Of a stretch of 64,000 nt of DNA, positions 1 through 64,000 are shown piece by piece. A program made the position numbers and the translations under genes. Under the pieces are notes generated by a model that was not told the origin of the DNA, did no database searches, and saw only the letters and a program-made list of their open reading frames with translations. How positions within the stretch are numbered: the stretch's first letter is position 1; each line of letters begins with the position of its first letter. This stretch comes from Piscinibacter lacus (GTDB taxonomy: Bacteria; Pseudomonadota; Gammaproteobacteria; Burkholderiales; Burkholderiaceae_C), in assembly GCF_016735685.1 (NCBI RefSeq), contig NZ_JAERRA010000002.1:1-64000 (forward strand), written 5' to 3'.

Positions 1-182
1 TGCCGCCAGCGACGTTCGCGGCGCAGCATCGCCAGACAACCGGCGGCGCCGTGCCGGCGCCGCAGAAAACCCAGGAGTAATCTCCTTCAACCAAGCGGAT
101 TCCTCACAAAGCCTGGTACGGGTACTGGGGGCAGGTCAGTCACTCCGCCTGCGGACCCTTAGAGCCGGCCGCGAGCCACGCC
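1..182. other. left-edge sequence, no gene recognised
   Basis: No reading frame here looks like a gene. The stretch lies beyond the icd terminator and is GC-rich, with a short GGCGCC/GGCGCC hairpin near positions 44-60. In many Burkholderiales a cold-shock gene or clpS/clpA lies next to icd, so this could be the upstream region of such a neighbour, but nothing in the sequence proves it. Confidence 0.4.
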
Positions 183-226
183 AAAAAAGGAAAAAGCCCC
201 TGACTTCTTAAAGAGGCCAGGGGCTT
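183..226 (-). terminator. intrinsic terminator of icd
   Basis: A perfect 9-bp stem (AAGCCCCTG at 194-202, CAGGGGCTT at 218-226) is followed on the minus strand by two T runs (complements of 191-195 and 183-188). It begins about 30 nt past the icd stop codon, as expected for a Rho-independent terminator of that gene. Confidence 0.85.
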
Positions 227-257
227 GCACGGCGTCAAGAGACGCCGCGGCAATCGA

Positions 258-1511
<1,254 letters not shown>

Positions 1512-1645
1512 GGGGGGGAAATCTCCGCTCGGTGATGAGGGGGTGGGTCGAGGGCAGCGGATGATGGTGACCGCCACTGCCATGCAAAACGCGATCGCAT
1601 TTTAGGCAGCAGACTGACACCGGACCGACAGGGCCGCCCGCCTTC

Positions 1646-2422
1646 TCAGCACAGATCGCGCCCGGGGAAGTGCCCGCCTTGCCAGACCAGCCACGCCCCG
1701 CTGGCCAGCAGGGCCGCACCGGCCAGGCGCAGGGCCAGACGCTGCGCCCAGACGCGGGGCTGGCCCGCACCGGATCGCTGCAACAGCGGCAGCAGGGCCA
1801 GGCCGCCACCGCTGCCCAGGGCAAAGGCCGCCATCACCGCGGCACCCGCGGCCGGGCCGGGGGCCTGCACGGCCAGGATGAGGGCCGAGGCCAGCAAGCC
1901 GCAGGGCAGCAGAATCCAGCCACTGCCCAGCAAGGCGCCCCGGGTCAGGCGGGATGCGGCGCCGCCGCAAGCCGGCGCCGACACGCCGGCGGGCCCGCCG
2001 GCCGCAGCCGGCTGCAGCCAGATCACGCGCGCCGCAGGCTTCAGGGCCTGAAGCCTGCGGCGCAGGCCTTGGCTGAGGGCTTCCAGCCCGGCCTCCAGCA
2101 CCGCCGGCCAGCGGCCGGCCAGCAGCAGCCACAGGCCCAGGGCCAGGGTGGCCAGATGCATCAGCAGAAAGATCGGCCGCAGCACCCCCTGGGCGCCCGA
2201 CAGGGCCTGCAGCGGGGCGGCACCGCTGGCCGCCACCGCCCCGGCCAGGGTGTAGACCATGCCCCGGCCCAGTTGCCAGCCCAGCGCCGCGGCCGGGCCG
2301 CCACCGGCCGCGCGCTGGGCGGCTGCGCAGGGCGCGGCACACATGGCCAGGCAATGCGGCGTGCCCGCCAGGCCGAGCAAGGCGGCGGCGCTGACCAGGC
2401 TGAGCAGGAGCGGGCTGATCAC
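1646..2422 (-). CDS. TauE/SafE-like (UreH_2 type) membrane protein of the cbb3 locus
   Basis: About 258 residues with several hydrophobic segments and an N-terminal segment with GTPHCLAMC. That Cys/His-bearing start is typical of the sulfite-exporter-like proteins found beside cbb3 oxidase or copper-handling genes. The family is often annotated as sulfite exporter, but a role in metal or cytochrome oxidase assembly is equally likely; the substrate cannot be read from the sequence. A GTG at 2422 is the likely start, because the reading frame upstream of it is Arg/Pro-rich and not membrane-like. The gene is divergent from fnr, and the intergenic region holds two FNR-like sites, so oxygen control is plausible. 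Confidence 0.75.
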   Translation of the reverse strand: MISPLLLSLVSAAALLGLAGTPHCLAMCAAPCAAAQRAAGGGPAAALGWQLGRGMVYTLAGAVAASGAAPLQALSGAQGVLRPIFLLMHLATLALGLWLLLAGRWPAVLEAGLEALSQGLRRRLQALKPAARVIWLQPAAAGGPAGVSAPACGGAASRLTRGALLGSGWILLPCGLLASALILAVQAPGPAAGAAVMAAFALGSGGGLALLPLLQRSGAGQPRVWAQRLALRLAGAALLASGAWLVWQGGHFPGRDLC

Positions 2423-2431
2423 GACGAAGGC

Positions 2432-2445
2432 TTCATGCGCATCAA
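2432..2445 (-). promoter_or_regulatory. FNR-like box ahead of the TauE/SafE-like gene
   Basis: On the minus strand the site reads TTGAT-GCGC-ATGAA, one mismatch from the FNR/ANR consensus TTGAT-N4-ATCAA. It sits only about 16 nt upstream of the proposed GTG start. That is too close for a classical class II activator site if that start is right, so it could act as a repressor site, or the true start could be further downstream. Confidence 0.45.
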
Positions 2446-2504
2446 GGCAGCCGGAACGGCCCGGCCGCCGGACCCGACTTTGCGCCGCCCGCCGGGGGCA
2501 TGGC

Positions 2505-2518
2505 TTGATGCACCGCAA
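2505..2518 (+). promoter_or_regulatory. possible FNR half-site upstream of fnr
   Basis: TTGAT-GCAC-CGCAA: the left half is perfect and the right half matches 3 of 5. It is centred about 48 bp upstream of the fnr start codon. Autoregulation of fnr is common in proteobacteria, but with a half-perfect site this is only a suggestion. Confidence 0.3.
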
Positions 2519-2559
2519 GCCTGTCGCATCCCGGGATGGCGCCCGCGCACAATCGGCCC

Positions 2560-3324
2560 ATGGCCGTGATCCTGCCCTTCAGCCCCAAGCCCCTGCCTGG
2601 CGATCCGCCGCCTTCGCTGCCCGCCCTGCGCGAGGCTTGCGCAAACTGCCAGTTGCGCGAGCTTTGCCTGCCGCTGGGCCTGGCCGAGGCCGATCTCGAC
2701 CGGCTCGAAGGCCTGGTCGGCGGCCGGCGCAAGGTGGCGCGCGGGCAGGCCCTGTTCCAATCGGGCGACAGCTTCCGCGGCCTCTATGCGGTGCGCAGTG
2801 GTTTCTTCAAGACCGTGGTGGCTTCCGAGGGCGGCCGGGCGCAGGTGACGGGCTTCCAGATGGCCGGCGAGCTGCTCGGCCTCGACGGCATCGGCGGTGA
2901 CCGCCATGCCTGCGACGCGATCGCGCTGGAGGACAGCCAGGTCTGCGAGATCGCCTACGCCGACCTCGAACGCATCACCCACGACCTGCCGCCGCTGGCC
3001 CACCAGTTCCATCGCATCCTCAGCCGCGAGATCGTGCGCGACCAGGGCGTGATGCTGATGCTCGGCCGCATGAGCGCCGAGGAGCGGGTCGCCGCCTTCC
3101 TGCTCAACCTCAGCCAGCGCTTGCAGGCCCGCGGCTATGCCGCCCAGGCCCTGCGGCTGCGGATGACGCGCGAGGAAATCGGCAGCTACCTGGGCCTGAG
3201 CCTGGAGACCGTCAGCCGCACCTTCAGCAAGCTGCAGGACGAAGGCCTGCTGCGCGTGCAGCAGCGCGAGCTGAAGCTGCTCGACCTGGCCGCGCTGCGC
3301 CAGCGCGTCGAGGCCTGCGGCTGA
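2560..3324 (+). CDS. fnr: FNR-type oxygen-sensing transcription regulator
   Basis: A Crp/Fnr family protein of 254 residues that binds a [4Fe-4S] cluster and activates or represses genes at low oxygen. The four cluster ligands are visible: Cys27, Cys30 and Cys36 in CANCQLRELC, and Cys129 in SQVCEIAY, matching Cys20/23/29/122 of E. coli FNR. A cyclic-nucleotide-like beta-roll occupies roughly residues 45-140. The C-terminal helix-turn-helix has the recognition signature E216-T-V-S219-R220, which predicts TTGAT half-site binding. An ATG at 2536 is an alternative start; both have weak ribosome sites. It is convergent with the ccoG/FixH end of the cbb3 cluster and is the obvious regulator of the ccoN promoter. 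Confidence 0.92.
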   Translation: MAVILPFSPKPLPGDPPPSLPALREACANCQLRELCLPLGLAEADLDRLEGLVGGRRKVARGQALFQSGDSFRGLYAVRSGFFKTVVASEGGRAQVTGFQMAGELLGLDGIGGDRHACDAIALEDSQVCEIAYADLERITHDLPPLAHQFHRILSREIVRDQGVMLMLGRMSAEERVAAFLLNLSQRLQARGYAAQALRLRMTREEIGSYLGLSLETVSRTFSKLQDEGLLRVQQRELKLLDLAALRQRVEACG

Positions 3325-3340
3325 GGCTGCCGGCCGCGTC

Positions 3341-3586
3341 TCAGCGGGCCGCGGCGGGCGCGGGCAGCGGCGTCACCGCATGGTTGCGGCCCTGCATCGC
3401 CGGGGCGGCGCTGCGCTCAAGCTGCACCGGCCGGGTCGGCAGCAGGGTGTCGGCGCCCCGGGTGGCGATGACGACGGTGGCCACGCCGGCCACCACGACC
3501 ACGGCCGGCCCGCCGAGCACCAGCCACATGAAGCCCTCGCGCCACCAGGGCGTGGAAGCGGATGGCGCCGGGTTCGGTCGGCTCAT
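3341..3586 (-). CDS. small FixH/CcoH-like membrane protein
   Basis: An 81-residue protein with one transmembrane helix (about residues 18-42, MWLVLGGPAVVVVAG) preceded by PWWREGF, and a short Pro/Ala-rich tail. The WW...GPA pattern resembles the N-terminus of FixH/CcoH, which helps assemble the cbb3 oxidase by association with CcoP. The larger periplasmic part of classical FixH is missing, so this is a shortened version. It follows ccoG by 42 bp on the same strand and is probably its last operon partner. Function is inferred from position and this limited similarity. Confidence 0.7.
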   Translation of the reverse strand: MSRPNPAPSASTPWWREGFMWLVLGGPAVVVVAGVATVVIATRGADTLLPTRPVQLERSAAPAMQGRNHAVTPLPAPAAAR

Positions 3587-3628
3587 GGAGAACTCCTTGC
3601 GATGGGAGCGGCGCAGCCCGGACGGGGC

Positions 3629-5092
3629 TCAGCGCGGCAGGTAGAAGGTGGTGGCCTCGTCGAGCCGGTGCTCGGGGCCGGACGGGCCGGCCTCGCGCAC
3701 CAGGGTCAGTGTGACCGGCAGGGTGGCGCCGCGCTCCAGCCCGGCGGCGGCCTCGGGCGCAAGCCGCAGCGCCAGCGGCACCAGATGGGTCTCGGCCGGG
3801 CCCAGCTCGGCCGAGCCGCGCAGCTCGGCCTGCAGGCCGGGCAGGCCCTGCACCTCGATGCGCAGGCGCTGCGGCTGCTCGGTCAGGTTCATGAGCTGCA
3901 AGCGGTAGACGTTTTCGACGATGCCGTCCTCGACCTCGCGCGCCATCACGCCGCGGTCGCGCACCACGTCCATCCGCACCGGCGGACGCAGGGCCAGGCT
4001 GCCGACGAAGGCCGCCGAGATCAGCACCATGACGAGGCTGTAGACCAGCACCCGCGGCCGGAAGATGGACTTGAGCGTCAGCGCCGCGCGCTCGCCCGCC
4101 TCCAGGCCACGCTGGGTCGCGTAGCGGATCAGGCCCTTGGGCCGGCCGAGCTTGTCCATCACGCCGTCGCAGGCGTCGATGCATGCGGCGCAGGAGATGC
4201 ACTCGTACTGCAAGCCCTGGCGGATGTCGATGCCGGTCGGGCAGACCTGCACGCACAGGCCGCAGTCGATGCAGGCGCCCTTCGAGGCGCTGCCGTCGAG
4301 CGCCGGGCCCTTGACGCCGAGGGTGCGCGGCTCGCCGCGGCGGGCGTCGTAGCCGACGATCAGCGTGTCCTTGTCGAACATCGCGCTCTGGAAGCGCGCA
4401 TAGGGGCACATGTACTTGCAGACCTGCTCGCGCATGAAGCCGGCGTTGCCGTAGGTGGAGAAGCCGTAGAACAGCACCCAGAAGTTCTCCCAGGAACCGA
4501 GCTGAAGGTGCAGCACGCCCTGCCCCAGTTCGCGGATCGGGGTGAAGTAGCCGACGAAGCTGAAACCCGTCCACAAGCCGATGGCCAGCCAGACCAGGTG
4601 CTTGCCGCCGCGGCGCAGCAGCTTCTCGGCCGTCATGCCGCCGGCATCCAGCCGCAGGCGGGCGCTGCGGTCGCCCTCGATGCGGTGCTCGACCCACAGG
4701 AAGATCTCGGTGTAGACCGTCTGCGGGCAGGTGTAGCCGCACCACTGCCGCCCCGCCACCGCGGTGAACAGGAAGAGCCCGTAGGCGCAGAGGATGAGCA
4801 GGCCCGTCAGGTAGATGAAGTCCTGCGGGTAGAGCAGCAGGTCGAAGATGTAGAAGCGTCGCGCCTCCAGGTCGAAGAGCAGCGCCGGCCGGCCGTTCCA
4901 CGGCAGCCAGGGCAGGCCGTAGAAGAGCAACTGGGTGAACCAGACCATGACCCAGCGCCAGTGGTTGAACCAGCCCTTGACGGTCTTGGGCTGGATCTTG
5001 GGCCCGGCCGCATACATCCAGATGGTCTTGCGGCGCGCGGCCGGAGCCGCCTCGGCCGGCAGGGGCTTGAAGGGCTCCAGGCGGCTGCTCAT
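3629..5092 (-). CDS. ccoG: cbb3 oxidase accessory iron-sulfur protein CcoG
   Basis: A 487-residue membrane protein of the FixG/CcoG (RdxA) family, needed for cbb3 oxidase maturation; the family reduces Cu(II) for delivery to the CuB site. Visible parts: several transmembrane helices; the conserved GRQWCGYTCPQ and CKYMCPYARFQ segments; two ferredoxin-type clusters, CIDCGLCVQVCP and CISCAACIDACD; and a C-terminal Ig-like domain. The ATG at 5092 overlaps the ccoP stop in an ATGA, implying translational coupling. Reading further upstream would run through ccoP in the wrong frame, which supports this start. Confidence 0.95.
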   Translation of the reverse strand: MSSRLEPFKPLPAEAAPAARRKTIWMYAAGPKIQPKTVKGWFNHWRWVMVWFTQLLFYGLPWLPWNGRPALLFDLEARRFYIFDLLLYPQDFIYLTGLLILCAYGLFLFTAVAGRQWCGYTCPQTVYTEIFLWVEHRIEGDRSARLRLDAGGMTAEKLLRRGGKHLVWLAIGLWTGFSFVGYFTPIRELGQGVLHLQLGSWENFWVLFYGFSTYGNAGFMREQVCKYMCPYARFQSAMFDKDTLIVGYDARRGEPRTLGVKGPALDGSASKGACIDCGLCVQVCPTGIDIRQGLQYECISCAACIDACDGVMDKLGRPKGLIRYATQRGLEAGERAALTLKSIFRPRVLVYSLVMVLISAAFVGSLALRPPVRMDVVRDRGVMAREVEDGIVENVYRLQLMNLTEQPQRLRIEVQGLPGLQAELRGSAELGPAETHLVPLALRLAPEAAAGLERGATLPVTLTLVREAGPSGPEHRLDEATTFYLPR

Positions 5093-6066
5093 CGGGCCAC
5101 CGTCGCGGTCGGGCCGGTCGCGGCGGGGGTGGACGCCGTCTTCAGCTCGCCGGGCTTGCGGCTGCCCAGGCCTTCGACATAGGCGGCCAGCACGCGGATC
5201 TGGCTCGGGCTCATGCGCTCGGCGAAGGCCGGCATCACGTTGTGCTTGCCCTCGTTGACCATGCGGATGATGGCGGCCTCGCCCCAGCCGTGCAGCCAGA
5301 CCTTGTCGTTCAGGCGCGGCGCGCCCAGCATCGGGTTGCCCTCGCCCTTGGCGCCGTGGCAGCCAGCGCAGCTCGCGAAGCGCTCGCGGCCCAGTTGCGC
5401 GGCAATGTTGTTGTGCGCGCTGCCCGACAGGCTCAGCACATAGTGGGCAAGCTGGCGCACCTCCTCGGTCCCGCCGATGGCAGCCCCCATGGGCGGCATC
5501 ATCCCCTGGCGGCCTGCGGCGATGGTCTCGACGATGCGGGCATGCTCGCCGCCCCACAGCCAGTCGCCATCGGTCAGGTTGGGGAAACCCTTGCTGCCGC
5601 GGCCGTCCGAGCCGTGGCACTGCGCGCAGTTCGACAGGAAGAGCCGCTCGCCCAGCGCACGGGCGGCGGGATCGGCCACCAGTTGCTCGGGCGACTTGGC
5701 ATCGAAGGCGGCATAGATCGGCGCCACTGCCTGCTGCTCGGTCTGCTGCTCCTTGGTGTATTCGCCGGCCGAACTCCAGCCCAGCGTGCCGACCCGGCTG
5801 CCCAGGCCCGGGAAGAGCACCAGGTAGACGGCCGAGAAGATCACCGTCAGCACGAAGAGGATCATCCACCAGCGCGGGAGCGGGTTGTTCAGCTCGCGCA
5901 GGTCACCGTCCCACACATGGCCGGTGGTCGGGTCCTCCTTGCCGTCGGCACCGATGACGATGGTGCGGCGGCTTGCGGCAAACAGCAGCACCAGGCAGGC
6001 GATCAGGCCGACCACCGTGACCGCGGCGATGTAGACATGCCAGCCTTGCGAGAAGAAGTCGCTCAT
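5089..6066 (-). CDS. ccoP: cbb3 cytochrome c oxidase subunit III (di-heme CcoP)
   Basis: A 325-residue subunit that passes electrons from cytochrome c through two c-type hemes to CcoO and CcoN. The N-terminus has two transmembrane segments (about residues 10-32 and 66-86). Heme motif one is C147-A-Q-C150-H151 and motif two is C233-A-G-C236-H237. Candidate methionine ligands lie in GMMPPMG and VMPAF. It starts within the ccoQ stop (ATGA) and ends in an ATGA shared with ccoG, so ccoQ, ccoP and ccoG are tightly coupled. Confidence 0.96.
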   Translation of the reverse strand: MSDFFSQGWHVYIAAVTVVGLIACLVLLFAASRRTIVIGADGKEDPTTGHVWDGDLRELNNPLPRWWMILFVLTVIFSAVYLVLFPGLGSRVGTLGWSSAGEYTKEQQTEQQAVAPIYAAFDAKSPEQLVADPAARALGERLFLSNCAQCHGSDGRGSKGFPNLTDGDWLWGGEHARIVETIAAGRQGMMPPMGAAIGGTEEVRQLAHYVLSLSGSAHNNIAAQLGRERFASCAGCHGAKGEGNPMLGAPRLNDKVWLHGWGEAAIIRMVNEGKHNVMPAFAERMSPSQIRVLAAYVEGLGSRKPGELKTASTPAATGPTATVAR

Positions 6067-6242
6067 TGCGCAGCTCCCTGGCGGGTGGGGGCCGGGGGCG
6101 CCGAGGGCGCATCCTCGAAAGGCAGGCGGGCGGCCGCGGCGTGATCGGCCTGAGCGCCCTTGCGCCAGGCGCGCCAGACGATCCAGCCGAAGGCCAGGAA
6201 GGACAGCAGCGTCACCACGCTGCGCAGGGTGTTCACATCCAT
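6063..6242 (-). CDS. ccoQ: cbb3 oxidase small subunit CcoQ
   Basis: A short gene of 59 codons between ccoO and ccoP. The translation begins MDVNTLRSVV, has one transmembrane helix around residues 9-25, then the charged patch WRAWRKG and a Pro/Ala-rich tail. This is the usual CcoQ plan; CcoQ stabilises the CcoNOP complex. It begins 19 bp after ccoO and its TGA overlaps the ccoP ATG. Confidence 0.88.
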   Translation of the reverse strand: MDVNTLRSVVTLLSFLAFGWIVWRAWRKGAQADHAAAARLPFEDAPSAPPAPTRQGAAQ

Positions 6243-6261
6243 CGAAGCTCTCCTTGCGCCG

Positions 6262-6897
6262 TCACTTCACCGCGGTGCCGAGCACCTGCAGGTAGGCGAT
6301 CAGCGCCTCGATCTCGGTCTTGCCCTTGACGGCCTCGGCGGAGCCGGCGATCTCGGCATCGCTGTAGGGCGCGCCCAGGGTGCGCAGCACCTCCATGCGC
6401 GGCGCGATGCTCTCGGGCGCCACCGTCGCGGTGGCCAGCCACGGGTAGGCGGGCATGTTGGACTCGGGCACCAGATCACGCGGATTGATCAGGTGGATGC
6501 GGTGCCATTCGTCCGAGTAGCGGCCACCGACGCGGTGCAGGTCGGGGCCGGTGCGCTTGCTGCCCCACTGGAAGGGCCGGTCGTAGACGAACTCGCCGGC
6601 CTGCGAGTAGGGGCCGTAGCGCAGCACCTCGGCGCGGAAGGGCCGGATCATCTGCGAGTGGCAGTTGTAGCAACCCTCGCGCACATAGATGTCGCGGCCC
6701 AGCACCTGCAGCGCGGTGTAGGGCTTGAGGCCCTCGACCGCCTGCGTGGTGCTGCGCTGGAAGAACAGCGGGACGATCTCGACCAGGCCGCCGATCGTCA
6801 GCACCACCAGGGTCAGGACGATCATGAGGAAGCTGCTGGTCTCGATGCGCTCGTGGCTGAAGGTCTTGACCGGGGGGGCGTCGTGCGTGTTGCTCAT
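6262..6897 (-). CDS. ccoO: cbb3 cytochrome c oxidase subunit II (mono-heme CcoO)
   Basis: A 211-residue membrane-anchored cytochrome c with one N-terminal transmembrane helix (about residues 22-46) and a single heme-c motif, C76-Y-N-C79-H80, followed by the conserved [10 protein letters not shown]. Other family segments include [13 protein letters not shown] and MPAYPWL, which carries the Met ligand. It relays electrons to the CcoN catalytic site. It lies 15 bp after ccoN in the operon order N-O-Q-P. Confidence 0.97.
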
Positions 6898-6912
6898 CGG
6901 GTCCTCCGGGGC

Positions 6913-8376
6913 TCAGGCGCGGGCTGGCTGCAGGGCCGCATCCGCCGGCGGGGCCGGCTGGGCGGCGGCTTGCGGCACGCGGCCGGCGCGCACCGTCATC
7001 ACCACATTCCAGGCCATCAGCAGCATGCCGCCCAAGTACATCAGGCCGCCGACCAGGCGCACCACGTAGAAGGGGAAGGTGGCCTTCACGCTCTCGACGA
7101 AGCTGTACACCAGGGTGCCGTCCTCATGCACGGCACGCCACATCAGGCCCTGCATCACGCCGGCGATCCACATCGCGGCGATGTAGAGCACGATGCCCAG
7201 GGTCGCGATCCAGAAGTGCAGCTCGATGGCCCGCGTGCTGTACATGGTCGTGCGGCCGAACATGCGCGGGATCAGGTAGTACATCGAGCCCATGGTGATG
7301 AAGCCCACCCAGCCCAGGGCGCCGCTGTGCACGTGGCCGATCGTCCAGTCGGTGTAGTGGCTCAGGGCATTGACCGTCTTGATGGCCATCATCGGCCCCT
7401 CGAAGGTCGACATGCCGTAGAAGGACAGGCTGACGATCAGGAACTTCAGGATCGGGTCGTCGCGCAGCTTGTGCCAGGCCCCGCTGAGGGTCATGATCCC
7501 GTTGATCATCCCGCCCCAGCTCGGCGCCAGCAGCACCAAGCTGAAGACCATGCCGATGCTCTGCGCCCAGTCGGGCAGCGCGGTGTAGTGCAGGTGGTGG
7601 GGGCCCGCCCACATGTAGGTGAAGATCAGCGCCCAGAAGTGCACGATCGACAGGCGGTAGCTGTAGACCGGGCGCTCGGCCTGCTTGGGGATGTAGTAAT
7701 ACATCATCCCCAGGAAGCCTGCGGTCAGGAAGAAGCCGACCGCGTTATGGCCGTACCACCACTGCACCATCGCATCCTGCACGCCGGCATAGGCCGAGTA
7801 GCTCTTCATCATGTCGGCCGGCAGGGCCGCGCTGTTGACCACGTGCAGCAGGGCCACGGCCAAGATGAAGGCGCCGAAGAACCAGTTCGCCACATAGATG
7901 TGGCGCACCGCGCGCCGGGCCACGGTGCCGAAGAAGACCACCGCATAGGCCACCCAGACCAAGGTGATCAGCAGGTCGATCGGCCATTCCAGCTCGGCAT
8001 ATTCCTTGGCCTGGGTGTAGCCCAGCGGCAAGCTGATGACGGCGGCCACGATGACCGCCTGCCAGCCCCAGAAGACCGCATCGGCCAGCCCCGGCGCGAA
8101 CAGCCGCGCGCGGCAGGTGCGCTGCACCACGTGGAAGGACGTGGCCATCAGCGCGCAGCCGCCGAAGGCGAAGATCACCGCATTGGTGTGCAGCGGCCGC
8201 AGGCGGCCGTAGCTCAGCCAGGGGATGTCGAAGTTCAGCGCCGGCCAGGCCAGTTGCGCGGCGATGAACACGCCCAGCGACATGCCCACCACGCCCCAGA
8301 ACACGGTCGCCAGCGCGAAGAGACGCACCGGGCGGTCGTGGTACGCCGGCTCGGCGTCCGGCAGGGAGACACTCAT
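6913..8376 (-). CDS. ccoN: cbb3 cytochrome c oxidase catalytic subunit I
   Basis: A 487-residue polytopic protein that reduces oxygen to water at a heme b3-CuB centre and pumps protons, with high oxygen affinity. Ligands seen: His63 in PLHTN (low-spin heme), His210 in WWYGHNA and His260/His261 in GPHH (CuB), and the histidines of IGHVHSG (heme b3). Tyr254 in [10 protein letters not shown] corresponds to the cross-linked active-site tyrosine of this class. The ATG follows a GGAG ribosome site. Its promoter region contains a perfect FNR box. Confidence 0.98.
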
Positions 8377-8432
8377 TTGACACTCCTACGAATCGGATGC
8401 ACCGATTGTTCGGAGCCCGGCCCCTGCGCGGC

Positions 8433-8446
8433 TTGATGCGGATCAA
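8433..8446 (-). promoter_or_regulatory. perfect FNR/ANR box of the ccoN promoter
   Basis: TTGAT-GCGG-ATCAA is an exact match to the FNR consensus and reads as a palindrome. It is centred about 63 bp upstream of the ccoN start codon, in the gap between ccoS and ccoN. That allows a class II arrangement with a transcription start roughly 20 nt upstream of the ATG. It places ccoNOQPG under control of the nearby fnr product. Confidence 0.85.
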
Positions 8447-8485
8447 GCTTGTGGCGGGCCGTGGGCCGCCGCCGACAGATGGGGC

Positions 8486-8701
8486 TCAGTCGGGCGGCAA
8501 TTCGGGCGATGCCGTCGCCGCCGGGCGGGCCGGCGCGGGCGCGGCCGGTGCCGGGCCCGGCCCGTCGGGGGACTCCATCAGGCGCTGGCCCTCGCGCTCC
8601 AGGTCGTCGAACTGGCCGCGGTGCAAGGCCCAGGCGAACAAGGCGATCAGGCCCAGCACCAGCAGCACGGACAGGGGCACGAGCAAGTAGAGGATGTCCA
8701 T
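8486..8701 (-). CDS. ccoS: cbb3 oxidase maturation protein CcoS
   Basis: A 71-residue protein with one N-terminal membrane helix (MDILYLLVPLSVLLVLG) followed by the family segment WALHRGQFDDLE and a Pro/Ala-rich tail that is longer than usual. CcoS is required for heme and copper incorporation into CcoN. It lies 24 bp downstream of ccoI, which is the conserved ccoI-ccoS order. Confidence 0.92.
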   Translation of the reverse strand: MDILYLLVPLSVLLVLGLIALFAWALHRGQFDDLEREGQRLMESPDGPGPAPAAPAPARPAATASPELPPD

Positions 8702-8725
8702 GGGGCTTCCGATCGACGCCGCGGC

Positions 8726-11086
8726 TCAGCGCCCGGCGCGCAGCGCATTGCCGACGACGAAGAGCGAGCTGAAGGCCATGCCCAGGCCCGCAACCCACGG
8801 CGCCAGGCTGCCGCTGACGGCCAGGGGCAGCGCCAACAGGTTGTACAGCAGGGCCCAGGCCAGGTTCTGCCGCACGATGGCCAGGGCCTTGCGCGCCCGC
8901 TGGCGGGCGGCGGCAACCTCCGGCAGCCGGCTGCCGAGCACGACCAGGTCGGCCTGCTGCTGGCTCAGCGCCGCGCCGTGGCCCAGGGCCACGGAGACAT
9001 CGGCCTGGGCCAGCACCGGGCCGTCGTTCAGGCCGTCGCCGACCATCAGCACGCGGTGGCCCTCGGCCTGGAGTTCCTGCAAGCGGGCGAGCTTGAGCTG
9101 CGGGGTCGCGGCGGCCTGCAAGCGCATGGCCGGCGCGCCGGCCTCGCGCAGCCGCGCGCCGAAGGCCTGCACGGCGGCGGGGCGGTCGCCGCTCAGCAGC
9201 TCCAGCGCCAGGCCCTCGGCATGCAGCGCGGCCAGCAGGGGCAGCGCACCCTCGCGCAGGCTTTCGTCGAACTCGAAGGCCATGGCCTGCTCGCCCTCGG
9301 CCAGCGGCTGCGGCGCCAGGAAGACCACCGGCCAGCCCTTCCACGGCCGCAGGCCGGCCGGGCGCGCCGGCTCGGCCAGGGCCTCGGCGCCCGGCCCCAC
9401 CCAGGCGGCCGAGCCCAGGCGCCAGGTGCGACCCTCGACATCGCTCGCGGCCAGGCCGGCACCGGGCTCGTCCACCCGGTCGCCGACGAACTGCGGCGCA
9501 TCGGCATGCGCCGCGCCAAGCTGGGCCAGCGCCCGCGACAGGGGATGGCTGGAGCCGGCCGCCAGCGCCAGCGCCCGGGCGATCCATGCCGCGCGCTCGG
9601 CCGGGGCAGCCGGGCCGCCGCGGATCTCGGCCAGGCGCAGGCGGTCTTCGCTGAGCGTGCCGGTCTTGTCGAAGCAGGCGGTGTCGATGCGGGCCAGGGC
9701 CTCGATGGCATCGAGCCGCTGCACCAGCACGCCGCGCCGCGCCAGGCCGCCCGCTGCGGCCAGCAGGGTGGCCGGCGCAGCCAGCGACAGGGCGCAGGGG
9801 CAGGTGACGATCAGCACCGCCACCGCCACCGGCAGGGCCTGGGCCGGATCGATCGACTGCCACACCGCCCAGGCGCCGGCCGCCAGCAGCAGCACGCCCA
9901 GCAGGAAGGGCCCGGCCCAGCGGTCGGCGGTGCGCGCCAGCGCGGGCCGGGCGCTGCGGGCGCGCTCCATCAGCTCGACGACCTGGGCGCGCCGGGTGTC
10001 GGCGCCCAGGGCCTGCACCCGCATCCAGACCGGAGCGGCCAGGTTCAGGCTGCCGGCCACCACCGCCTCGCCGGGGCCGCGCGGCACCGGGCGGGATTCG
10101 CCGTTGAGCAGGGCCTCGTCGAAGCTGCTGCGGCCTTCGACCAGCAGGCCATCGGCCGGCACGGCCTGGCCGGGCTGCACGCGCAGCGTGTCGCCGACGA
10201 GCAGGCGGGCGACGGCCACCGTCTCGATGCGGCCCTCGGCATCGCGGCGCTCGACGCTGTCGGGCAGCTCGCGCAGCAGGCTGTCCAGCGCGCGGGCCAC
10301 CCGCTCGCGGCCACGCAGCTCCAGCCAGCGGCCGGCCAGCAGGAAGGCAACGAACATGGTGAGCGAATCGAACCAGACCTCGCCGCCCAGGTCGCCGCCC
10401 GGGCCGGGCGGGCCGGGCTCGAAGGTGGCGGCGGTCGAGGCCAGGAAGGCGATCAGCAGGCCCAGCGCCACCGGCAGGTCCATCACCACCCGGCCCTGGC
10501 GTAGGCCGCGCAGCGCGCCGCCGAAGAAGGGGCCGGCCGAGAACAGCAGCACCGGCAGGCTGAGCACCCAGCCGCCCCAGCGCAGCAGTTGCTCCAGGTC
10601 GGGCGCCAGCTCGCCGGGGCTGCTGACATAGCTGGGCGTGGCCAGCATCATCACCTGCATCATGCAGAACCAAGCCACGAACAGCCGCCACAGCGCGCGG
10701 CGGCCCTCGCGGGTGCGGGCGTCCAGCGCGGCCTCGCTGCGGGCCGGGTGGGCGCCGTAGCCGGCGGCGCGCACGGCCTCGACCAGTTGCGAGGCACGCA
10801 GCGCATCCGGCCGCCAGCAGACCTGGGCCCGCTCGGCGCTACCTTGCACCTCGGCCCGCTCGACGCCGGGCAGGGCCCGCAGCGCCGCCTCGATCACGCC
10901 CGCGCAGCCGGCGCAGTACAGGCCTGAGAGGGCCAGGCGGGTCTCGGCTCGGCGGCTGCCGTCGGGCGCGTCGAACCAGCGCGTCGAGCCGGCCAGGCCG
11001 GCCTCGTCATCCAGGGCGGCACGGGCCCGCGCATCGAGCGGCGGCAGGACGGGGCGGTCGGAGGGGTCGGCGTTCAGGGCAGGCAA
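8726..11086 (-). CDS. ccoI: P-type copper ATPase for cbb3 assembly (CcoI/FixI)
   Basis: A 786-residue P1B ATPase that exports Cu+ to the periplasm for insertion into CcoN. In order: a heavy-metal-associated domain with C58-A-G-C61; membrane helices; the intramembrane CPCALS metal site near residue 430; the phosphorylation motif DKTGTL near 470; and the hinge motif GDGLNDGPVL near the C-terminus. It is the first gene of the ccoI-ccoS pair and is divergent from the DUF192 gene across an 80-bp gap. Confidence 0.95.
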   Translation of the reverse strand: MPALNADPSDRPVLPPLDARARAALDDEAGLAGSTRWFDAPDGSRRAETRLALSGLYCAGCAGVIEAALRALPGVERAEVQGSAERAQVCWRPDALRASQLVEAVRAAGYGAHPARSEAALDARTREGRRALWRLFVAWFCMMQVMMLATPSYVSSPGELAPDLEQLLRWGGWVLSLPVLLFSAGPFFGGALRGLRQGRVVMDLPVALGLLIAFLASTAATFEPGPPGPGGDLGGEVWFDSLTMFVAFLLAGRWLELRGRERVARALDSLLRELPDSVERRDAEGRIETVAVARLLVGDTLRVQPGQAVPADGLLVEGRSSFDEALLNGESRPVPRGPGEAVVAGSLNLAAPVWMRVQALGADTRRAQVVELMERARSARPALARTADRWAGPFLLGVLLLAAGAWAVWQSIDPAQALPVAVAVLIVTCPCALSLAAPATLLAAAGGLARRGVLVQRLDAIEALARIDTACFDKTGTLSEDRLRLAEIRGGPAAPAERAAWIARALALAAGSSHPLSRALAQLGAAHADAPQFVGDRVDEPGAGLAASDVEGRTWRLGSAAWVGPGAEALAEPARPAGLRPWKGWPVVFLAPQPLAEGEQAMAFEFDESLREGALPLLAALHAEGLALELLSGDRPAAVQAFGARLREAGAPAMRLQAAATPQLKLARLQELQAEGHRVLMVGDGLNDGPVLAQADVSVALGHGAALSQQQADLVVLGSRLPEVAAARQRARKALAIVRQNLAWALLYNLLALPLAVSGSLAPWVAGLGMAFSSLFVVGNALRAGR

Positions 11087-11165
11087 GCGGCAATTGTCGG
11101 GGCCGCGGCAGGCCGGGGCCGGTGCCGCTGCGCTACTCTAGAAGCTGGCCCCGAGGTTCACGCTG

Positions 11166-11642
11166 ATGCAGATCAAAGCCCCGTCCCCTGCCGCCCGGCG
11201 CGGCCTGCTGGCCCTGGCCGGCCTGCTGTTCGTACCGCTGCTGGCCGCCCAGAGCCCGCAGCGCCTGCCGGTGGAAACGCTCAGCGCCGGCATGCACAGG
11301 ATCCAGGCCGAGATCGCCCGGACCCCGGCCCAGCGCGAGATCGGCCTGATGCACCGCCCCAGCATGCCCGCCCAGGCCGGCATGCTCTTCATCTTCGAGC
11401 AGCCCGGCACGCAGTGCTTCTGGATGAAGAACACCCTGCTGCCGCTGACGATTGCCTTCCTGCGCGACGACGGCAGCATCGTCAACACCGCCGACATGCA
11501 GCCGCAGAGCCTGGAAAGCCACTGCTCGAAAGAGCCGGTGCGCATGGCGCTGGAGATGAACCAGGGCTGGTTCGAGCGCAAGGGCCTCAAGCCGGGCGAC
11601 CGCCTGCGCGGCAAGCCTTTCGGCACCGCCGCGACGCGCTGA
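11166..11642 (+). CDS. DUF192 family exported protein
   Basis: A 158-residue protein with an Arg-bearing signal peptide (hydrophobic residues 13-28, ending near LAAQS). A DUF192 domain follows, with the typical segments ARTPAQREIGLMHR and CFWMKNTLLPLTIAFL. The biochemical role of DUF192 is unknown. In many Burkholderiales such a gene sits next to icd; here the whole cbb3 block lies between them. An imperfect FNR-like sequence overlaps the start codon. Confidence 0.85.
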   Translation: MQIKAPSPAARRGLLALAGLLFVPLLAAQSPQRLPVETLSAGMHRIQAEIARTPAQREIGLMHRPSMPAQAGMLFIFEQPGTQCFWMKNTLLPLTIAFLRDDGSIVNTADMQPQSLESHCSKEPVRMALEMNQGWFERKGLKPGDRLRGKPFGTAATR

Positions 11643-11758
11643 GGCGCCCCCCGGTCGCGGGCCGGCCGGCCCGCGACCCGCCACTACACTGAATCGGAGC
11701 GGTCGGCTGCATGCGGCCCGGCCCACCCTGCCCCCGGATCCCCCAGCACCCTCCTCCC

Positions 11759-14491
11759 ATGCGCGAAGGCACCGCCCCCCTGATCCGCCGCGAGGCCTAC
11801 ACCCCGCCGGCCTACCGCATCCCGGCCGTCGAGCTGGTCTTCGATCTGGACCCGGCCCGCACCGTGGTGCTGAGCCGGCTGAGCATCGAGCGCGATGCCG
11901 CCGCCGCGCCGCAGCCCCTGCGCCTGGTCGGCGAAGGCCTGAGCCTGGCCCGCGTGCTGGCCAATGGCCAGAGCGTGAGCTTCCGCGTCGACAAGGAAGA
12001 AGGCGGCCGCGAGGAGCTGGTGATCGAGCAGCCGCCCGAGGGCCGCTTCGTGCTGGAGATCAAGGTCGGCCTGGCGCCCGAGAAGAACACCGAGCTGCTC
12101 GGCCTCTACACCTCCGGCGGCGGCTTCTTCACCCAGTGCGAGGCCGAGGGCTTCCGCCGCATCAGCTACTTCCTCGACCGGCCCGACGTGATGTCGGTCT
12201 ACACCGTCACGCTGCGCGCCGACAAGGCCCGCTACCCGGTGCTGCTGGCCAACGGCAACCTGCAAAGCCAGCGCGATCTGAACGGCGGCCGGCACGAAGC
12301 CGTCTGGCACGACCCGCATCCCAAGCCCAGCTACCTCTTCGCCCTGGTGGCCGCCGATCTGGTGGCGCGCGAGCAGCGCATCCGCAGCCGCGCCGGCAGC
12401 GAGCATCTCTTGCAGGTCTGGGTGCGCGCCGGCGACCTCGACAAGACCGAGCATGCGATGCGCTCGCTGATGGCCTCGATCGCCTGGGACGAGGCGCGCT
12501 TCGGCCTGCCGCTGGACCTGGAGCGCTTCATGATCGTCGCGGTCAGCGACTTCAACATGGGCGCGATGGAGAACAAGGGGCTGAACATCTTCAACTCCAA
12601 GTTCGTGCTGGCCAGCCCGGCCACCGCGACCGATGTGGACTACGACGGCATCGAGAGCGTCGTCGCCCACGAGTACTTCCACAACTGGACCGGCAACCGC
12701 GTGACCTGCCGCGACTGGTTCCAGCTTTCGCTGAAGGAAGGCCTCACCGTCTTCCGCGACCAGCAGTTCAGCATGGACATGGCGGCCAGCCCTTCGGCCC
12801 GCGCGGTGCGCCGCATCGAGGACGTGCGCGGCCTGCGCCAGATGCAGTTCCCCGAGGATGCCGGCCCGATGGCCCATCCGGTGCGGCCCGATGCCTACCA
12901 GGCCATCGACAACTTCTACACCGCCACCGTCTACGAGAAGGGCGCCGAGGTCGTGCGCATGATGCACACCCTCGTCGGCGAGGCCGGCTTCCGCGCCGGC
13001 ATGGACCTCTACTTCCAGCGCCACGACGGCCAGGCCGTCACCTGCGACGACTTCGCCCAGGCGATTGCCGATGCCAACCCCGGCTCGGTGCTGGCGAAGC
13101 AGCTCGAAATCTTCAAGCGCTGGTATGCACAGGCCGGCACGCCGCGCCTGCAAGCGCGCAGCACTTGGGATGACCAAGCCGGCGCCTGGACGCTGACCCT
13201 GCGCCAGCACGGCCTGCCCAGCCCCGGCCAGCCCGAGAAGCAGCCCTGGCTGCTGCCGGTGCGCCTGGGCCTGCTCGATGCGGCCGGCCAGGCCCTGCCG
13301 CTGCAGCTCGACGGCGAAGACCCGGCCGGCGCCCCCACCGAGCGCGTGCTGGTGCTGGACGGCGCCGAGGCCCACTTCCGCTTCGTCGGCCTGCCGGCCG
13401 GGCCGGCGGCGCCGGTGCCCTCGCTGCTGCGCGGCTTCTCGGCGCCGGTGCTGCTGGACGACGGGCTGGACGCGGCCGGCCTGCTGCACCTGCTGCGCCA
13501 CGATGCCGACGCCTTCAAGCGCTGGGAAGCCGGCCAGCAGCTCATGCAGGCCGAGCTGCTGGCCCGCGTGCGCGCCGAGGGCCCGGCCGCCGCCGCGCCG
13601 TTGTCGGCCGGCCTGGTGCAGGCCCTGGCGGCCGTGCTGCGCGATGCCGGCTTGTCGCCCGCCTTCCGCGCCCTCGCCCTGAGCCTGCCCAGCGAAGGCC
13701 TGCTGGCCGATGCCCTGGCCGCCGAAGGCACGCCGCTTGACCCGCAGCGCGTGCATGCGGTGCGCGAATCGGCCCGCCAGCAGCTCGCGGCCGAGCTGGC
13801 CAGCGACTGGGCCGAGGCCTTCGAGGCCCATCCCGACCGCGGTGGCTACCGCCCCGACGCCGAAAGCATGGGCCGCCGCGCCCTGGCCAACCTGGCCCTG
13901 GCCATGCTGTGCCTGGACGCCACCCGCCGTGGCGACCCCGTCTGGCCCGGCCGCGCCTACCAGCGCGTGAAGGACGGCAAGCACATGAGCGAGCGCTTCG
14001 GCGCGCTCAGCGCCCTGGTTCACGCCCAGGCCGAGCTGGCCGGCCCGGCGCTGGAGCGCTTCCACGCCCTGTTCCGCGACGAGGCCCTGGTGATCGACAA
14101 GTGGTTCGCGCTGCAGGCCGCTGCGCCCGAACCGCTCGGCGCCCAGGCCGGCAGCGTGTTCCAGCGCGTGCGTGCCCTGTGCCTGCATCCGGACTTCACG
14201 CTGAAGAACCCCAACCGCGCGCGCAGCCTGCTGTTCAACCTGACCGTGCACAACCCGGCCGCCTTCCACCGCGCCGATGCCGCCGGCTATGTGCTGTGGG
14301 TCGAGAAGCTGGCCGAGATCGACGCCTTCAACCCCAAGCTGGCCGCCCGCTTCGCCCGCGCGATGGACCGCTGGCGCATCCTCGCCGAGCCCTACCGCAG
14401 TGCTGCGCTGGAGGCCCTGCAACGCGCCGCGGCGCGCAGCGAGGTGTCGGACGACCTGCGCGAGATCCTCGACCGCGCGCTCGCCGACTGA
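11759..14491 (+). CDS. pepN: aminopeptidase N (M1 family)
   Basis: A 910-residue zinc metallopeptidase that removes N-terminal residues from cytoplasmic peptides. Key motifs: the exopeptidase motif GAMEN near residue 268, and the zinc site HEYFH-x18-E beginning about residue 304 ([14 protein letters not shown], then [12 protein letters not shown]). Domains follow the E. coli PepN plan: N-terminal beta domain, catalytic domain, small beta domain and helical C-terminal domain. The ATG at 11759 starts just ahead of the conserved [10 protein letters not shown]; an in-frame ATG 48 bp upstream would add a Pro-rich stretch and is less likely. Confidence 0.96.
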
Positions 14492-14522
14492 AACCCTTTT
14501 TCAACGCCCCACCGGACGCCCC

Positions 14523-15542
14523 ATGAGTCGCCGCATTTCCCTCACCCAGTACCTCGTCGAGCAGCAGCGCGACCACGGCCGCATCAGCCCGCAACTGCGC
14601 CTGCTGCTGGAAGTGGTGGCCCGCGCCTGCAAGAGCATCGCGATCAGCGTGAACAAGGGCGCGCTCGGCGGCGTGCTCGGCACCGCCGAGACCGAGAACG
14701 TGCAGGGCGAGGTGCAGAAGAAGCTCGACATCATCGCCAACGAGGTGCTGATCGAGGCCAATGAGTGGGGCGGTGCGCTGGCCGCCATGGCCAGCGAGGA
14801 GATGGACGCCATCCACGTCGTGCCCAACCGCTATCCCCAGGGCGAATACCTGCTGCTGTTCGATCCCCTCGACGGCAGCAGCAACATCGACGTGAACGTG
14901 TCGATCGGCACCATCTTCTCCGTGCTGAAGAAGCCCGGCGAGCAGGCCGGCGTCAGCACCGAGGACTTCCTGCAGCCCGGCCGCGACCAGGTCGCCGCCG
15001 GCTACTGCGTCTACGGCCCCCAGACCACCCTGGTGATCACCGTCGGCGCCGGCGTGGCCATGTTCACGCTGGACCGCGAGCAGGGCAGTTGGGTGCTGAC
15101 CGAGGACCAGGTCCGCATCCCCGAGGACACCAAGGAGTTCTCGATCAACATGTCCAACGTGCGCCACTGGGATGCCCCGGTCAAGCGCTACATCGACGAA
15201 TGCCTGGCCGGCAAGGAGGGCCCGCGCGGCAAGGACTTCAACATGCGCTGGATCGCCTCGATGGTGGCCGACGTGCATCGCATCCTCAGCCGCGGCGGCA
15301 TCTTCATGTACCCCTGGGACAAGCGCGAGCCGCACAAGGCCGGCAAGCTGCGCCTGATGTACGAGGCCAACCCCATGGGCTTCATCGTCGAGCAGGCTGG
15401 CGGTGCCGCCACCAACGGCCACCAGCGCATCCTGGACATCGCGCCGGACCAGTTGCACCAGCGCGTGGCCGTGGTGCTGGGCAGCAAGAACGAGGTCGAG
15501 CGCGTGACCGCCTACCACCTGGAAGCCGCGCCCCAGGCCTGA
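14523..15542 (+). CDS. fbp: class I fructose-1,6-bisphosphatase
   Basis: A 339-residue gluconeogenic and Calvin-cycle-type phosphatase that hydrolyses fructose 1,6-bisphosphate. The metal and substrate site [10 protein letters not shown] lies near residue 115, with [17 protein letters not shown] before it and the C-terminal [10 protein letters not shown]. It starts 31 bp after pepN on the same strand and ends at a strong terminator. No other Calvin-cycle genes are in view, so a simple gluconeogenic role is assumed. Confidence 0.96.
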
Positions 15543-15588
15543 GCCTGCCCCAGCCGGGCCCGGCACGTTCGTCGACCGGACCCGCCAT

Positions 15589-15622
15589 GAACAAGGCGCC
15601 CCGCGGGGCGCCTTGTTCGTTT
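15589..15622 (+). terminator. intrinsic terminator of fbp
   Basis: A perfect 30-nt inverted repeat at 15589-15618 (14-bp arms GAACAAGGCGCCCC and its complement around GC) is followed by GTTTTC on the plus strand. It begins about 46 nt after the fbp stop. The minus strand lacks a T tract, so it mainly serves fbp; the convergent 5'-nucleotidase gene ends about 35 bp beyond it. Confidence 0.8.
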
Positions 15623-15655
15623 TCGGGGCTCAGTGCCTGAGCCCGAGGGCCAGGC

Positions 15656-17674
15656 TCAGGGCGTGGCCAGGCCGTCGCTGCGCAGCGAGAGGTTCTGGAT
15701 GCGCACATCGCTGGCCGGCGCGGTGTCGGCCGACGCGAAGGGCATGGCGCGCGGGAAGCGCGCAGCCAGGAAGGCGGCCAGGGCCTGCTGCTCGGCGCCG
15801 ACGGTGGCGTAGGTCTTGGTCACGCCGGAAGCCACCTGGTCGATGCGGTTGGGCGCGCTCAGGCTGGCGAAGGGGTAGCTGTCGCCACCGTTGGCCAGGA
15901 AGTCCAGCGTCACCATCCGGAAGCTGGTGCCGGCCGGGGCCACCACCACACCGCCGGACACCACGGTCAGCGGCGTCGCGCCAGCCGCCGCGCCGTTCGG
16001 ATCGTCGACCACCAGGGTGCGCACGCGCGAGCCCGCCGGCTGGCTGGGATCGAAGCTGAAGCGCATGCCGCCCACCTGCGGGAACTTGCCCTGGGTGGAG
16101 GTGGGCGTCCAGTCCGACACGCCGTGCTCGATCAGCGCCTTCAGCTCGGCCGCCGTCACCGTCACCAGCGAGAGGCCGTTGTTGAAGCGCAGCGCGAACT
16201 CGATGTCGAGCTGCGAGACATCGCCCGCCAGCTTGCTGGCCGCCGGGTTGGCACGGGTCGGGCCCCGGCTGCCGGTGGTGGCGCCGGGCGCCACGTCGAA
16301 GGCGCCGATCGATGAGCGGATGCCGCCGCCGTTCTTCAGCGAGATCGCGGCGCTCGCGTCCACCGTCTGCGCATAGGCCAGGTTGGCATCGGCCGTCAGG
16401 TTGCCGAGGTTGGTCTCCTGGTTGCGCACGAAGGTGCGGTCGCCTTCCAGGTAGACGCTGCTGCCCCCGGCGATGGCGCCGTCCTTGGCGGCGATCACGG
16501 CGGCGATCTTGTCGGCCACGGCCGCCACGCCCGGCTCGGCATTCGCCACGCTCAGGCCCTGGCGGGTGAGGCCGGCAGCATCGGTGGCATAGGCGCCGTT
16601 AACGGTGCTGTCGAGCCGGCCCGGGATGATGCGGCCCTGCGCATCGAAGGGCAGCACGATGCGGCCGAGGTACTTGTAGTCGGCGTCCACATTCACCACC
16701 AGCACCGGCTCGCCGGCCGGCGAGGTGAAGCTGAGCGGGTAGTTGCCGCGGCCGGTCTCGCCGCTGCGCGGCACGTCGTTGCTGTCGAAGAGGCGGGTGT
16801 TGGAGCCGCCGGCCACGATCAGGTCCACGCCGCGCAGGCGGGTGGCCAGGCCCTGCTCCACCTCGATCTGCTGCATGTGGGCCAGCAGCACGATCTTGTC
16901 GATGCCCTGGCTGCGCAGGGTGTCGACGGCCGGCTGGATGCTGGCGGCCAGCGCGTCCAGGTCCGCCGCCAGCGCGCCGCTGGGGCGGATGCCGATGCCG
17001 CCGGTGGAGGTGATGCTGGCCAGCGTCGGGGTGGAGGCACCCACCACGCCGATGCGCTGCCCGTCCACGGTGATCACCGCATGGCTGGCCAGGCGGCCGC
17101 CGACCAGGGTCGAGGCCTCGGCGCCGTTGTTGCTGGCCGGCGCGCGGCTGGCCAGGTTGCTGTCGGTGCTGAAGTCGAGGTTGGTCGACAGATAGGGGAA
17201 GCGCGCGCCGCGCCAGGCGCCGCCGGCGCCGATCAGCCCGCTGAAGAAATTGGTGCCCAGGTCCAGATCGTGGTTGCCCACCGCGCTGGCTTGCAGGCCC
17301 ATCAGGTTGAGGATCTCGATGTCACCGCGGCCGGCGCCGGTGACGCCCAGCTCGGGGGCCAGCGAGACATCGTCGGCCGCATTGAAGAAGGGGCCGGGGA
17401 TGTAGTTGTCGCCCGAGGACAGGAAGACGGTGCGGGCCGGCTGCTCGGCGCGGAACTTGTTCACCAGCGCGGAGATGGCCTTGCTGTTAGCCACCAGGTC
17501 ACCGCCGGAATCCATGTCGGCCACGTGCAGCACTTGCAGGCTGAAGGCGGTTTCGGGCAGCGGCGGAGCCGGGGGCGGATCGTTGTCGCTGCCACCACAG
17601 GCCGAGAGGGCCAGGCCCAGGGCCAGCGACAGCACCAGGCGGCGCAGGGGGAAATGAGGGGCTTGGGCTCGCAT
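15656..17674 (-). CDS. 5'-nucleotidase/metallophosphatase-like lipoprotein
   Basis: A 672-residue exported protein with a lipoprotein signal (lipobox LSAC). Two domains are present: an N-terminal metallophosphatase (GNHDLDLG, then VLLAHMQQ) and a C-terminal 5'-nucleotidase domain (KNGGGIRSS, FLANGGDSYPF). The first metal motif reads VADMDSGG instead of the usual NDxH, and the usual GGHSHT appears as AGGSNT. Several expected histidine ligands are therefore absent, and activity or metal use may differ from UshA. The start at 17674 gives a clean signal peptide. It is divergent from mutL. Confidence 0.8.
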   Translation of the reverse strand: MRAQAPHFPLRRLVLSLALGLALSACGGSDNDPPPAPPLPETAFSLQVLHVADMDSGGDLVANSKAISALVNKFRAEQPARTVFLSSGDNYIPGPFFNAADDVSLAPELGVTGAGRGDIEILNLMGLQASAVGNHDLDLGTNFFSGLIGAGGAWRGARFPYLSTNLDFSTDSNLASRAPASNNGAEASTLVGGRLASHAVITVDGQRIGVVGASTPTLASITSTGGIGIRPSGALAADLDALAASIQPAVDTLRSQGIDKIVLLAHMQQIEVEQGLATRLRGVDLIVAGGSNTRLFDSNDVPRSGETGRGNYPLSFTSPAGEPVLVVNVDADYKYLGRIVLPFDAQGRIIPGRLDSTVNGAYATDAAGLTRQGLSVANAEPGVAAVADKIAAVIAAKDGAIAGGSSVYLEGDRTFVRNQETNLGNLTADANLAYAQTVDASAAISLKNGGGIRSSIGAFDVAPGATTGSRGPTRANPAASKLAGDVSQLDIEFALRFNNGLSLVTVTAAELKALIEHGVSDWTPTSTQGKFPQVGGMRFSFDPSQPAGSRVRTLVVDDPNGAAAGATPLTVVSGGVVVAPAGTSFRMVTLDFLANGGDSYPFASLSAPNRIDQVASGVTKTYATVGAEQQALAAFLAARFPRAMPFASADTAPASDVRIQNLSLRSDGLATP

Positions 17675-17800
17675 CGCAGGGGCTCCGTGTCGTGAGAACC
17701 GCACATGCTCGGCCCCGCCTGTGACACGGGGGTGAAGCCCCCGCCCCGCACCGGGCTGCCCGCGGGCCGGGGCGGGGCCGGGCCGCGCCGCCCCGCTTCC

Positions 17801-17806
17801 TAGAAT
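17801..17806 (+). promoter_or_regulatory. putative -10 element of mutL
   Basis: TAGAAT matches the sigma-70 -10 consensus at 5 of 6 positions and lies only 7 bp upstream of the mutL ATG. If used, transcription would begin at or next to the start codon. The -35 region is GC-rich and poorly matched, so this is tentative. Confidence 0.4.
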
Positions 17807-17813
17807 CCCGCCC

Positions 17814-19982
17814 ATGACCCTGCCCCCGCAGCCGCCCGAACGGCGCGCGATCCGCCCCCTGCCCGATGAACTCATCAGCCAGATCGCGGCCGGGGAGGTG
17901 GTCGAGCGCCCCGCCTCCGTGCTGCGCGAGCTCGTCGACAACGCGCTCGATGCCGGCGCCACGCAGATCACCGTCAAGCTCGAAGGCGGCGGCATCCGCC
18001 GCATCGTGGTGGAGGACGACGGCGCCGGCATCCCCGCCGCCGAACTGCCCCTGGCCCTGCAGCGCCATGCCACCAGCAAGATCGCCAGCCTGGGCGAGCT
18101 GGAAGCCGTGGCCAGCCTGGGCTTTCGCGGCGAGGCGCTGGCGGCGATCGCCTCCGTCTCGGAAATGAGCCTGGCCAGCCGCACCGCCGAGGCGCCCCAC
18201 GCCATGCGCCTTGACGCCCGCAGCGGCGAGCTGGCCGCCGCCGCCCGCGGCGTGGGCACCACGGTGGAAGTGCGCGAGCTCTTCTTCAACACCCCCGCCC
18301 GCCGCAAATTCCTCAAGAGCGAAGCCACCGAGCTGGCCCACGGCCTGGAAGCCCTGCGCCGCCACGCCCTGGCCCGGCCCGAGGTCGGCTTTGCCGTGTG
18401 GCATGAAGGCCGGCTGATCGCCCAGTGGCGCGCCCTGGCCCCGGACGCCGCCGACCCCGCCACCCCGCCCGCCGAGGCCGAAGCCCGCGCCCAGGCCCGC
18501 CTGGCCCAGCGGCTGGAAGCCGTGCTCGGCGCCGACTTCGTCCGCGGCAGCCGCCCCCTGCCCGCCCGCCGCCAGGGCGCGGTGGAAGTGGCCGGCCGCA
18601 TCGGCCTGCCCGACCACGCCCGCAGCCGCGCCGACCAGCAATACCTCTACCTGAACGGCCGCTACATCCGCGACAAGCTCATCGCCCACGCCGTGCGCAG
18701 CGCCTACGAAGACGTGCTGCACGGCCAGCGCCAGCCCATCTACTTGCTGTGGCTGAGCGTGCCGCCCGAGCGGGTGGACGTGAACGTGCACCCCGCCAAG
18801 GTGGAAGTGCGCTTCCGCGACGGCCGCGAAGTGCATCAGGCCGTCTTCCACGCGCTGGACGCCGCCCTGGCCGAACGCCGCCCCCAGGCCGCCGGCGCCG
18901 CGCCGCTGCTGGCGGCGCGCGGGCTGGCGCCGCTGGGGGAAGCATCCAGCGACGGCCTGGCCCCGGGGGCAGACGGCCCGGGCGCCTCGGCCACCGGGCC
19001 CTCCACCGCCTGGGCCGCAACGCCCGGAGCCCCCACCCCCGACCGGGCCGCGCCCGGCGCGCTGGCCGCCGGATGGCCCGAGCGCAGCGCCTCATCGCCC
19101 GGAACCGGCCCCACCCTGCCCTACCCCGCCCCGCCCGCCTGGCGCGGCAACAGCGCCCTGGACTTCGGCCGCCCGGCGCCCTTCAACGTGAACGAGCCCC
19201 CCGGCGCCTGGCGCCTGGCCGCCGACGCGCGGGCCGCGGCGGAAGCTGAAGCTGCGGCCCCCACCGGCCCCCAGCCCGCCCCCGAAGCCGGCGCACCCGG
19301 CCACGACCCCGCCCTCACGGGCGCAGCCGTCGGCCCCACCGCCACGCCGCGGTCGCCCGACGCGGACCCCACCCCCGCCTTGCCCGCCTCCGACGACGAC
19401 CGCCCCCTGGGCCGCGCCCTGGCCCAGCTCGGCGGCGTCTACCTGCTGGCCGAAAACCGCCAGGGCCTGCTCATCGTCGACATCCATGCCGCGCACGAAC
19501 GCGTCGTCTACGAACGCCTGAAAGCCCGGCATGCCGAGCTGGCCCTGTCCGCCCAGCCCCTGCTCATCCCCGTGGTGCTGCCGGCCACCCCCACCGAAAT
19601 CGCCACCGCCGAACAGCATGCCCAGGCCCTGAACCAGCTTGGCCTGGACGTGGCCCCGCTCTCCGCCACCGCCCTGGCCCTGCGCAGCCGCCCCGCCGCC
19701 CTGCCCGACGCCGACCTGCCCACCCTGCTGCGCGCCGTGCTGGCCGAACTCGCCCAGGTCGACGGCAGCCGCCTGGTCGAACGCGCCCGCGACGAACTGC
19801 TCGCCACCATGGCCTGCCACGGCGCCGTGCGCGCCAACCGCCGCCTCACCCTGCCTGAAATGGACGCCCTGCTGCGCGACATGGAAACCACCGCCCGCGC
19901 CGACCAATGCAACCACGGCCGGCCGACGTGGCGGCAGATCAGTTTGAGGGAGTTGGATGGGTTGTTTATGAGGGGGCGGTGA
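17814..19982 (+). CDS. mutL: DNA mismatch repair protein MutL (endonuclease type)
   Basis: A 722-residue mismatch repair factor that couples MutS recognition to strand removal. The GHKL ATPase domain comes first (QIAAGEVVERPASV, LVDNALDAGA, GFRGEAL). A long Pro/Ala/Gly-rich linker of about 180 residues explains the extra length over E. coli MutL (615). The C-terminal domain carries DIHAAHERVVYE near residue 556, a variant of the endonuclease motif DQHA-x2-E-x4-E with Ile for Gln, plus ACHGAVRAN-type and QCNHGRPT motifs. It is thus likely an active nicking MutL, as in bacteria lacking MutH. The last 13 codons use AT-richer codons than the rest. Confidence 0.95.
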   Translation: MTLPPQPPERRAIRPLPDELISQIAAGEVVERPASVLRELVDNALDAGATQITVKLEGGGIRRIVVEDDGAGIPAAELPLALQRHATSKIASLGELEAVASLGFRGEALAAIASVSEMSLASRTAEAPHAMRLDARSGELAAAARGVGTTVEVRELFFNTPARRKFLKSEATELAHGLEALRRHALARPEVGFAVWHEGRLIAQWRALAPDAADPATPPAEAEARAQARLAQRLEAVLGADFVRGSRPLPARRQGAVEVAGRIGLPDHARSRADQQYLYLNGRYIRDKLIAHAVRSAYEDVLHGQRQPIYLLWLSVPPERVDVNVHPAKVEVRFRDGREVHQAVFHALDAALAERRPQAAGAAPLLAARGLAPLGEASSDGLAPGADGPGASATGPSTAWAATPGAPTPDRAAPGALAAGWPERSASSPGTGPTLPYPAPPAWRGNSALDFGRPAPFNVNEPPGAWRLAADARAAAEAEAAAPTGPQPAPEAGAPGHDPALTGAAVGPTATPRSPDADPTPALPASDDDRPLGRALAQLGGVYLLAENRQGLLIVDIHAAHERVVYERLKARHAELALSAQPLLIPVVLPATPTEIATAEQHAQALNQLGLDVAPLSATALALRSRPAALPDADLPTLLRAVLAELAQVDGSRLVERARDELLATMACHGAVRANRRLTLPEMDALLRDMETTARADQCNHGRPTWRQISLRELDGLFMRGR

Positions 19983-19987
19983 CCGGG

Positions 19988-20596
19988 TTAGGCCTCACCG
20001 TCGGCTGGTGGTTCACCAGTTGATTCTTCGATGACTTCTTCGACGAGACGCGTGAACTTTGGACTTGACAGGAGCGATCCGCTTGTGGCGTGTTCCAGTT
20101 CATTGATGCCTTCCTTGATAAGTGGAAGGTAATCTGCAACTGAGCGATGAGGCTTGCCCCCGAGGGGCTTGCGCATCATCCAGTGTTCGTTGTTCGTGAA
20201 GAACTTGAAGTGCAGTAGTTCGCCCAACTGTCCGTGAATCGCTGCTAGGCGCCCCGAGACCGGTGTGAACTGTAAGACTGTGGCGCGGCCGCGCTGTTCG
20301 TTTGTCAGTCGTACTGTGCTTGCTCGCCCTGCATCCGGATCAATCGCCAGAAGGCGCTTCAACAGCTTTGTTGCAACGTAATCCGAGATGTCCTTCTTGT
20401 CCTTGCCGATCGACTTGAGTGCTGGGCCAAGGTACTCGTTTAGCCGTGCTTCGATCCCAAATCTCAATTCGAGCGCTGCGTAAAAAATATGTTCCAGAGC
20501 TTCTGTAGTCTCAAACGCCTCGATGTGCTGCTTTGATCGAGCGAGGAAGGATCGTGCCCCAGTGTGGAAGCGCAGAAAAGGGTAGGAATTGTCCAT
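19988..20596 (-). CDS. hypothetical protein in integron-like cassette
   Basis: A 202-residue, largely helical protein that I do not recognise. It has no signal peptide or membrane segment and reads as cytoplasmic. Its N-terminal half is rich in Ala, Leu and Glu (EALEHIFYAALELRF). A possible RLAAIH lies mid-protein but is not a convincing catalytic motif. The ATG at 20596 lies 15 bp after the attC R' side, a normal cassette position. The TAA stop is embedded in the GCCTAAC R'' box of what should be the next attC, but mutL sequence begins immediately after. Codon usage is far less GC-biased than the flanking genes. Confidence 0.7.
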   Translation of the reverse strand: MDNSYPFLRFHTGARSFLARSKQHIEAFETTEALEHIFYAALELRFGIEARLNEYLGPALKSIGKDKKDISDYVATKLLKRLLAIDPDAGRASTVRLTNEQRGRATVLQFTPVSGRLAAIHGQLGELLHFKFFTNNEHWMMRKPLGGKPHRSVADYLPLIKEGINELEHATSGSLLSSPKFTRLVEEVIEESTGEPPADGEA

Positions 20597-20611
20597 CGCA
20601 ATGCTCGTGAG

Positions 20612-20682
20612 GCCTAGCGTTTGAATTCACCAGACGCTGCGCGGCTTTATCGCGCAGCGTGCGGTGGAATGATTGGTTAGGC
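20612..20682 (-). repeat. integron attC recombination site
   Basis: On the minus strand the site begins with R'' GCCTAAC and ends with GCTAGGC, a variant of R' GTTRRRY. Inside, L'' TTCCACC pairs with the complement of L' TTCACC, leaving one extra base on the R''-proximal arm; this extrahelical base is an attC hallmark and sets the orientation. A 10-bp central stem (ACGCTGCGCG with its complement) closes the fold, and unpaired spacers separate the R and L boxes. Length is 71 bp. The R' core has C where the conserved GTT has its first T, so activity may be reduced. Confidence 0.8.
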
Positions 20683-20691
20683 ACCGGCGGG

Positions 20692-21237
20692 TCACTTGAG
20701 GGCACGAAGAAGACTCAACGTGGCTTCGCCGAGCCTTCCGTCGCGCGGAATACCAGTAGCGCCTTGATGAGGGGCGCCAGCGAGTTGCTCCACGAACGCG
20801 GCGGCATCGTGGATGATGCTCCGTACTTCTTTCCAAGTGATATTGAGCGGGCCGAATACATCTTTCTCGGATAGGGCGGCGTCGATGTGGGCAACCGTCT
20901 TATGGCGCACCGTGATGAGAGGGGTCGCCCGACTAGCCAATGAAGAGAAGCGTGCCTCGATATCTTGAAACTTCGTGGGCTCGGCAATGCTGCGCACGAC
21001 CGCCAGATAGTTTGGTAACGACGACGAATCAGAGCGTTTGTCGAACAGGTGCGCCAAGTAGATGAAGCAGGCGGTGTAGTGCGCATCTTGCGATGCGCGG
21101 AAGAAGTCGCTGTGCTTGCTCATGACGCCAGCGAGTTGTGGCTTGGCATCACTCACTTGTGCCCACCAAATGTCATAGTGGGCTTTTGCTCCAGTGGCCG
21201 AGCTTATGAGATCGGAAAGAATCTTGGCGGATTTCAT
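20692..21237 (-). CDS. AbiU2/HEPN-like protein in integron-like cassette
   Basis: A 181-residue helical protein. Residues VRHKTVAHID fit the R-[NDH]-x4-H catalytic signature of HEPN ribonucleases, and the arrangement (long helices before, then a short C-terminal helix pair) resembles AbiU2-type HEPN proteins, known from abortive infection and toxin systems. No antitoxin or nucleotidyltransferase partner is adjacent. The ATG at 21237 is preferred because it lies 2 bp after the lipoprotein gene stop; an alternative start 45 bp upstream would overlap that gene. The stop is followed within 10 bp by the attC R'' box. Family assignment rests on the motif alone. Confidence 0.55.
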   Translation of the reverse strand: MKSAKILSDLISSATGAKAHYDIWWAQVSDAKPQLAGVMSKHSDFFRASQDAHYTACFIYLAHLFDKRSDSSSLPNYLAVVRSIAEPTKFQDIEARFSSLASRATPLITVRHKTVAHIDAALSEKDVFGPLNITWKEVRSIIHDAAAFVEQLAGAPHQGATGIPRDGRLGEATLSLLRALK

Positions 21238-21239
21238 CG

Positions 21240-21659
21240 TCAATAGGTGCTGCAATTCACCGAGCTGCCTATTGTTGTGCAATTGGTCGTTGTAGGTTTT
21301 TGCTTAATAATAACGGGCGCAGGAGTCTGAGGCGGAGGTACATAGCGTTCCCCTGTGAATTTGAAGTCGGGCATTTTTCCGTCTGATGGACCACAGGCAT
21401 AGGTCATGGAGTACCAAGTTACAGGGCCAGGCAGAATATCTGCAATCAATCCACCGGCATGACTTTCGCTTGATATGACACGATAACTGCCTCCGCTGGG
21501 GCAAGTCTGAGATGCCTGCTCAAAACACTTTGACGGATCGGAAGTGCATTTGACAGTCTTTATGGATGTGCCATCTGGCGCTTGGTATTCCTTGACGCTG
21601 GTAGTTGCGCAACCTGTAAGAAGTACCGCCATAACTAAGGGGATGGATCGAAATTTCAT
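21240..21659 (-). CDS. small cysteine-rich lipoprotein
   Basis: A 139-residue predicted lipoprotein with signal MKFRSIPLVMAVLLTGC (lipobox LTGC). The mature part has several cysteines, the segment PGPVTWYSMTYACGPSDGK, a Pro-rich stretch, and a C-terminus NCTTIGSSVNCSTY of a type seen in unnamed proteobacterial lipoproteins. Function is unknown. A GAGGAG ribosome site precedes the ATG. It runs into the HEPN-like gene with a 2-bp gap, so the two are co-translated or form a two-gene cassette. Codon use is AT-richer than the chromosome around it. Confidence 0.75.
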   Translation of the reverse strand: MKFRSIPLVMAVLLTGCATTSVKEYQAPDGTSIKTVKCTSDPSKCFEQASQTCPSGGSYRVISSESHAGGLIADILPGPVTWYSMTYACGPSDGKMPDFKFTGERYVPPPQTPAPVIIKQKPTTTNCTTIGSSVNCSTY

Positions 21660-21973
21660 TGTTTGCTCCTCATGTTGGGCCAGGCATGATGCTGTGCCCG
21701 ACGTACTTTAGACATCAACCCAGCACCTGCCGCTTGACGCCCAATGTTCCAAACGCGCCGACGTTACACGCTCCGGCCTCCTGAGGGCGGCCCCCTCCTT
21801 CGGGGCACTTGCCAAGCGCATTAGGCGGCTCATTCGAACAAGGCCGATGGCATGTCGCCGGACCGACGTCGTTCCACGGCCCGGCCAAGCTTTGACTGAC
21901 ACCTGCGGCCGTTTCGGCACTTGCGCCTGGGCTCAGGCTGCCGGCGGCACGGATCTGGCTCGCTCCCTCGTCC
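21660..21973. other. right flank of the island, no gene
   Basis: No gene is supported. On the minus strand GCCTAAT (about 21824-21830) and ATTGGGC (21738-21744) resemble degenerate attC outer boxes about 90 bp apart with GC-rich hairpins between them, but neither has the GTT core. Composition switches back to high GC across this stretch. The right half is the upstream region of ynfA. Confidence 0.4.
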
Positions 21974-22309
21974 ATGGACCTTCTCAAAACCTTCAGCCTC
22001 TTCGTGCTCACCGCCCTGGCCGAGATCGTCGGCTGCTACTTGCCCAGCCTCTGGCTCAGCCAGGGGCGCAGCGCCTGGTGGCTGTTGCCGGGTGCCGCCA
22101 GCCTGGCCCTGTTCGCGTGGTTGCTCAGCCTGCATCCGGCGGCTTCCGGCCGGGTCTATGCGGCGTATGGCGGGGTCTACATCGCGGTGGCCCTGCTGTG
22201 GCTGTGGGGCGTGGACGGCCTCAAGCCCCGGCCCAGCGACTGGCTCGGGGCGGGCCTGGCCCTGGCGGGGATGGCGGTGATCGTGATGGGTGGGCGAGAG
22301 GGTGGCTGA
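21974..22309 (+). CDS. ynfA: YnfA family (UPF0060) small membrane protein
   Basis: A 111-residue protein with four transmembrane helices and the family segments [25 protein letters not shown] and [11 protein letters not shown]. YnfA proteins resemble small multidrug resistance transporters, and some export dyes or antimicrobials; the physiological substrate is unclear. The gene stands alone between the cassette island and the pseudouridine synthase gene. Confidence 0.9.
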
Positions 22310-22506
22310 GGCTTCGCGCCGCACCATGGTCCAATCCACCCCCGCAGCGGACCGGCCTCCAGCCGCCCCCGCACCGCGTCCGGGCCCCTTGAGGCGCCCG
22401 GCTGACCCCCTCCCCCGCCCTTGCCGAGAGGCAACGCGGGCCCGGGCCGCGCCCCGATCTGTCTTCGGCGCCGCCCCTGCCATCGCCCCGCCCGGGGCCT
22501 GCCACC

Positions 22507-24675
22507 ATGGCCACCCTCAAGCTCCCCCCCAAGTCGCCCCGTCCGCAAGCGGACCGGCGCCAGGACAAGCGCAGTCCCGTGCGCGGCATCACGCCGACCG
22601 GCCGCCACCTGCACCAGAAGCACGAGAAGCACGAGAAGCAGCAGCGCGACGAAGCGCCGGCCCGCGTGCTGCCCGATCCGGGCCGTCCGCCGCGCGGTGA
22701 TCGCCCGGCCTTCGGCGGCCCGCGCCGCGACGGCGAGGCCCCGCGCAGCCCGCGGCCCGAGCGCGGCGCCGCCCCCGGCGGCTGGCGCGACGAGCGCCCC
22801 CGGCCCGACCCCCGGGGCGAGCGCGGCGAGCGCCCGCGCTTTGGCGGCCCGCGGCCCGAGGGCGGTGGCTTCCGCCAGGGTCCGCGGCCGGAGGGCGGCG
22901 GCTTCCGCGACGGCCCGCGCCGCGAGGACGGCGGCCCGCGCTTTGACGACCGGCGCCGCAGCGGCCCGGGCGGCAGCTTCGGCAACGACCGCCGGCCGGC
23001 GCCGCCGCGTGAGGCCGGCTTCCGCCCGCCGCGCGAGGGCGAGGGCAGCGGCTGGGCGCCGCCGCGGGACGAGCGACCGCGCGGCCCGCGCCCCGACCCG
23101 GCCTTCCGCCGCGCCGGCGAAGGCCCGGACGAGCGCCCGCGCTTCGGCCCCCGGCCCGATCATCGCGGGGGCCCGCAGGATCGCGGCCCCGGCCCGCGCT
23201 TCGAGCCGCGCGGCCCGCGGCCAGACGGCGAGCGCAGCGGCGGCACCGATCGCTTCGGCGGCGACCGCGGCCCGCGCCGTGAAGGCGGTTTCCGGCATGA
23301 GGACCCGCGGGGTTCGGGCGGGGATCGGCCGCGCTTCGGCAGCCAGGGTGGTTCGGGCGGAGATCGCCCGCGCTTCGGCGGTCAAGGCGGCCCGGGCGGA
23401 GATCGCCCGCGCTTCGGCGGCCAAGGCGGCCCCGGTGGGGATCGCCCCCGCTTCGGCGGCCAAGGCGGCCCGGGTGGGGATCGCCCCCGCTTCGGCGGCC
23501 AAGGCGGTCCCGGCGGAGATCGGCCCCGCTTCGGCGGCCAGGGCGGTCCGGGTGGAGACCGTCCCCGCTTCGGTGCCCAGAGCGGCCCCGGCAGTGACCG
23601 CCCGCGCTTCGACGACCGCGGCCCGCGCGAGGGGGGCCCGCGCTTCGATCCGCGTGGTGGCCGGTCGGAGGGCTTCCGCCCCGACGAGCGTCGCGGCCCG
23701 CAGGGCGGTGGCGGGGGCGGCGCCTGGGGCGGCGGCCCGCAGGGCGATCGGGATCGCGCGGGGTCGCAGGGCGGGCCGGCACGGTCGGGTTGGCCGCAGC
23801 CGCAGGCTTCGGCACGCGGCGCTTATGGCCGCCCGGCCGCACGCGACGCGGACGATGAGGACGACGATTTCCCGGCCCACGCGCCGGGCTCGCTGCGCCT
23901 GTCGAAGCGCCTGGCGGAGCTGGGCCATGCCTCGCGCCGCGAGGCCGACGACTGGATCGCCGCCGGGTGGGTGAAGGTGGACGGCCAGGTGGTGGACACC
24001 CTGGGCGCCCGCGTGCTGCCCAGCCAGCAGGTGGAGATCGACCCGCGCGCCCGCGAGCTGCAATCGCGTCAGGTGACGGTGCTGCTGCACAAGCCGGTGG
24101 GCCTGGTGAGCGGCCAGGCAGAGGACGGGCACCAGCCCGCCATCACCCTGGTGACGCCGGAGAACCGCTCGGGCGCCGATGCCAGCGGCATCGACTGGCA
24201 GGCCCACCATCTGCGGCATCTGGCGGTTGCGGGGCGGCTGGATGTGGATTCCTCCGGCCTGCTGGTGCTGACGCAGGACGGCCGCATTGCGCGCACGCTG
24301 ATCGGCGAGCGCGAGGAGGACGACGACAACGGCGTGGAGAAGGAGTACCTGGTCCGCGTGGAATGGTTCGAGCGGCCCGAGCTGGGCGCCGAAGCCGATC
24401 TGAAGACCCTCTTCCCCGAGGATCGCGTGCTGACCCTGCGTCATGGCCTGAGCCTGGACGGAAAGGCGCTGCGGCCGGCGCGGGTGTCGTGGCAGAACGA
24501 GACGACGCTGCGCTTCGTGCTGCGCGAGGGCCGCAAGCGGCAGATCCGCCGGATGTGCGAGCTGGTCGGCCTGAAGGTGACGGGCCTCAAGCGCGTGCGC
24601 ATCGGCCGCGTGGCGCTGGCCTCGCTGCCGCCGGGCCAGTGGCGCTACCTCGCCCCGTGGGAAAAGTTCGACTGA
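22507..24675 (+). CDS. RsuA/RluB/RluF-family pseudouridine synthase with long GR-rich N-terminus
   Basis: A 722-residue protein in two parts. Residues 1 to about 455 are disordered and dominated by Gly, Arg, Asp, Pro and Phe, including eight copies of a 13-residue unit ending DRPRF. From about 461 there is an S4 RNA-binding domain ([17 protein letters not shown]) and then the synthase domain, with catalytic Asp in [13 protein letters not shown] (about 579) and the C-terminal [11 protein letters not shown]. It isomerises uridine in 23S rRNA or tRNA. The HKPVGLVSG and [10 protein letters not shown] segments look more RluF-like than RluB-like, so the exact target is left open. The extension is far longer than in E. 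coli homologues (about 290 residues). Confidence 0.88.
23311..23622 (+). repeat. eight tandem 39-bp repeats in the pseudouridine synthase gene
   Basis: Eight in-frame 39-bp units encode variants of [13 protein letters not shown]. The central units (about 23389-23544) are nearly identical in protein, with silent differences in DNA. The array lies wholly inside the low-complexity N-terminal coding region, and copy number changes of one unit would keep the frame. Confidence 0.9.
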
Positions 24676-24718
24676 GCGGCGGCGCGGCCCGGCCGGGCCG
24701 GGGCGCGGGGGGTGGGCG

Positions 24719-25732
24719 ATGAGGCCCGGCCTGCGCCTGGCCCTGGCCGGCCCCACCGCCAGCGGCAAGACGGCGGCGGCCCTGGCCCTGGCCGCGCGGC
24801 TGCGCGCGCGCCATGGCCTGGCGGTGGAGATCGTCAGCGTCGATTCGGCCCTGGTCTACCGCGGCATGGACTGCGGCACGGCCAAGCCCAGCGCAGCCGA
24901 GCGGGCGGCGGTTCCGCACCACCTGATCGACGTGATCGACCCGGCCGAGCCCTTTTCGGCCGCCCGCTTCGTGGCCGAGGCGCAGGCGGCGATGGCCGAC
25001 ATCGCGGCGCGCGGCGCGCTGCCCCTGCTGGTCGGCGGGACGATGCTGTACTTCAAGGCCCTGTTCGACGGCCTGGACGAGCTGCCGCCCGCCGACCCTG
25101 CGCTGCGCGCGCAGATCGAGGCCGAGGCCGCCGCCCGCGGCTGGCCGGCCCTGCATGCCGAGCTGGCGGCGGTGGACCCGGCCAGCGCCGCCCGCCTGGC
25201 GCCCGGCGACCGGCAGCGGGTGGGCCGCGCGCTGGAGGTGTGGCGGGCCAGCGGCCGGCCGCTGTCGGCCTTCCACAGCGGGCGCTTCGACAAGCCGGCC
25301 CGCGCCGACAGCGGCCCGGCCGACACCCTGCTCTTCAGCCTGGAGCCGCAGGACCGCAGCGGCCTGCATGCCCGCATCGCCCAACGCTTCGAGGCCATGC
25401 TGGACGGCGCCCTGCCCGACGAGCTGCGCGCCCTGCGCGCCCGCGGCGACCTGCATCCCGAGCTGCCCTCGATGCGCTGCGTGGGCTACCGCCAGGGCTG
25501 GGCCGTGCTGGATGCGCTGGCCGCCCAGGGCCACCCGGCCGCCGTGGCCGGCCCGCTGCCGCCCGCCGCCCGCGCCCGCTGGGCCGAGGAAGGCGCCGCC
25601 GCCACCCGGCAACTGGCCAAGCGCCAGATGACCTGGCTGCGCAGCCTGCCCTGGCGCCACGTGATCGCCGCCGAAACGCCGGCCGAGGCGGTGGCCGACA
25701 CGCTCGCCGACGCGCTGGACGCGCGGCGCTGA
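24719..25732 (+). CDS. miaA: tRNA dimethylallyltransferase
   Basis: A 337-residue enzyme that adds a dimethylallyl group to A37 of tRNAs reading UNN codons. It has the P-loop GPTASGKT at residues 11-18, the [16 protein letters not shown] segment that binds substrate, [10 protein letters not shown], and the C-terminal RCVGYRQGW and KRQMTWLR segments. In E. coli and many proteobacteria miaA directly follows mutL; here 4.7 kb separates them. It is convergent with the cellulose operon. Confidence 0.95.
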
Positions 25733-25830
25733 ACGCAGTCGGCGGATCACCGCCGGCCGACGTCTCCAGACTTGATGCGCAGCGCCTGCGCGCCACGGGG
25801 CCAGCGCGAGCCCGGGCCGGCCCGCGCCGA

Positions 25831-27645
25831 TCAGGGCTGGCCCGGCCAGTTGGTGTGCAGCTCGGGCGGGCTGGGCTGGGCGTCGAAGAAGTACTGCAGG
25901 TAGAGGCCGCCGGCCACGTCGTTGTAGTTCGGGCTGTACTCGGTGCGCAGCCAGCCGCCGGCCTTCAGGTTGGGGCTCATGCGCCAGGCCGCGGCGCCTT
26001 CCAGGCCATAGGCCGCGCCGGTGTTGCGCTGCGCTTCATAAAAGCGGTTGCCGGTGCTGCGTTGCAGGCTGGGGCGGTTCGGGAAGTAGGGGCTGTCGTC
26101 CTCGCGGGCCATCTGCCAGCCCAGGCGGCCCTTCAGGCTCCAGACCACGTCGTCGCCACCGTGCGTCCAGGCGGCGGTCAGGCTGGGCCGGTAGTACTCG
26201 CGCGGGCTGAAGTAGCCGCCGTGGCCGTAGGTGAAGCCGCTGAGGTTGCGCTGGTAGCTCATCACCAGCAGGTCGGCGCCGATCTCGATCTGGTCCTGGT
26301 CCGAGCCGAGGTCCAGCGGCACCCGCACGCCGGCATTGGCCTGGAAGCGGCGGTTGCTGACCACGTCGGTGCCGTTGAGCGTGCCGAAGAGCACCGAGCC
26401 GTAGGGTTGGTAATCGCCGTCGCTGTCGTAGGCGCCGATCTGCACGCTGTGGCTGATCACGCCGCCCCAGGTGTCGCCAGTGACCGGATCGTCGAGGCCG
26501 GCATAGGACAGCAGGCTGTCGGTGATCGGCCGGCGCGCCAGCTCCAGGCGCAGCGGCGTGCCGCTGGGCGACCAGACCAGGCCGCCGACCCAGGTGCTGA
26601 GCGGAAAGCCCAGCGGCGTGGTGCCGACATCGACCTGCCAGCTTCCCTGGTCGAGTTGCAGATTGAGCGCCAGGCCGGTGGCCGTGCTCTCGGGCGCGAT
26701 CGGCGTGCCGACCCGGCCGAGGTTGGTGCCGACCAGGGCCGCATCGGCGCTGCTGGCCGGGCCTCCGGCATCGAGGTTGACCACGGTGGCCGAGGCGGTG
26801 ACACGGCCCAGGGCGCCGAGCACGGTGGAGCCCTCGGCCCGCACATCGATCTCGCTGAGCGTGCTCAGGCCCTCGGTGCCCGAGCGCTGGCGGTAGGACG
26901 CGCCGCCGTCCAGCCAGCCGCTCATGCGCGCCTTCAGCTCGGCGATGCGGCGCTCGGTGTCCTGGCGCTCGCGGGCATTCAGGCCGGCTGCGGCGGCGGA
27001 CCGGGGCGGGGCGGCGGGCGGCTCGGTCTGCGCCAGGCGGGCGGCCGGGGCGGCAGCAGCCGCGGCCGGCGCGGCGGGCCGCACGCCGTAGATCTCGGCC
27101 AGCGAGGGGCTGGGCGCCGGCGCCACGGGCGGCGGCGCGGGGCTGCGCGGCGCGACCGGGGCACGGGCGGGCAGCTCGGCCCGCGGGCTGGCGGCGAGGA
27201 CGGGGGCTTCGGCCGCTGCCGGCCGGGCTTCGAGGGACTGGGCGCGCGGCGCCTGGCCCGACAGCGCGGTGCTGACCCGGCCGCGCGGGCCGGCCGGCTC
27301 GGCCGGGGCGGCCACCTCGCGCAGGCTGGGAGCATCGCGCAGGCTGGCGGCTTCGCCGCGCTCGCGCACGACCAGGGCCTCGGCCGGCAGGTCCTCGCCA
27401 TTCAGGCTGCGGATCAGCGCGGCGCGCTTCTCGGCAAGCTGGCGGCGCATGTCCTCGATCTGCCGCACCAGGCGGAGCTGCTGGTCGAGCTTCTCGCTCT
27501 CGGCCTGCATGGACAGCAGTTCGTCCTGCAGGCGGCGGGTGGCGTCCTGGGCCTGGCTGGGCAGGGCCCAGGCGGCGGCCAGGGCAGCGACCAGCAGCAG
27601 GGGGCGGGAAGGCAGCGTCGAAGTCGTCATCGGTCGCAGGCTCAT
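25831..27645 (-). CDS. BcsC C-terminal outer-membrane barrel protein (split BcsC)
   Basis: A 604-residue protein with its own signal peptide (hydrophobic residues about 16-30, ending QAQ), a short coiled coil (residues 35-75, LQDELLSMQAESEKLD onward), a Pro/Ala-rich linker, and then a region from about residue 260 to the end that matches the BcsC C-terminal beta-barrel (GFPLSTWVGGLVWSP, RRPITDSLLSYAG, RQNTGAAYG-like strands, and a terminal LYLQYFF). It should form the outer-membrane pore for the cellulose chain. It begins in an ATGA overlap with the TPR gene. In most bacteria both parts are one polypeptide. Confidence 0.85.
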   Translation of the reverse strand: MSLRPMTTSTLPSRPLLLVAALAAAWALPSQAQDATRRLQDELLSMQAESEKLDQQLRLVRQIEDMRRQLAEKRAALIRSLNGEDLPAEALVVRERGEAASLRDAPSLREVAAPAEPAGPRGRVSTALSGQAPRAQSLEARPAAAEAPVLAASPRAELPARAPVAPRSPAPPPVAPAPSPSLAEIYGVRPAAPAAAAAAPAARLAQTEPPAAPPRSAAAAGLNARERQDTERRIAELKARMSGWLDGGASYRQRSGTEGLSTLSEIDVRAEGSTVLGALGRVTASATVVNLDAGGPASSADAALVGTNLGRVGTPIAPESTATGLALNLQLDQGSWQVDVGTTPLGFPLSTWVGGLVWSPSGTPLRLELARRPITDSLLSYAGLDDPVTGDTWGGVISHSVQIGAYDSDGDYQPYGSVLFGTLNGTDVVSNRRFQANAGVRVPLDLGSDQDQIEIGADLLVMSYQRNLSGFTYGHGGYFSPREYYRPSLTAAWTHGGDDVVWSLKGRLGWQMAREDDSPYFPNRPSLQRSTGNRFYEAQRNTGAAYGLEGAAAWRMSPNLKAGGWLRTEYSPNYNDVAGGLYLQYFFDAQPSPPELHTNWPGQP

Positions 27646-30146
27646 GGGGCATCTCCGCCGGCAAAGGCCGGCAGGCGGACAGGGGCGGGGGCCGCGGCAG
27701 GGGCGGCGGACGGTGCGTAGCGGCGGCCGGCCGGGGCCGCGCCCGGCGTGCTGCCCAGCACGGATTCATAGCGCTTGAGAGCCTGGCCATAGCGGCCGCT
27801 GGCCTCGTCGACCTGGGCGGCCAGGCCGAGCAGGCTGCGGTCTTCGGGGAACTGCTGCAGGGCCTCGTCGACCCAGGCGGCGGCCTGGCGGCGGTCGCCC
27901 GCGCCGAGTGCGGCGCCGACGGCGGCGCGGTACTCGGCCGGCGTGGCCGGATCCGGCAGCTCGCGCAGCAGGGCCAGGGCCTGGGCCGGCTGGCCGGCGG
28001 CCAGGCGCACATTGGCAAGCTGGCGCGGGTAGTGCGCCTCGTCGGGGAAGAGGCCGGCGAGGTGCTCGTAGATCGCTGCGGCATCGTCGTGGCGCTTGCG
28101 TTGCATCAGGGCGCCGGCCTCGCGGTCGCCGCCGTAGCGGAAGAGCTCGCGCACCTGGCGGGTCTGGTCCTCGCTGAGGCCGGGGGTCTCGTAGAGGCCG
28201 ATCAGGTTGCGGTAGAGCGCGGCATCCTGCTTGGCCTCGTATTGCTGCCAAGCGGTCTTGAGCGCGATGTCGGCATTCAGCTTGCGGGCGCTGCTGGCCT
28301 CCAGGCTGCCGGCGGCCTTGCGCGCGGTGTTGAGGTCGCCGCGTTCCAGCGCAGCCTGGGCCTGGGCCTCAGCTTGCAGCAGGCGCAGTTGCTGGAACTG
28401 GCGCTGCTGGTCGGCGTCGAGCTTGGCCTCGGCCAGGCGGCCCATCACCGATTGCAGCAAGCCGGCCTCGCCTTGTTCGCGCAGCAGCCAGGCCAGTTGC
28501 AGTTGCTGGCCCGGCGGGGCCGTGCGGTGCAGCAGGAAGGCGCTGTCCAGGGCCTTGCGGCTGCGCTCGCGGTCGCCCGTCTGCTGCGCCGCCTGGGCGA
28601 TGGCGAGCTGGTGGCCGATCTGGCGACCCAGGCTGTTGCGCACCTTGGCGGGCATGCGGGCCTCGCTGGCCAGCAGACTGTCGTACTGGCCAGCCTGGGC
28701 CAGCAAGTCGTTCTGCGTCTGCCACAGGCCCAGGTTCTCGGGCTGCAACTGCAGGGCGCGGCCCAGGGTGTCGAGCGCCTCTTCGCGCTCGCCCGAAGCC
28801 GATTGGGCGCGGGCCAGGCCGATCAGCACCTCGATCTGCCTGGGCAGCAGCTCGTCGGCGCGGAGGTAATAGCGCAGCGCCTCGCGCGGGCGGCCGGCCT
28901 CGGCCTCGGCCGCGGCGATCTCCAGCGCGCCATAGCCCATGGCTTCGCGCATGCGGCCCTCGGTCTTGGGCGAGGCGGGCAGGCGGTCGAACAGCTCCAG
29001 CGCATCGGGGTAGCGGCGCTGGGCCATGCGGACTTCGGCCAGCCCTTCCACATAGGCCGTGGCCTCGGGATTGCGACCGCTCAGGCTCAGGAAGTGACGC
29101 TCGGCCTCGTCCAGCTTGCCGGCGCGCAGGGCGGCATAGCCGGCTTGCAGCTCGCTGCCCTCGGCGCCGGCGGCGGGCTGCGGCGCGCGGCTGGGGGCCG
29201 CGGCCAGGCTGGGCGCGGGCGCCTCGGAAGACTCGACCGGCTGCACGCGACGCGGTCGCGGTGCGGGCGGCAGGCTGCCCAGTCGGGCCGAAGGAGCGGC
29301 GGCGGCGGCCCGCGGCGCAGCCTCGGCCATGCGCGGCGCCGGTCGCGGCGGCGGCGGCTCGATCCGCGGCGCCGGAGCCGCTTGGGGTGCGGCCACCCGG
29401 CGCTCGGGTGCCGCCTGCGCCACCACCGTGCCGGCCCGCGGCATGCCGCCGGGAATGCCCCAGCGCTTGGCCTGGGCCACGGCCTGGCGGGCGGCGGGGC
29501 CGATGTCGTCCGACCGGTCCTGCAAGGGCAGCAGCAGGCTCACGCCCTCGCGGCGGGTGGGCGCGTCGTAGCTCAGCAGTTCGCCCAGGACGAGGGCATA
29601 GCGCGGCTGGTCGGGCTCGGCGGCAATCAGCGCCCGCAGCCGGCGCTGGGCGGCGGCCTTGCCGCCCGGGGTCTTGGCCAGGGCCTTGAAGTAGGCATCG
29701 GCCAGCGGCGGCGGCGGCTCGCTGCCGGCCAGGGCCTGGTCGTAGAGCTTGAGCGCGGCGGCATGGTCGCCCCGCGCCTGGGCTTGACCGCCGTCTTGGA
29801 TCAGGCCGCGGCCTTCGGGCGGCAGGGCAAGCTGCTGCTCCAGCCGGGCCACCCAGGGCGCATTGGGCGCCACGGTGCGCAGGCGGGCGAGCGCGTCCTG
29901 TGCCTCCTTGCGGCGGCCGGCGCCGGCGTCCAGCAGGCCGAGCCGGCCGATGGCCTCGGCATCGTCGGGCGCGACGGTCAGCAGTTGGCGCCAGGTTTCG
30001 GCGGCCAGGTCGCCCCGGCCGCGGGTTTCCAGCGCGCTGGCCTTCTCGCGCAGGAAGCGCAGGTCCTCGGGCGTGACCGCCCAGGCCGCCGGCAGGGCCA
30101 GGGCCCCGTGCAGCAGCAGCGTCCATCCCCAGCGGGGCAAGCTCAT
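27642..30146 (-). CDS. BcsC N-terminal TPR protein (split BcsC)
   Basis: An 834-residue periplasmic protein with a signal peptide (LLLHGALALPAAWA) and TPR repeats through most of its length, interrupted around residues 240-330 by an Ala/Pro/Arg-rich linker. It ends in a Pro/Ala-rich tail with no barrel. It corresponds to the peptidoglycan-spanning TPR scaffold of BcsC, which guides cellulose through the periplasm. The stop codon overlaps the start of the barrel gene, and its start overlaps the bcsZ stop, so stoichiometric translation of both halves is likely. Confidence 0.85.
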   Translation of the reverse strand: MSLPRWGWTLLLHGALALPAAWAVTPEDLRFLREKASALETRGRGDLAAETWRQLLTVAPDDAEAIGRLGLLDAGAGRRKEAQDALARLRTVAPNAPWVARLEQQLALPPEGRGLIQDGGQAQARGDHAAALKLYDQALAGSEPPPPLADAYFKALAKTPGGKAAAQRRLRALIAAEPDQPRYALVLGELLSYDAPTRREGVSLLLPLQDRSDDIGPAARQAVAQAKRWGIPGGMPRAGTVVAQAAPERRVAAPQAAPAPRIEPPPPRPAPRMAEAAPRAAAAAPSARLGSLPPAPRPRRVQPVESSEAPAPSLAAAPSRAPQPAAGAEGSELQAGYAALRAGKLDEAERHFLSLSGRNPEATAYVEGLAEVRMAQRRYPDALELFDRLPASPKTEGRMREAMGYGALEIAAAEAEAGRPREALRYYLRADELLPRQIEVLIGLARAQSASGEREEALDTLGRALQLQPENLGLWQTQNDLLAQAGQYDSLLASEARMPAKVRNSLGRQIGHQLAIAQAAQQTGDRERSRKALDSAFLLHRTAPPGQQLQLAWLLREQGEAGLLQSVMGRLAEAKLDADQQRQFQQLRLLQAEAQAQAALERGDLNTARKAAGSLEASSARKLNADIALKTAWQQYEAKQDAALYRNLIGLYETPGLSEDQTRQVRELFRYGGDREAGALMQRKRHDDAAAIYEHLAGLFPDEAHYPRQLANVRLAAGQPAQALALLRELPDPATPAEYRAAVGAALGAGDRRQAAAWVDEALQQFPEDRSLLGLAAQVDEASGRYGQALKRYESVLGSTPGAAPAGRRYAPSAAPAAAPAPVRLPAFAGGDAP

Positions 30147-31264
30147 CGTGCACCTCCACCGCGCTGCAAGCGGCCCTGGGCATCAAAGCGGTAGACACCG
30201 CCGAGATGGCCCAGAGCGAACAGCGCCAGGTTCTGGTCGTAATACATGGCGGGTTGGCCGTAGAGGCCGCTCTTCTGGCGTTGCCGCTTCACGTCCTGCT
30301 GCAGCGGGCCGTCGGCCAGGCCGAGCTGGCGCAGCAGCGGCAGCAGGGCCGCGCTGAAGCCCACCGGCCCCTGGCCGCGCAGGCTGCCGTCGGAGGGATC
30401 GACCTCGCGCGGCACCTGGCCATGGCGCGCCACGGCCTGGGCCATGCCCTTGAGCGTCTGGCTGATGGCGGGCGCCCCCGGGCTGGCGGGATGGCTGAGG
30501 CCGGCCCAGAGGTAGACGCGGATGGCGTCGTAGCTGCCGCTGCGGCCGCTGGGCGCGCCCTCGAAGCGCTGCTGGGCGGCGTTGTAGATGACCCAGTCCG
30601 GCGCCAGGCCGATGGGCGCGAGCTTGGCGAGGAAGGCCGGCATCGCATCGGCCAGGCCCTGCCAGGGGCCGGCCGGATCGGCCTCGGCCAGGCGCAGAAA
30701 GAGCGGCAGCGTGAGGTAGCTGGGGTTGAGCAGGTAGCGGCCTTCGCCCTGCGAGCTGCCGACCCGGCCCAGCATCAGCGTGGGGCCCCAGGGCGGCAGC
30801 AGCAGCACCTCGTCGCGGGCGATCAGGTCGAGCAGCGCGCGGCCGAGCTGGCCATAGCGCGGCTGCTTCCACAGGCGCTCGGCCTCGATCAGGGCATAGG
30901 CCATCCACAGGTCGGCGTCGGAGGCGCTGTTCTCGTCGAGCACGCCCCAGCGCTCGCCCCCGAGCTGGCCCCAGCGCCAGGCCGGCAGTTGACGGCTGAG
31001 GTCGCCGCCCGCCAGGTTGGACTGGGTCCAGGCCAGGAGCTTGTCGAAGGCCGCGCGGTCGTCGGCCACCAGCGCGAAGAACATGCCGTAGGCCTGGCCC
31101 TCCGAGGTGGTGACGAGGCCCAGGGGATCGACGACCCGGCCGTCCGGGCTCAGGAATTCCTTCTTGTAGGCCCGCCAGCTCGTCTGCCACTCCGCCGGCG
31201 AGGCGGCCGGCGCGCAGCCGGGCAGCAACAGGACGAGCAGGGCGAGGATCCACGCACGCATCAA
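30143..31264 (-). CDS. bcsZ: cellulose operon endo-1,4-beta-glucanase (GH8)
   Basis: A 373-residue glycoside hydrolase family 8 endoglucanase that trims cellulose during synthesis. The catalytic acid Glu55 lies in TTSEGQAYGM; the substrate-binding Asp pair is in SASDADLW (116-118); the presumed base Asp lies in SYDAIRVYLW. The N-terminus has a lipobox-like LLPGC at Cys17, so it may be lipid-anchored instead of freely periplasmic, which is unusual for BcsZ. It overlaps both neighbours by ATGA. Confidence 0.93.
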   Translation of the reverse strand: MMRAWILALLVLLLPGCAPAASPAEWQTSWRAYKKEFLSPDGRVVDPLGLVTTSEGQAYGMFFALVADDRAAFDKLLAWTQSNLAGGDLSRQLPAWRWGQLGGERWGVLDENSASDADLWMAYALIEAERLWKQPRYGQLGRALLDLIARDEVLLLPPWGPTLMLGRVGSSQGEGRYLLNPSYLTLPLFLRLAEADPAGPWQGLADAMPAFLAKLAPIGLAPDWVIYNAAQQRFEGAPSGRSGSYDAIRVYLWAGLSHPASPGAPAISQTLKGMAQAVARHGQVPREVDPSDGSLRGQGPVGFSAALLPLLRQLGLADGPLQQDVKRQRQKSGLYGQPAMYYDQNLALFALGHLGGVYRFDAQGRLQRGGGAR

Positions 31265-34200
31265 GCCTTCTCTCCCAGCCGGCGGCGGCTGCGGCGGCGC
31301 AGCCAGATGCCCAGGATGAAGGCCTGCAGCAGGGCGGCCAGGGCCACGACGACCGCGATGACCCAGGGCGCATGGTGCAGGCGCCAGCTCAGCCAGGTCC
31401 AGGGCGGCAGGCTGCCCAGGGTGTAGTCGGGCGACTCGACGATGAAGGAGCGGGTCTTGCCGTCGCCGGTCAGCACCGAGACATTGCCGAAGACGCCGGC
31501 CCGGGCCTCGCCATCCAGCAGGGCCTGGGCGAGCAGGTTCCAGCCTTCGGCATCGCGGGCGATCAGCAGCGAGGCGCTGCGCTCGTCGTGCAGCGGCGAG
31601 ACGATCTGCTGGATCAGGGCCTGCGGCCAGACGCCCTGCCCCAGCAACTGGCCGAGCGCGCCGGCGCCGACTTCACCGTCGAAGGTCTGCCACCAGGGCT
31701 GCAAGCGGGCCAGGCGGCTCCAGCTCCAGACCAGCTCCTGCTGCTGCACGCCGCCCGAGCTGCCGACCCGCAGCGGCAGGTGCTCGCCCCAGCTCGACAG
31801 CAGGGGCTGGCGGCCGGGCTCGCCGAAGACGATCAGGTCCTTGTCGGCCTGGGCCTGGGCCTCGGCGGGGTTGAGCACGCTCAGGCGCAGCGCGGGGTAG
31901 CCGGTCTGGCCGCCCCAGTGCGCCATCAGGCTCAGGAAGAGCGAGGCCGCGCCGGGCGAGACGCTGTCGCCCATTACCACCGCCGTGCGCGCGAAGTCGA
32001 CCTGGCGGGTGTAGGGGTAGCCGCCGTTACCGAACACGGCGAGGTTGGGGAGCTTGATGAAGTTGGGCACGCCCACCAGGTCGAGCTTGGAATCGGCCAG
32101 CAGGGCGCCGCGCAGGGTGTCGGGCGTGGTGTCCTTGCACTCGCCTTCCTTCGCGATCTGGAAGCCGAAGTAGATGTCGAGCTTGTTGTCCTGCGGGTAG
32201 AGCCGGTCGGTCGGCAGGCCGATGGTGTATTCGACGGCCTGGGAGGCCGCATCGAGCGAACCGCTCAGCGGCGAGGAGCCGGCGAACAGGTCGTTCACAT
32301 TCACCGTCAGCGCCGACTGCTTGCCCAGCGGCGTCGGGTTGTAGGTGTAGGCCAGGGTCAGGGGCGCGGACTTGCGGTTCCAGAAAAACAGGTCCGGCGG
32401 CAACTGGAAGGGCACGTTCACATAGCCGGCATTGCTGACTTGCAGGCGCTCCAGCTCGACCAGCTCGCCGAGCTTGATCGGCCGCGACGTGGAGGCCCAG
32501 CGCGGCGCATCGTTGATGCCGCGCGGCGCAGGCAGGTTCAGCTCGCGCACCAGGGTCTCGTCGCCCGCCAGGCCATGCTGGCCCAGGGCCAGGGCCTGGG
32601 CGGCGCTGCGCAGCTCGTCGCCGTTGCGGCCGTAGAGCAGCAGCACCGAGCTGCCGACATCGCTGGGGTGGTCGCGCACCAGCAGCATCGGCCCGGTGGC
32701 CTGGGGCAGGCCCATGCCCTCGGCCCAGGCGGGCAGGCCGGCGGCGCTGCTGATCAGGGCGATGACATGGCCGCGCGGCAGGCTGGCGCCTTCGGCCACG
32801 CGGAAGCGCGGCGTGGCATTGCGCGCGGTGGTGCCGATCCAGGAAGCGACGATGCCTGCCGCCTCCAGCACCGGGCCGCCGGGGTTGGCCGGCAACTGCA
32901 CCTGCACCGGCTCGGGCTGGCCCTGGCCCCAGCGCTGCAGGAAGGGCGCGGGCAGGCGGCGCAGGCGGTCGCTCAGGCGCAGCACGCTGCCGTCCAGGCG
33001 CAGCAGGGTGTCGGGCAGGATCTCGGCCCACAGCGAGCTGTGCGTCGGGTCCTCGCAGGTCAGGGTGTAGTGGCCGAGGAGCTGGAAGGACAGGCTGTTG
33101 CTGCCCTTGAGGGCATACACGTCGAGCGGCACCTCGAACACGCGGGTGTCGAGCTTGTCGCTGGCCCCCTCGGCCGAGGTGGTGACCGAATAGGTCGATT
33201 GCAGCGAGCCGTTCAGGTAGACGTTGATCTGGCTGAGCTTGGCCAGCAGCGCAGGCGAATGGCGCAGCTTGACGGTGACGCTGGCCGAACGCACCAGCTT
33301 CTCCTGCGGGATGTCGAAGTACAGCGCCTGCTGGCCGTTGACGCCGCTCAGGCGCATGCCCTGGCGCAGGCCCATCTGGGCCAGGGTCCACTGGCCGGAG
33401 AAGCCGGGGCCGGGCGGCGGCGCTTGCTCGACGATCTCCACCGGCGCCGGGCGGCGCGCGGGGGCGGCTTCGGCCGGGCCGGGCAGCAGGCCGGCGCCCA
33501 GGCCCCCCAGGGCCAGCAGCAGCGCCGCTGCGGGGGCACTGCGGCCGCCCAGCAGGCTGCCGACCATGCCGCGGCTGCCGCGCCAGGCCAGGCGGGCAAG
33601 CAGGCCCAGGCTGGCCAGCGGGCGGTCCGGCTCGCGGGATTCGCCCAGGCCGAGCCAGGCGTCGGCACGGGTGTAGAGGAGTCGGACCACGTTGACACGC
33701 TCCGGAAGTTGCAGATCAAGGAAGGCCAGGCGCATCGGGGCCGAGGCGCCATCGCCAGCGACCCAGCGAACCGGCAGGGCATGGGTCTCGCCGCTCCAGT
33801 CGAGCAGCAGCTCGCTGCCTTCCTCGAAGGTCAGCGGGCGGCGGGGATCGAGGCTGCGCAGGCTGAGGCCGCCGTCGGACATGTCGACCGTCTGCGCCGC
33901 CTGCAGGCCGCGCGGGCTGCTGAGCTGCACCGGCACCTCCAGCGGCACGCGCACGTGGTCGCGCAACTGGCGCTGCTCGCGGGCCACGGCCAGAACGGCG
34001 CCGATGATCACCATGTTGTAGACGGTCCAGATGGCGGTCATCCAGACGGTGGCGGTCTCCTCGCCGGCCCCCAGGCCCAGGCGCACGGCAGCCGCCACCA
34101 GGCCGGCGAAGTTCAGGCCCCACAGGATCATGTAGGGCCGGGCGATGCGGCGGTCGAAATAGGCCTTCTCGATCAGGCCGCCCTTGGCCGTGACGTTGAA

Positions 34201-35664
34201 CTTGCCCAGCTTGGGGTTGACGAGCGCCAGCAGCGTCGGCAGCAGGATGTAGGGCGCGAGCACGGTCTCGTAGACCTCGCTCCAGAAGGAATGCCGGTGG
34301 CTGCCCTGGATGATGGAGTTGGTCATGTTGGCCATGACCAGGTGGGGCAGCGAGTAGGCGGCGAAGGTCAGCGCATAGGCGCTGAGCACCCGCAGGTCGA
34401 GCAGCAGGAAGGCCAGCGGTGCGGTGAGGAAGACGAGGCGCGGGATCGAAAACAGGAAGTGCGCCATCGCGTTCAGGTAGCACAGGCGCTGCCACAGGCT
34501 GAGCCCGCGGCCGAGCAGCGGGTTGTCGATGCGGAAGATCTGCGTCATGCCGCGCGCCCAGCGGATGCGCTGGCCCACGTGGCTGGCCAGGTTCTCGGTG
34601 GCAAGGCCTGCGGCCTGCGGGATGTTCAGGTACGCCGTGCGCCAGCCCAGGCGTTGCAGCTTGAGCGCGGTGTGGGCGTCCTCGGTGACGGTCTCGACGG
34701 CGATGCCGCCGATGCCTTCCAGCGCGTCGCGGCGCATCACCGCGCAGGAGCCGCAGAAGAAGGTGGCATCCCAGAGGTCGTTGCCGTCCTGCACGATGCC
34801 GTAGAACAGCTCGCCCTCGTTGGGCACGACGTGGAAGAGGCCGAGGTTGCGCTCGAAGGGGTCCGGCGAATAGAAGTGGTGGGGCGTCTGGAGCAGCGCG
34901 ATCTTCGGGTCGCGCAGCATCCAGCCCATGGTGACCTGCAGGAAGGAGCGGGCCGGCACGTGGTCGCAGTCGAAGATGGCGATGAACTCGCCGTGCGTCT
35001 TCGTTATCGCATGGTTGAGGTTGCCGGCCTTGGCATGGGTGTGCTGCGCGCGGACGATGTAGCCGGCGCCGACACGCTCGGCAAAGGCGCGGAATTCATC
35101 GCGCGTGCCGTCGTCGAGCACGTGGACATGCAGCTTGTCGCGCGGCCAGTCGATGTGCAGCGCGGCGATGATGGTCGGCTCCACCACCGACAGCGGCTCG
35201 TTGTAGGTGGGGATGTAGACATCGACATGCGGCCAGTCCTCAAGCGGCCGCTCGATCGGCACCGGCTTGCGGTTCAGCGGCCGCGCGGTCTGCATGTAGC
35301 CGAGGAAGAGGATGACCCAGGCATAGACCTCGGCGCCGAGCAGCGCGAAGGTGGCGACGTAGTCGACCCAGCCGTAGCGCGGGTCGTCGAAGCCCAGGGT
35401 CTCGGTGAAGCGCCAGTAGGCGTAGCGCGAGGTGAGGTAGATCGAGATGCCGATCAGCACCAGCGTCACCCAGCGCCGGCCCTGCATGCGCCGCGCCGTG
35501 ATCCAGGCGAAGACGCAGAGCAGCACCGAGATGAGGGTCTGGCCCTGCCAGTCCAGCGGCACCACCACCATCGGCGCCATCACCGCCAGCACGAGCAGCA
35601 CGGTCACCCAGAAGGCAAAGCCGCTCCCCAGCCCCCGCAGGGGCTTGTTCTTCTCAATCGTCAT
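31261..35664 (-). CDS. bcsAB: fused cellulose synthase BcsA-BcsB
   Basis: A 1467-residue fusion. Residues 1 to about 680 are BcsA: membrane helices, a GT2 core with HVLDDG (Asp184/185), FDCDHV (232-234), FFCGS (302-306), TED (327-329) and QRIRW (365-369), then a PilZ domain with RDHVR (568-572) and DMSDGG (594-599) for cyclic-di-GMP. A signal-peptide-like segment near 705-735 (LLLALGGLGAGLLPG, then AEA) leads into BcsB, with its carbohydrate-binding and flavodoxin-like domains and a C-terminal membrane anchor. It polymerises UDP-glucose to beta-1,4-glucan and passes it to the periplasm. Such fusions are known from Komagataeibacter. Confidence 0.93.
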   Translation of the reverse strand: MTIEKNKPLRGLGSGFAFWVTVLLVLAVMAPMVVVPLDWQGQTLISVLLCVFAWITARRMQGRRWVTLVLIGISIYLTSRYAYWRFTETLGFDDPRYGWVDYVATFALLGAEVYAWVILFLGYMQTARPLNRKPVPIERPLEDWPHVDVYIPTYNEPLSVVEPTIIAALHIDWPRDKLHVHVLDDGTRDEFRAFAERVGAGYIVRAQHTHAKAGNLNHAITKTHGEFIAIFDCDHVPARSFLQVTMGWMLRDPKIALLQTPHHFYSPDPFERNLGLFHVVPNEGELFYGIVQDGNDLWDATFFCGSCAVMRRDALEGIGGIAVETVTEDAHTALKLQRLGWRTAYLNIPQAAGLATENLASHVGQRIRWARGMTQIFRIDNPLLGRGLSLWQRLCYLNAMAHFLFSIPRLVFLTAPLAFLLLDLRVLSAYALTFAAYSLPHLVMANMTNSIIQGSHRHSFWSEVYETVLAPYILLPTLLALVNPKLGKFNVTAKGGLIEKAYFDRRIARPYMILWGLNFAGLVAAAVRLGLGAGEETATVWMTAIWTVYNMVIIGAVLAVAREQRQLRDHVRVPLEVPVQLSSPRGLQAAQTVDMSDGGLSLRSLDPRRPLTFEEGSELLLDWSGETHALPVRWVAGDGASAPMRLAFLDLQLPERVNVVRLLYTRADAWLGLGESREPDRPLASLGLLARLAWRGSRGMVGSLLGGRSAPAAALLLALGGLGAGLLPGPAEAAPARRPAPVEIVEQAPPPGPGFSGQWTLAQMGLRQGMRLSGVNGQQALYFDIPQEKLVRSASVTVKLRHSPALLAKLSQINVYLNGSLQSTYSVTTSAEGASDKLDTRVFEVPLDVYALKGSNSLSFQLLGHYTLTCEDPTHSSLWAEILPDTLLRLDGSVLRLSDRLRRLPAPFLQRWGQGQPEPVQVQLPANPGGPVLEAAGIVASWIGTTARNATPRFRVAEGASLPRGHVIALISSAAGLPAWAEGMGLPQATGPMLLVRDHPSDVGSSVLLLYGRNGDELRSAAQALALGQHGLAGDETLVRELNLPAPRGINDAPRWASTSRPIKLGELVELERLQVSNAGYVNVPFQLPPDLFFWNRKSAPLTLAYTYNPTPLGKQSALTVNVNDLFAGSSPLSGSLDAASQAVEYTIGLPTDRLYPQDNKLDIYFGFQIAKEGECKDTTPDTLRGALLADSKLDLVGVPNFIKLPNLAVFGNGGYPYTRQVDFARTAVVMGDSVSPGAASLFLSLMAHWGGQTGYPALRLSVLNPAEAQAQADKDLIVFGEPGRQPLLSSWGEHLPLRVGSSGGVQQQELVWSWSRLARLQPWWQTFDGEVGAGALGQLLGQGVWPQALIQQIVSPLHDERSASLLIARDAEGWNLLAQALLDGEARAGVFGNVSVLTGDGKTRSFIVESPDYTLGSLPPWTWLSWRLHHAPWVIAVVVALAALLQAFILGIWLRRRSRRRLGEKA

Positions 35665-35667
35665 GGA

Positions 35668-36975
35668 TCAGGCCTGATGCAGCCGCTGCAGGGCGGCCAG
35701 CGCGCAATGCGCGTACAGGGCCTGGAAGCCGGCGCCACGGAACAGCTCGGCTGCGAAGGGCTCGCCCTTGAGCATGCTGGCGGCAAGGCCGGCATCGCGC
35801 AGGACGGGCAGGCTGGCCAGTTGCGGTCCGAGCAGCTCGCGAAGCGAAGCTTCGACCTGTCGGTGCACGAGGTCGTCCGGGTCGAAGGTGTTCAGCACGA
35901 ACAGGGCCTTGCCGGGCTCGCCTTCAAGCACCCGCAGCATGGCCTCGGCGGCGCGCAGCGCAAAGGCGTCGGGGCGCAGCGGAATCACGTTCAGGTCGGC
36001 ATCGGCCAGGGAACGGCGCCACAGCTCATGGTGACCCGAAGGCAGGTCGCAGATCATGAAGGCCTGGCCGGCCAGTCCGCTGAACAGCTCGCGGCACTGC
36101 GGCTCGCAGCGCTCGATCAGCGAGACCGGCCAGACGCCGTGGCCGGGGATGTCCAGCGTCGAAGGGCAGAGCAGGCCCACGGCATGCGGCCCGCCCTCGC
36201 GGCCCAGCACCAGGGCATCGGCGCCCGGCACCCGGCGCGCCTGCGGGAAGAAGAGGCTGGCCTCGGCCGTGCCCTTGAGGTCAAGGATGCGCGGCGCCCA
36301 GCCGGCCTGCGCCAGTTGCGCCGCCAGGCCGGTCGCCAGGGTGCTGACACCTGCCCCGCCCTGGATGGAGTGGAAGACGACGCGCGGCGTGCGCTCCGGC
36401 GCGGCCCGCTCCACCGCCTGCGACGGCCGGAAATCGAGGTTGACCCTGCCCAGGCCCGGCAGCTCGAAGCTGGCGCCCGGTTGCGGCGTGAGCGAGGTGA
36501 GCAGCTCGGCCTCGTCCATCAGCGAAGCGGGCGGCAGGGTGCTGGAGGTGAAGTTGCGGTGGAGGTCGTCCTCGCGCGGTGAGGCCGGTAAGGTCTCTGT
36601 CTCCGGGGGCGACGACGGCAGTGTCTCGACACGCGAAAGGGTCAGCGCGTCGTGGCCATCCACGTCGGCATCAAGCTCTGCGGAGGCTTGAAGTGCATCC
36701 CCCTGCACGAGCTGCGGCTCGGGCCGCGCGGCCGGCGCCGCGGCACTGACGCGTACCGCTTCGGAATCGGGGCGAGCGTCGTCCGCCAAGTCCATCGGGC
36801 CGGGCTTTTGATCGACATCGGCCGGCTGCCTGGCGGTGCCTTCGTGCAAAGGCCTTGCCGCCGCCTCGCCCCGCAGCGAGCGCGGCGAGAAGTGCCGGTA
36901 GGACTCGATCCCGCCCAGCCCCAAACGAGAGAACAAGGACGAGACGTCCGCGCTGATCCCTGTCCTTTGACCCAT
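35668..36975 (-). CDS. bcsQ: BcsQ-like ParA ATPase with extra N-terminal region
   Basis: A 435-residue protein. From about residue 195 it has a MinD/ParA fold: a degenerate Walker A in HSIQGGAGVSTLATG, ILDLKG, and ICDLPSGHHE. It matches BcsQ/YhjQ, which helps localise cellulose synthase. The first 190 residues are mostly disordered and acidic but open with ADVSSLFSRLGLGG...YRHF, resembling the N-terminal motif of BcsP/BcsO-type accessory proteins. A BcsP-BcsQ fusion is therefore possible. It leads the operon, ends 3 bp before bcsAB, and is divergent from the HTH regulator. Confidence 0.8.
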   Translation of the reverse strand: MGQRTGISADVSSLFSRLGLGGIESYRHFSPRSLRGEAAARPLHEGTARQPADVDQKPGPMDLADDARPDSEAVRVSAAAPAARPEPQLVQGDALQASAELDADVDGHDALTLSRVETLPSSPPETETLPASPREDDLHRNFTSSTLPPASLMDEAELLTSLTPQPGASFELPGLGRVNLDFRPSQAVERAAPERTPRVVFHSIQGGAGVSTLATGLAAQLAQAGWAPRILDLKGTAEASLFFPQARRVPGADALVLGREGGPHAVGLLCPSTLDIPGHGVWPVSLIERCEPQCRELFSGLAGQAFMICDLPSGHHELWRRSLADADLNVIPLRPDAFALRAAEAMLRVLEGEPGKALFVLNTFDPDDLVHRQVEASLRELLGPQLASLPVLRDAGLAASMLKGEPFAAELFRGAGFQALYAHCALAALQRLHQA

Positions 36976-37474
36976 AGCTCAACTCCTTGACGTGATGTCT
37001 TGCCTTGCTTCTTCCGATGGATCGCGCCAGCGGGCGCGTTCATGCCGGTGCTGCCGCGCCACGAGCATTCGCACTCGTCGCATAGTCAGCATATGGTAAA
37101 CAAGCAGTCAATGATACGTATGGATACAAGCGGTCTTCATGCAAGCTTCAGCTCTCTGTTGTGACTTGCCTGCATACAGCACCCTGTGTTCAAGGGGGGG
37201 TGGTCGCCCAGCGTGGATCTCCATGCAAGAACAGCACGTTACAAGTGCATGGACGAATCGTCCTCAGGCTCACTCTTTGTGCTTCTCAAGCATCCGGCCC
37301 TCGGTGCAGTTATGCTCTAAAGCATAGGTGCAGTGCGCGTTACAGAGTCGACGCTTGCGCGCGGTCAGGCAGTATTCCCTTGCATCACGCTTGCTATGCT
37401 GAGTGGAATTGGATGTGTCTTTTTGCCCTTGATGTCATGCAGATGCGCATTCCACGCTGGTGCATAGTGAGTGC
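36976..37474. promoter_or_regulatory. bcs-regulator intergenic region with TGCAT motif cluster
   Basis: No gene is supported in these 500 bp, which are AT-richer than the surroundings. Eight copies of TGCAT or its complement ATGCA lie in 37139-37476 (starting at 37139, 37171, 37223, 37246, 37381, 37437, 37461 and 37472). A perfect inverted repeat TATGCT-CTAA-AGCATA at 37311-37326 is flanked by direct repeats GGTGCAGT (37303 and 37328). This looks like a multi-site control region for the divergent bcs operon and regulator gene. Confidence 0.5.
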
Positions 37475-38146
37475 ATGTCACCTCACAAGCTCATCCGGCG
37501 TCTTGTGGAGGATGCGGGGGGCGCCCTCCCTGTGGCCAAGGCCATGGGGACACCCGGCTTCCAGCCCACGCTGCACAAGATCTGCAGCGGCCGTGTTCGC
37601 AGCCCGTCGCACGAGACCGCACGACGTATCGCTGATCACTTCGGACTCAATGTCCTGGCGCTCTATGACGAGACGATTGCTGCCTCGGAGTGGGAACGTC
37701 TGTACGGCGCGGACCCGACGGATCACGACCTTCGCCCCTTCGCTTCGCCGCAGCGCATGCGTTCACCCGCCCAAGTCGAGGCGTGGGACCCGGAGCTGCT
37801 GCCCGAGGAATTCACCAAGCCTGCCCTGCTGAATCCGGAGACGCTGATGACCAACCCAGGGAGGGGGCCATCCACGTTCAAGACGGTGCTGGAAGACGAG
37901 GCGCTCGCACCCGAGCGCCCGACCGGCACCCTGATGGTCTGGGATCGCAACCTGCGGCCGACGCCCGGCCGGCCGGTGCTCGTGCTCGATGCGCATGGGC
38001 GGCTGCACGCCCGCATCTACCGCGAGGGCAAGACTCCGGGCGGCTGGCACGGCGTGCCCAGCAACCCCGCCTACGCGGAGTATGGCAGCGCCGATGGCGC
38101 GACGGTCTATGCCAGCGCAAGCTGGTCGCTGATCGCCGAGAGCTGA
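37475..38146 (+). CDS. HTH regulator with degenerate S24-like C-terminal domain
   Basis: A 223-residue protein. Residues 1-60 form a helix-turn-helix of the phage-repressor type (AVAKAMG-like region, then HKICSGRVRSPSHETARRIADHFG). The C-terminal part (about 140-220: GTLMVWDRNLRPTPGRPVLVL, HARIYREG) follows the beta-rich S24/LexA-type fold, but I see no catalytic Ser/Lys pair, so it is likely a dimerisation domain without self-cleavage. The ATG at 37475 is preferred to a GTG 15 bp upstream. Its divergent position suggests control of the cellulose operon, but no target is proven. No other prophage genes are nearby. Confidence 0.65.
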   Translation: MSPHKLIRRLVEDAGGALPVAKAMGTPGFQPTLHKICSGRVRSPSHETARRIADHFGLNVLALYDETIAASEWERLYGADPTDHDLRPFASPQRMRSPAQVEAWDPELLPEEFTKPALLNPETLMTNPGRGPSTFKTVLEDEALAPERPTGTLMVWDRNLRPTPGRPVLVLDAHGRLHARIYREGKTPGGWHGVPSNPAYAEYGSADGATVYASASWSLIAES

Positions 38147-38181
38147 GCCCATCGGAGCCCGATCCGCGGCCTCAATGACAG

Positions 38182-38213
38182 AGGGCCCTGACTTCTTCCG
38201 AAGTCAGGGCCCT
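38182..38213 (+). terminator. hairpin terminator after the HTH regulator gene
   Basis: A perfect 14-bp stem (38182-38195 and 38200-38213) with loop TTCC follows the regulator gene stop by about 35 nt. The plus-strand tail (TTGGCTTG) is only weakly T-rich. It may also end minus-strand transcripts from ppiD and tRNA-His. Confidence 0.65.
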
Positions 38214-38233
38214 TGGCTTGATCAAATCTCAGG

Positions 38234-38309
38234 TGGGGTGGCTGATGGGACTCGAACCCACGACGACCAGAATCACAATCTGGGACTCTACCAACTGAGC
38301 TACAGCCAC
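38234..38309 (-). tRNA. tRNA-His (GTG)
   Basis: On the minus strand a full cloverleaf starts GTGGCTGTAGCTCAG, with anticodon loop TTGTGAT (GTG, His), T-arm GGGTTCGAGTCCC, and an encoded CCA at 38236-38234. The residue before the 5' end (38310) is G, which supplies the extra G-1 typical of tRNA-His. It lies downstream of ppiD. Confidence 0.95.
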
Positions 38310-38329
38310 CAAAGAGGCCAAAGTATAGC

Positions 38330-40261
38330 TCAGCGCGATGCCGCTTCAGCCGGCTTGACCGCCTTGGGCGCGAGGACGCGTGCCTTGTAGCGCGCCTTCA
38401 ACGTTTCGACATAGGCATCGGATTCGACCGAGGCCCAGAGGGCAGCGTACTGCTCCTTGAGCTGCTTGGCATCGCCGGCTGCCGGGTCGCGGGGCAGCAC
38501 CTTGTCGACGCGGGCGATCAGGTAGCCGTCACCGCCCAGGTCGATGCCAAGCAGGGTGGGCAGCTTGTCGGGGGGCGCGGCCAGCACAGCATTCATGGCC
38601 GCTTCCGTCAGGCCCTGGGGGTTCGGGCGGGAGATGCTCACCGGGGCGGTCAGGCCTGCCTCGGCCGCGGCAGCACCTTCTGCGGTCTTCCAGGCCGCAA
38701 GCGCGGCCTGCCCGTCCTTGCGGGCCTGCTCGGCCGCCAGGGCCAGGGCGACACGGCTGCGGACGATCTCGCGCGCTTCCTCGACGCTGAGCTTGCGCTT
38801 CTCGCGGTAGTCGACGACGCGAGCTGCCGCAAGGCGGTTGCCGCCCAGGTCGACCGCATCGGTGTTGCGCTTTTCCTTCAGCACCGGCTCGGCAAAGACC
38901 GCGGCCACGAACTTGGCATTGCCCATCGGACTGACCTTGTCGTCCTTGACGGGCGAACGGCCGATCAGCGAGGCCGTCTGCACGGTCAGGCCCAGCTTCT
39001 CGGCGGCCGGCGCCAGGCTGTCGGACTGTTCGTAGACAAGGTTGCTGAAGGTCTCGGCCTGTTCGGCGTAGAGCTTCTGCGCGCGCTCCTTGCGCAGGCT
39101 GCCTTCGATCTCCTCGCGCACCTCGGCGAAGCTGCGCTTGCCCTTGCCGCGCTCGCCGGTGGTCTGGATGATGTGCAGGCCGAATTCGGTCTCGACGATC
39201 TCGCTGATCGCGCCGACCGGCATCTTGAAGACCATGTCCTCGAAGGGCTTGGCCATCGCGCCACGGCCGAAGTAGTCGAGGTCGCCGCCCTTGCTGGCGG
39301 AGCCGCTGTCCTCGGAGCGCTCCTTGGCCAGCTCGGCAAAGCGCTCGGGCTTGGCGCGCAGCAGGGCCAGGATCTCGGCCGCCTTGGCCTGGGCCGCGGC
39401 CCGCTTCTCGGCCGGATCCTTGGGATCGGACTGGATGAGGATGTGGCGGGCGCGTCGCTCCTCGGGCTGGCTGTAGAGCGCGATGTTGGCGTCGTAGGCG
39501 GCCTGCACCTCGGCCTCGCTCAGCTCGATCTTGGCGGCGATCTGGGTGGCATCGAGCACGAGGTATTCGATCTTCAGCCGCTCGGGCGTCGACAGCGCCT
39601 CGGCATTCGCCGGATCCTTGTAGTGGGCCTCAATGTCGGCCTCGCTCGGCTGGGCTTGCGCAAGGTAGCGGCCCGCCTCGAAACGGGCCAAGCGCACCTC
39701 ACGACGCTGCATCAGGGCGTCGAGGGCCGATTCGGCGGCCACGCTGGAGCCGGTGGGGCTGTTGCCGATGCCCAGCAGCACCTGGCGCACCGCCAGGTCC
39801 TGGCGCAGCCGGGCCTCGAACTGCTCCACGCTCATGCCCTGAGCCTCGATCAATGTGCGATTGAGCGTGCCATCGGGGTTGCGCAGGAAGGCGAAATCCG
39901 CATTCGTCTGGAACAGGCGCATCAGGCGCTCGTCGGAGATCGCCAGGTGCTGCTTCAGCGCGGCGAACAGCAGGGTGCGCTCGCGCAGCATGCTCAGCAG
40001 GGTCTGCTCGCGGGCTTCGGGCGTGTCGAGCTGCTTGATGTCGAGCTCGGCATCCTGGGCGCGCAGGCGCTCGATGTTGTCGCGGTGGGTGGCATCCCAC
40101 TCGGCGGTGCTGATCTTCAGGTCACCGACCTCGGCGGCGTCGCCGCCGCCCTCGTTGAAGCCCTCGTAGCCCTGCAGGCCGAGGAAGACAAAGGACGGGA
40201 AGATCAGCAGCACGAGAACGAACTGCAGGACCCGCTGGTTGTTGCGGACAAAGTCGAACAT
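38330..40261 (-). CDS. ppiD: periplasmic folding factor PpiD (SurA_N/PpiC domains)
   Basis: A 643-residue inner-membrane-anchored periplasmic chaperone. One N-terminal helix (VLQFVLVLLIFPSFVFLGL) is followed by a SurA-like chaperone region and a parvulin domain near residues 265-365 (ARHILIQSD, GGDLDYFGRGAM, GLHIIQTT). It assists folding of proteins leaving the Sec translocon. It follows hupB and tRNA-Val, a conserved order in proteobacteria (normally after lon-hupB). Confidence 0.93.
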   Translation of the reverse strand: MFDFVRNNQRVLQFVLVLLIFPSFVFLGLQGYEGFNEGGGDAAEVGDLKISTAEWDATHRDNIERLRAQDAELDIKQLDTPEAREQTLLSMLRERTLLFAALKQHLAISDERLMRLFQTNADFAFLRNPDGTLNRTLIEAQGMSVEQFEARLRQDLAVRQVLLGIGNSPTGSSVAAESALDALMQRREVRLARFEAGRYLAQAQPSEADIEAHYKDPANAEALSTPERLKIEYLVLDATQIAAKIELSEAEVQAAYDANIALYSQPEERRARHILIQSDPKDPAEKRAAAQAKAAEILALLRAKPERFAELAKERSEDSGSASKGGDLDYFGRGAMAKPFEDMVFKMPVGAISEIVETEFGLHIIQTTGERGKGKRSFAEVREEIEGSLRKERAQKLYAEQAETFSNLVYEQSDSLAPAAEKLGLTVQTASLIGRSPVKDDKVSPMGNAKFVAAVFAEPVLKEKRNTDAVDLGGNRLAAARVVDYREKRKLSVEEAREIVRSRVALALAAEQARKDGQAALAAWKTAEGAAAAEAGLTAPVSISRPNPQGLTEAAMNAVLAAPPDKLPTLLGIDLGGDGYLIARVDKVLPRDPAAGDAKQLKEQYAALWASVESDAYVETLKARYKARVLAPKAVKPAEAASR

Positions 40262-40375
40262 CGTGGACGGTGCGCAGCGCTTGAGAAACGAAAAAGGCGA
40301 ACCGGGGTTCGCCTTGTATCCGGGGCCCCGGGTTGCGGGCGCCGCAGTGTAGCCGTCGGGGCCGGACCGGTGCGT

Positions 40376-40451
40376 TGGTGGGTGCTGAGGGGCTCGAACC
40401 CCCGACCTACGCCTTGTAAGGGCGCCGCTCTACCGACTGAGCTAAGCACCC
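40376..40451 (-). tRNA. tRNA-Val (TAC)
   Basis: A minus-strand cloverleaf starts GGGTGCTTAGCTCAG, with anticodon loop CTTACAA (TAC, Val), T-loop GTTCGAG, and encoded CCA ending at 40376. It lies between hupB and ppiD, as in many related genomes. Confidence 0.95.
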
Positions 40452-40482
40452 GCACCGATCGATGCCCAGGGGCCTGCGCCCC

Positions 40483-40755
40483 TCAGTTCAAGGCGTCCTT
40501 GAGCGCCTTGCCGGGCCGGAACTTCGGCACCTTGGCGGACTTGATCTTGATCTCCGCGCCGGTGCGCGGGTTGCGGCCGACCCGGCCGGCGCGCTTGGTC
40601 ACCGCGAAGGTGCCGAAGCCGACGAGCGAGACGCTGTCGCCCTTCTTGAGGCTCTTGGTCACGCCGGTGATCAGCGCCTCCAGCGCGCGGCCGGCAGCGG
40701 CCTTGGAGATGTCGGCTTGCTGGGCAATCAGGTCGATCAGCTCACTCTTGTTCAC
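40483..40755 (-). CDS. hupB: DNA-binding protein HU
   Basis: A 90-residue histone-like protein that bends DNA non-specifically. The signature [18 protein letters not shown] is present, together with the C-terminal helix region [15 protein letters not shown]. The start is GTG, preceded by a GAGGGGG run. The arm and helix lengths match E. coli HU-beta. Confidence 0.97.
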
Positions 40756-40970
40756 TTAGGAAACCCCCTCGGACTCGCATTGTGTGGAAAGCGGACGACC
40801 GGCAAATCCGGTCCGGAGCAGCCATCCGCGGCTGGGTGGGGACGGGATGCATCCGCCCGATTCAAGCGCCGACACAAGCGAGGTGTGTGCCGAGGACTGC
40901 CAGAAATTCTATGCCCTGACCCGTGCGCCGCGGCCACCCGGCGACCATCGAAACACGCCCTGCCCCTCGT

Positions 40971-42002
40971 TCAGGCCGGTACCGTGGAGCCTGCCTCAGC
41001 ATCGTGACAAGCTTGTCGCGCCAGCGCCGCCACCTGCCGCACCGGCTCGGCCTTGAGCCGATGGTCGGACCAGATCTGACGCCAGCGCCGTGCGCCGGGC
41101 TGGCCGTCGCGCAGGCCCAGCATGTGGCGCGCCACATGCGTCCACGGGGTGCCCGCCGGCAGGGCCGCCATGTAATCGACCAGCGCAGCCTCCACCGCAT
41201 CGCGGCTGGCCGCGGTGGCCGGCGCGGGCTCGCCGAAGAAGGCGGCATCCCATCCGGCCAGGCGCCAGGGCTGGTGGTAAGCGGCGCGGCCGACCATCAC
41301 GCCATCGAGTTGCGCAAGCTGCGCGGCCAGGTCCGGCAGCTCGGCCAGGCCGCCATTGACGACGATGCCGAGCTGCGGGAAGTCGCGCTTCAGGCGCTGC
41401 GCCCAGTCGTGGCGCAGCGGCGGCACCTCGCGGTTGTCCTTGGGGCTCAGGCCGTCCAGCCAGGCATTGCGGGCGTGGACGATGAAGAGCGTGCAGCCGG
41501 CCTCGGCCACGGTGCCGACGAAGTCGCGCACGAAGCCGTAGTCTTCGACGCGACCCAGGCCGATGCGGTGCTTGACGGTGACCGGGATCGCCACCGCCTC
41601 GCGCATGGCCTTCACCCCCTCGGCCACCCGCGCCGGCTCGGCCATCAGGCAGGCGCCGAAGGCACCGCGCTGCACCCGGCTGCTCGGGCAGCCGCAGTTC
41701 AGGTTGACCTCGTCGTAGCCCCAGGCCTCGGCCAGCTTGGCGCAGGCGGCCAGGTCGGCCGGCTCGCTGCCGCCGAGTTGCAGGGCAAGCGGGTGCTCAC
41801 GCGCGTCGAAATCGAGATGCCGCCCCTGGTCGCCATGCAGCAGCGCGCCGGTGGTCACCATCTCGGTGTAGAGCCGCGCGCGGCGGCTCAGCAGGCGGTG
41901 GAAGACGCGGCAGTGGCGGTCGGTCCAGTCCAGCATGGGCGCGACGCAGACGCGCCAGGGCGAGACCGGCCCGGCGGGGATCAGGCTGGAAGCGGTGGTC
42001 AC
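40971..42002 (-). CDS. dusA: tRNA-dihydrouridine(20/20a) synthase DusA
   Basis: A 343-residue FMN enzyme that reduces uridines 20/20a in the D-loop of tRNA. It shows APMLDWTDRHCR (FMN site), EMVTTGAL, and NCGCPSSRVQRG with catalytic Cys105, followed by KHRIGLG and a C-terminal helical domain (GQPGARRWRQIWSDH). A GTG at 42002 is the likely start (MTTASSLIP); the upstream continuation is Arg/Pro-rich. It lies 35 bp after the alpha/beta hydrolase gene. Confidence 0.93.
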   Translation of the reverse strand: MTTASSLIPAGPVSPWRVCVAPMLDWTDRHCRVFHRLLSRRARLYTEMVTTGALLHGDQGRHLDFDAREHPLALQLGGSEPADLAACAKLAEAWGYDEVNLNCGCPSSRVQRGAFGACLMAEPARVAEGVKAMREAVAIPVTVKHRIGLGRVEDYGFVRDFVGTVAEAGCTLFIVHARNAWLDGLSPKDNREVPPLRHDWAQRLKRDFPQLGIVVNGGLAELPDLAAQLAQLDGVMVGRAAYHQPWRLAGWDAAFFGEPAPATAASRDAVEAALVDYMAALPAGTPWTHVARHMLGLRDGQPGARRWRQIWSDHRLKAEPVRQVAALARQACHDAEAGSTVPA

Positions 42003-42037
42003 GGAATCGTCGCCAGGATCGCGCGCGGCCGGATCGT

Positions 42038-42943
42038 TCAAGCCGCTGGCTCGCGCAGGGCATTGGCCGCCACGGCATCGGCCAGACGCGGCCACAGTGC
42101 AGGCGGCAGGTCGTGGCCCAGGCCAGGAATCAGCTCCAGCCGCGCGCCCGGGATCAGGCGCGCCAACTGCTCGCCGCAGGCCGGGGGCAGCAAGGGGTCG
42201 TCCAGGCCATGGACCACCACGGTCGGCAGGCGCAGGGCGGGCAGGAGCGGGCTGCGGTCGGGGCTGGCCACCACGGCCGCGAGCTGCCGGGCATAGCCCG
42301 AAGCCGCGCCCGGCCCGCCTTGACGGCTGCGGTGCACCGCGCGGCGGCACTGCGCACGCAGGGTGTCCGGGTCGGGCGGGAAACCCGGGCTGCCGATGGC
42401 CGTGAAGACCTTGACCTGATGCTCGACCACCGCCTCTTCCAGCATGCTGGCCGGTCTCGAGAGCATCACCTGGCGGACGCGCGGACGCGGCCCCGGCAGA
42501 TCGCGCGCGCCGCTGCTGCTCATCAGCAAGGCGAGGCTGCGCACGCGCCCGGGCGACTGGGCGGCCAGCAGTTGCGCCACCATGCCGCCCATCGAGATGC
42601 CCAGCACATGCACGCGGGCCAGGCCCAGCGCGTCAAGTAGCGCCAGGCTGTCCTCGGCCAGCGCGTCCAGGGTGTAGGGCGCATGGACGGGCAGATTCAG
42701 CCAGTGCTTCAGGCCCTGCCATGCCAGATTGGGCGTGCCGAGCGCCTCGAAGCGCTCGGACAGGCCGACATCGCGGTTGTCGAAGCGGATCGTGCGGAAG
42801 CCGCGGTCGTGCAGCATGCCGACCAGGCCCTCGGGCCAGTCGATGAGCTGCATGCCCAGGCCCATGATCATCAGCAGCGGCGCCCCGTCGACGGGGCCGC
42901 CGAGCTCGACTTCAAGCCGAAGGCGCGGGGTCGGGATCTGCAT
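42038..42943 (-). CDS. alpha/beta hydrolase
   Basis: A 301-residue alpha/beta fold hydrolase. The nucleophile elbow is GISMGG (Ser), the acid lies in VVHGLDDPLLP, and the His in GLGHDLPP; the oxyanion region is MIMGLGMQ. The substrate cannot be told; close relatives are annotated as esterases or aclacinomycin methylesterase-like. The ATG at 42943 follows a GGAG site. It sits 31 bp after typA on the same strand, between tRNA and ribosome functions, without an obvious link to them. Confidence 0.88.
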   Translation of the reverse strand: MQIPTPRLRLEVELGGPVDGAPLLMIMGLGMQLIDWPEGLVGMLHDRGFRTIRFDNRDVGLSERFEALGTPNLAWQGLKHWLNLPVHAPYTLDALAEDSLALLDALGLARVHVLGISMGGMVAQLLAAQSPGRVRSLALLMSSSGARDLPGPRPRVRQVMLSRPASMLEEAVVEHQVKVFTAIGSPGFPPDPDTLRAQCRRAVHRSRQGGPGAASGYARQLAAVVASPDRSPLLPALRLPTVVVHGLDDPLLPPACGEQLARLIPGARLELIPGLGHDLPPALWPRLADAVAANALREPAA

Positions 42944-42974
42944 GCTCAGCTCCCGCGGCGCAGGCGCAGCGGCC

Positions 42975-44813
42975 TCAGGCCACCATCTCGCGGCTGGCCC
43001 GCTTGCGCTCATGCTCCTTCAGGTGGCGCTTGCGAAGGCGGATGCTCTTGGGCGTGATCTCGACCAGCTCGTCGTCGTCGATGAAGTCCACGCCGTACTC
43101 CAGCGTGCACTCGATCGGCGGGGTGATCTTGATCGCGTCTTCCTTGCCGCTGACGCGGAAGTTGGTCAGCTGCTTGGTGCGGGTGGCGTTGACGACGAGG
43201 TCGTTGTCGCGGCTGTGGATGCCGACGATCATGCCTTCGTAGACCGGGTCGTTGGGCTTGACGAACATGCGACCGCGGTCGTCGAGCTTGCCCAGGGCGT
43301 AGGTGAAGATCTCGCCGTCGTCCATGCTGATCAGCACGCCGTTCTTGCGGCCGCCGATCTCACCCTTGTGGGCCTCGTAGCCGTCGAAGATCGACGAGAT
43401 CAGGCCCGAGCCGCGGGTCAGGTTCATGAACTCGTTGCTGAAGCCGATCAGGCCGCGCGCCGGGATGCGGTACTCCAGGCGCACGCGGCCGTGGCCATCG
43501 GGCTCCATGTTGATCATCTCGCCCTTGCGCAGGCCCAGGGCCTGCATCACGCCGCCCTGGTGCTGTTCCTCGACGTCGGCGGTGACCAGCTCCATGGGCT
43601 CGCTCTTCACGCCGTCGATGTCCTTGAACATCACGCGCGGCTTGGACACGGCCAGCTCGTAGCCCTCGCGGCGCATGTTCTCCAGCAGGATGGTCAGGTG
43701 CAGTTCGCCTCGGCCGCAGACTTCGAAGATGCCGTCCTCGTCGGTCTCCTTGACGCGCAGCGCCACATTCGATTGCAGCTCCTTCTGCAGCCGGTCCCAG
43801 ATCTGGCGGCTGGTGACGAACTTGCCTTCACGACCGGCCAGCGGGCTGGTGTTGACGCAGAAGTTCATCGTCAGCGTCGGCTCGTCGACCTTGAGCATGG
43901 GCAGCGGCGATGGGTTGAGCGGGTCGGTCACCGTGACGCCGATGCCGATCTCCTCGATGCCGTTGATCAGCACGATGTCGCCGGGGCCGGCCTCGGTGGT
44001 CTGCACGCGGTCCAGGCCCTGGAAGGTCAGCACCTGGTTGATGCGGCCCTTCACGGTCTTGCCGTCCGGACCCTCCATCACCACCACGTCCATGTTGGGC
44101 TTGATCGTGCCGGCGCTGATGCGGCCCACACCGATGCGGCCGACGAAGCTGGAGTAGTCCAGCGCCGAGATCTGCAGTTGCAGCGGCGCCGCCGGGTCGC
44201 CCTGCTGCGGCGGCACATGCTTGAGGATGGTGTTGAACAGGGCCGACATGTCCGGGCCCCATTGCTCGCCCGGCGCGCCCTCTTCCAGCGAGGACCAGCC
44301 GTTGATGCCCGAGGCATAGACCACCGGGAAGTCGAGCTGCTCGTCGGTCGCGCCGAGCTTGTCGAACAGGTCGAAGGCGGCATTCACCACGGCCTGCGGC
44401 TTGGCCCCGGGCTTGTCGACCTTGTTGACCAGCACGATGGGCTTGAGGCCCAGGGCCAGGGCCTTCTTGGTGACGAAGCGCGTCTGCGGCATCGGGCCTT
44501 CCTGCGCATCGATCAGCAGCACCACGCCGTCGACCATCGAAAGCGCGCGCTCCACCTCGCCGCCGAAGTCGGCGTGGCCCGGGGTGTCGACGATGTTGAT
44601 GTGCGTGCCTTCCCAGCTCACGGCGCAGTTCTTGGCCAGGATGGTGATGCCGCGCTCGCGTTCGATCGCGTTGTTGTCCATCACGGTGTCGACGACCTTC
44701 TCGTGCTCGGCGAAGGTGCCGCTCTGACGCAGCAGCTGGTCGACCAGGGTGGTCTTGCCGTGGTCGACGTGGGCAATGATCGCGACATTGCGAATCTGGC
44801 GGGACGTGCTCAT
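42975..44813 (-). CDS. typA: ribosome-associated GTPase TypA/BipA
   Basis: A 612-residue translational GTPase that binds ribosomes and supports 50S assembly and stress growth. The G1 motif HVDHGKTT lies near residues 15-22, with DTPGHADF (G3) and NKVDKPGA (G4), then EF-G-like domains III and V and the specific C-terminal domain ending in [12 protein letters not shown]. The ATG at 44813 is the family start; upstream sequence is not conserved. Confidence 0.97.
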
Positions 44814-44972
44814 GGAACTCTCTCGGTGCGTTCGGATGCGGGCGCGGCGCGGCTTGGGCCGCATCGCAAGGAGGCTGCGGACGGCATGCAAGCGGCACGC
44901 CGACCGGGGGCCAACCGCCGGGCGGCGGTCGGTGGGCGGGCTCGGCTGCAGCGGCCGGCCCGCGCGGGAGGC

Positions 44973-46016
44973 TCAGCCGGCCAGGGCCGGGGCCGCCCGG
45001 ACGGGATCGTCCGGTGGGCGTTCGGGCATCGGTCCCGGGCCTTCGGCCAGGGCCTGCACCTCGGGCGGGCTCAGCAGGCGCAGGGGAATCAGCTCGCCGG
45101 CCACGATGCGGGCGCTGCCGAGGAAGACCGGCGCGCGGTGGCCGGCCGCCCAGGCCGCCGGCGGCGGCGGGCCGTAGACGCGCACGCCCTCGGCATCGGC
45201 CGCCTTCACGCGGCGGCGCAGGCCGGTCAGGAAGCGGGCGGCGTCCTCGGTGTCCAGCGTGTGGGCGGGCCAGTCGGCCAGCAGCACGTCCGGCGGCAGC
45301 AGGCGGGCCTCGCGCTCGGCCGGGGTCAGGGCCTGCAAAGCGTCCAGCGTCAGCGCCGCATCCAGGCCCACGGGCCCGCTGGCCAAACGGCGCAGGCCGG
45401 CCAAGTGCGCGCCGCAGCCCAGGGCCTCGCCCAGGTCCTCGGCCAGTTGTCGGATGTAAGTGCCTTTGCTCACGCGGACGTCGATCTCCAGCGTGTCAGC
45501 GTGCCAGTGGCGGATGTCGAGGCTGTGAACCGTGATGCGGCGCGGTTCGCGCGCGATCTCGATGCCGGCGCGCGCGTAGTCGTATAGCGCACGGCCCTCG
45601 TGCTTGAGCGCGGACTGCATCGGCGGCGTCTGCCACTGCGGGCCGCGCAGTGCGGCGCAGGCGGCTTCGAGGCGTGGCGCGTCCAGCGCGGCCAGGGCCT
45701 CGGGGCGGCGCAGCAGCACTTCGCCCTCGCGGTCGCCGCCGACGCGGGTCTCGCCAAGCTGGAGCGTGGCGCGGTAGGTCTTGTCGGCGTCCAGGCTGAC
45801 CTGGCTGAACTTGGTCGCCGCGCCCAGGCACAGCGGCAGCAGACCGCTGGCCAGCGGATCGAGCGTGCCGGTGTGGCCGGCCTTTTCGGCGCGCATCATG
45901 CCCTTGACCTTCTGCAGCGCGTCATTGCTCGTCCAGCCCAGCGGCTTGTCGAGCAGCAGCACGCCATGCAGCGCGCGGCGCGGCAGGCGGGCAGGACGGA
46001 CGGTGTTCGGGCGCAT
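44973..46016 (-). CDS. truB: tRNA pseudouridine(55) synthase TruB
   Basis: A 347-residue enzyme making pseudouridine 55 in the T-loop of tRNAs. Catalytic Asp53 lies in GHTGTLDPLASGLLP; other motifs are DKPLGWTSND near the start and VRVSKGTYIRQLAEDLG. A C-terminal PUA-like part is followed by a Pro-rich tail of about 25 residues. It starts 5 bp after the rbfA stop, in the conserved infB-rbfA-truB order. Confidence 0.96.
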   Translation of the reverse strand: MRPNTVRPARLPRRALHGVLLLDKPLGWTSNDALQKVKGMMRAEKAGHTGTLDPLASGLLPLCLGAATKFSQVSLDADKTYRATLQLGETRVGGDREGEVLLRRPEALAALDAPRLEAACAALRGPQWQTPPMQSALKHEGRALYDYARAGIEIAREPRRITVHSLDIRHWHADTLEIDVRVSKGTYIRQLAEDLGEALGCGAHLAGLRRLASGPVGLDAALTLDALQALTPAEREARLLPPDVLLADWPAHTLDTEDAARFLTGLRRRVKAADAEGVRVYGPPPPAAWAAGHRAPVFLGSARIVAGELIPLRLLSPPEVQALAEGPGPMPERPPDDPVRAAPALAG

Positions 46017-46021
46017 GGGCT

Positions 46022-46402
46022 TCAGGTCGGGCCGGGCTCGTCGTCGAGCGCGCGGCTGGCATTGGCCTGCGCGATCAGCGCATTCATGTCGGCCGCGCGC
46101 TCGGTGGTGCGGTCGAAGCGGAACTTCAGCGTCGGCACGGTGTGGATCGACAGGCGCTTGAACAGGCCGTTGCGCAGGAAGCCGGCGGCCTCGTTCAGGC
46201 CTTCCTCGCAAGCCACCGGGTCGCCGACCAGCAGCGAGAAATGCACGGTGGCATGCGCATAGTCGGGCGTCACCTGCACGCCGCTGATCGTCAGCAGGCC
46301 GACGCGCGGATCCTTCAGCTCGCGGATCAGCTCCGACAGATCGCGCTGGATCTGGTCGGCGACGCGGAAGCTGCGGTTCGGAAGGTTGCGCTTGGTTCGC
46401 AT
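46022..46402 (-). CDS. rbfA: ribosome-binding factor A
   Basis: A 126-residue KH-fold protein needed for maturation of the 16S rRNA 5' end and cold adaptation. It opens with [17 protein letters not shown] and contains [15 protein letters not shown], both typical. It lies between infB and truB. Confidence 0.96.
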
Positions 46403-46505
46403 GCGGGCGAGGGCTCAGGGGGTCGGGGCGTAAACGAGACGGCCCGGCAGCAGGCGGGCCGCCGGGCCGCGAAGGTCGGGTGCAGGGTCTGCGACCGGCG
46501 GGCGG

Positions 46506-49500
46506 TCAGAGCGTGCGCGCGATCTCCTTGATCTCGAAGATTTCCAGCACATCCAGCTCCTTGATGTCGTTGTAGTTCTTGAGCTTGATGCCGCACTCGA
46601 AACCTTCGGCCACTTCGCGCACATCGTCCTTCATGCGCTTGAGCGAATCGAGCTCGCCGGTGTAGATGACCACGTTCTCGCGCAGCAGGCGGAAGCGCGC
46701 ATTGCGCGTGACCTTGCCGTGCGTGACCATGCAACCTGCCACCGTGCCGATCTTGGAGGCGACGAAGACCGTGCGGATCTCGGCCGTGCCGATGATCTCC
46801 TCGCGCTGCTCGGGCGCCAGCATGCCGCCCATCGCCGCCTTGATCTCGTCGACCGCGTCGTAAATGATGTTGTAGTAGCGCAGGTCGACGCCATTGCCTT
46901 CGGCCAGCTTGCGCGCACCGGAATCGGCCCGCGTGTTGAAGCCGATGATGACCGCCTTGGAGGCGATCGCCAGGTTGACGTCGGACTCGCTGATGCCACC
47001 GACCGCGGCGTGCACGATCTGCACCTTGACCTCGGGCGTCGACAGCTTGAGCAGCGAGGTGGCCAGCGCCTCCTGCGAACCCTGCACGTCGGCCTTGACG
47101 ATCAGCGGCAGCATCTGGGCCGCACCCTGGCCGAGGTTCTCGAACATGTTCTCGAGCGTGGCGGCGCGCTGCTTGGCCAGCTTCACGTCGCGGTACTTGC
47201 CCTGGCGGAAGGTGGCGATCTCGCGGGCGCGGCGCTCGTCGGACAGCACCATGAACTCGTCGCCGGCGGCCGGCACCTCGGTCAGGCCCTGGATCTCGAC
47301 CGGGATCGAGGGGCCGGCGCTGTCGGTGGTCTTGCCGTCCTCGTCGATCATGGCGCGGACGCGGCCGTAGCTTGCGCCGGCCAGCACCACATCGCCCTTC
47401 TTCAGCGTGCCGCTCTGCACCAGCACGGTGGCGACCGGACCGCGGCCCTTGTCGAGCTTGGCTTCGATCACCAGGCCCTTGGCATGCGCCTCGACCGGGG
47501 CGGTCAGCTCCAGCACTTCGGCTTGCAGCAGCACCTGTTCGAGCAGCGCGTCGATGCCCAGACCGGTCTTGGCCGACACCGGGACGAAGGGCGATTCGCC
47601 GCCGAATTCCTCGGGCACGACCTGCTCGGCCACCAGTTCGCCCTTCAGGCGCTCCAGGTTGGCATCGGGCTTGTCGATCTTGTTCATCGCCACGACGATG
47701 GGCACGCCGGCCGCCTTCGCGTGGTGGATGGCTTCCTTGGTCTGCGGCATCACGCCGTCGTCGGCCGCCACCACCAGGATGACGATGTCGGTGGCCTTGG
47801 CGCCGCGGGCCCGCATGGCCGTGAAGGCCTCGTGGCCCGGGGTGTCGAGGAAGGTGATCACGCCCCGCTCGGTCTCGACGTGGTAGGCGCCGATGTGCTG
47901 GGTGATGCCACCGGCCTCGCCCGCCGCCACGCGCGCCGCACGGATGCGGTCGAGCAGCGAGGTCTTGCCGTGGTCGACGTGGCCCATCACGGTGACGACC
48001 GGCGGACGCGGCAGGGACTCGACGTCCTGCGCGGCGTGTTCCTCTTCCAGGAAGGCATCGGGGTCGTCGAGCTTGGCCGCGAAGGCCTTGTGACCCATTT
48101 CCTCGACGACGATCATCGCCGTCTCCTGGTCGAGCTGCTGGTTGATGGTGACCATCTGGCCCAGCAGCATCATCTTCTTGATGACCTCGCTGGCCTTGAC
48201 CGACATCTTGTGCGCGAGGTCGGCCACCGAGATGGTCTCGGGCACATGCACCTCGTAGACCTGGGCTTCGGTCGGCGCGACGAAGGTCGACTCGCTGTCG
48301 CCCCGGTCGCCACGGCGGCCGCCGCGCGGCGCCTTCCAGCCCCCGCGGCTGTTGTCGCTGCGGCCGCTGCCCCCGCCCTTGCCGGCGGCGGCGCGCTTCT
48401 TGGCGGCATCGTCGGCCCAGCTCGACGAGAGCTTCTCGGACTTGACGGACTTCTTCTCGCCCGGCTTGGCGGCGCTCGTGCCGGCGCCCGGGGCGCCCGG
48501 CTTCGCCGCAGGCTTGTGGATGGTGCCCTTGATGCCGTCCTTGGCGGGTGCGGCAGCGGGCTTGGCCGGCTCTTCCGGCTTCTTGGCGGTCAGCACCTTG
48601 CGCGGCGCGGACATCATGGCGCGGATGGCCGCAGCCTCGGCCTCGGCCGCCTTGCGGCGCTTGTCGGCCTCGACCTGGCGGGCCTTCTCCTCGGCCTCGA
48701 TGTCGGCCGCCTTGACCACGCGCAGCGTGGGCTTGGGCGCGGCGGCGGGTGCCTCGGCCGGTGCAGGCGCGGCCGGCGTGGCCGCAGCGACAGGAGCCGG
48801 TGCCGGCGTGGGGGCCGGTGCCGCAGCAGGGGCCGGCGCAGGCGCCGGTGCGGGGGCTGCGGTCATCGTGCGGTGGAGCGGACCGGCCGCTGCGGCGCGG
48901 GCAGCGCTCACTTCGGCCTGCACGCGATCGCGGGACAGTTGCTGGGCCACCTTGCGGGCGGCCTGGGCCTCGTCGGCCGAGGCCTGGACCTGGTCCTGGG
49001 CGATCTGCACCTGCGCCTTGGCCTCGGCCGCGCGCGCCTCGGCCTCGGCGGCCTCGGCTGCGCGGCGGGCCTCGTCGGCACGGCGGGCTTCCTCGTCCTG
49101 GCGGGCACGCTCGGCGGCCTCGGCTTCGGCCGCGGCGCGGGCCTCGTCGGCGCGGCGCTGGGCCTCGGCGGCGGCTTCGGCCTCGGCGGCGGCCTGGGCC
49201 TCGGCGTCGAAGCGCTCGGCCTCGGCCACCTCTTCGGCGGCGGCCTGGGCGCCTGCATCGAGCGGCGCGTCATCGCGCTTGACGAAGACGCGCTTCTTGC
49301 GCACCTCGACCTGGATCGTGCGGGCCTTGCCGGTGGCATCGGCCTGCTTGATCTCGGAGGTGGACTTGCGGGTCAGCGTGATCTTCTTGCGGTCCCCGCC
49401 GGCGGTGCCGTGGGACTGGCGCAGGTAGTCAAGCAGACGTTCCTTGTCGGCCTCGTTGAGCACGTCGCTGACGGAGCCCTTGGCCACACCGGCGGCCTGG

Positions 49501-49571
49501 AGCTGCTCCAGCAGGGCGTTGGCCGGACGGTTCAACTCGGCGGCAAACTGGGCGACGGTGGTCACTGCCAT
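46506..49571 (-). CDS. infB: translation initiation factor IF-2
   Basis: A 1021-residue initiator-tRNA GTPase. The N-terminus has an IF2_N domain ([13 protein letters not shown]), then about 400 residues rich in Ala, Glu and Pro, with a long charged coiled region (roughly 110-220). The G domain starts near residue 532: [20 protein letters not shown] and NKIDKPDA. Domains II-IV follow, ending in [15 protein letters not shown]. The extended N-terminus is typical for Burkholderiales. It follows nusA by 64 bp. Confidence 0.97.
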
Positions 49572-49635
49572 GGGCGAAATCCTTGGTGTTCTGCGTGCTT
49601 GATCGATGAAGGGCGGCGTGCGGCGCGGGCAGCGC

Positions 49636-51114
49636 TCAAACGTCGAACCAGTGTTCGCGCGCCTTCATGATCAGCGCCTTGGCCTGGGCTTCGTCGACAG
49701 CGGTCATCTCGACCAGTTCGTCGACGGCCAGGTCGGCCAGGTCGTCGCGGGTGTGGATCCCGCCATCGGCCAGCTTGGCGATCATCTCGGCGTTCAGGCC
49801 GTCGAGATCGCGGAGGTCCTGGGAGACCTCCTCCAGCTTCTCTTCCTTCGCGATCTCCATCGTCAGCAGCGCATCCTTGGCCCGGGTGCGCAGCTCGTTG
49901 ACGGTGTCCTCGTCGAAGGCCTCGATTTCGAGCATTTCCTGCAGCGGCACATAGGCCACCTCTTCGAGGCTGGTGAAGCCCTCGGCGATCAGGATGTCGG
50001 CCACCTCGGCGTCCACATCGAGCTTCTCGGTGAAGAGCACGCGGATGTGGTCGACCTCCTCGGCCTGCTTGGCCTGGGATTCCTCGGCGGTCATGATGTT
50101 GATGCGCCAGCCGGTCAGCTCGCTGGCCAGGCGCACGTTCTGGCCGCCACGGCCGATGGCGATCGCGAGGTTTTCCTCGTCGACCACCACGTCCATGGCA
50201 TGGCGTTCCTCGTCGACGACGATGCTCTGCACATTGGCCGGGGCCAGCGCGCCGATCACGAACTGCGCCGGATCCTCGGACCACAGCACGATGTCGACCC
50301 GCTCGCCGGCCAGCTCATTGGTCACCGCGGTCACGCGCGAGCCACGCACGCCGACGCAGGTGCCGATCGGGTCGACCCGCTTGTCATGCGAGAGCACGGC
50401 GATCTTGGCGCGGCTGCCGGCATCGCGGGCGCAGCTCTTGATCTCCAGCAGGCCCTGCTCGATCTCGGGCACTTCCTGGCGGAACAGCTCGGTCATGAAG
50501 CTCGGCGAGCTGCGCGACAGCATGATCTGCGGGCCGCGCACGGTGGTGTCGACCTCGCCGATGTAGGCCCGCACGCGGTCGCCCGTGCGCAGATTCTCCT
50601 TGGGGATCATCTCGCTGCGCTTGAGGCGGCCCTCGACCCGGCCCGACTCGACGATCAGGTCGCCCTTGTCGGCGCGCTTGACCGTGCCGACGAAGACCTT
50701 GTCGCCACGCGACAGGAAGTCGTTGAGCAGTTGCTCGCGCTCGGCGTCGCGGATCTTCTGCAGGATGACCTGCTTGGCCGCCTGCGCGCCGATGCGGCCG
50801 ATCGGCACCGACTCGACGGTTTCCTCGATGTAGTCGCCTTCCTCGATGTCGGGGATGCGGTCCTGCGCGTCGGACAGCAGCTCCTCGGCATCGGGCGACT
50901 GCAGGCCCGCGCTGTCGGGCACGACCAGCCAGCGGCGGAAGGTCTCGTACTCGCCCGTCTCGCGGTCGATCGAGACGCGCATGTCGACTTCCGCGCCGTG
51001 GAACTTCTTGCTGGCCGAGGCCAGGGCCAGCTCGACGGCGCCGAACACCACCTCGCGATCGACGTTCTTCTCGCGCGAGATCGCATCGACCAGCATCAAC
51101 AGTTCGCGGTTCAT
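49636..51114 (-). CDS. nusA: transcription elongation/termination factor NusA
   Basis: A 492-residue factor that binds RNA polymerase and modulates pausing, termination and antitermination. In order: N-terminal polymerase-binding domain ([18 protein letters not shown]), S1 domain ([17 protein letters not shown]), two KH domains (including [14 protein letters not shown]), and two C-terminal helical repeats ([25 protein letters not shown] region). It starts in an ATGA overlap with rimP. Confidence 0.97.
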
Positions 51115-51656
51115 TCTTCGTGACCTCCGTGTTCCTGCACGGGCGCGGGCGGCGGCGTGCCGCGCGCCTTGCGCCCCTTGAAATCGATGACCGGGACCAG
51201 GCGCGATTCGCGCAGCTCGGCGAGCGCGAAGCCCAGCACCTGGTCGGTCTTGCCGTCGTGGAAATGCAGCTCCCAGCCGGCCTCGGGGCCGGTGGCAGCG
51301 GCCAGACGGCCTTCGTAATGCTTGCGCCCCTGGAAGGGCTGCTTAAGCGAGATGCGGACCTGCTCGCCGACGAAGCGGGCGAAATGCGCCTCGGTCTTCA
51401 GCGGCCGGTCCAGGCCAGGGGAGGAGACCTCCAGCCGGTGGTAGTCGACGCCCTCGACTTCGAGCACGTACTGAAGCTGCCGGGTGACCAGCTCGCAATC
51501 CTCGACCGTGATGAATTCGCCGCCGCCGGAAGGGTAAGCCCGGCCGGGCAGGCGGTCGATGGTGATCCGCAGCAGGCCCTGGGCGGCGCGTTCGATCTCG
51601 ACCAGCTCGTAGCCGAGGCCGGTGACGGTCGTTTCGATGGCGGCAGGGCCGTTCAT
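51111..51656 (-). CDS. rimP: ribosome maturation factor RimP
   Basis: A 181-residue factor for 30S subunit assembly. Typical segments are [13 protein letters not shown] at the start and [16 protein letters not shown] in the middle. It leads the rimP-nusA-infB-rbfA-truB operon and overlaps nusA by ATGA. A 270-nt leader with an intrinsic terminator upstream suggests regulated read-through. Confidence 0.95.
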
Positions 51657-51930
51657 GCAGTCGTGTGGGCGGGTGATCCGGGCTCCTTGCGGAGCAAAAA
51701 ACCATGACGGCCGGCGACCCCCGGCGTCCCACCCGACCCGGCGCCTTGCGACCGTCGCCAGCCGGCGCCTGGGCGCCCCGCCGTCGCGGACCTGCGGGGC
51801 CGGGAAGGCCCTCCGAAAGTCGCCAGACCGAGCCTGCCGTGGCCCGCAGCCTCCTGCGGCCGCGCCGCGCGCCAAAAGGCAAGGCGGGCAGGACGGGCAA
51901 GGCGATCGAGGGCCGCATATGACGCAGGCA
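51657..51930 (-). promoter_or_regulatory. long GC-rich leader of rimP
   Basis: About 270 nt between the minus-strand terminator and the rimP start contain no credible gene. It is very GC-rich and would be highly structured as RNA. A hairpin GCTCC-GCAA-GGAGC lies just upstream of rimP. It would be transcribed only by polymerases that pass the upstream terminator. Confidence 0.45.
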
Positions 51931-51959
51931 TAAAAAAAGGGCCGGATATCCCGCCCTTT
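51931..51959 (-). terminator. intrinsic terminator upstream of rimP (possible attenuator)
   Basis: On the minus strand a hairpin with 7-bp arms AAAGGGC (51936-51942, complement) and GCCCTTT, plus an inner GGATATCC palindrome, is followed by a run of seven T. It is oriented to stop transcripts heading into rimP. The plus-strand reading lacks a good T tract. Confidence 0.75.
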
Positions 51960-51992
51960 CTTTGTCTATCGGCATGGTCTAGCGAAGGACGG

Positions 51993-52021
51993 ATTCTAGC
52001 CGCAATCGGTAGTAGCGGCAA
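51993..52021 (-). promoter_or_regulatory. putative sigma-70 promoter of the rimP operon
   Basis: On the minus strand TTGCCG (-35, 52016-52021) and TAGAAT (-10, 51993-51998) are spaced 17 bp. A second, better -35 TTGACA lies at 52033-52038 but with a weak -10 (CTACTA). The start would fall near 51986, about 27 nt before the terminator hairpin. Confidence 0.55.
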
Positions 52022-52117
52022 GCAAGAGCAGGTGTCAAGGCCCGGGGCGGTGACAGAATCCGACGCCTACCCAGGGTGCGCGCCGTTCCGGACGCGGCCC
52101 GGCTCCAGGAGAAGACC

Positions 52118-52909
52118 ATGGGATTCCTCGCCGGCAAGAAGCTGCTGATCACCGGACTGCTGTCCAACCGTTCCATCGCCTACGGCATCGCCCGGGCCTG
52201 CCACCGCGAGGGCGCCGAGCTGGCCTTCAGCTACCAGGGCGAGCGCTTCAAGTCGCGCATCACCGAGTTCGCGGCCGAGTTCGGCAGCCGCCTGGTCTTC
52301 GACTGCGACGTGGCCGAGGACGCGCAGATTGAGCGCCTGTTCGCCGAGCTGGGCGAAGCCTGGCCGAGCTTCGACGGCTTCGTCCACTCCATCGGCTTCG
52401 CCCCGCGCGAGGCGATTGCCGGCGAGTTCCTGGACGGCCTGTCGCGCGAGGGCTTCCGCATCGCCCACGACATTTCGGCCTACAGCTTCCCGGCCATGGC
52501 TAAGGCTGCTGCGCCGCGCCTGAGCGCCACCGCCGCGCTGACCACCCTCACCTACCTGGGCGCCGAGCGCGCCGTTCCCAACTACAACACCATGGGCCTG
52601 GCCAAAGCCTCGCTGGAGGCCAGCGTGCGCTACCTGGCTGCCGGCCTGGGGCCGCGCGGCGTGCGCGTCAACGGCGTGTCGGCCGGCCCGATCAAGACGC
52701 TGGCCGCCTCCGGCATCAAGGGCTTCGGCAAGATCCTCGACGTGGTCGAGCAGACCGCGCCGCTGCGCCGCAATGTCAGCATCGACGATGTCGGCAATGT
52801 GGTGGCTTTCCTGATGTCGGACCTTGCCGGCGGCGTGACCGGCGAGATCACCTATGTGGACGCCGGTTTCCGCCAGGTCATGGGCGGCCTGGACGCCAGC
52901 GCGGCCTGA
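52118..52909 (+). CDS. fabI: enoyl-[acyl-carrier-protein] reductase [NADH]
   Basis: A 263-residue short-chain dehydrogenase-type enzyme that performs the last reduction in each fatty acid elongation cycle. Features: the cofactor segment [31 protein letters not shown], and the catalytic Y-x6-K as YNTMGLAK. Start ATG 52118 has an AGGAGA site. It is divergent from the rimP operon. Confidence 0.96.
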
Positions 52910-52958
52910 AGCCGGCCGTGCCGCTCCCTCCTCACAACCGCCCGGCAGCGCACAGCCC

Positions 52959-53810
52959 ATGAAGGCCGACAACCTTGTGGTGCACGGCATGTGGATCGGC
53001 ACGCATCTGAGTCCGATCGAGCTGCTGACGATGCAGTCCTACCTGGCCCACGGCCACCAGTTCGTGCTGTGGCATTACGACGTGCTGACCCAGGACTTGC
53101 CGCCGGGCGTGGTGCGCCGCGATGCCAGCGAGATCATTCCCCGCGAGCAGGTCTTCAACTACAAGCATCGCAACCAGTGGGGCCACGGCAAGGGCAGCTA
53201 CGCCGGCTTCTCGGACATCTTCCGCTACAAGCTGCTGCACGAGGTGGGCGGCTGGTGGAGCGACATGGACGTCACCTGCCTGCGGCCGCTGGACATCGAC
53301 ACCGAATACGCCTTCCGCGAGCACGACGTGCTGCCGGTGGTGGGCAATGTGATGAAGGCGCCCAAGGGCTCCGAGCTGATGCGGCATTGCCACGAGCGGG
53401 CGATGGCCTGCGTCGATGCCGATAACACCAACTGGCTGCTGCCGATCGAGATCCTGAACGAGGGGATCCGGCAGTTCGGCCTGACGAAGTACATCCGCCG
53501 CGACTTCAGCAACCTCGACCGCTGGGACGTGGTGGTCGAGTACGGTCAGGGCATGCCCAAGTTCCACCCGGACTGGCATGTCTTCCACTGGATGAACGAA
53601 GAGTGGCGCACCCGCGGCATCGACAAGCAGAGCTGCCTCAAGCGCTCGCGGCTGCAGCAGCTCTACAGGCAGTACGCGGTGCAGAACGTGCGCTACCTGC
53701 CCAACCGCATCTGGCTGAAGAAGCTGGGGCAATCGACGCGCAACGGGATCGGCCGCGGGATCGGCTGGCTGCGCCGCCCGGGCATCCCCAAGTTCCTGCT
53801 GCGCAAGTGA
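52959..53810 (+). CDS. DXD-motif glycosyltransferase (GT32-like)
   Basis: A 283-residue protein with a Gly-x-Trp-type start (VVHGMWIGTHLSPIE) and a central SDMDVTCLRPLD, the DXD sugar-nucleotide site seen in GT32/OCH1-type and capsule transferases. FSDIFRYKLLHEVGGWWSDMD is the conserved block around it. The C-terminus is basic and may bind membrane or acceptor. No lipopolysaccharide or capsule genes are next to it, so the acceptor is unknown. It starts about 50 bp after fabI. Confidence 0.75.
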   Translation: MKADNLVVHGMWIGTHLSPIELLTMQSYLAHGHQFVLWHYDVLTQDLPPGVVRRDASEIIPREQVFNYKHRNQWGHGKGSYAGFSDIFRYKLLHEVGGWWSDMDVTCLRPLDIDTEYAFREHDVLPVVGNVMKAPKGSELMRHCHERAMACVDADNTNWLLPIEILNEGIRQFGLTKYIRRDFSNLDRWDVVVEYGQGMPKFHPDWHVFHWMNEEWRTRGIDKQSCLKRSRLQQLYRQYAVQNVRYLPNRIWLKKLGQSTRNGIGRGIGWLRRPGIPKFLLRK

Positions 53811-53853
53811 GACTGGCGCGAGCCGGCCGGCGTCCGGCCGGCCGGGCCAGGCT

Positions 53854-56118
53854 TCAGGCCGCGCTGCGCACGCAGTCCACGCCGTAGCGCTTCTGGCCGT
53901 CCGGGCCTTCTTCTTCGACGAGGCCGTGCACATCGGTCGCAAAGCCGGGAAAGGCCTCGTTGAACTGGCGCACGAAGCGCAGGTAGTCGACGATCTTCTT
54001 GTTGAAGCGCTCGCCCGGGATCAGCAGCGGAATGCCCGGCGGATAGGGGGTCAGCAGGCTGGTCGTGATGCGGCCTTCGAGCTGGTCGATCTCCACCCGC
54101 TCGGTGTCGCGATGCGCGATGCGCGCATAGGCATCGGCCGGCTTCATCGCGGGCTGCAGGTCGGACAGGTACATCTCGGTGGTCAGCCGCGCGATGTCGC
54201 CCTGGGCATACATGGTGTGGATGGCCTGGCAGAGATCACGCAAGCCCATGCGCTCATAGCGCGGGTGCTTGGCGACGAACTCGGGCAGCACGCGCCACAT
54301 CGGCTGGTTGCGGTCGTAGTCGTCCTTGAACTGCTGCAACGCGGTCAGCAGGGTGTTCCAGCGGCCCTTGGTGATGCCGATGGTGAACATGATGAAGAAG
54401 CTGTAGAGGCCGGTCTTCTCGACGACCACGCCATGCTCGGCCAGGAACTTGGTGACGATGGACGCCGGGATGCCGGTTTCGGCGAACTTGCCGTCCATGT
54501 CCAGGCCCGGCGTGATCAGGGTGGACTTGATCGGGTCGAGCATGTTGAAGCCCGCGGCCAGTGGGCCGAAGCCGTGCCAAACCTCGTCGGCATGCAGCAT
54601 CCAGCCGTCGGCGCGGCCGATACCTTCGTCGACCAGGGCATCCGGGCCCCAGACCTTGAACCACCAGTCGTGGCCGAACTCGGTGTCGACCTTGCGCATC
54701 GCGCGGCGGAAGTCCAGCGCCTCGCGGATGCTCTCCTCGACCAGCGCGGTGCCGGCGGGCGGCTCCATCATCGCGGCGGCCACGTCGCAGCTCGCGATGA
54801 TGGCGTACTGCGGGCTGGTGCTGGTGTGCATCAGGTAAGCCTCGTTGAAGAGGTGGCGGTCCAGCTTCTGCTGCTGCGCGTCCTGCACCAGCACTTGGCT
54901 GGCCTGGCTGAGGCCTGCCAGCAACTTGTGGGTGGACTGGGTGGCATAGACCACCGCCTGCTTGGGCCGCGGGCGGTTCTTGCCCATGGCGTGGAAGCTG
55001 CCGTAGAAGGGGTGGAAGGCCGCATGCGGCAGCCAGGCCTCGTCGAAGTGCAGGGTGTCGATCCAGCCGTCGAGCTTGGCCTTGATCGTCTCGGTGTTGT
55101 AGAGCACCCCGTCGTAGGTGCTCTGCGTGAGGGTGAGGATGCGCGGCTTCACGGTGGCCGGGTCCACGCCCTGCAGCAGCGGGTTGGCGGCGACCTTGCG
55201 GCGGATGGTCTCGGGCTCGAACTCGCTCTCGGGGATGGGGCCGATGATCCCGTAGTGATTGCGCGTGGGCGTCAGGAAGACCGGCACCGCGCCGGTCATG
55301 ATGATGCTGTGCAGGATGCTCTTGTGGCAGTTGCGGTCGACCACCACCACATCGCCCGGCGCCACCGTGTGGTGCCAGACCATCTTGTTGCTGGTGCTGG
55401 TGCCGTTGGTGACGAAGAAGCAGTGGTCGGCATTGAAGATGCGCGCGGCATTCTTCTCGCTCTGCGCGATCGGGCCGGTGTGGTCCAGCAGTTGGCCGAG
55501 TTCCTCGACCGCATTGCAGACGTCGGCGCGCAGCATGTTCTCGCCGAAGAACTGGTGGAACATCTGGCCGACCGGGCTCTTCAGGAAGGCCACGCCGCCC
55601 GAGTGCCCCGGGCAGTGCCAGCTGTAGGAGCCGTCCTGCGCATAGTCCATCAGCGCCTTGAAGAAGGGCGGCGCCAGACTGTCGAGGTAGCTCTTGGCCT
55701 CGCGGATGATGTGGCGGGCCACGAACTCCGGCGTGTCCTCGAACATGTGGATGAAGCCGTGCAGTTCGCGCAGCACATCGTTGGGCAGGTGCTGGCTGGT
55801 GCGCGTCTCGCCGTAGAGGTAGATCGGGATGTCCGGGTTGCGGAAGCGAATCTCGGCGATGAACTTGCGCAGGCTCAGCACGGCCGGGTCGAGGTCCGGG
55901 CCCTGGGTGAACTCCTCGTCGTCGATCGACAGGATGAAGGCGCTGGCCCGGCTCTGCTGTTGCGCGAACTGGCTCAGGTCGCCGTAGCTGGTGACGCCGA
56001 GCACTTCCATGCCCTCTTTCTCGATCGCGTCCGCCAGCGCGCGGATGCCGAGGCCGGAGGTGTTGTCCGAGCGGTAGTCCTCGTCAATGATGACGATGGG
56101 AAAGCGGAAACGCAGCAT
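53854..56118 (-). CDS. Orn/Lys/Arg decarboxylase (PLP, fold type I)
   Basis: A 754-residue decarboxylase of the large inducible/biosynthetic class. It has an N-terminal response-regulator-like wing domain, PLP-binding STHKLLAGLSQ with the Schiff-base Lys, HFDEAW, GTSTSNKMVWH, and a C-terminal domain (TPYPPGIPLLIPGE). It would make cadaverine, putrescine or agmatine; substrate specificity cannot be assigned by eye. ATG 56118 (MLRFRFPIVIIDED) starts the wing domain; upstream codons are not family-like. Confidence 0.9.
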   Translation of the reverse strand: MLRFRFPIVIIDEDYRSDNTSGLGIRALADAIEKEGMEVLGVTSYGDLSQFAQQQSRASAFILSIDDEEFTQGPDLDPAVLSLRKFIAEIRFRNPDIPIYLYGETRTSQHLPNDVLRELHGFIHMFEDTPEFVARHIIREAKSYLDSLAPPFFKALMDYAQDGSYSWHCPGHSGGVAFLKSPVGQMFHQFFGENMLRADVCNAVEELGQLLDHTGPIAQSEKNAARIFNADHCFFVTNGTSTSNKMVWHHTVAPGDVVVVDRNCHKSILHSIIMTGAVPVFLTPTRNHYGIIGPIPESEFEPETIRRKVAANPLLQGVDPATVKPRILTLTQSTYDGVLYNTETIKAKLDGWIDTLHFDEAWLPHAAFHPFYGSFHAMGKNRPRPKQAVVYATQSTHKLLAGLSQASQVLVQDAQQQKLDRHLFNEAYLMHTSTSPQYAIIASCDVAAAMMEPPAGTALVEESIREALDFRRAMRKVDTEFGHDWWFKVWGPDALVDEGIGRADGWMLHADEVWHGFGPLAAGFNMLDPIKSTLITPGLDMDGKFAETGIPASIVTKFLAEHGVVVEKTGLYSFFIMFTIGITKGRWNTLLTALQQFKDDYDRNQPMWRVLPEFVAKHPRYERMGLRDLCQAIHTMYAQGDIARLTTEMYLSDLQPAMKPADAYARIAHRDTERVEIDQLEGRITTSLLTPYPPGIPLLIPGERFNKKIVDYLRFVRQFNEAFPGFATDVHGLVEEEGPDGQKRYGVDCVRSAA

Positions 56119-56324
56119 GGCGGCAGGGGTCGGAAGGGCGGTTCGGGAGCGGGTCGGACGACCCAGCGGATCAGTGTAGGGGCAGGCCCGAAGCGCACCG
56201 TGATGGCTGGGTGACAGACACGAGATACCCCGCGACCGACGGACCGTGGCGGCCCCGCAGGCCATACTGTGGCGACGGGCCGCGGGCCGGCCTGGATCAC
56301 GCGCCGCCGAGAAGGACCCCGACC

Positions 56325-56765
56325 ATGGACACTGGATTCAGCCCGAGCACCCTGTGGTGGGTGCTGGCCGGCGTGCTGGTGATTGCCGAGCTGACCAGCG
56401 GCACCTTCTTCCTGCTGATGCTGGCCCTGGGCGCCGTGGCCGGCGCCCTGGCCGCCCTGCTGGGCCTGTCCCTGAGCGGGCAGTTGCTGGCCGCCGCGGC
56501 CACCGGCGGGCTGGCGGTGGCCGGCTGGATCCAGGTCCGCAGCCGCCGACCCCGGCCTCCGGCCGCGCAGGACGCCAACATGAACCTCGACCTCGGCAGC
56601 CGGGTCGACGTGCCGGCCTGGTCGCCCCAGGGCCTGTCCGAGGTGCAGTACCGCGGCGCGCGCTGGCAGGCCCGCCATGCCGGCCCGGGCACGCCGCAGC
56701 CCGGCTGGCATGTCATCGTCGCCATCGAGGGTAACCGCCTCGTGCTTAAAGCCGCCCAGCCCTGA
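56325..56765 (+). CDS. NfeD-like membrane protein
   Basis: A 146-residue protein with two or three membrane helices (LWWVLAGVLVIAELTSGTFF; a long Ala/Leu segment) and a C-terminal OB-fold-like domain (GSRVDVPAW to NRLVLKAA). NfeD proteins pair with SPFH proteins in membrane microdomains. It lies 52 bp upstream of the SPFH gene on the same strand. Confidence 0.88.
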   Translation: MDTGFSPSTLWWVLAGVLVIAELTSGTFFLLMLALGAVAGALAALLGLSLSGQLLAAAATGGLAVAGWIQVRSRRPRPPAAQDANMNLDLGSRVDVPAWSPQGLSEVQYRGARWQARHAGPGTPQPGWHVIVAIEGNRLVLKAAQP

Positions 56766-56817
56766 AGACCCCCGGCCGGTGCCCCCACCGCGCCCGCCCT
56801 GCCCCGGAGCCCGCCCC

Positions 56818-57756
56818 ATGGAAGCCATTGCCTTCGTCCTGCTGATCGCGGTCATCGTCTTCGTCAGCCAGTCGCTGCGCATCGTGCCGCAGCAGAACGC
56901 CTGGGTCGTCGAGCGGCTCGGCAAGTACCACGCCACGCTCACCCCCGGCCTGAACCTACTGGTGCCCTTCATCGACCGCCTGGCCTACAAGCACTCGCTC
57001 AAGGAGATCCCGCTCGACGTGCCCAGCCAGGTCTGCATCACCCGCGACAACACCCAGCTCACCGTCGACGGCGTGCTGTATTTCCAGGTGACCGACCCGA
57101 TGCGGGCGAGCTATGGCTCCAGCAACTACGTCGCCGCGATCACCCAACTGGCCCAGACCACGCTGCGCAGCGTGATCGGCAAGATGGAGCTGGACAAGAC
57201 CTTCGAGGAACGCGAGGCCATCAACAGCGCCGTCGTCAGCGCGCTGGACGAAGCCGCGCTGAACTGGGGCGTGAAGGTGCTGCGCTATGAGATCAAGGAC
57301 TTGACGCCGCCGGCCGAGATCCTGCGCGCGATGCAGCAGCAGATCACCGCCGAACGCGAGAAGCGCGGCCTGATCGCCGCGTCCGAAGGCCGCAAGCAGG
57401 AACAGATCAACATCGCCACCGGCGAGCGCGAGAGCTTCATCGCCCGCTCCGAGGGCGAGAAGCAGGCCGAGATCAACAAGGCCCAGGGCGAGGCCGCCGC
57501 CATTGGCGCCGTCGCCGAGGCCACCGCCGAAGCCATCCGCAAGATCGCTGCGGCCATCCGCGAGCCCGGCGGCGAGCAGGCCGTGCAGCTCAAGGTGGCC
57601 GAGCGCGCCGTCGAGGCCTATGCCCAGCTCGCGCGAACCAACAACACCATGATCGTGCCCGGCAACATGAGCGAAGTGGCTGGCCTGATCGGCACCGCCA
57701 TGGCCCTGCTCAAGCAGGGTCCGGCCACGGCCCCGCCGCCCGCCGACCCGCGCTGA
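56818..57756 (+). CDS. SPFH/stomatin family protein (paraslipin, QmcA-like)
   Basis: A 312-residue protein with an N-terminal membrane anchor (EAIAFVLLIAVIVFVSQ), an SPFH domain (VPQQNAWVVERLGKYHATLTPGLN), and a helical coiled region rich in Glu/Ala/Lys (QITAEREKRGLIAASEGRKQ). These proteins form membrane-bound oligomeric cages affecting proteases and membrane quality. It is coupled with the preceding NfeD-like gene. Confidence 0.92.
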   Translation: MEAIAFVLLIAVIVFVSQSLRIVPQQNAWVVERLGKYHATLTPGLNLLVPFIDRLAYKHSLKEIPLDVPSQVCITRDNTQLTVDGVLYFQVTDPMRASYGSSNYVAAITQLAQTTLRSVIGKMELDKTFEEREAINSAVVSALDEAALNWGVKVLRYEIKDLTPPAEILRAMQQQITAEREKRGLIAASEGRKQEQINIATGERESFIARSEGEKQAEINKAQGEAAAIGAVAEATAEAIRKIAAAIREPGGEQAVQLKVAERAVEAYAQLARTNNTMIVPGNMSEVAGLIGTAMALLKQGPATAPPPADPR

Positions 57757-57779
57757 CCCCTTTCACACCCGGACTGCCG

Positions 57780-58184
57780 ATGAGTGAAGCCCCTGAACGC
57801 GAGGCCCCGACGGTGCTCGCCCGCAATGTGCTGGGCGGCCCGCTGCAAGCCTGCTCCTACGATCCGCTGACCGGCTACCTGCGCGACGGCTGCTGCCAGG
57901 CGCCGCCCGAGGACAGCGGCCGGCACCTGCTCTGCGCCCGCGTGAGCGCCGAGTTCCTGGCCTTCTCGGTCGAGCGCGGCAACGACCTGGTCACCCCGCG
58001 GCCGCAGTGGCGCTTCGCCGGCCTCAAGCCCGGCGACCGCTGGTGCCTGTGCGTGCTGCGCTGGAAGGAGGCCCTGCAGGCCGGCTGCGCGCCGCCGGTC
58101 GTGCTGGAGGCCACCCACGAACGCGCGCTGGCCTTCGTCACCCTGGCGCAACTCCAGGCGCATGCCCACAAGCCAGTCGGGTAG
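57780..58184 (+). CDS. DUF2237 family protein
   Basis: A 134-residue cytoplasmic protein with the DUF2237 pattern: RNVLGGPLQACSYDPLTGYLRDGCC, SAEFLAFSVERGNDL, and GLKPGDRWCLCVLRWKEAL. Conserved cysteines suggest metal or redox chemistry, but the function is unknown. It follows the SPFH gene by 23 bp and ends 44 bp before tRNA-Ser. Confidence 0.9.
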   Translation: MSEAPEREAPTVLARNVLGGPLQACSYDPLTGYLRDGCCQAPPEDSGRHLLCARVSAEFLAFSVERGNDLVTPRPQWRFAGLKPGDRWCLCVLRWKEALQAGCAPPVVLEATHERALAFVTLAQLQAHAHKPVG

Positions 58185-58228
58185 ACTGCGCCGCTTCCCG
58201 AAAGGCCGACTGCGTCCTGCCGGGATCC

Positions 58229-58319
58229 GGAGAGATGGATGAGTGGTTTAAGTCGCACGCCTGGAAAGCGTGTGTGGGTTAACAGCCCACCGCGGGTTCG
58301 AATCCCGCTCTCTCCGCCA
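58229..58319 (+). tRNA. tRNA-Ser (GGA)
   Basis: A class II tRNA of 91 nt beginning GGAGAGATGGATGAG, with anticodon loop CTGGAAA (GGA, Ser), a long variable arm, T-loop GTTCGAA and encoded CCA. A terminator follows. Confidence 0.96.
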
Positions 58320-58356
58320 TTCGACAGGCCAGCGCCTTCCGGCCCGAACAAGCAGC

Positions 58357-58382
58357 AAAGCCCCGCATGACGGGGCTTTTTT
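58357..58382 (+). terminator. intrinsic terminator after tRNA-Ser
   Basis: AAAGCCCCG (58357-58365) pairs with CGGGGCTTT (58371-58379), loop CATGA, followed by more T. This is a compact Rho-independent terminator about 38 nt past the tRNA. Confidence 0.9.
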
Positions 58383-58425
58383 GTGGGCATCCAGTCGCTT
58401 CCAGAACTGCCGTGAGGAAACCGCG

Positions 58426-58617
58426 ATGAATCTTTGGAACGAAATCCGCGACGAGATCCGCCAGACCCTGCCGCAGCCGCCCGAGCGCGCGCTCTTCGAC
58501 AGCGATGAGGAGCACCGGCAGGCCATGGGCATGTGGGAGATGCTGGTCGCCCGCTTGCTGGGCACGCGCCACGCCGGCCAGGACGTGTTGCGCAAGCGGG
58601 ACGACCCGGCGGGCTGA
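58426..58617 (+). CDS. small hypothetical protein
   Basis: A 63-residue open frame (MNLWNEIRDEIRQTLPQPPE...) with a GAGG ribosome site about 8 nt upstream of the ATG, high-GC third positions and a plausible amphipathic composition. I do not recognise a family. It is separated from tRNA-Ser by a terminator and so would need its own promoter. It could be a real small gene or chance. Confidence 0.5.
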   Translation: MNLWNEIRDEIRQTLPQPPERALFDSDEEHRQAMGMWEMLVARLLGTRHAGQDVLRKRDDPAG

Positions 58618-58924
58618 AGGCCGCAAGGCTGCCCCTGCGGCCCCCGCACGCCCCGCCGCGGGGCTCTGCGGCGTCAGGGACTACATTTGAAGCGCGTCTC
58701 TCGCAGAGTCTGGCTGTGTGCCGGCCCCGAAGGACCCGTCTTCCGAGGGCCGAGGCCGCCGGCCGGTCCCCTCAGGCCGACGGCAGGTCCGGCCGCCGCC
58801 CCACCGGCTCGCCGGTGTGCTTGCTGAGCCGCCCCTGCACCGGGCCGGCCGACTGGATACCTTGATCCTCCTCTCCCCCAGCCCGCTTTCGGGCGGCTCC
58901 GGCGCCGTCCGGACGGGCGTGCGC
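58618..58924. other. intergenic region, no gene seen
   Basis: About 300 bp of GC-rich sequence without a convincing gene. A small hairpin GCCCGC-TTT-CGGGC near 58880-58895 precedes the transglutaminase gene. The open frame continues upstream of that gene but is Arg/Pro/Gly-rich and does not look coding. Confidence 0.5.
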
Positions 58925-59797
58925 ATGGACCTGCGCGTCGATCTGCGCTACGAGATCGATGCGCAGGGCGCAGACTTCATCTTCCACATCCACGCGGCCA
59001 ACACGGCCTGCCAGACGGTGCTGTCGGAAAGCCTGCGGCTGAGCCAGCCGATCGCACCACGCATGGCCCTGGACCCGGCCACCGGCAACCGCAGCCTGCG
59101 CCTGCGCGCGCTGCCCGGCGAACTGCTGCTGCACTACACGGCCAGCGTCGACGTCGAGCACCACCGCATGGATCCGACCTTGGTCGGCGAGGTGCCCGTC
59201 TGCCGCCTGCCGGCCGAAGCCATCCCCTACCTCTACCCCAGCCGCTACTGCCAGTCCGATCAGCTCACGGCCATGGCCTGCCAGCTCTTCGGCGGGCACT
59301 GGCAGGGGCACGGTCGAGTGCAGGCCATCCAGGCCTGGGTGCAGCAGCACATGCGCTTCACGCCGAACACCTCGAATTCGGCGACTTCGGCGCTCGACAC
59401 GCTGCAATCGCGGGTCGGCGTCTGCCGCGACTTTGCGCACCTGATGATCGCGCTGTGCCGCGCGCTGAACATCCCGGCCCGCTTCGTGACCGCGACAGAC
59501 TACGGCGCCGACCCGGCGCTGGGCCCGCCGGACTTCCATGCCTATGTGGAGGCCTACCTCGGCGACCGCTGGTACCTGTTCGACCCCTCCGGCACCGCCA
59601 TCCCGATGGGCTTGATGCGCCTGGCCACGGGCCGCGATGCGGCGGATGTGGCCTTCGCCACGGTCTTCGGCGGCGTGCGCACCCATGCGCCGGGCATCCA
59701 CAGCGAGGCGCGCCTCGGCGGCCTGCCGCACCATGTGTTGCCGACGCGCACCCGCGACGCCCTGTCGACCGATGGCGGTCGCGGCCTGCCCGGCTGA
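58925..59797 (+). CDS. transglutaminase-like cysteine protease family protein
   Basis: A 290-residue protein with an N-terminal beta domain and a transglutaminase core. The catalytic triad is visible: Cys in SRVGVCRDFAHL, His in PDFHAYVEAYL and Asp in LFDPSG. Bacterial members often act as peptidases or amidases; the substrate is unknown. There is no signal peptide if the ATG at 58925 is used (MDLRVDLRYEID), which fits the family N-terminus. Confidence 0.9.
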   Translation: MDLRVDLRYEIDAQGADFIFHIHAANTACQTVLSESLRLSQPIAPRMALDPATGNRSLRLRALPGELLLHYTASVDVEHHRMDPTLVGEVPVCRLPAEAIPYLYPSRYCQSDQLTAMACQLFGGHWQGHGRVQAIQAWVQQHMRFTPNTSNSATSALDTLQSRVGVCRDFAHLMIALCRALNIPARFVTATDYGADPALGPPDFHAYVEAYLGDRWYLFDPSGTAIPMGLMRLATGRDAADVAFATVFGGVRTHAPGIHSEARLGGLPHHVLPTRTRDALSTDGGRGLPG

Positions 59798-59835
59798 GTG
59801 GGCCCGCGAGCCGCGGCTATACTTGCGGGCTTGTC

Positions 59836-59911
59836 GCCGGTGTAGCTCAGTTGGTAGAGCAGCGCATTCGTAATGCGAAGGTCGGGAGTTCGACTCTCTT
59901 CACCGGCACCA
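59836..59911 (+). tRNA. tRNA-Thr (CGT)
   Basis: A 76-nt tRNA beginning GCCGGTGTAGCTCAG, with anticodon loop TTCGTAA (CGT, Thr), T-loop GTTCGAC and encoded CCA. TATACT at 59818-59823 is a good -10 element just upstream. An intrinsic terminator follows. Confidence 0.96.
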
Positions 59912-59923
59912 TCGCTCGCGAGA

Positions 59924-59958
59924 AACCCCCGCTGTCCACCGGACGCCGGGGGTTTTTT
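59924..59958 (+). terminator. intrinsic terminator after tRNA-Thr
   Basis: AACCCCCG (59924-59931) pairs with CGGGGGTT (59947-59954), followed by a run of T. It lies about 12 nt after the tRNA 3' end. Confidence 0.9.
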
Positions 59959-60062
59959 CTTGGCTGCAGCAGGCAGCCGCAAGACCACAAGGCCACGCGC
60001 TGAGGAGACGGGCCAGAACGGGCCGAGCCGGACGGCCCCCCAAGGGCCACCCAAGGCCGGGC

Positions 60063-61322
60063 TCAGGCCTGGGTATGCAGCCAGTCCAGGCGGCGGCGGG
60101 CGATCTCGTCGATGAGGGCGCAGGCCAGCAAGCGCTTGTCGGCGCTGCGGCCGTCGGCGGGCAGCGGCGTGGCGTGGTGGGCGTCGACCAGCAGCAGGCT
60201 GTTGTCGTCGCGGCCGAAGGTGGCCGGGCCGAGGTTGCCCACGACCAGAGGCAGCTTCTTGCGGATCAGCTTGTCGCGAGCATGGGCCTCAAGCTGCTCG
60301 CTCTCGGCCGCGAAGCCGACGCAGAAGGGCGGCGCCGGCAGTGCCGCGACGCGGGCGAGGATGTCCTCGTTCTCGCTCAGCTCCAGTTGCGGCGGCACCT
60401 TCTTGCCGTCTTTCTTGAGCTTGTGCGGCGCCAGCGCGGCCGGGCGCCAGTCGGCCACGGCGGCGGTGGCGATGAAGACGCCTTGCCGGCCCAGGGCCTG
60501 GGCGCGCGGCAGCACGGCCTGCAGCATGTCCTGGGCGGTCTGCACGTCGATGCGCTGCACGCCCGCCGGCGTGGGCAGGTGCACCGGACCGGCCACCAGG
60601 GTGACGCGGGCGCCGGCCTCGGCCGCGGCGCGGGCCAGTGCAAAGCCCATCTTGCCGCTGGAGCGGTTGGTCAGGCCGCGCACCGGATCGATGGGCTCGA
60701 AGGTGGGGCCGGCGGTGATCAGCAATTCGCAGCCCGCCAGCCGCTTGGGCCGGAAGTGCGCGATCACGGCCTCCAGAAGGGCCTGCGGCTCCAGCATGCG
60801 GCCATCGCCGGTTTCGCCGCAAGCCTGCTCGCCATGGTCGGGGCCGAGGATTTCGGCACCGTCGGCGCGCAACTGCGCCAGGTTGCGCTGGGTGGCCGGA
60901 TGGCTCCACATCTCGCGGTTCATGGCCGGGGCCACCAGCAGGGCGCAGCGCTCGCGCGGGCGGGCCAGGGCGGTGAGGCTCAGCAGCTCGTCGGCCCGGC
61001 CGTGGGCCAGGCGGGCGATCAGGTCGGCGCTGGCCGGCGCGATCAGCAGGGCCTCGGCCTCGCGGCCCAGCACGATGTGCGGCATGTGGTTGGGCGTGGC
61101 CGCATCCCAGGGCGTGGTGTGCACCGGTCGGCCGGACAGGGCCTGCATCGTCGCCACGCCGATGAACTGCTGCGCGGCCTCGCTCATCATCACCGTGACC
61201 TCGGCGCCGGCCTTGCCGAGCAGGCGCAGCAGCTCGGCCGCCTTGTAGCAGGCCACGCCGCCGGACAGGGCGAGCACGAGGCGGCGGCCGGCAAGCTCGG
61301 CGGGGGCAAGGGGGGCGTTCAT
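60063..61322 (-). CDS. coaBC: bifunctional phosphopantothenoylcysteine decarboxylase / phosphopantothenate-cysteine ligase
   Basis: A 419-residue coenzyme A biosynthesis enzyme. CoaC part: flavin site [15 protein letters not shown], catalytic-type His in PNHMPH, APASAD and PAMNREMW with GETGDGRM. CoaB part from about residue 200: [41 protein letters not shown] and CVGFAAESE. It is convergent with tRNA-Thr and monocistronic by appearance. Confidence 0.96.
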
Positions 61323-61395
61323 CGGCAGGGGGAGGGGTCGATCGCTGGGGTCGCGAGCTTAAACCGCGAACCCGGGCCGGCTCCGGAGGGCGGGC

Positions 61396-61695
61396 TCAGC
61401 CGCCGCCGCGCTGCATCCACAGGTCGAAGTGCCGCATGAAGGCCAGGCGCGCCGCATGGTCCAGTCCGCTGAAGGCAAAGCGCACCCCCAGCCTGGGCAG
61501 GGTCAGCAGGGCGATGCGACGCGGCGGCAGTGCGGACCAGCTCAGCCGCAGTTCCCCCGCATCGATCTGCACCCGGGCGCTGCCGGGCGCCAGGCTCAGG
61601 GCATGCGACTGCACCGCACCGGGAAGCCAGCCCAGCCATTCGGTCTCGGTGCAGGCCATGTCGCGCTCGAACTGTTCAGGGTAGGTGGATTGCAT
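61396..61695 (-). CDS. small conserved hypothetical protein
   Basis: A 99-residue cytoplasmic protein (MQSTYPEQFERDMACTE...) ending DLWMQRGGG. The pattern ACTEAEWLGWLPG-like start, PRRIALLTLPR middle and Gly-rich end is familiar from unnamed Burkholderiales proteins. The function is unknown. It lies downstream of the MoaD-like gene, separated by the repeat pair, and may be the end of the same transcript. ATG 61695 is chosen because the frame upstream runs through the repeats. Confidence 0.7.
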   Translation of the reverse strand: MQSTYPEQFERDMACTETEWLGWLPGAVQSHALSLAPGSARVQIDAGELRLSWSALPPRRIALLTLPRLGVRFAFSGLDHAARLAFMRHFDLWMQRGGG

Positions 61696-61711
61696 GAGGA
61701 GGGTGCCGGAG

Positions 61712-61835
61712 CTCGGTCGGTTCGTGCGGCTGCCCTGGGTCCGCAGGGACCCAGGGCATCGTCCTGACACGCCCACGACCTCGCGGAACTCGGTCGGTTC
61801 GTGCGGCTGCCCTGGGTCCGCAGGGACCCAGGGCA
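61712..61835. repeat. pair of 47-bp direct repeats with internal hairpin
   Basis: Two identical 47-bp copies (61712-61758 and 61789-61835) begin CTCGGTCGGTTCGTGCGGC. Each ends in a perfect 12-bp hairpin (TGCCCTGGGTCC and its complement, loop GCAG). Period is 77 bp. They look like REP-type elements. They lie between the small conserved gene and the MoaD-like gene. Confidence 0.9.
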
Positions 61836-61843
61836 GTCCGCAC

Positions 61844-62098
61844 TCACCCACCGGCGATAGGGGGCCAGATGGCGAGGGTGTCGCCGGGCTTCAGGCTGCG
61901 GGTGTCGCGTTCCTCGGGGGGCACGTAGACGCCGTTGATCAGCACCAGATGCACCAGGCGCATCGGCAGCGCATAGGGCTCGATGATCTGGGCCAGAGTG
62001 GCGCCGTCCGGCACCTCGATGAGAACCTGGTTGCTGCGCCGGGCTTCGGGCGGCAGGTGATCGGTCAGCGAGGCGTAGAGCTTGAAGGTGATCTGCAT
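61844..62098 (-). CDS. MoaD/ThiS family sulfur-carrier protein
   Basis: An 84-residue ubiquitin-like protein (MQITFKLYASLTDHLPPEAR...) with the terminal Gly-Gly (PPIAGG) needed for adenylation and thiocarboxylate formation. MoaD-type carriers supply sulfur for molybdopterin. Next to an aldehyde oxidoreductase gene, it likely serves a dedicated tungsten- or molybdopterin pathway, as with AorD in Aromatoleum. Confidence 0.85.
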   Translation of the reverse strand: MQITFKLYASLTDHLPPEARRSNQVLIEVPDGATLAQIIEPYALPMRLVHLVLINGVYVPPEERDTRSLKPGDTLAIWPPIAGG

Positions 62099-62155
62099 GG
62101 GTCGGGCGGGGCGCTGCGGCGGGTCGGGCAGGCGCGAGCATCGCTGAAAACGACG

Positions 62156-62188
62156 GCGCCGCGCAGGCCGGACGGACCTGCGCGGCGC
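62156..62188 (-). other. strong inverted repeat between the FAD oxidoreductase and MoaD-like genes
   Basis: Perfect 12-bp arms GCGCCGCGCAGG and CCTGCGCGGCGC with a 9-nt loop lie in the 135-bp gap. There is no real T tract (minus strand continues CGTCGTTTTC), so this may be a weak terminator or an mRNA processing or stability element within the operon. Confidence 0.55.
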
Positions 62189-62233
62189 AAGGCCTGAACC
62201 GCAGTCGCCTCAGGACGCTGCGGTCGTGCACGT

Positions 62234-63622
62234 TCAGTGCGGTCGGGCGGTGGCCCAGGCCGACTGCGCCTGGGCCTGGGCTAGGTAGGCTTCCATCAGG
62301 CGGGTCGGATCGGCCTTGAGCTTGGCCTTCCATTCGCCCAGGCGGATGCGGCCCTCGACCAAGCCGCGCATGACGCCCACATGGTCGGTCCAGCCGATGC
62401 TGTTGCAGCCCACCAGTCGCTCACCGGCGTCGAATTGCAGGCTCAGCAGCTTGTAGTTGGCCTCGTCGAGCAGCTCGACCTGCTCACCGCCAGGCACGCC
62501 GTCCCAGGCGCCGAAGCTGGCCGAGATCAGGCCCAGGGTGTCGAGCACATTGATCTGCGGCACGCGCTTGAGCACGGCATGGCGGCCGAGCATGTTCATG
62601 GCGGCGACGAAAGCCTGGTCGGCGGCATTGGGCTGGATGGCGCTGACGACATGGCTCTTGGTGGCCAGGTCGTAGGCGGCCGCGCAATCGCCCGCGGTGT
62701 AGACATCGGGCAGGTTGGTGCGCAGTCGTTCGTCGGCGACGATGCCGCCGTCGATCGCCAGGCCGCTGTCCTTCAGGAACGCGACATTCGGCTTGACGCC
62801 GGTGGCACTGATGACGAGGTCCACCTCCAGGGTCTGGCCGTTGGAGAGCTGGACCTGCATCGGGCCATCGGCCGGCGCCGGGGCGGCCGGGGCCGCTGCG
62901 GCGCCACCGCCGAGACCGAGGAAGCCCTTGACCTTGTCGAGCAGGCCCCCAGCCTCGGCCGGCGCGGGTGCCGCGGCGGCCGCAGCGGCCGGGCGGATGG
63001 CCTCGACGCGGGTGCTGGTGAAGACCCGCACGCCCTTCTTCTCGCACCAGGTCTTGATCATGGTGCCGGCGGTCGGGCCCATCATGCGGGGCACCATGCG
63101 GTCACCCATCTCGACGACGGTGAGCTTGACGCCGCGCAGGGCCAGCGCCTCCATGATGATGCAGCCGATGAAGCCGGCGCCCATCTGCAGCACGCGCGCG
63201 CCGGGCTGGGCCAGGGCGGCGATGGCGCGGGCGTTCTCCAGCGTCCAGCAGGGCTGCACGCCGGGCAGGTCCATGCCCGGGATGGGCGGGCGCACGGGCT
63301 GGCTGCCGGTGGCGATCAGCAGCTTGTCGTAGCCCAGGATGCTGCCGTTGTCGAGCGTGACGGTCTTGCCCGCCGCATCGACACGGACTGCGCGCTGGCG
63401 CAGCACCTGGATGTTCTGCGCGCGGAAATTGGCCTCGCTGCGGCGCAGGTAGGTGCCGTCCTCGCCGACCTTGCCGATCAGCAGATAGGGGATGGCCATG
63501 CGCGAATAGGGCGGCTCCGGCTCGTCACCGACGACGGTGATGGTGTCGTAGGGCGAGTACTTGCGGATCGTCTCGGCGGCGATCACGCCGGCCGGGCCGG
63601 CCCCGAGGATCAGGTGACGCAT
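62234..63622 (-). CDS. aorC: FAD/NAD-linked oxidoreductase of the aldehyde oxidoreductase operon (AorC-like)
   Basis: A 462-residue pyridine nucleotide-disulfide-type oxidoreductase. The FAD motif is GAGPAGVIAAE (residues 7-17), the NAD-binding motif is GAGFIGC (about 148-154), and the second FAD motif is YTAGDCA. An Ala/Pro-rich insert with the helix GLLDKVKGFLGLG lies at residues 211-253 inside the NAD domain. Between an AOR gene and a MoaD-like gene, it likely passes electrons from the aldehyde oxidoreductase to NAD+, as AorC does. The symbol is by analogy of context. Confidence 0.7.
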   Translation of the reverse strand: MRHLILGAGPAGVIAAETIRKYSPYDTITVVGDEPEPPYSRMAIPYLLIGKVGEDGTYLRRSEANFRAQNIQVLRQRAVRVDAAGKTVTLDNGSILGYDKLLIATGSQPVRPPIPGMDLPGVQPCWTLENARAIAALAQPGARVLQMGAGFIGCIIMEALALRGVKLTVVEMGDRMVPRMMGPTAGTMIKTWCEKKGVRVFTSTRVEAIRPAAAAAAAPAPAEAGGLLDKVKGFLGLGGGAAAAPAAPAPADGPMQVQLSNGQTLEVDLVISATGVKPNVAFLKDSGLAIDGGIVADERLRTNLPDVYTAGDCAAAYDLATKSHVVSAIQPNAADQAFVAAMNMLGRHAVLKRVPQINVLDTLGLISASFGAWDGVPGGEQVELLDEANYKLLSLQFDAGERLVGCNSIGWTDHVGVMRGLVEGRIRLGEWKAKLKADPTRLMEAYLAQAQAQSAWATARPH

Positions 63623-63756
63623 CGCTCGTCTCCAGGAATCAAGCGTTCAAACAAGACAAAGGGCGGATCAAGTGGCCTTGTCCGCCCTGCCCCGCTCGCG
63701 CCTTGCGGCGGGCGGGCTCTCAGCCGATGAGGCTGCGGTGAATCAAGCCCTGGGGC

Positions 63757-64000
63757 TCAGAGGCTGAGCCGGGCACGGGTCTCGGGCAGCGGACGGCCCT
63801 CGGTGTCCCAGCCGCGGATCGCGTAGTACTTCGGCAGCATCTCCGGCAGCTTGTTGACCAGGCCGGTGGCCGGGCCGGTCTTGGCCGGCTCGTTCAGCAG
63901 GCGCGGCGGCAGCGAGTCGTCCTTGGCGGTGAAGCCGGCCGCATTGTTGAACTCGCGCTCCATGTTCCAGATGCGCTCGCCGATCTCGTTCAGGTTGTCG
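63757..64000 (-). CDS. aldehyde:ferredoxin oxidoreductase, C-terminal part (gene leaves the window)
   Basis: About 81 C-terminal residues, on the minus strand, with the start beyond position 64000. The segments [28 protein letters not shown] and [21 protein letters not shown] match the conserved end of tungsten-dependent aldehyde:ferredoxin oxidoreductases (family end pattern: LxExYxxRGWDxxGxP). It would oxidise aldehydes to acids. It is 134 bp upstream of the AorC-like gene. Confidence 0.85.

Follow-up and report, generated by a model that had tools for sequence, protein, structure and literature searches.

A gene cassette island beside mutL suggests that one integron integrase stocks many attI-type docks in Aquariibacter

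Between mutL (17814..19982, plus strand) and ynfA (21974..22309, plus strand) of the 64-kb window, as we call the whole stretch of DNA analyzed here, lies a block of low GC content carrying three minus-strand open reading frames at 19988-20596, 20692-21282, and 21240-21659. The GC fraction was 0.50-0.58 in 500-base windows within 20000-21749, compared to 0.67-0.86 in windows clear of the block on both sides, and the description of this block in an earlier note on the sequence was thereby confirmed. The left neighbor was recognized by MutL_C and other Pfam matches and the right neighbor by PF02694 (127 bits). When the flanks were aligned with those of the sister species Aquariibacter albus, homology stopped at the mutL stop codon, and the right flank with ynfA was conserved at 92-97% from about position 21698 onward. 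On the minus strand the block divides into cassette 1 (20618..21701), which holds two genes and an attC site and is limited by an attI core and an attC core, and the remaining part of cassette 2 (19987..20617), which begins with CTAGGC after the attC core and holds one gene and a truncated attC. The block is bordered by an orphan attI-type site (21696..21848, minus strand) with the core GTCGGGC at 21702-21696, which was recognized by profile matches and alignment. Instead of G^TT at both ends, cassette 1 has altered cores, namely GTC on the attI side and GCT on the attC side. A scan of the 64-kb window at Rfam gathering thresholds returned four tRNAs only, with no match at the island, and a sigma-70 promoter scan found no Pc-like promoter at the window attI-type site.

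Gene 1 (21240..21659, minus strand) encodes a small lipoprotein-like protein of 139 residues with 196 homologues and no Pfam match. Gene 2 (20692..21237, minus strand) encodes an AbiU2-type HEPN protein of 181 residues (PF18734, 59.1 bits against a cut-off of 26.8); its probable start is the ATG at 21237 rather than the limit of the open reading frame at 21282, since its close homologues are mostly 181 residues long. Gene 3 (19988..20596, minus strand) encodes a protein of 202 residues that matched neither Pfam nor NCBIfam and returned nothing at E ≤ 0.001 in Foldseek, and to which we tentatively assign a HEPN-like fold. None of the three genes was matched by PADLOC. Judged by family and fold, cargo of an AbiU2-type HEPN protein together with a HEPN-like one probably has a phage-defence or toxin-like function. 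No relatives of the island genes were found in viral contigs, and none of genes 2 and 3 on plasmids, where gene 1 had a single match (39.6%, Paracoccus).

The earlier note had also described a well-formed attC at 20612..20682 and named a covariance-model match there as a check. The site (minus strand, 71 nt) proved real by covariance model, geometry, and folding, with one correction: its R' box is GCTAGGC, one change from GTTAGGC, so that the core is mutated. The covariance model, R1, was trained on 17 attC sites from other Burkholderiales integrons and from the genome's own integron, the window site being excluded. It scored the site at 32.8 bits (E = 3.1e-5 over 128,159 bases, and E = 7.3e-4 in a genome-scale search), and this was the only match in the window at E ≤ 10. 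Model R1 was built from shortened arms and misses long-stem attC sites, such as those of the genome's own integron at 11906-12034, which went unlisted, and at 13223-13351, which scored weakly; the attC counts given here are therefore lower bounds. The site has the geometry R''-5 nt-L''...L'-6 nt-R' also found in integron attC sites, and R'' and L'' are complementary to R' and L', with one extra-helical base in L'' and one mismatch in R'. Such a geometry arose in 3 of 2000 Markov-1 shuffles of the island. Over the full 64 kb it arose in 5 of 60 shuffled windows, and the scan gave a second, implausible match at 63892-63952; geometry alone is thus not rare across 64 kb, and the model score is the better test. 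Folding is slightly more favorable for the plus strand (-19.5 kcal/mol, z = -4.3), the one that would recombine as the bottom strand, than for the minus strand (-17.9 kcal/mol, z = -3.6).

Exact GCCTAAC boxes were located by pattern search at 19987..19993 and 20676..20682, precisely where the earlier note had placed two R'' boxes, but the 7-mer by itself is not significant (2 seen versus 2.16 expected). The box at 19987, on the minus strand and 4 nt from the mutL stop codon, gains weight because the TAA stop codon of gene 3 falls within it. The attC to which it would belong ends 2 nt beyond the box, and a truncation at R'' plus CC would fit an IS insertion followed by a deletion. The locus holds one complete and one truncated attC, and IntegronFinder 2 by default requires two attC sites for a CALIN, according to its description (PMC9024848).

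No intI was found in the window by tblastn, and the attI-type site at this locus accordingly does not stand next to an integrase gene as in a complete integron. The window is on contig C2, and the sole match in the genome above the integron family cut-off is an intI on contig C1 (C1:2018495-2019436, 446.6 bits), which encodes an intact, full-length integrase of the TIGR02249 family. The proposal that the island genes are integron cassettes with no intI alongside is borne out by the attC and by this location of intI, while the idea that the integron had been lost from the lineage is not. An intact IntI is also carried by A. albus SJAQ100; the two proteins of 327 residues are identical at 311/327 positions, and residues 15-325 align to Vibrio IntI4 in the PDB.

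Examination of the mutL locus in A. albus revealed a MutL that is 96% identical and, past its stop codon, a different insert, which holds genes for a GmrSD_N protein and a RiboL-PSP-type HEPN protein, a 102-aa open reading frame, and IS110-like sequence. Homology resumes at about window position 21698, and in both species it stops at the same attI-type core. The two species therefore carry different cargo at this place, which we refer to as the mutL dock. The cassette interpretation would have been undermined had the same three genes occupied this locus in relatives without attC sites; the sister species has other genes here, and among 399 genomes of the order, genes 1 and 3 were found in the window's own genome only and gene 2 in four. 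No attC was recognized at the sister mutL dock. Past its HEPN gene, the box GCCCAAC, which resembles R'', is extended by CC and borders the end of the IS110-like sequence. As the same junction of R'', two or three C, and an IS end occurs at dock A of the window's genome and at dock C of the sister, described below, an attC at the sister mutL dock was probably broken by an IS.

At E ≤ 1, model R1 gave eight matches in the sister genome and three in the window's own genome. Each of the 11 falls at the integron, at the mutL dock, or at one of four additional loci, A to D, the docks having been located by following these matches. Orthologous flanks were found for each of the four: dock A is at 1.58 Mb of sister contig C1 and 0.29 Mb of own contig C2, dock B on sister contig C8 and at 0.107 Mb of own C1, dock C on sister contig C7 and at 0.361 Mb of own C1, and dock D at 0.796 Mb of sister C1 and 1.857 Mb of own C1. 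The geometry scan added one attC each at sister docks A and B, and no attC was recognized at own docks B, C, and D or at the sister integron.

Upstream of the cassettes at docks A, C, and mutL is one repeated sequence, ending in TGATGYCTAAAGTAYG followed by TT. In BLAST alignments, docks A and C share about 270 bp of the repeat at 80-94% identity, and the similarity to the mutL site covers about 50 bp. Within the 270-bp repeat (L180 7669-7948, L182 5477-5748), a strong terminator-like hairpin was observed upstream of attI. A DNA profile trained on docks A and C only (five sequences) matched the window border at 21832-21700 (E = 9e-10) and the sister mutL border (E = 7.6e-8), and gave E values of 0.0029 for the own intI attI, 0.059 for own dock D, and 0.16 for the sister intI attI. 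With the two mutL copies included, the E values were 3e-5 for own dock D, 1.3e-4 for the own intI attI, and 8.4e-4 for the sister intI attI, and a profile including the window copy extended the match in the window to 21848-21698. Control loci from other genera gave E values no better than 2.4 (79 mutL loci, 1,175,069 bases) and 2.8 (intI loci, 241,793 bases). When the window border was compared directly with regions upstream of intI, the best score of 26 was not significant against shuffles (19.6 +/- 2.3, largest 30), and the homology of the window border to the intI attI of its lineage thus runs through the A and C copies represented in the profile.

Neither dock B of either species nor sister dock D was found by the profile. 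Sister dock B carries GTCCATTACACGTTAG, a 16-nt exact match to the sister intI attI at its core, and sister dock D carries an end similar to this one, its assignment being made through the own copy of dock D. On these comparisons, the attI nature of docks A, C, mutL, and own D is well supported, and that of dock B and sister D is likely. Since the copies found are those reached by long DNA queries and by profiles over the fetched loci, six attI loci are a minimum. An initial view that the right flank was unrelated to attI was dropped once the dispersed copies appeared.

Insertions start at a GTT core in 9 of the 12 tabulated dock copies, the exceptions being own mutL (GTC), own B (ATT), and own C, where IS-like sequence stands at the core; own dock D, outside this table, has lost its core. 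GTTRRRY was considered as a common dock core and rejected, because GTT alone is constant in the core table and RRRY fails in several copies. A search for intI remnants by tblastn at E ≤ 1 over 15 loci matched the two integron loci only, with none at the other docks.

Several further features of the inserts were recorded. At own dock C (L213 3847-3869), IS-like sequence interrupts attI exactly at the core, and the adjoining 1500 bp are 98.8% identical to an IS110-bearing part of the sister integron. Own dock A has two attI-type copies, A1 and A2, in tandem (L197 12040 and 11430), and between them is a cassette with a glycine-rich open reading frame and an attC-like end. The dock A insert also contains a large open reading frame with AAA_16/nSTAND1 similarity (L197 7383-9932), possibly a defence gene, and IS110-family transposases were found in inserts at L197 6083-7033 and L145 4910-5926. 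About 33 kb from intI, a stretch of the window's genome (G000:C1:2051836-2051949, L199) is 74-76% similar to parts of the sister A and B inserts, and no attC was recognized in it by the geometry scan.

The own intI attI and own dock A2 hold copies of a 284-bp cassette devoid of open reading frames (L006 14025-14308 and L197 11146-11429) that show no difference from one core to the other, and past the downstream core the sequences at the two places are unrelated. In the sister species, this cassette is present at 93.5% and begins at the core of dock D (L183 from 4645). This is the pattern that one cassette inserted at different attI sites would leave, and the identity of the copies at A2 and at the intI attI ties the orphan docks to the integron. 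The flanks of dock D and the integron are also exchanged between the species. The distal flank of sister dock D is that of the own integron (91.8% over 2,306 sister bases; L183 7693-9998 with L006 9076-6760), and the sister integron has the distal flank of own dock D (94.1% over 2,841 columns; L145 516-3354 with L214 9501-6664). Because the integron and dock D face each other, swapped distal flanks are the mark of an inversion between them. Read from the end flanks, the exchange is as expected of an inversion of about 154 kb (153.9 kb in the window's genome and 152.7 kb in the sister) with its breakpoints inside both inserts, although assembly error may be an alternative source of the swap.

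The above considerations lead us to the reading, to which we assign a probability of roughly 80%, that the island is a cassette array at an orphan attI, one of at least six docks in Aquariibacter, and that the single integrase acts on it in trans. With rather less assurance, we think it probable that these loci make up a distributed integron, in which one trans-acting integrase would serve at least six attI docks, each loading and unloading independently, and in which recombination between docks would also rearrange the chromosome, the inversion of about 154 kb separating the two species being a case in point. The earlier note had taken the island for an isolated cluster or a relic. An intact intI on contig C1, and a border formed by the island's own attI-type site as one of several copies, speak against that view, and the cluster would become one dock of a distributed integron, now decaying.

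Other origins of the island were weighed. Several complete integrons may have been duplicated or acquired and all but one may have lost intI, in which case the island would be a relic that the present integrase need not use. The resemblance of the orphan sites to the attI beside intI approximately as far as the start of that gene, the degenerate window copy, and the tandem of A1 and A2 in the window's own genome are all in keeping with such a history. We nonetheless consider it unlikely, given that the tblastn search detected no intI remnant at the other docks, that docks A and C share not intI but the repeat of ~270 bp with its terminator-like hairpin, and that the identical cassette at A2 and the intI attI indicates recent exchange.

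Off-target insertion, in which cassettes would have landed by chance in an ordinary stretch of the genome with no genuine attI, was our first idea and was dropped after the dispersed attI-type copies appeared. That integrases of class 1 and of Vibrio insert cassettes in this way is established, the attG targets are by definition neither attI nor attC, and the window core does depart from GTT. The border of the island, however, has homology over about 130-150 bp with the other docks and, at a weaker level, with the intI attI, so that it falls outside the definition of attG, and both species have an insert at this place; we regard chance insertion as very improbable. Even smaller odds attach to an ordinary defence-gene hotspot beside mutL, where low-GC genes would gather by homologous or illegitimate recombination and one would happen to have an attC. 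It would accommodate the variable length of the mutL-miaA interval across relatives, the HEPN and GmrSD-type genes at the site in two species, and a sister insert with IS110-like sequence and no recognized attC, but not the end of homology at the same attI-type core in both species, the cassette orientation of the genes, or the intact attC geometry.

Under the reading that we prefer, of a single integrase acting in trans, the enzyme made from its gene at another locus would recombine attI with attC at the G^TT core and so insert circular cassettes into the docks. The docks would have been seeded by duplication of attI without intI, as the lack of intI remnants at all other docks suggests. Each would exchange its cassettes independently, which would account for the other cargo of the sister species at the same place. 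Recombination at the docks is deduced from sequence comparison throughout. The window dock itself appears to be decaying, its attI core having changed to GTC, its attC core to GCT, and its last attC having been truncated. With both cores changed, it would now be frozen, and given the truncated last attC as well, its two cassettes have probably become fixed as ordinary chromosomal genes.

The island shares with sedentary chromosomal integrons its attC sites, an attI-type site, cassettes that start at the core, and an intact TIGR02249 integrase in the genome, and it differs from them in that attI and cassettes occur here at a locus without intI and in that several further attI-type loci exist. 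Integrase-driven insertion of cassettes outside the integron, at attG sites, has reportedly been described before; the likeness to the present case is insertion by an integrase outside the integron, whereas attG is not attI and the docks form a sequence family with the intI attI. The available text of one report describes off-target integrase activity at GTT triplets (PMC10127599). Xanthomonas CALINs are described, in the part of the report available, as occupying conserved positions away from intI in about half of genomes, in contrast to scattered attG insertions (PMC12444791). They resemble the present case in having cassettes away from intI in genomes that keep intI, at positions conserved across species, and differ from it in that only one complete attC is present here and that the accessible portions of that report do not mention an attI-type border. 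In the delta-attI-type cassettes of mobile integrons, as far as the accessible text of their description goes (PMC12901181), attI sequence likewise occurs away from its usual place, but there as the 3' end of a cassette within an array and here as an upstream dock of separate arrays. The tandem of A1, cassette, attC, and A2 at own dock A could be related in origin to such cassettes. Elements of the IS1111-attC type are known to break attC sites, according to the available text (PMC11187229), and IS110-type elements lie directly after R'' in attC sites at own dock A, sister dock C, and the sister mutL dock, the assignment here being at the IS110 level. In the open-access literature, as far as its available texts extend and with subscription papers mostly outside it, no description was found of one integrase serving several attI docks within a genome.

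In the usual view, an integron has one entry point, the attI linked to intI, and cassettes elsewhere are relics or chance attG insertions. Here, cassettes away from intI stand at a recurring attI-type dock that is conserved between species, a pattern suggesting that a single enzyme supplies many loading docks, which in this genus lie scattered at loci far from the only integrase gene of the genome. If this is true, it would explain the fixed places of intI-less cassette clusters, and CALINs could be examined for a border of the attI family on their upstream side. Large inversions would then have a simple cause in repeated docks of opposite orientation, and one integrase would gain several independent expression sites.
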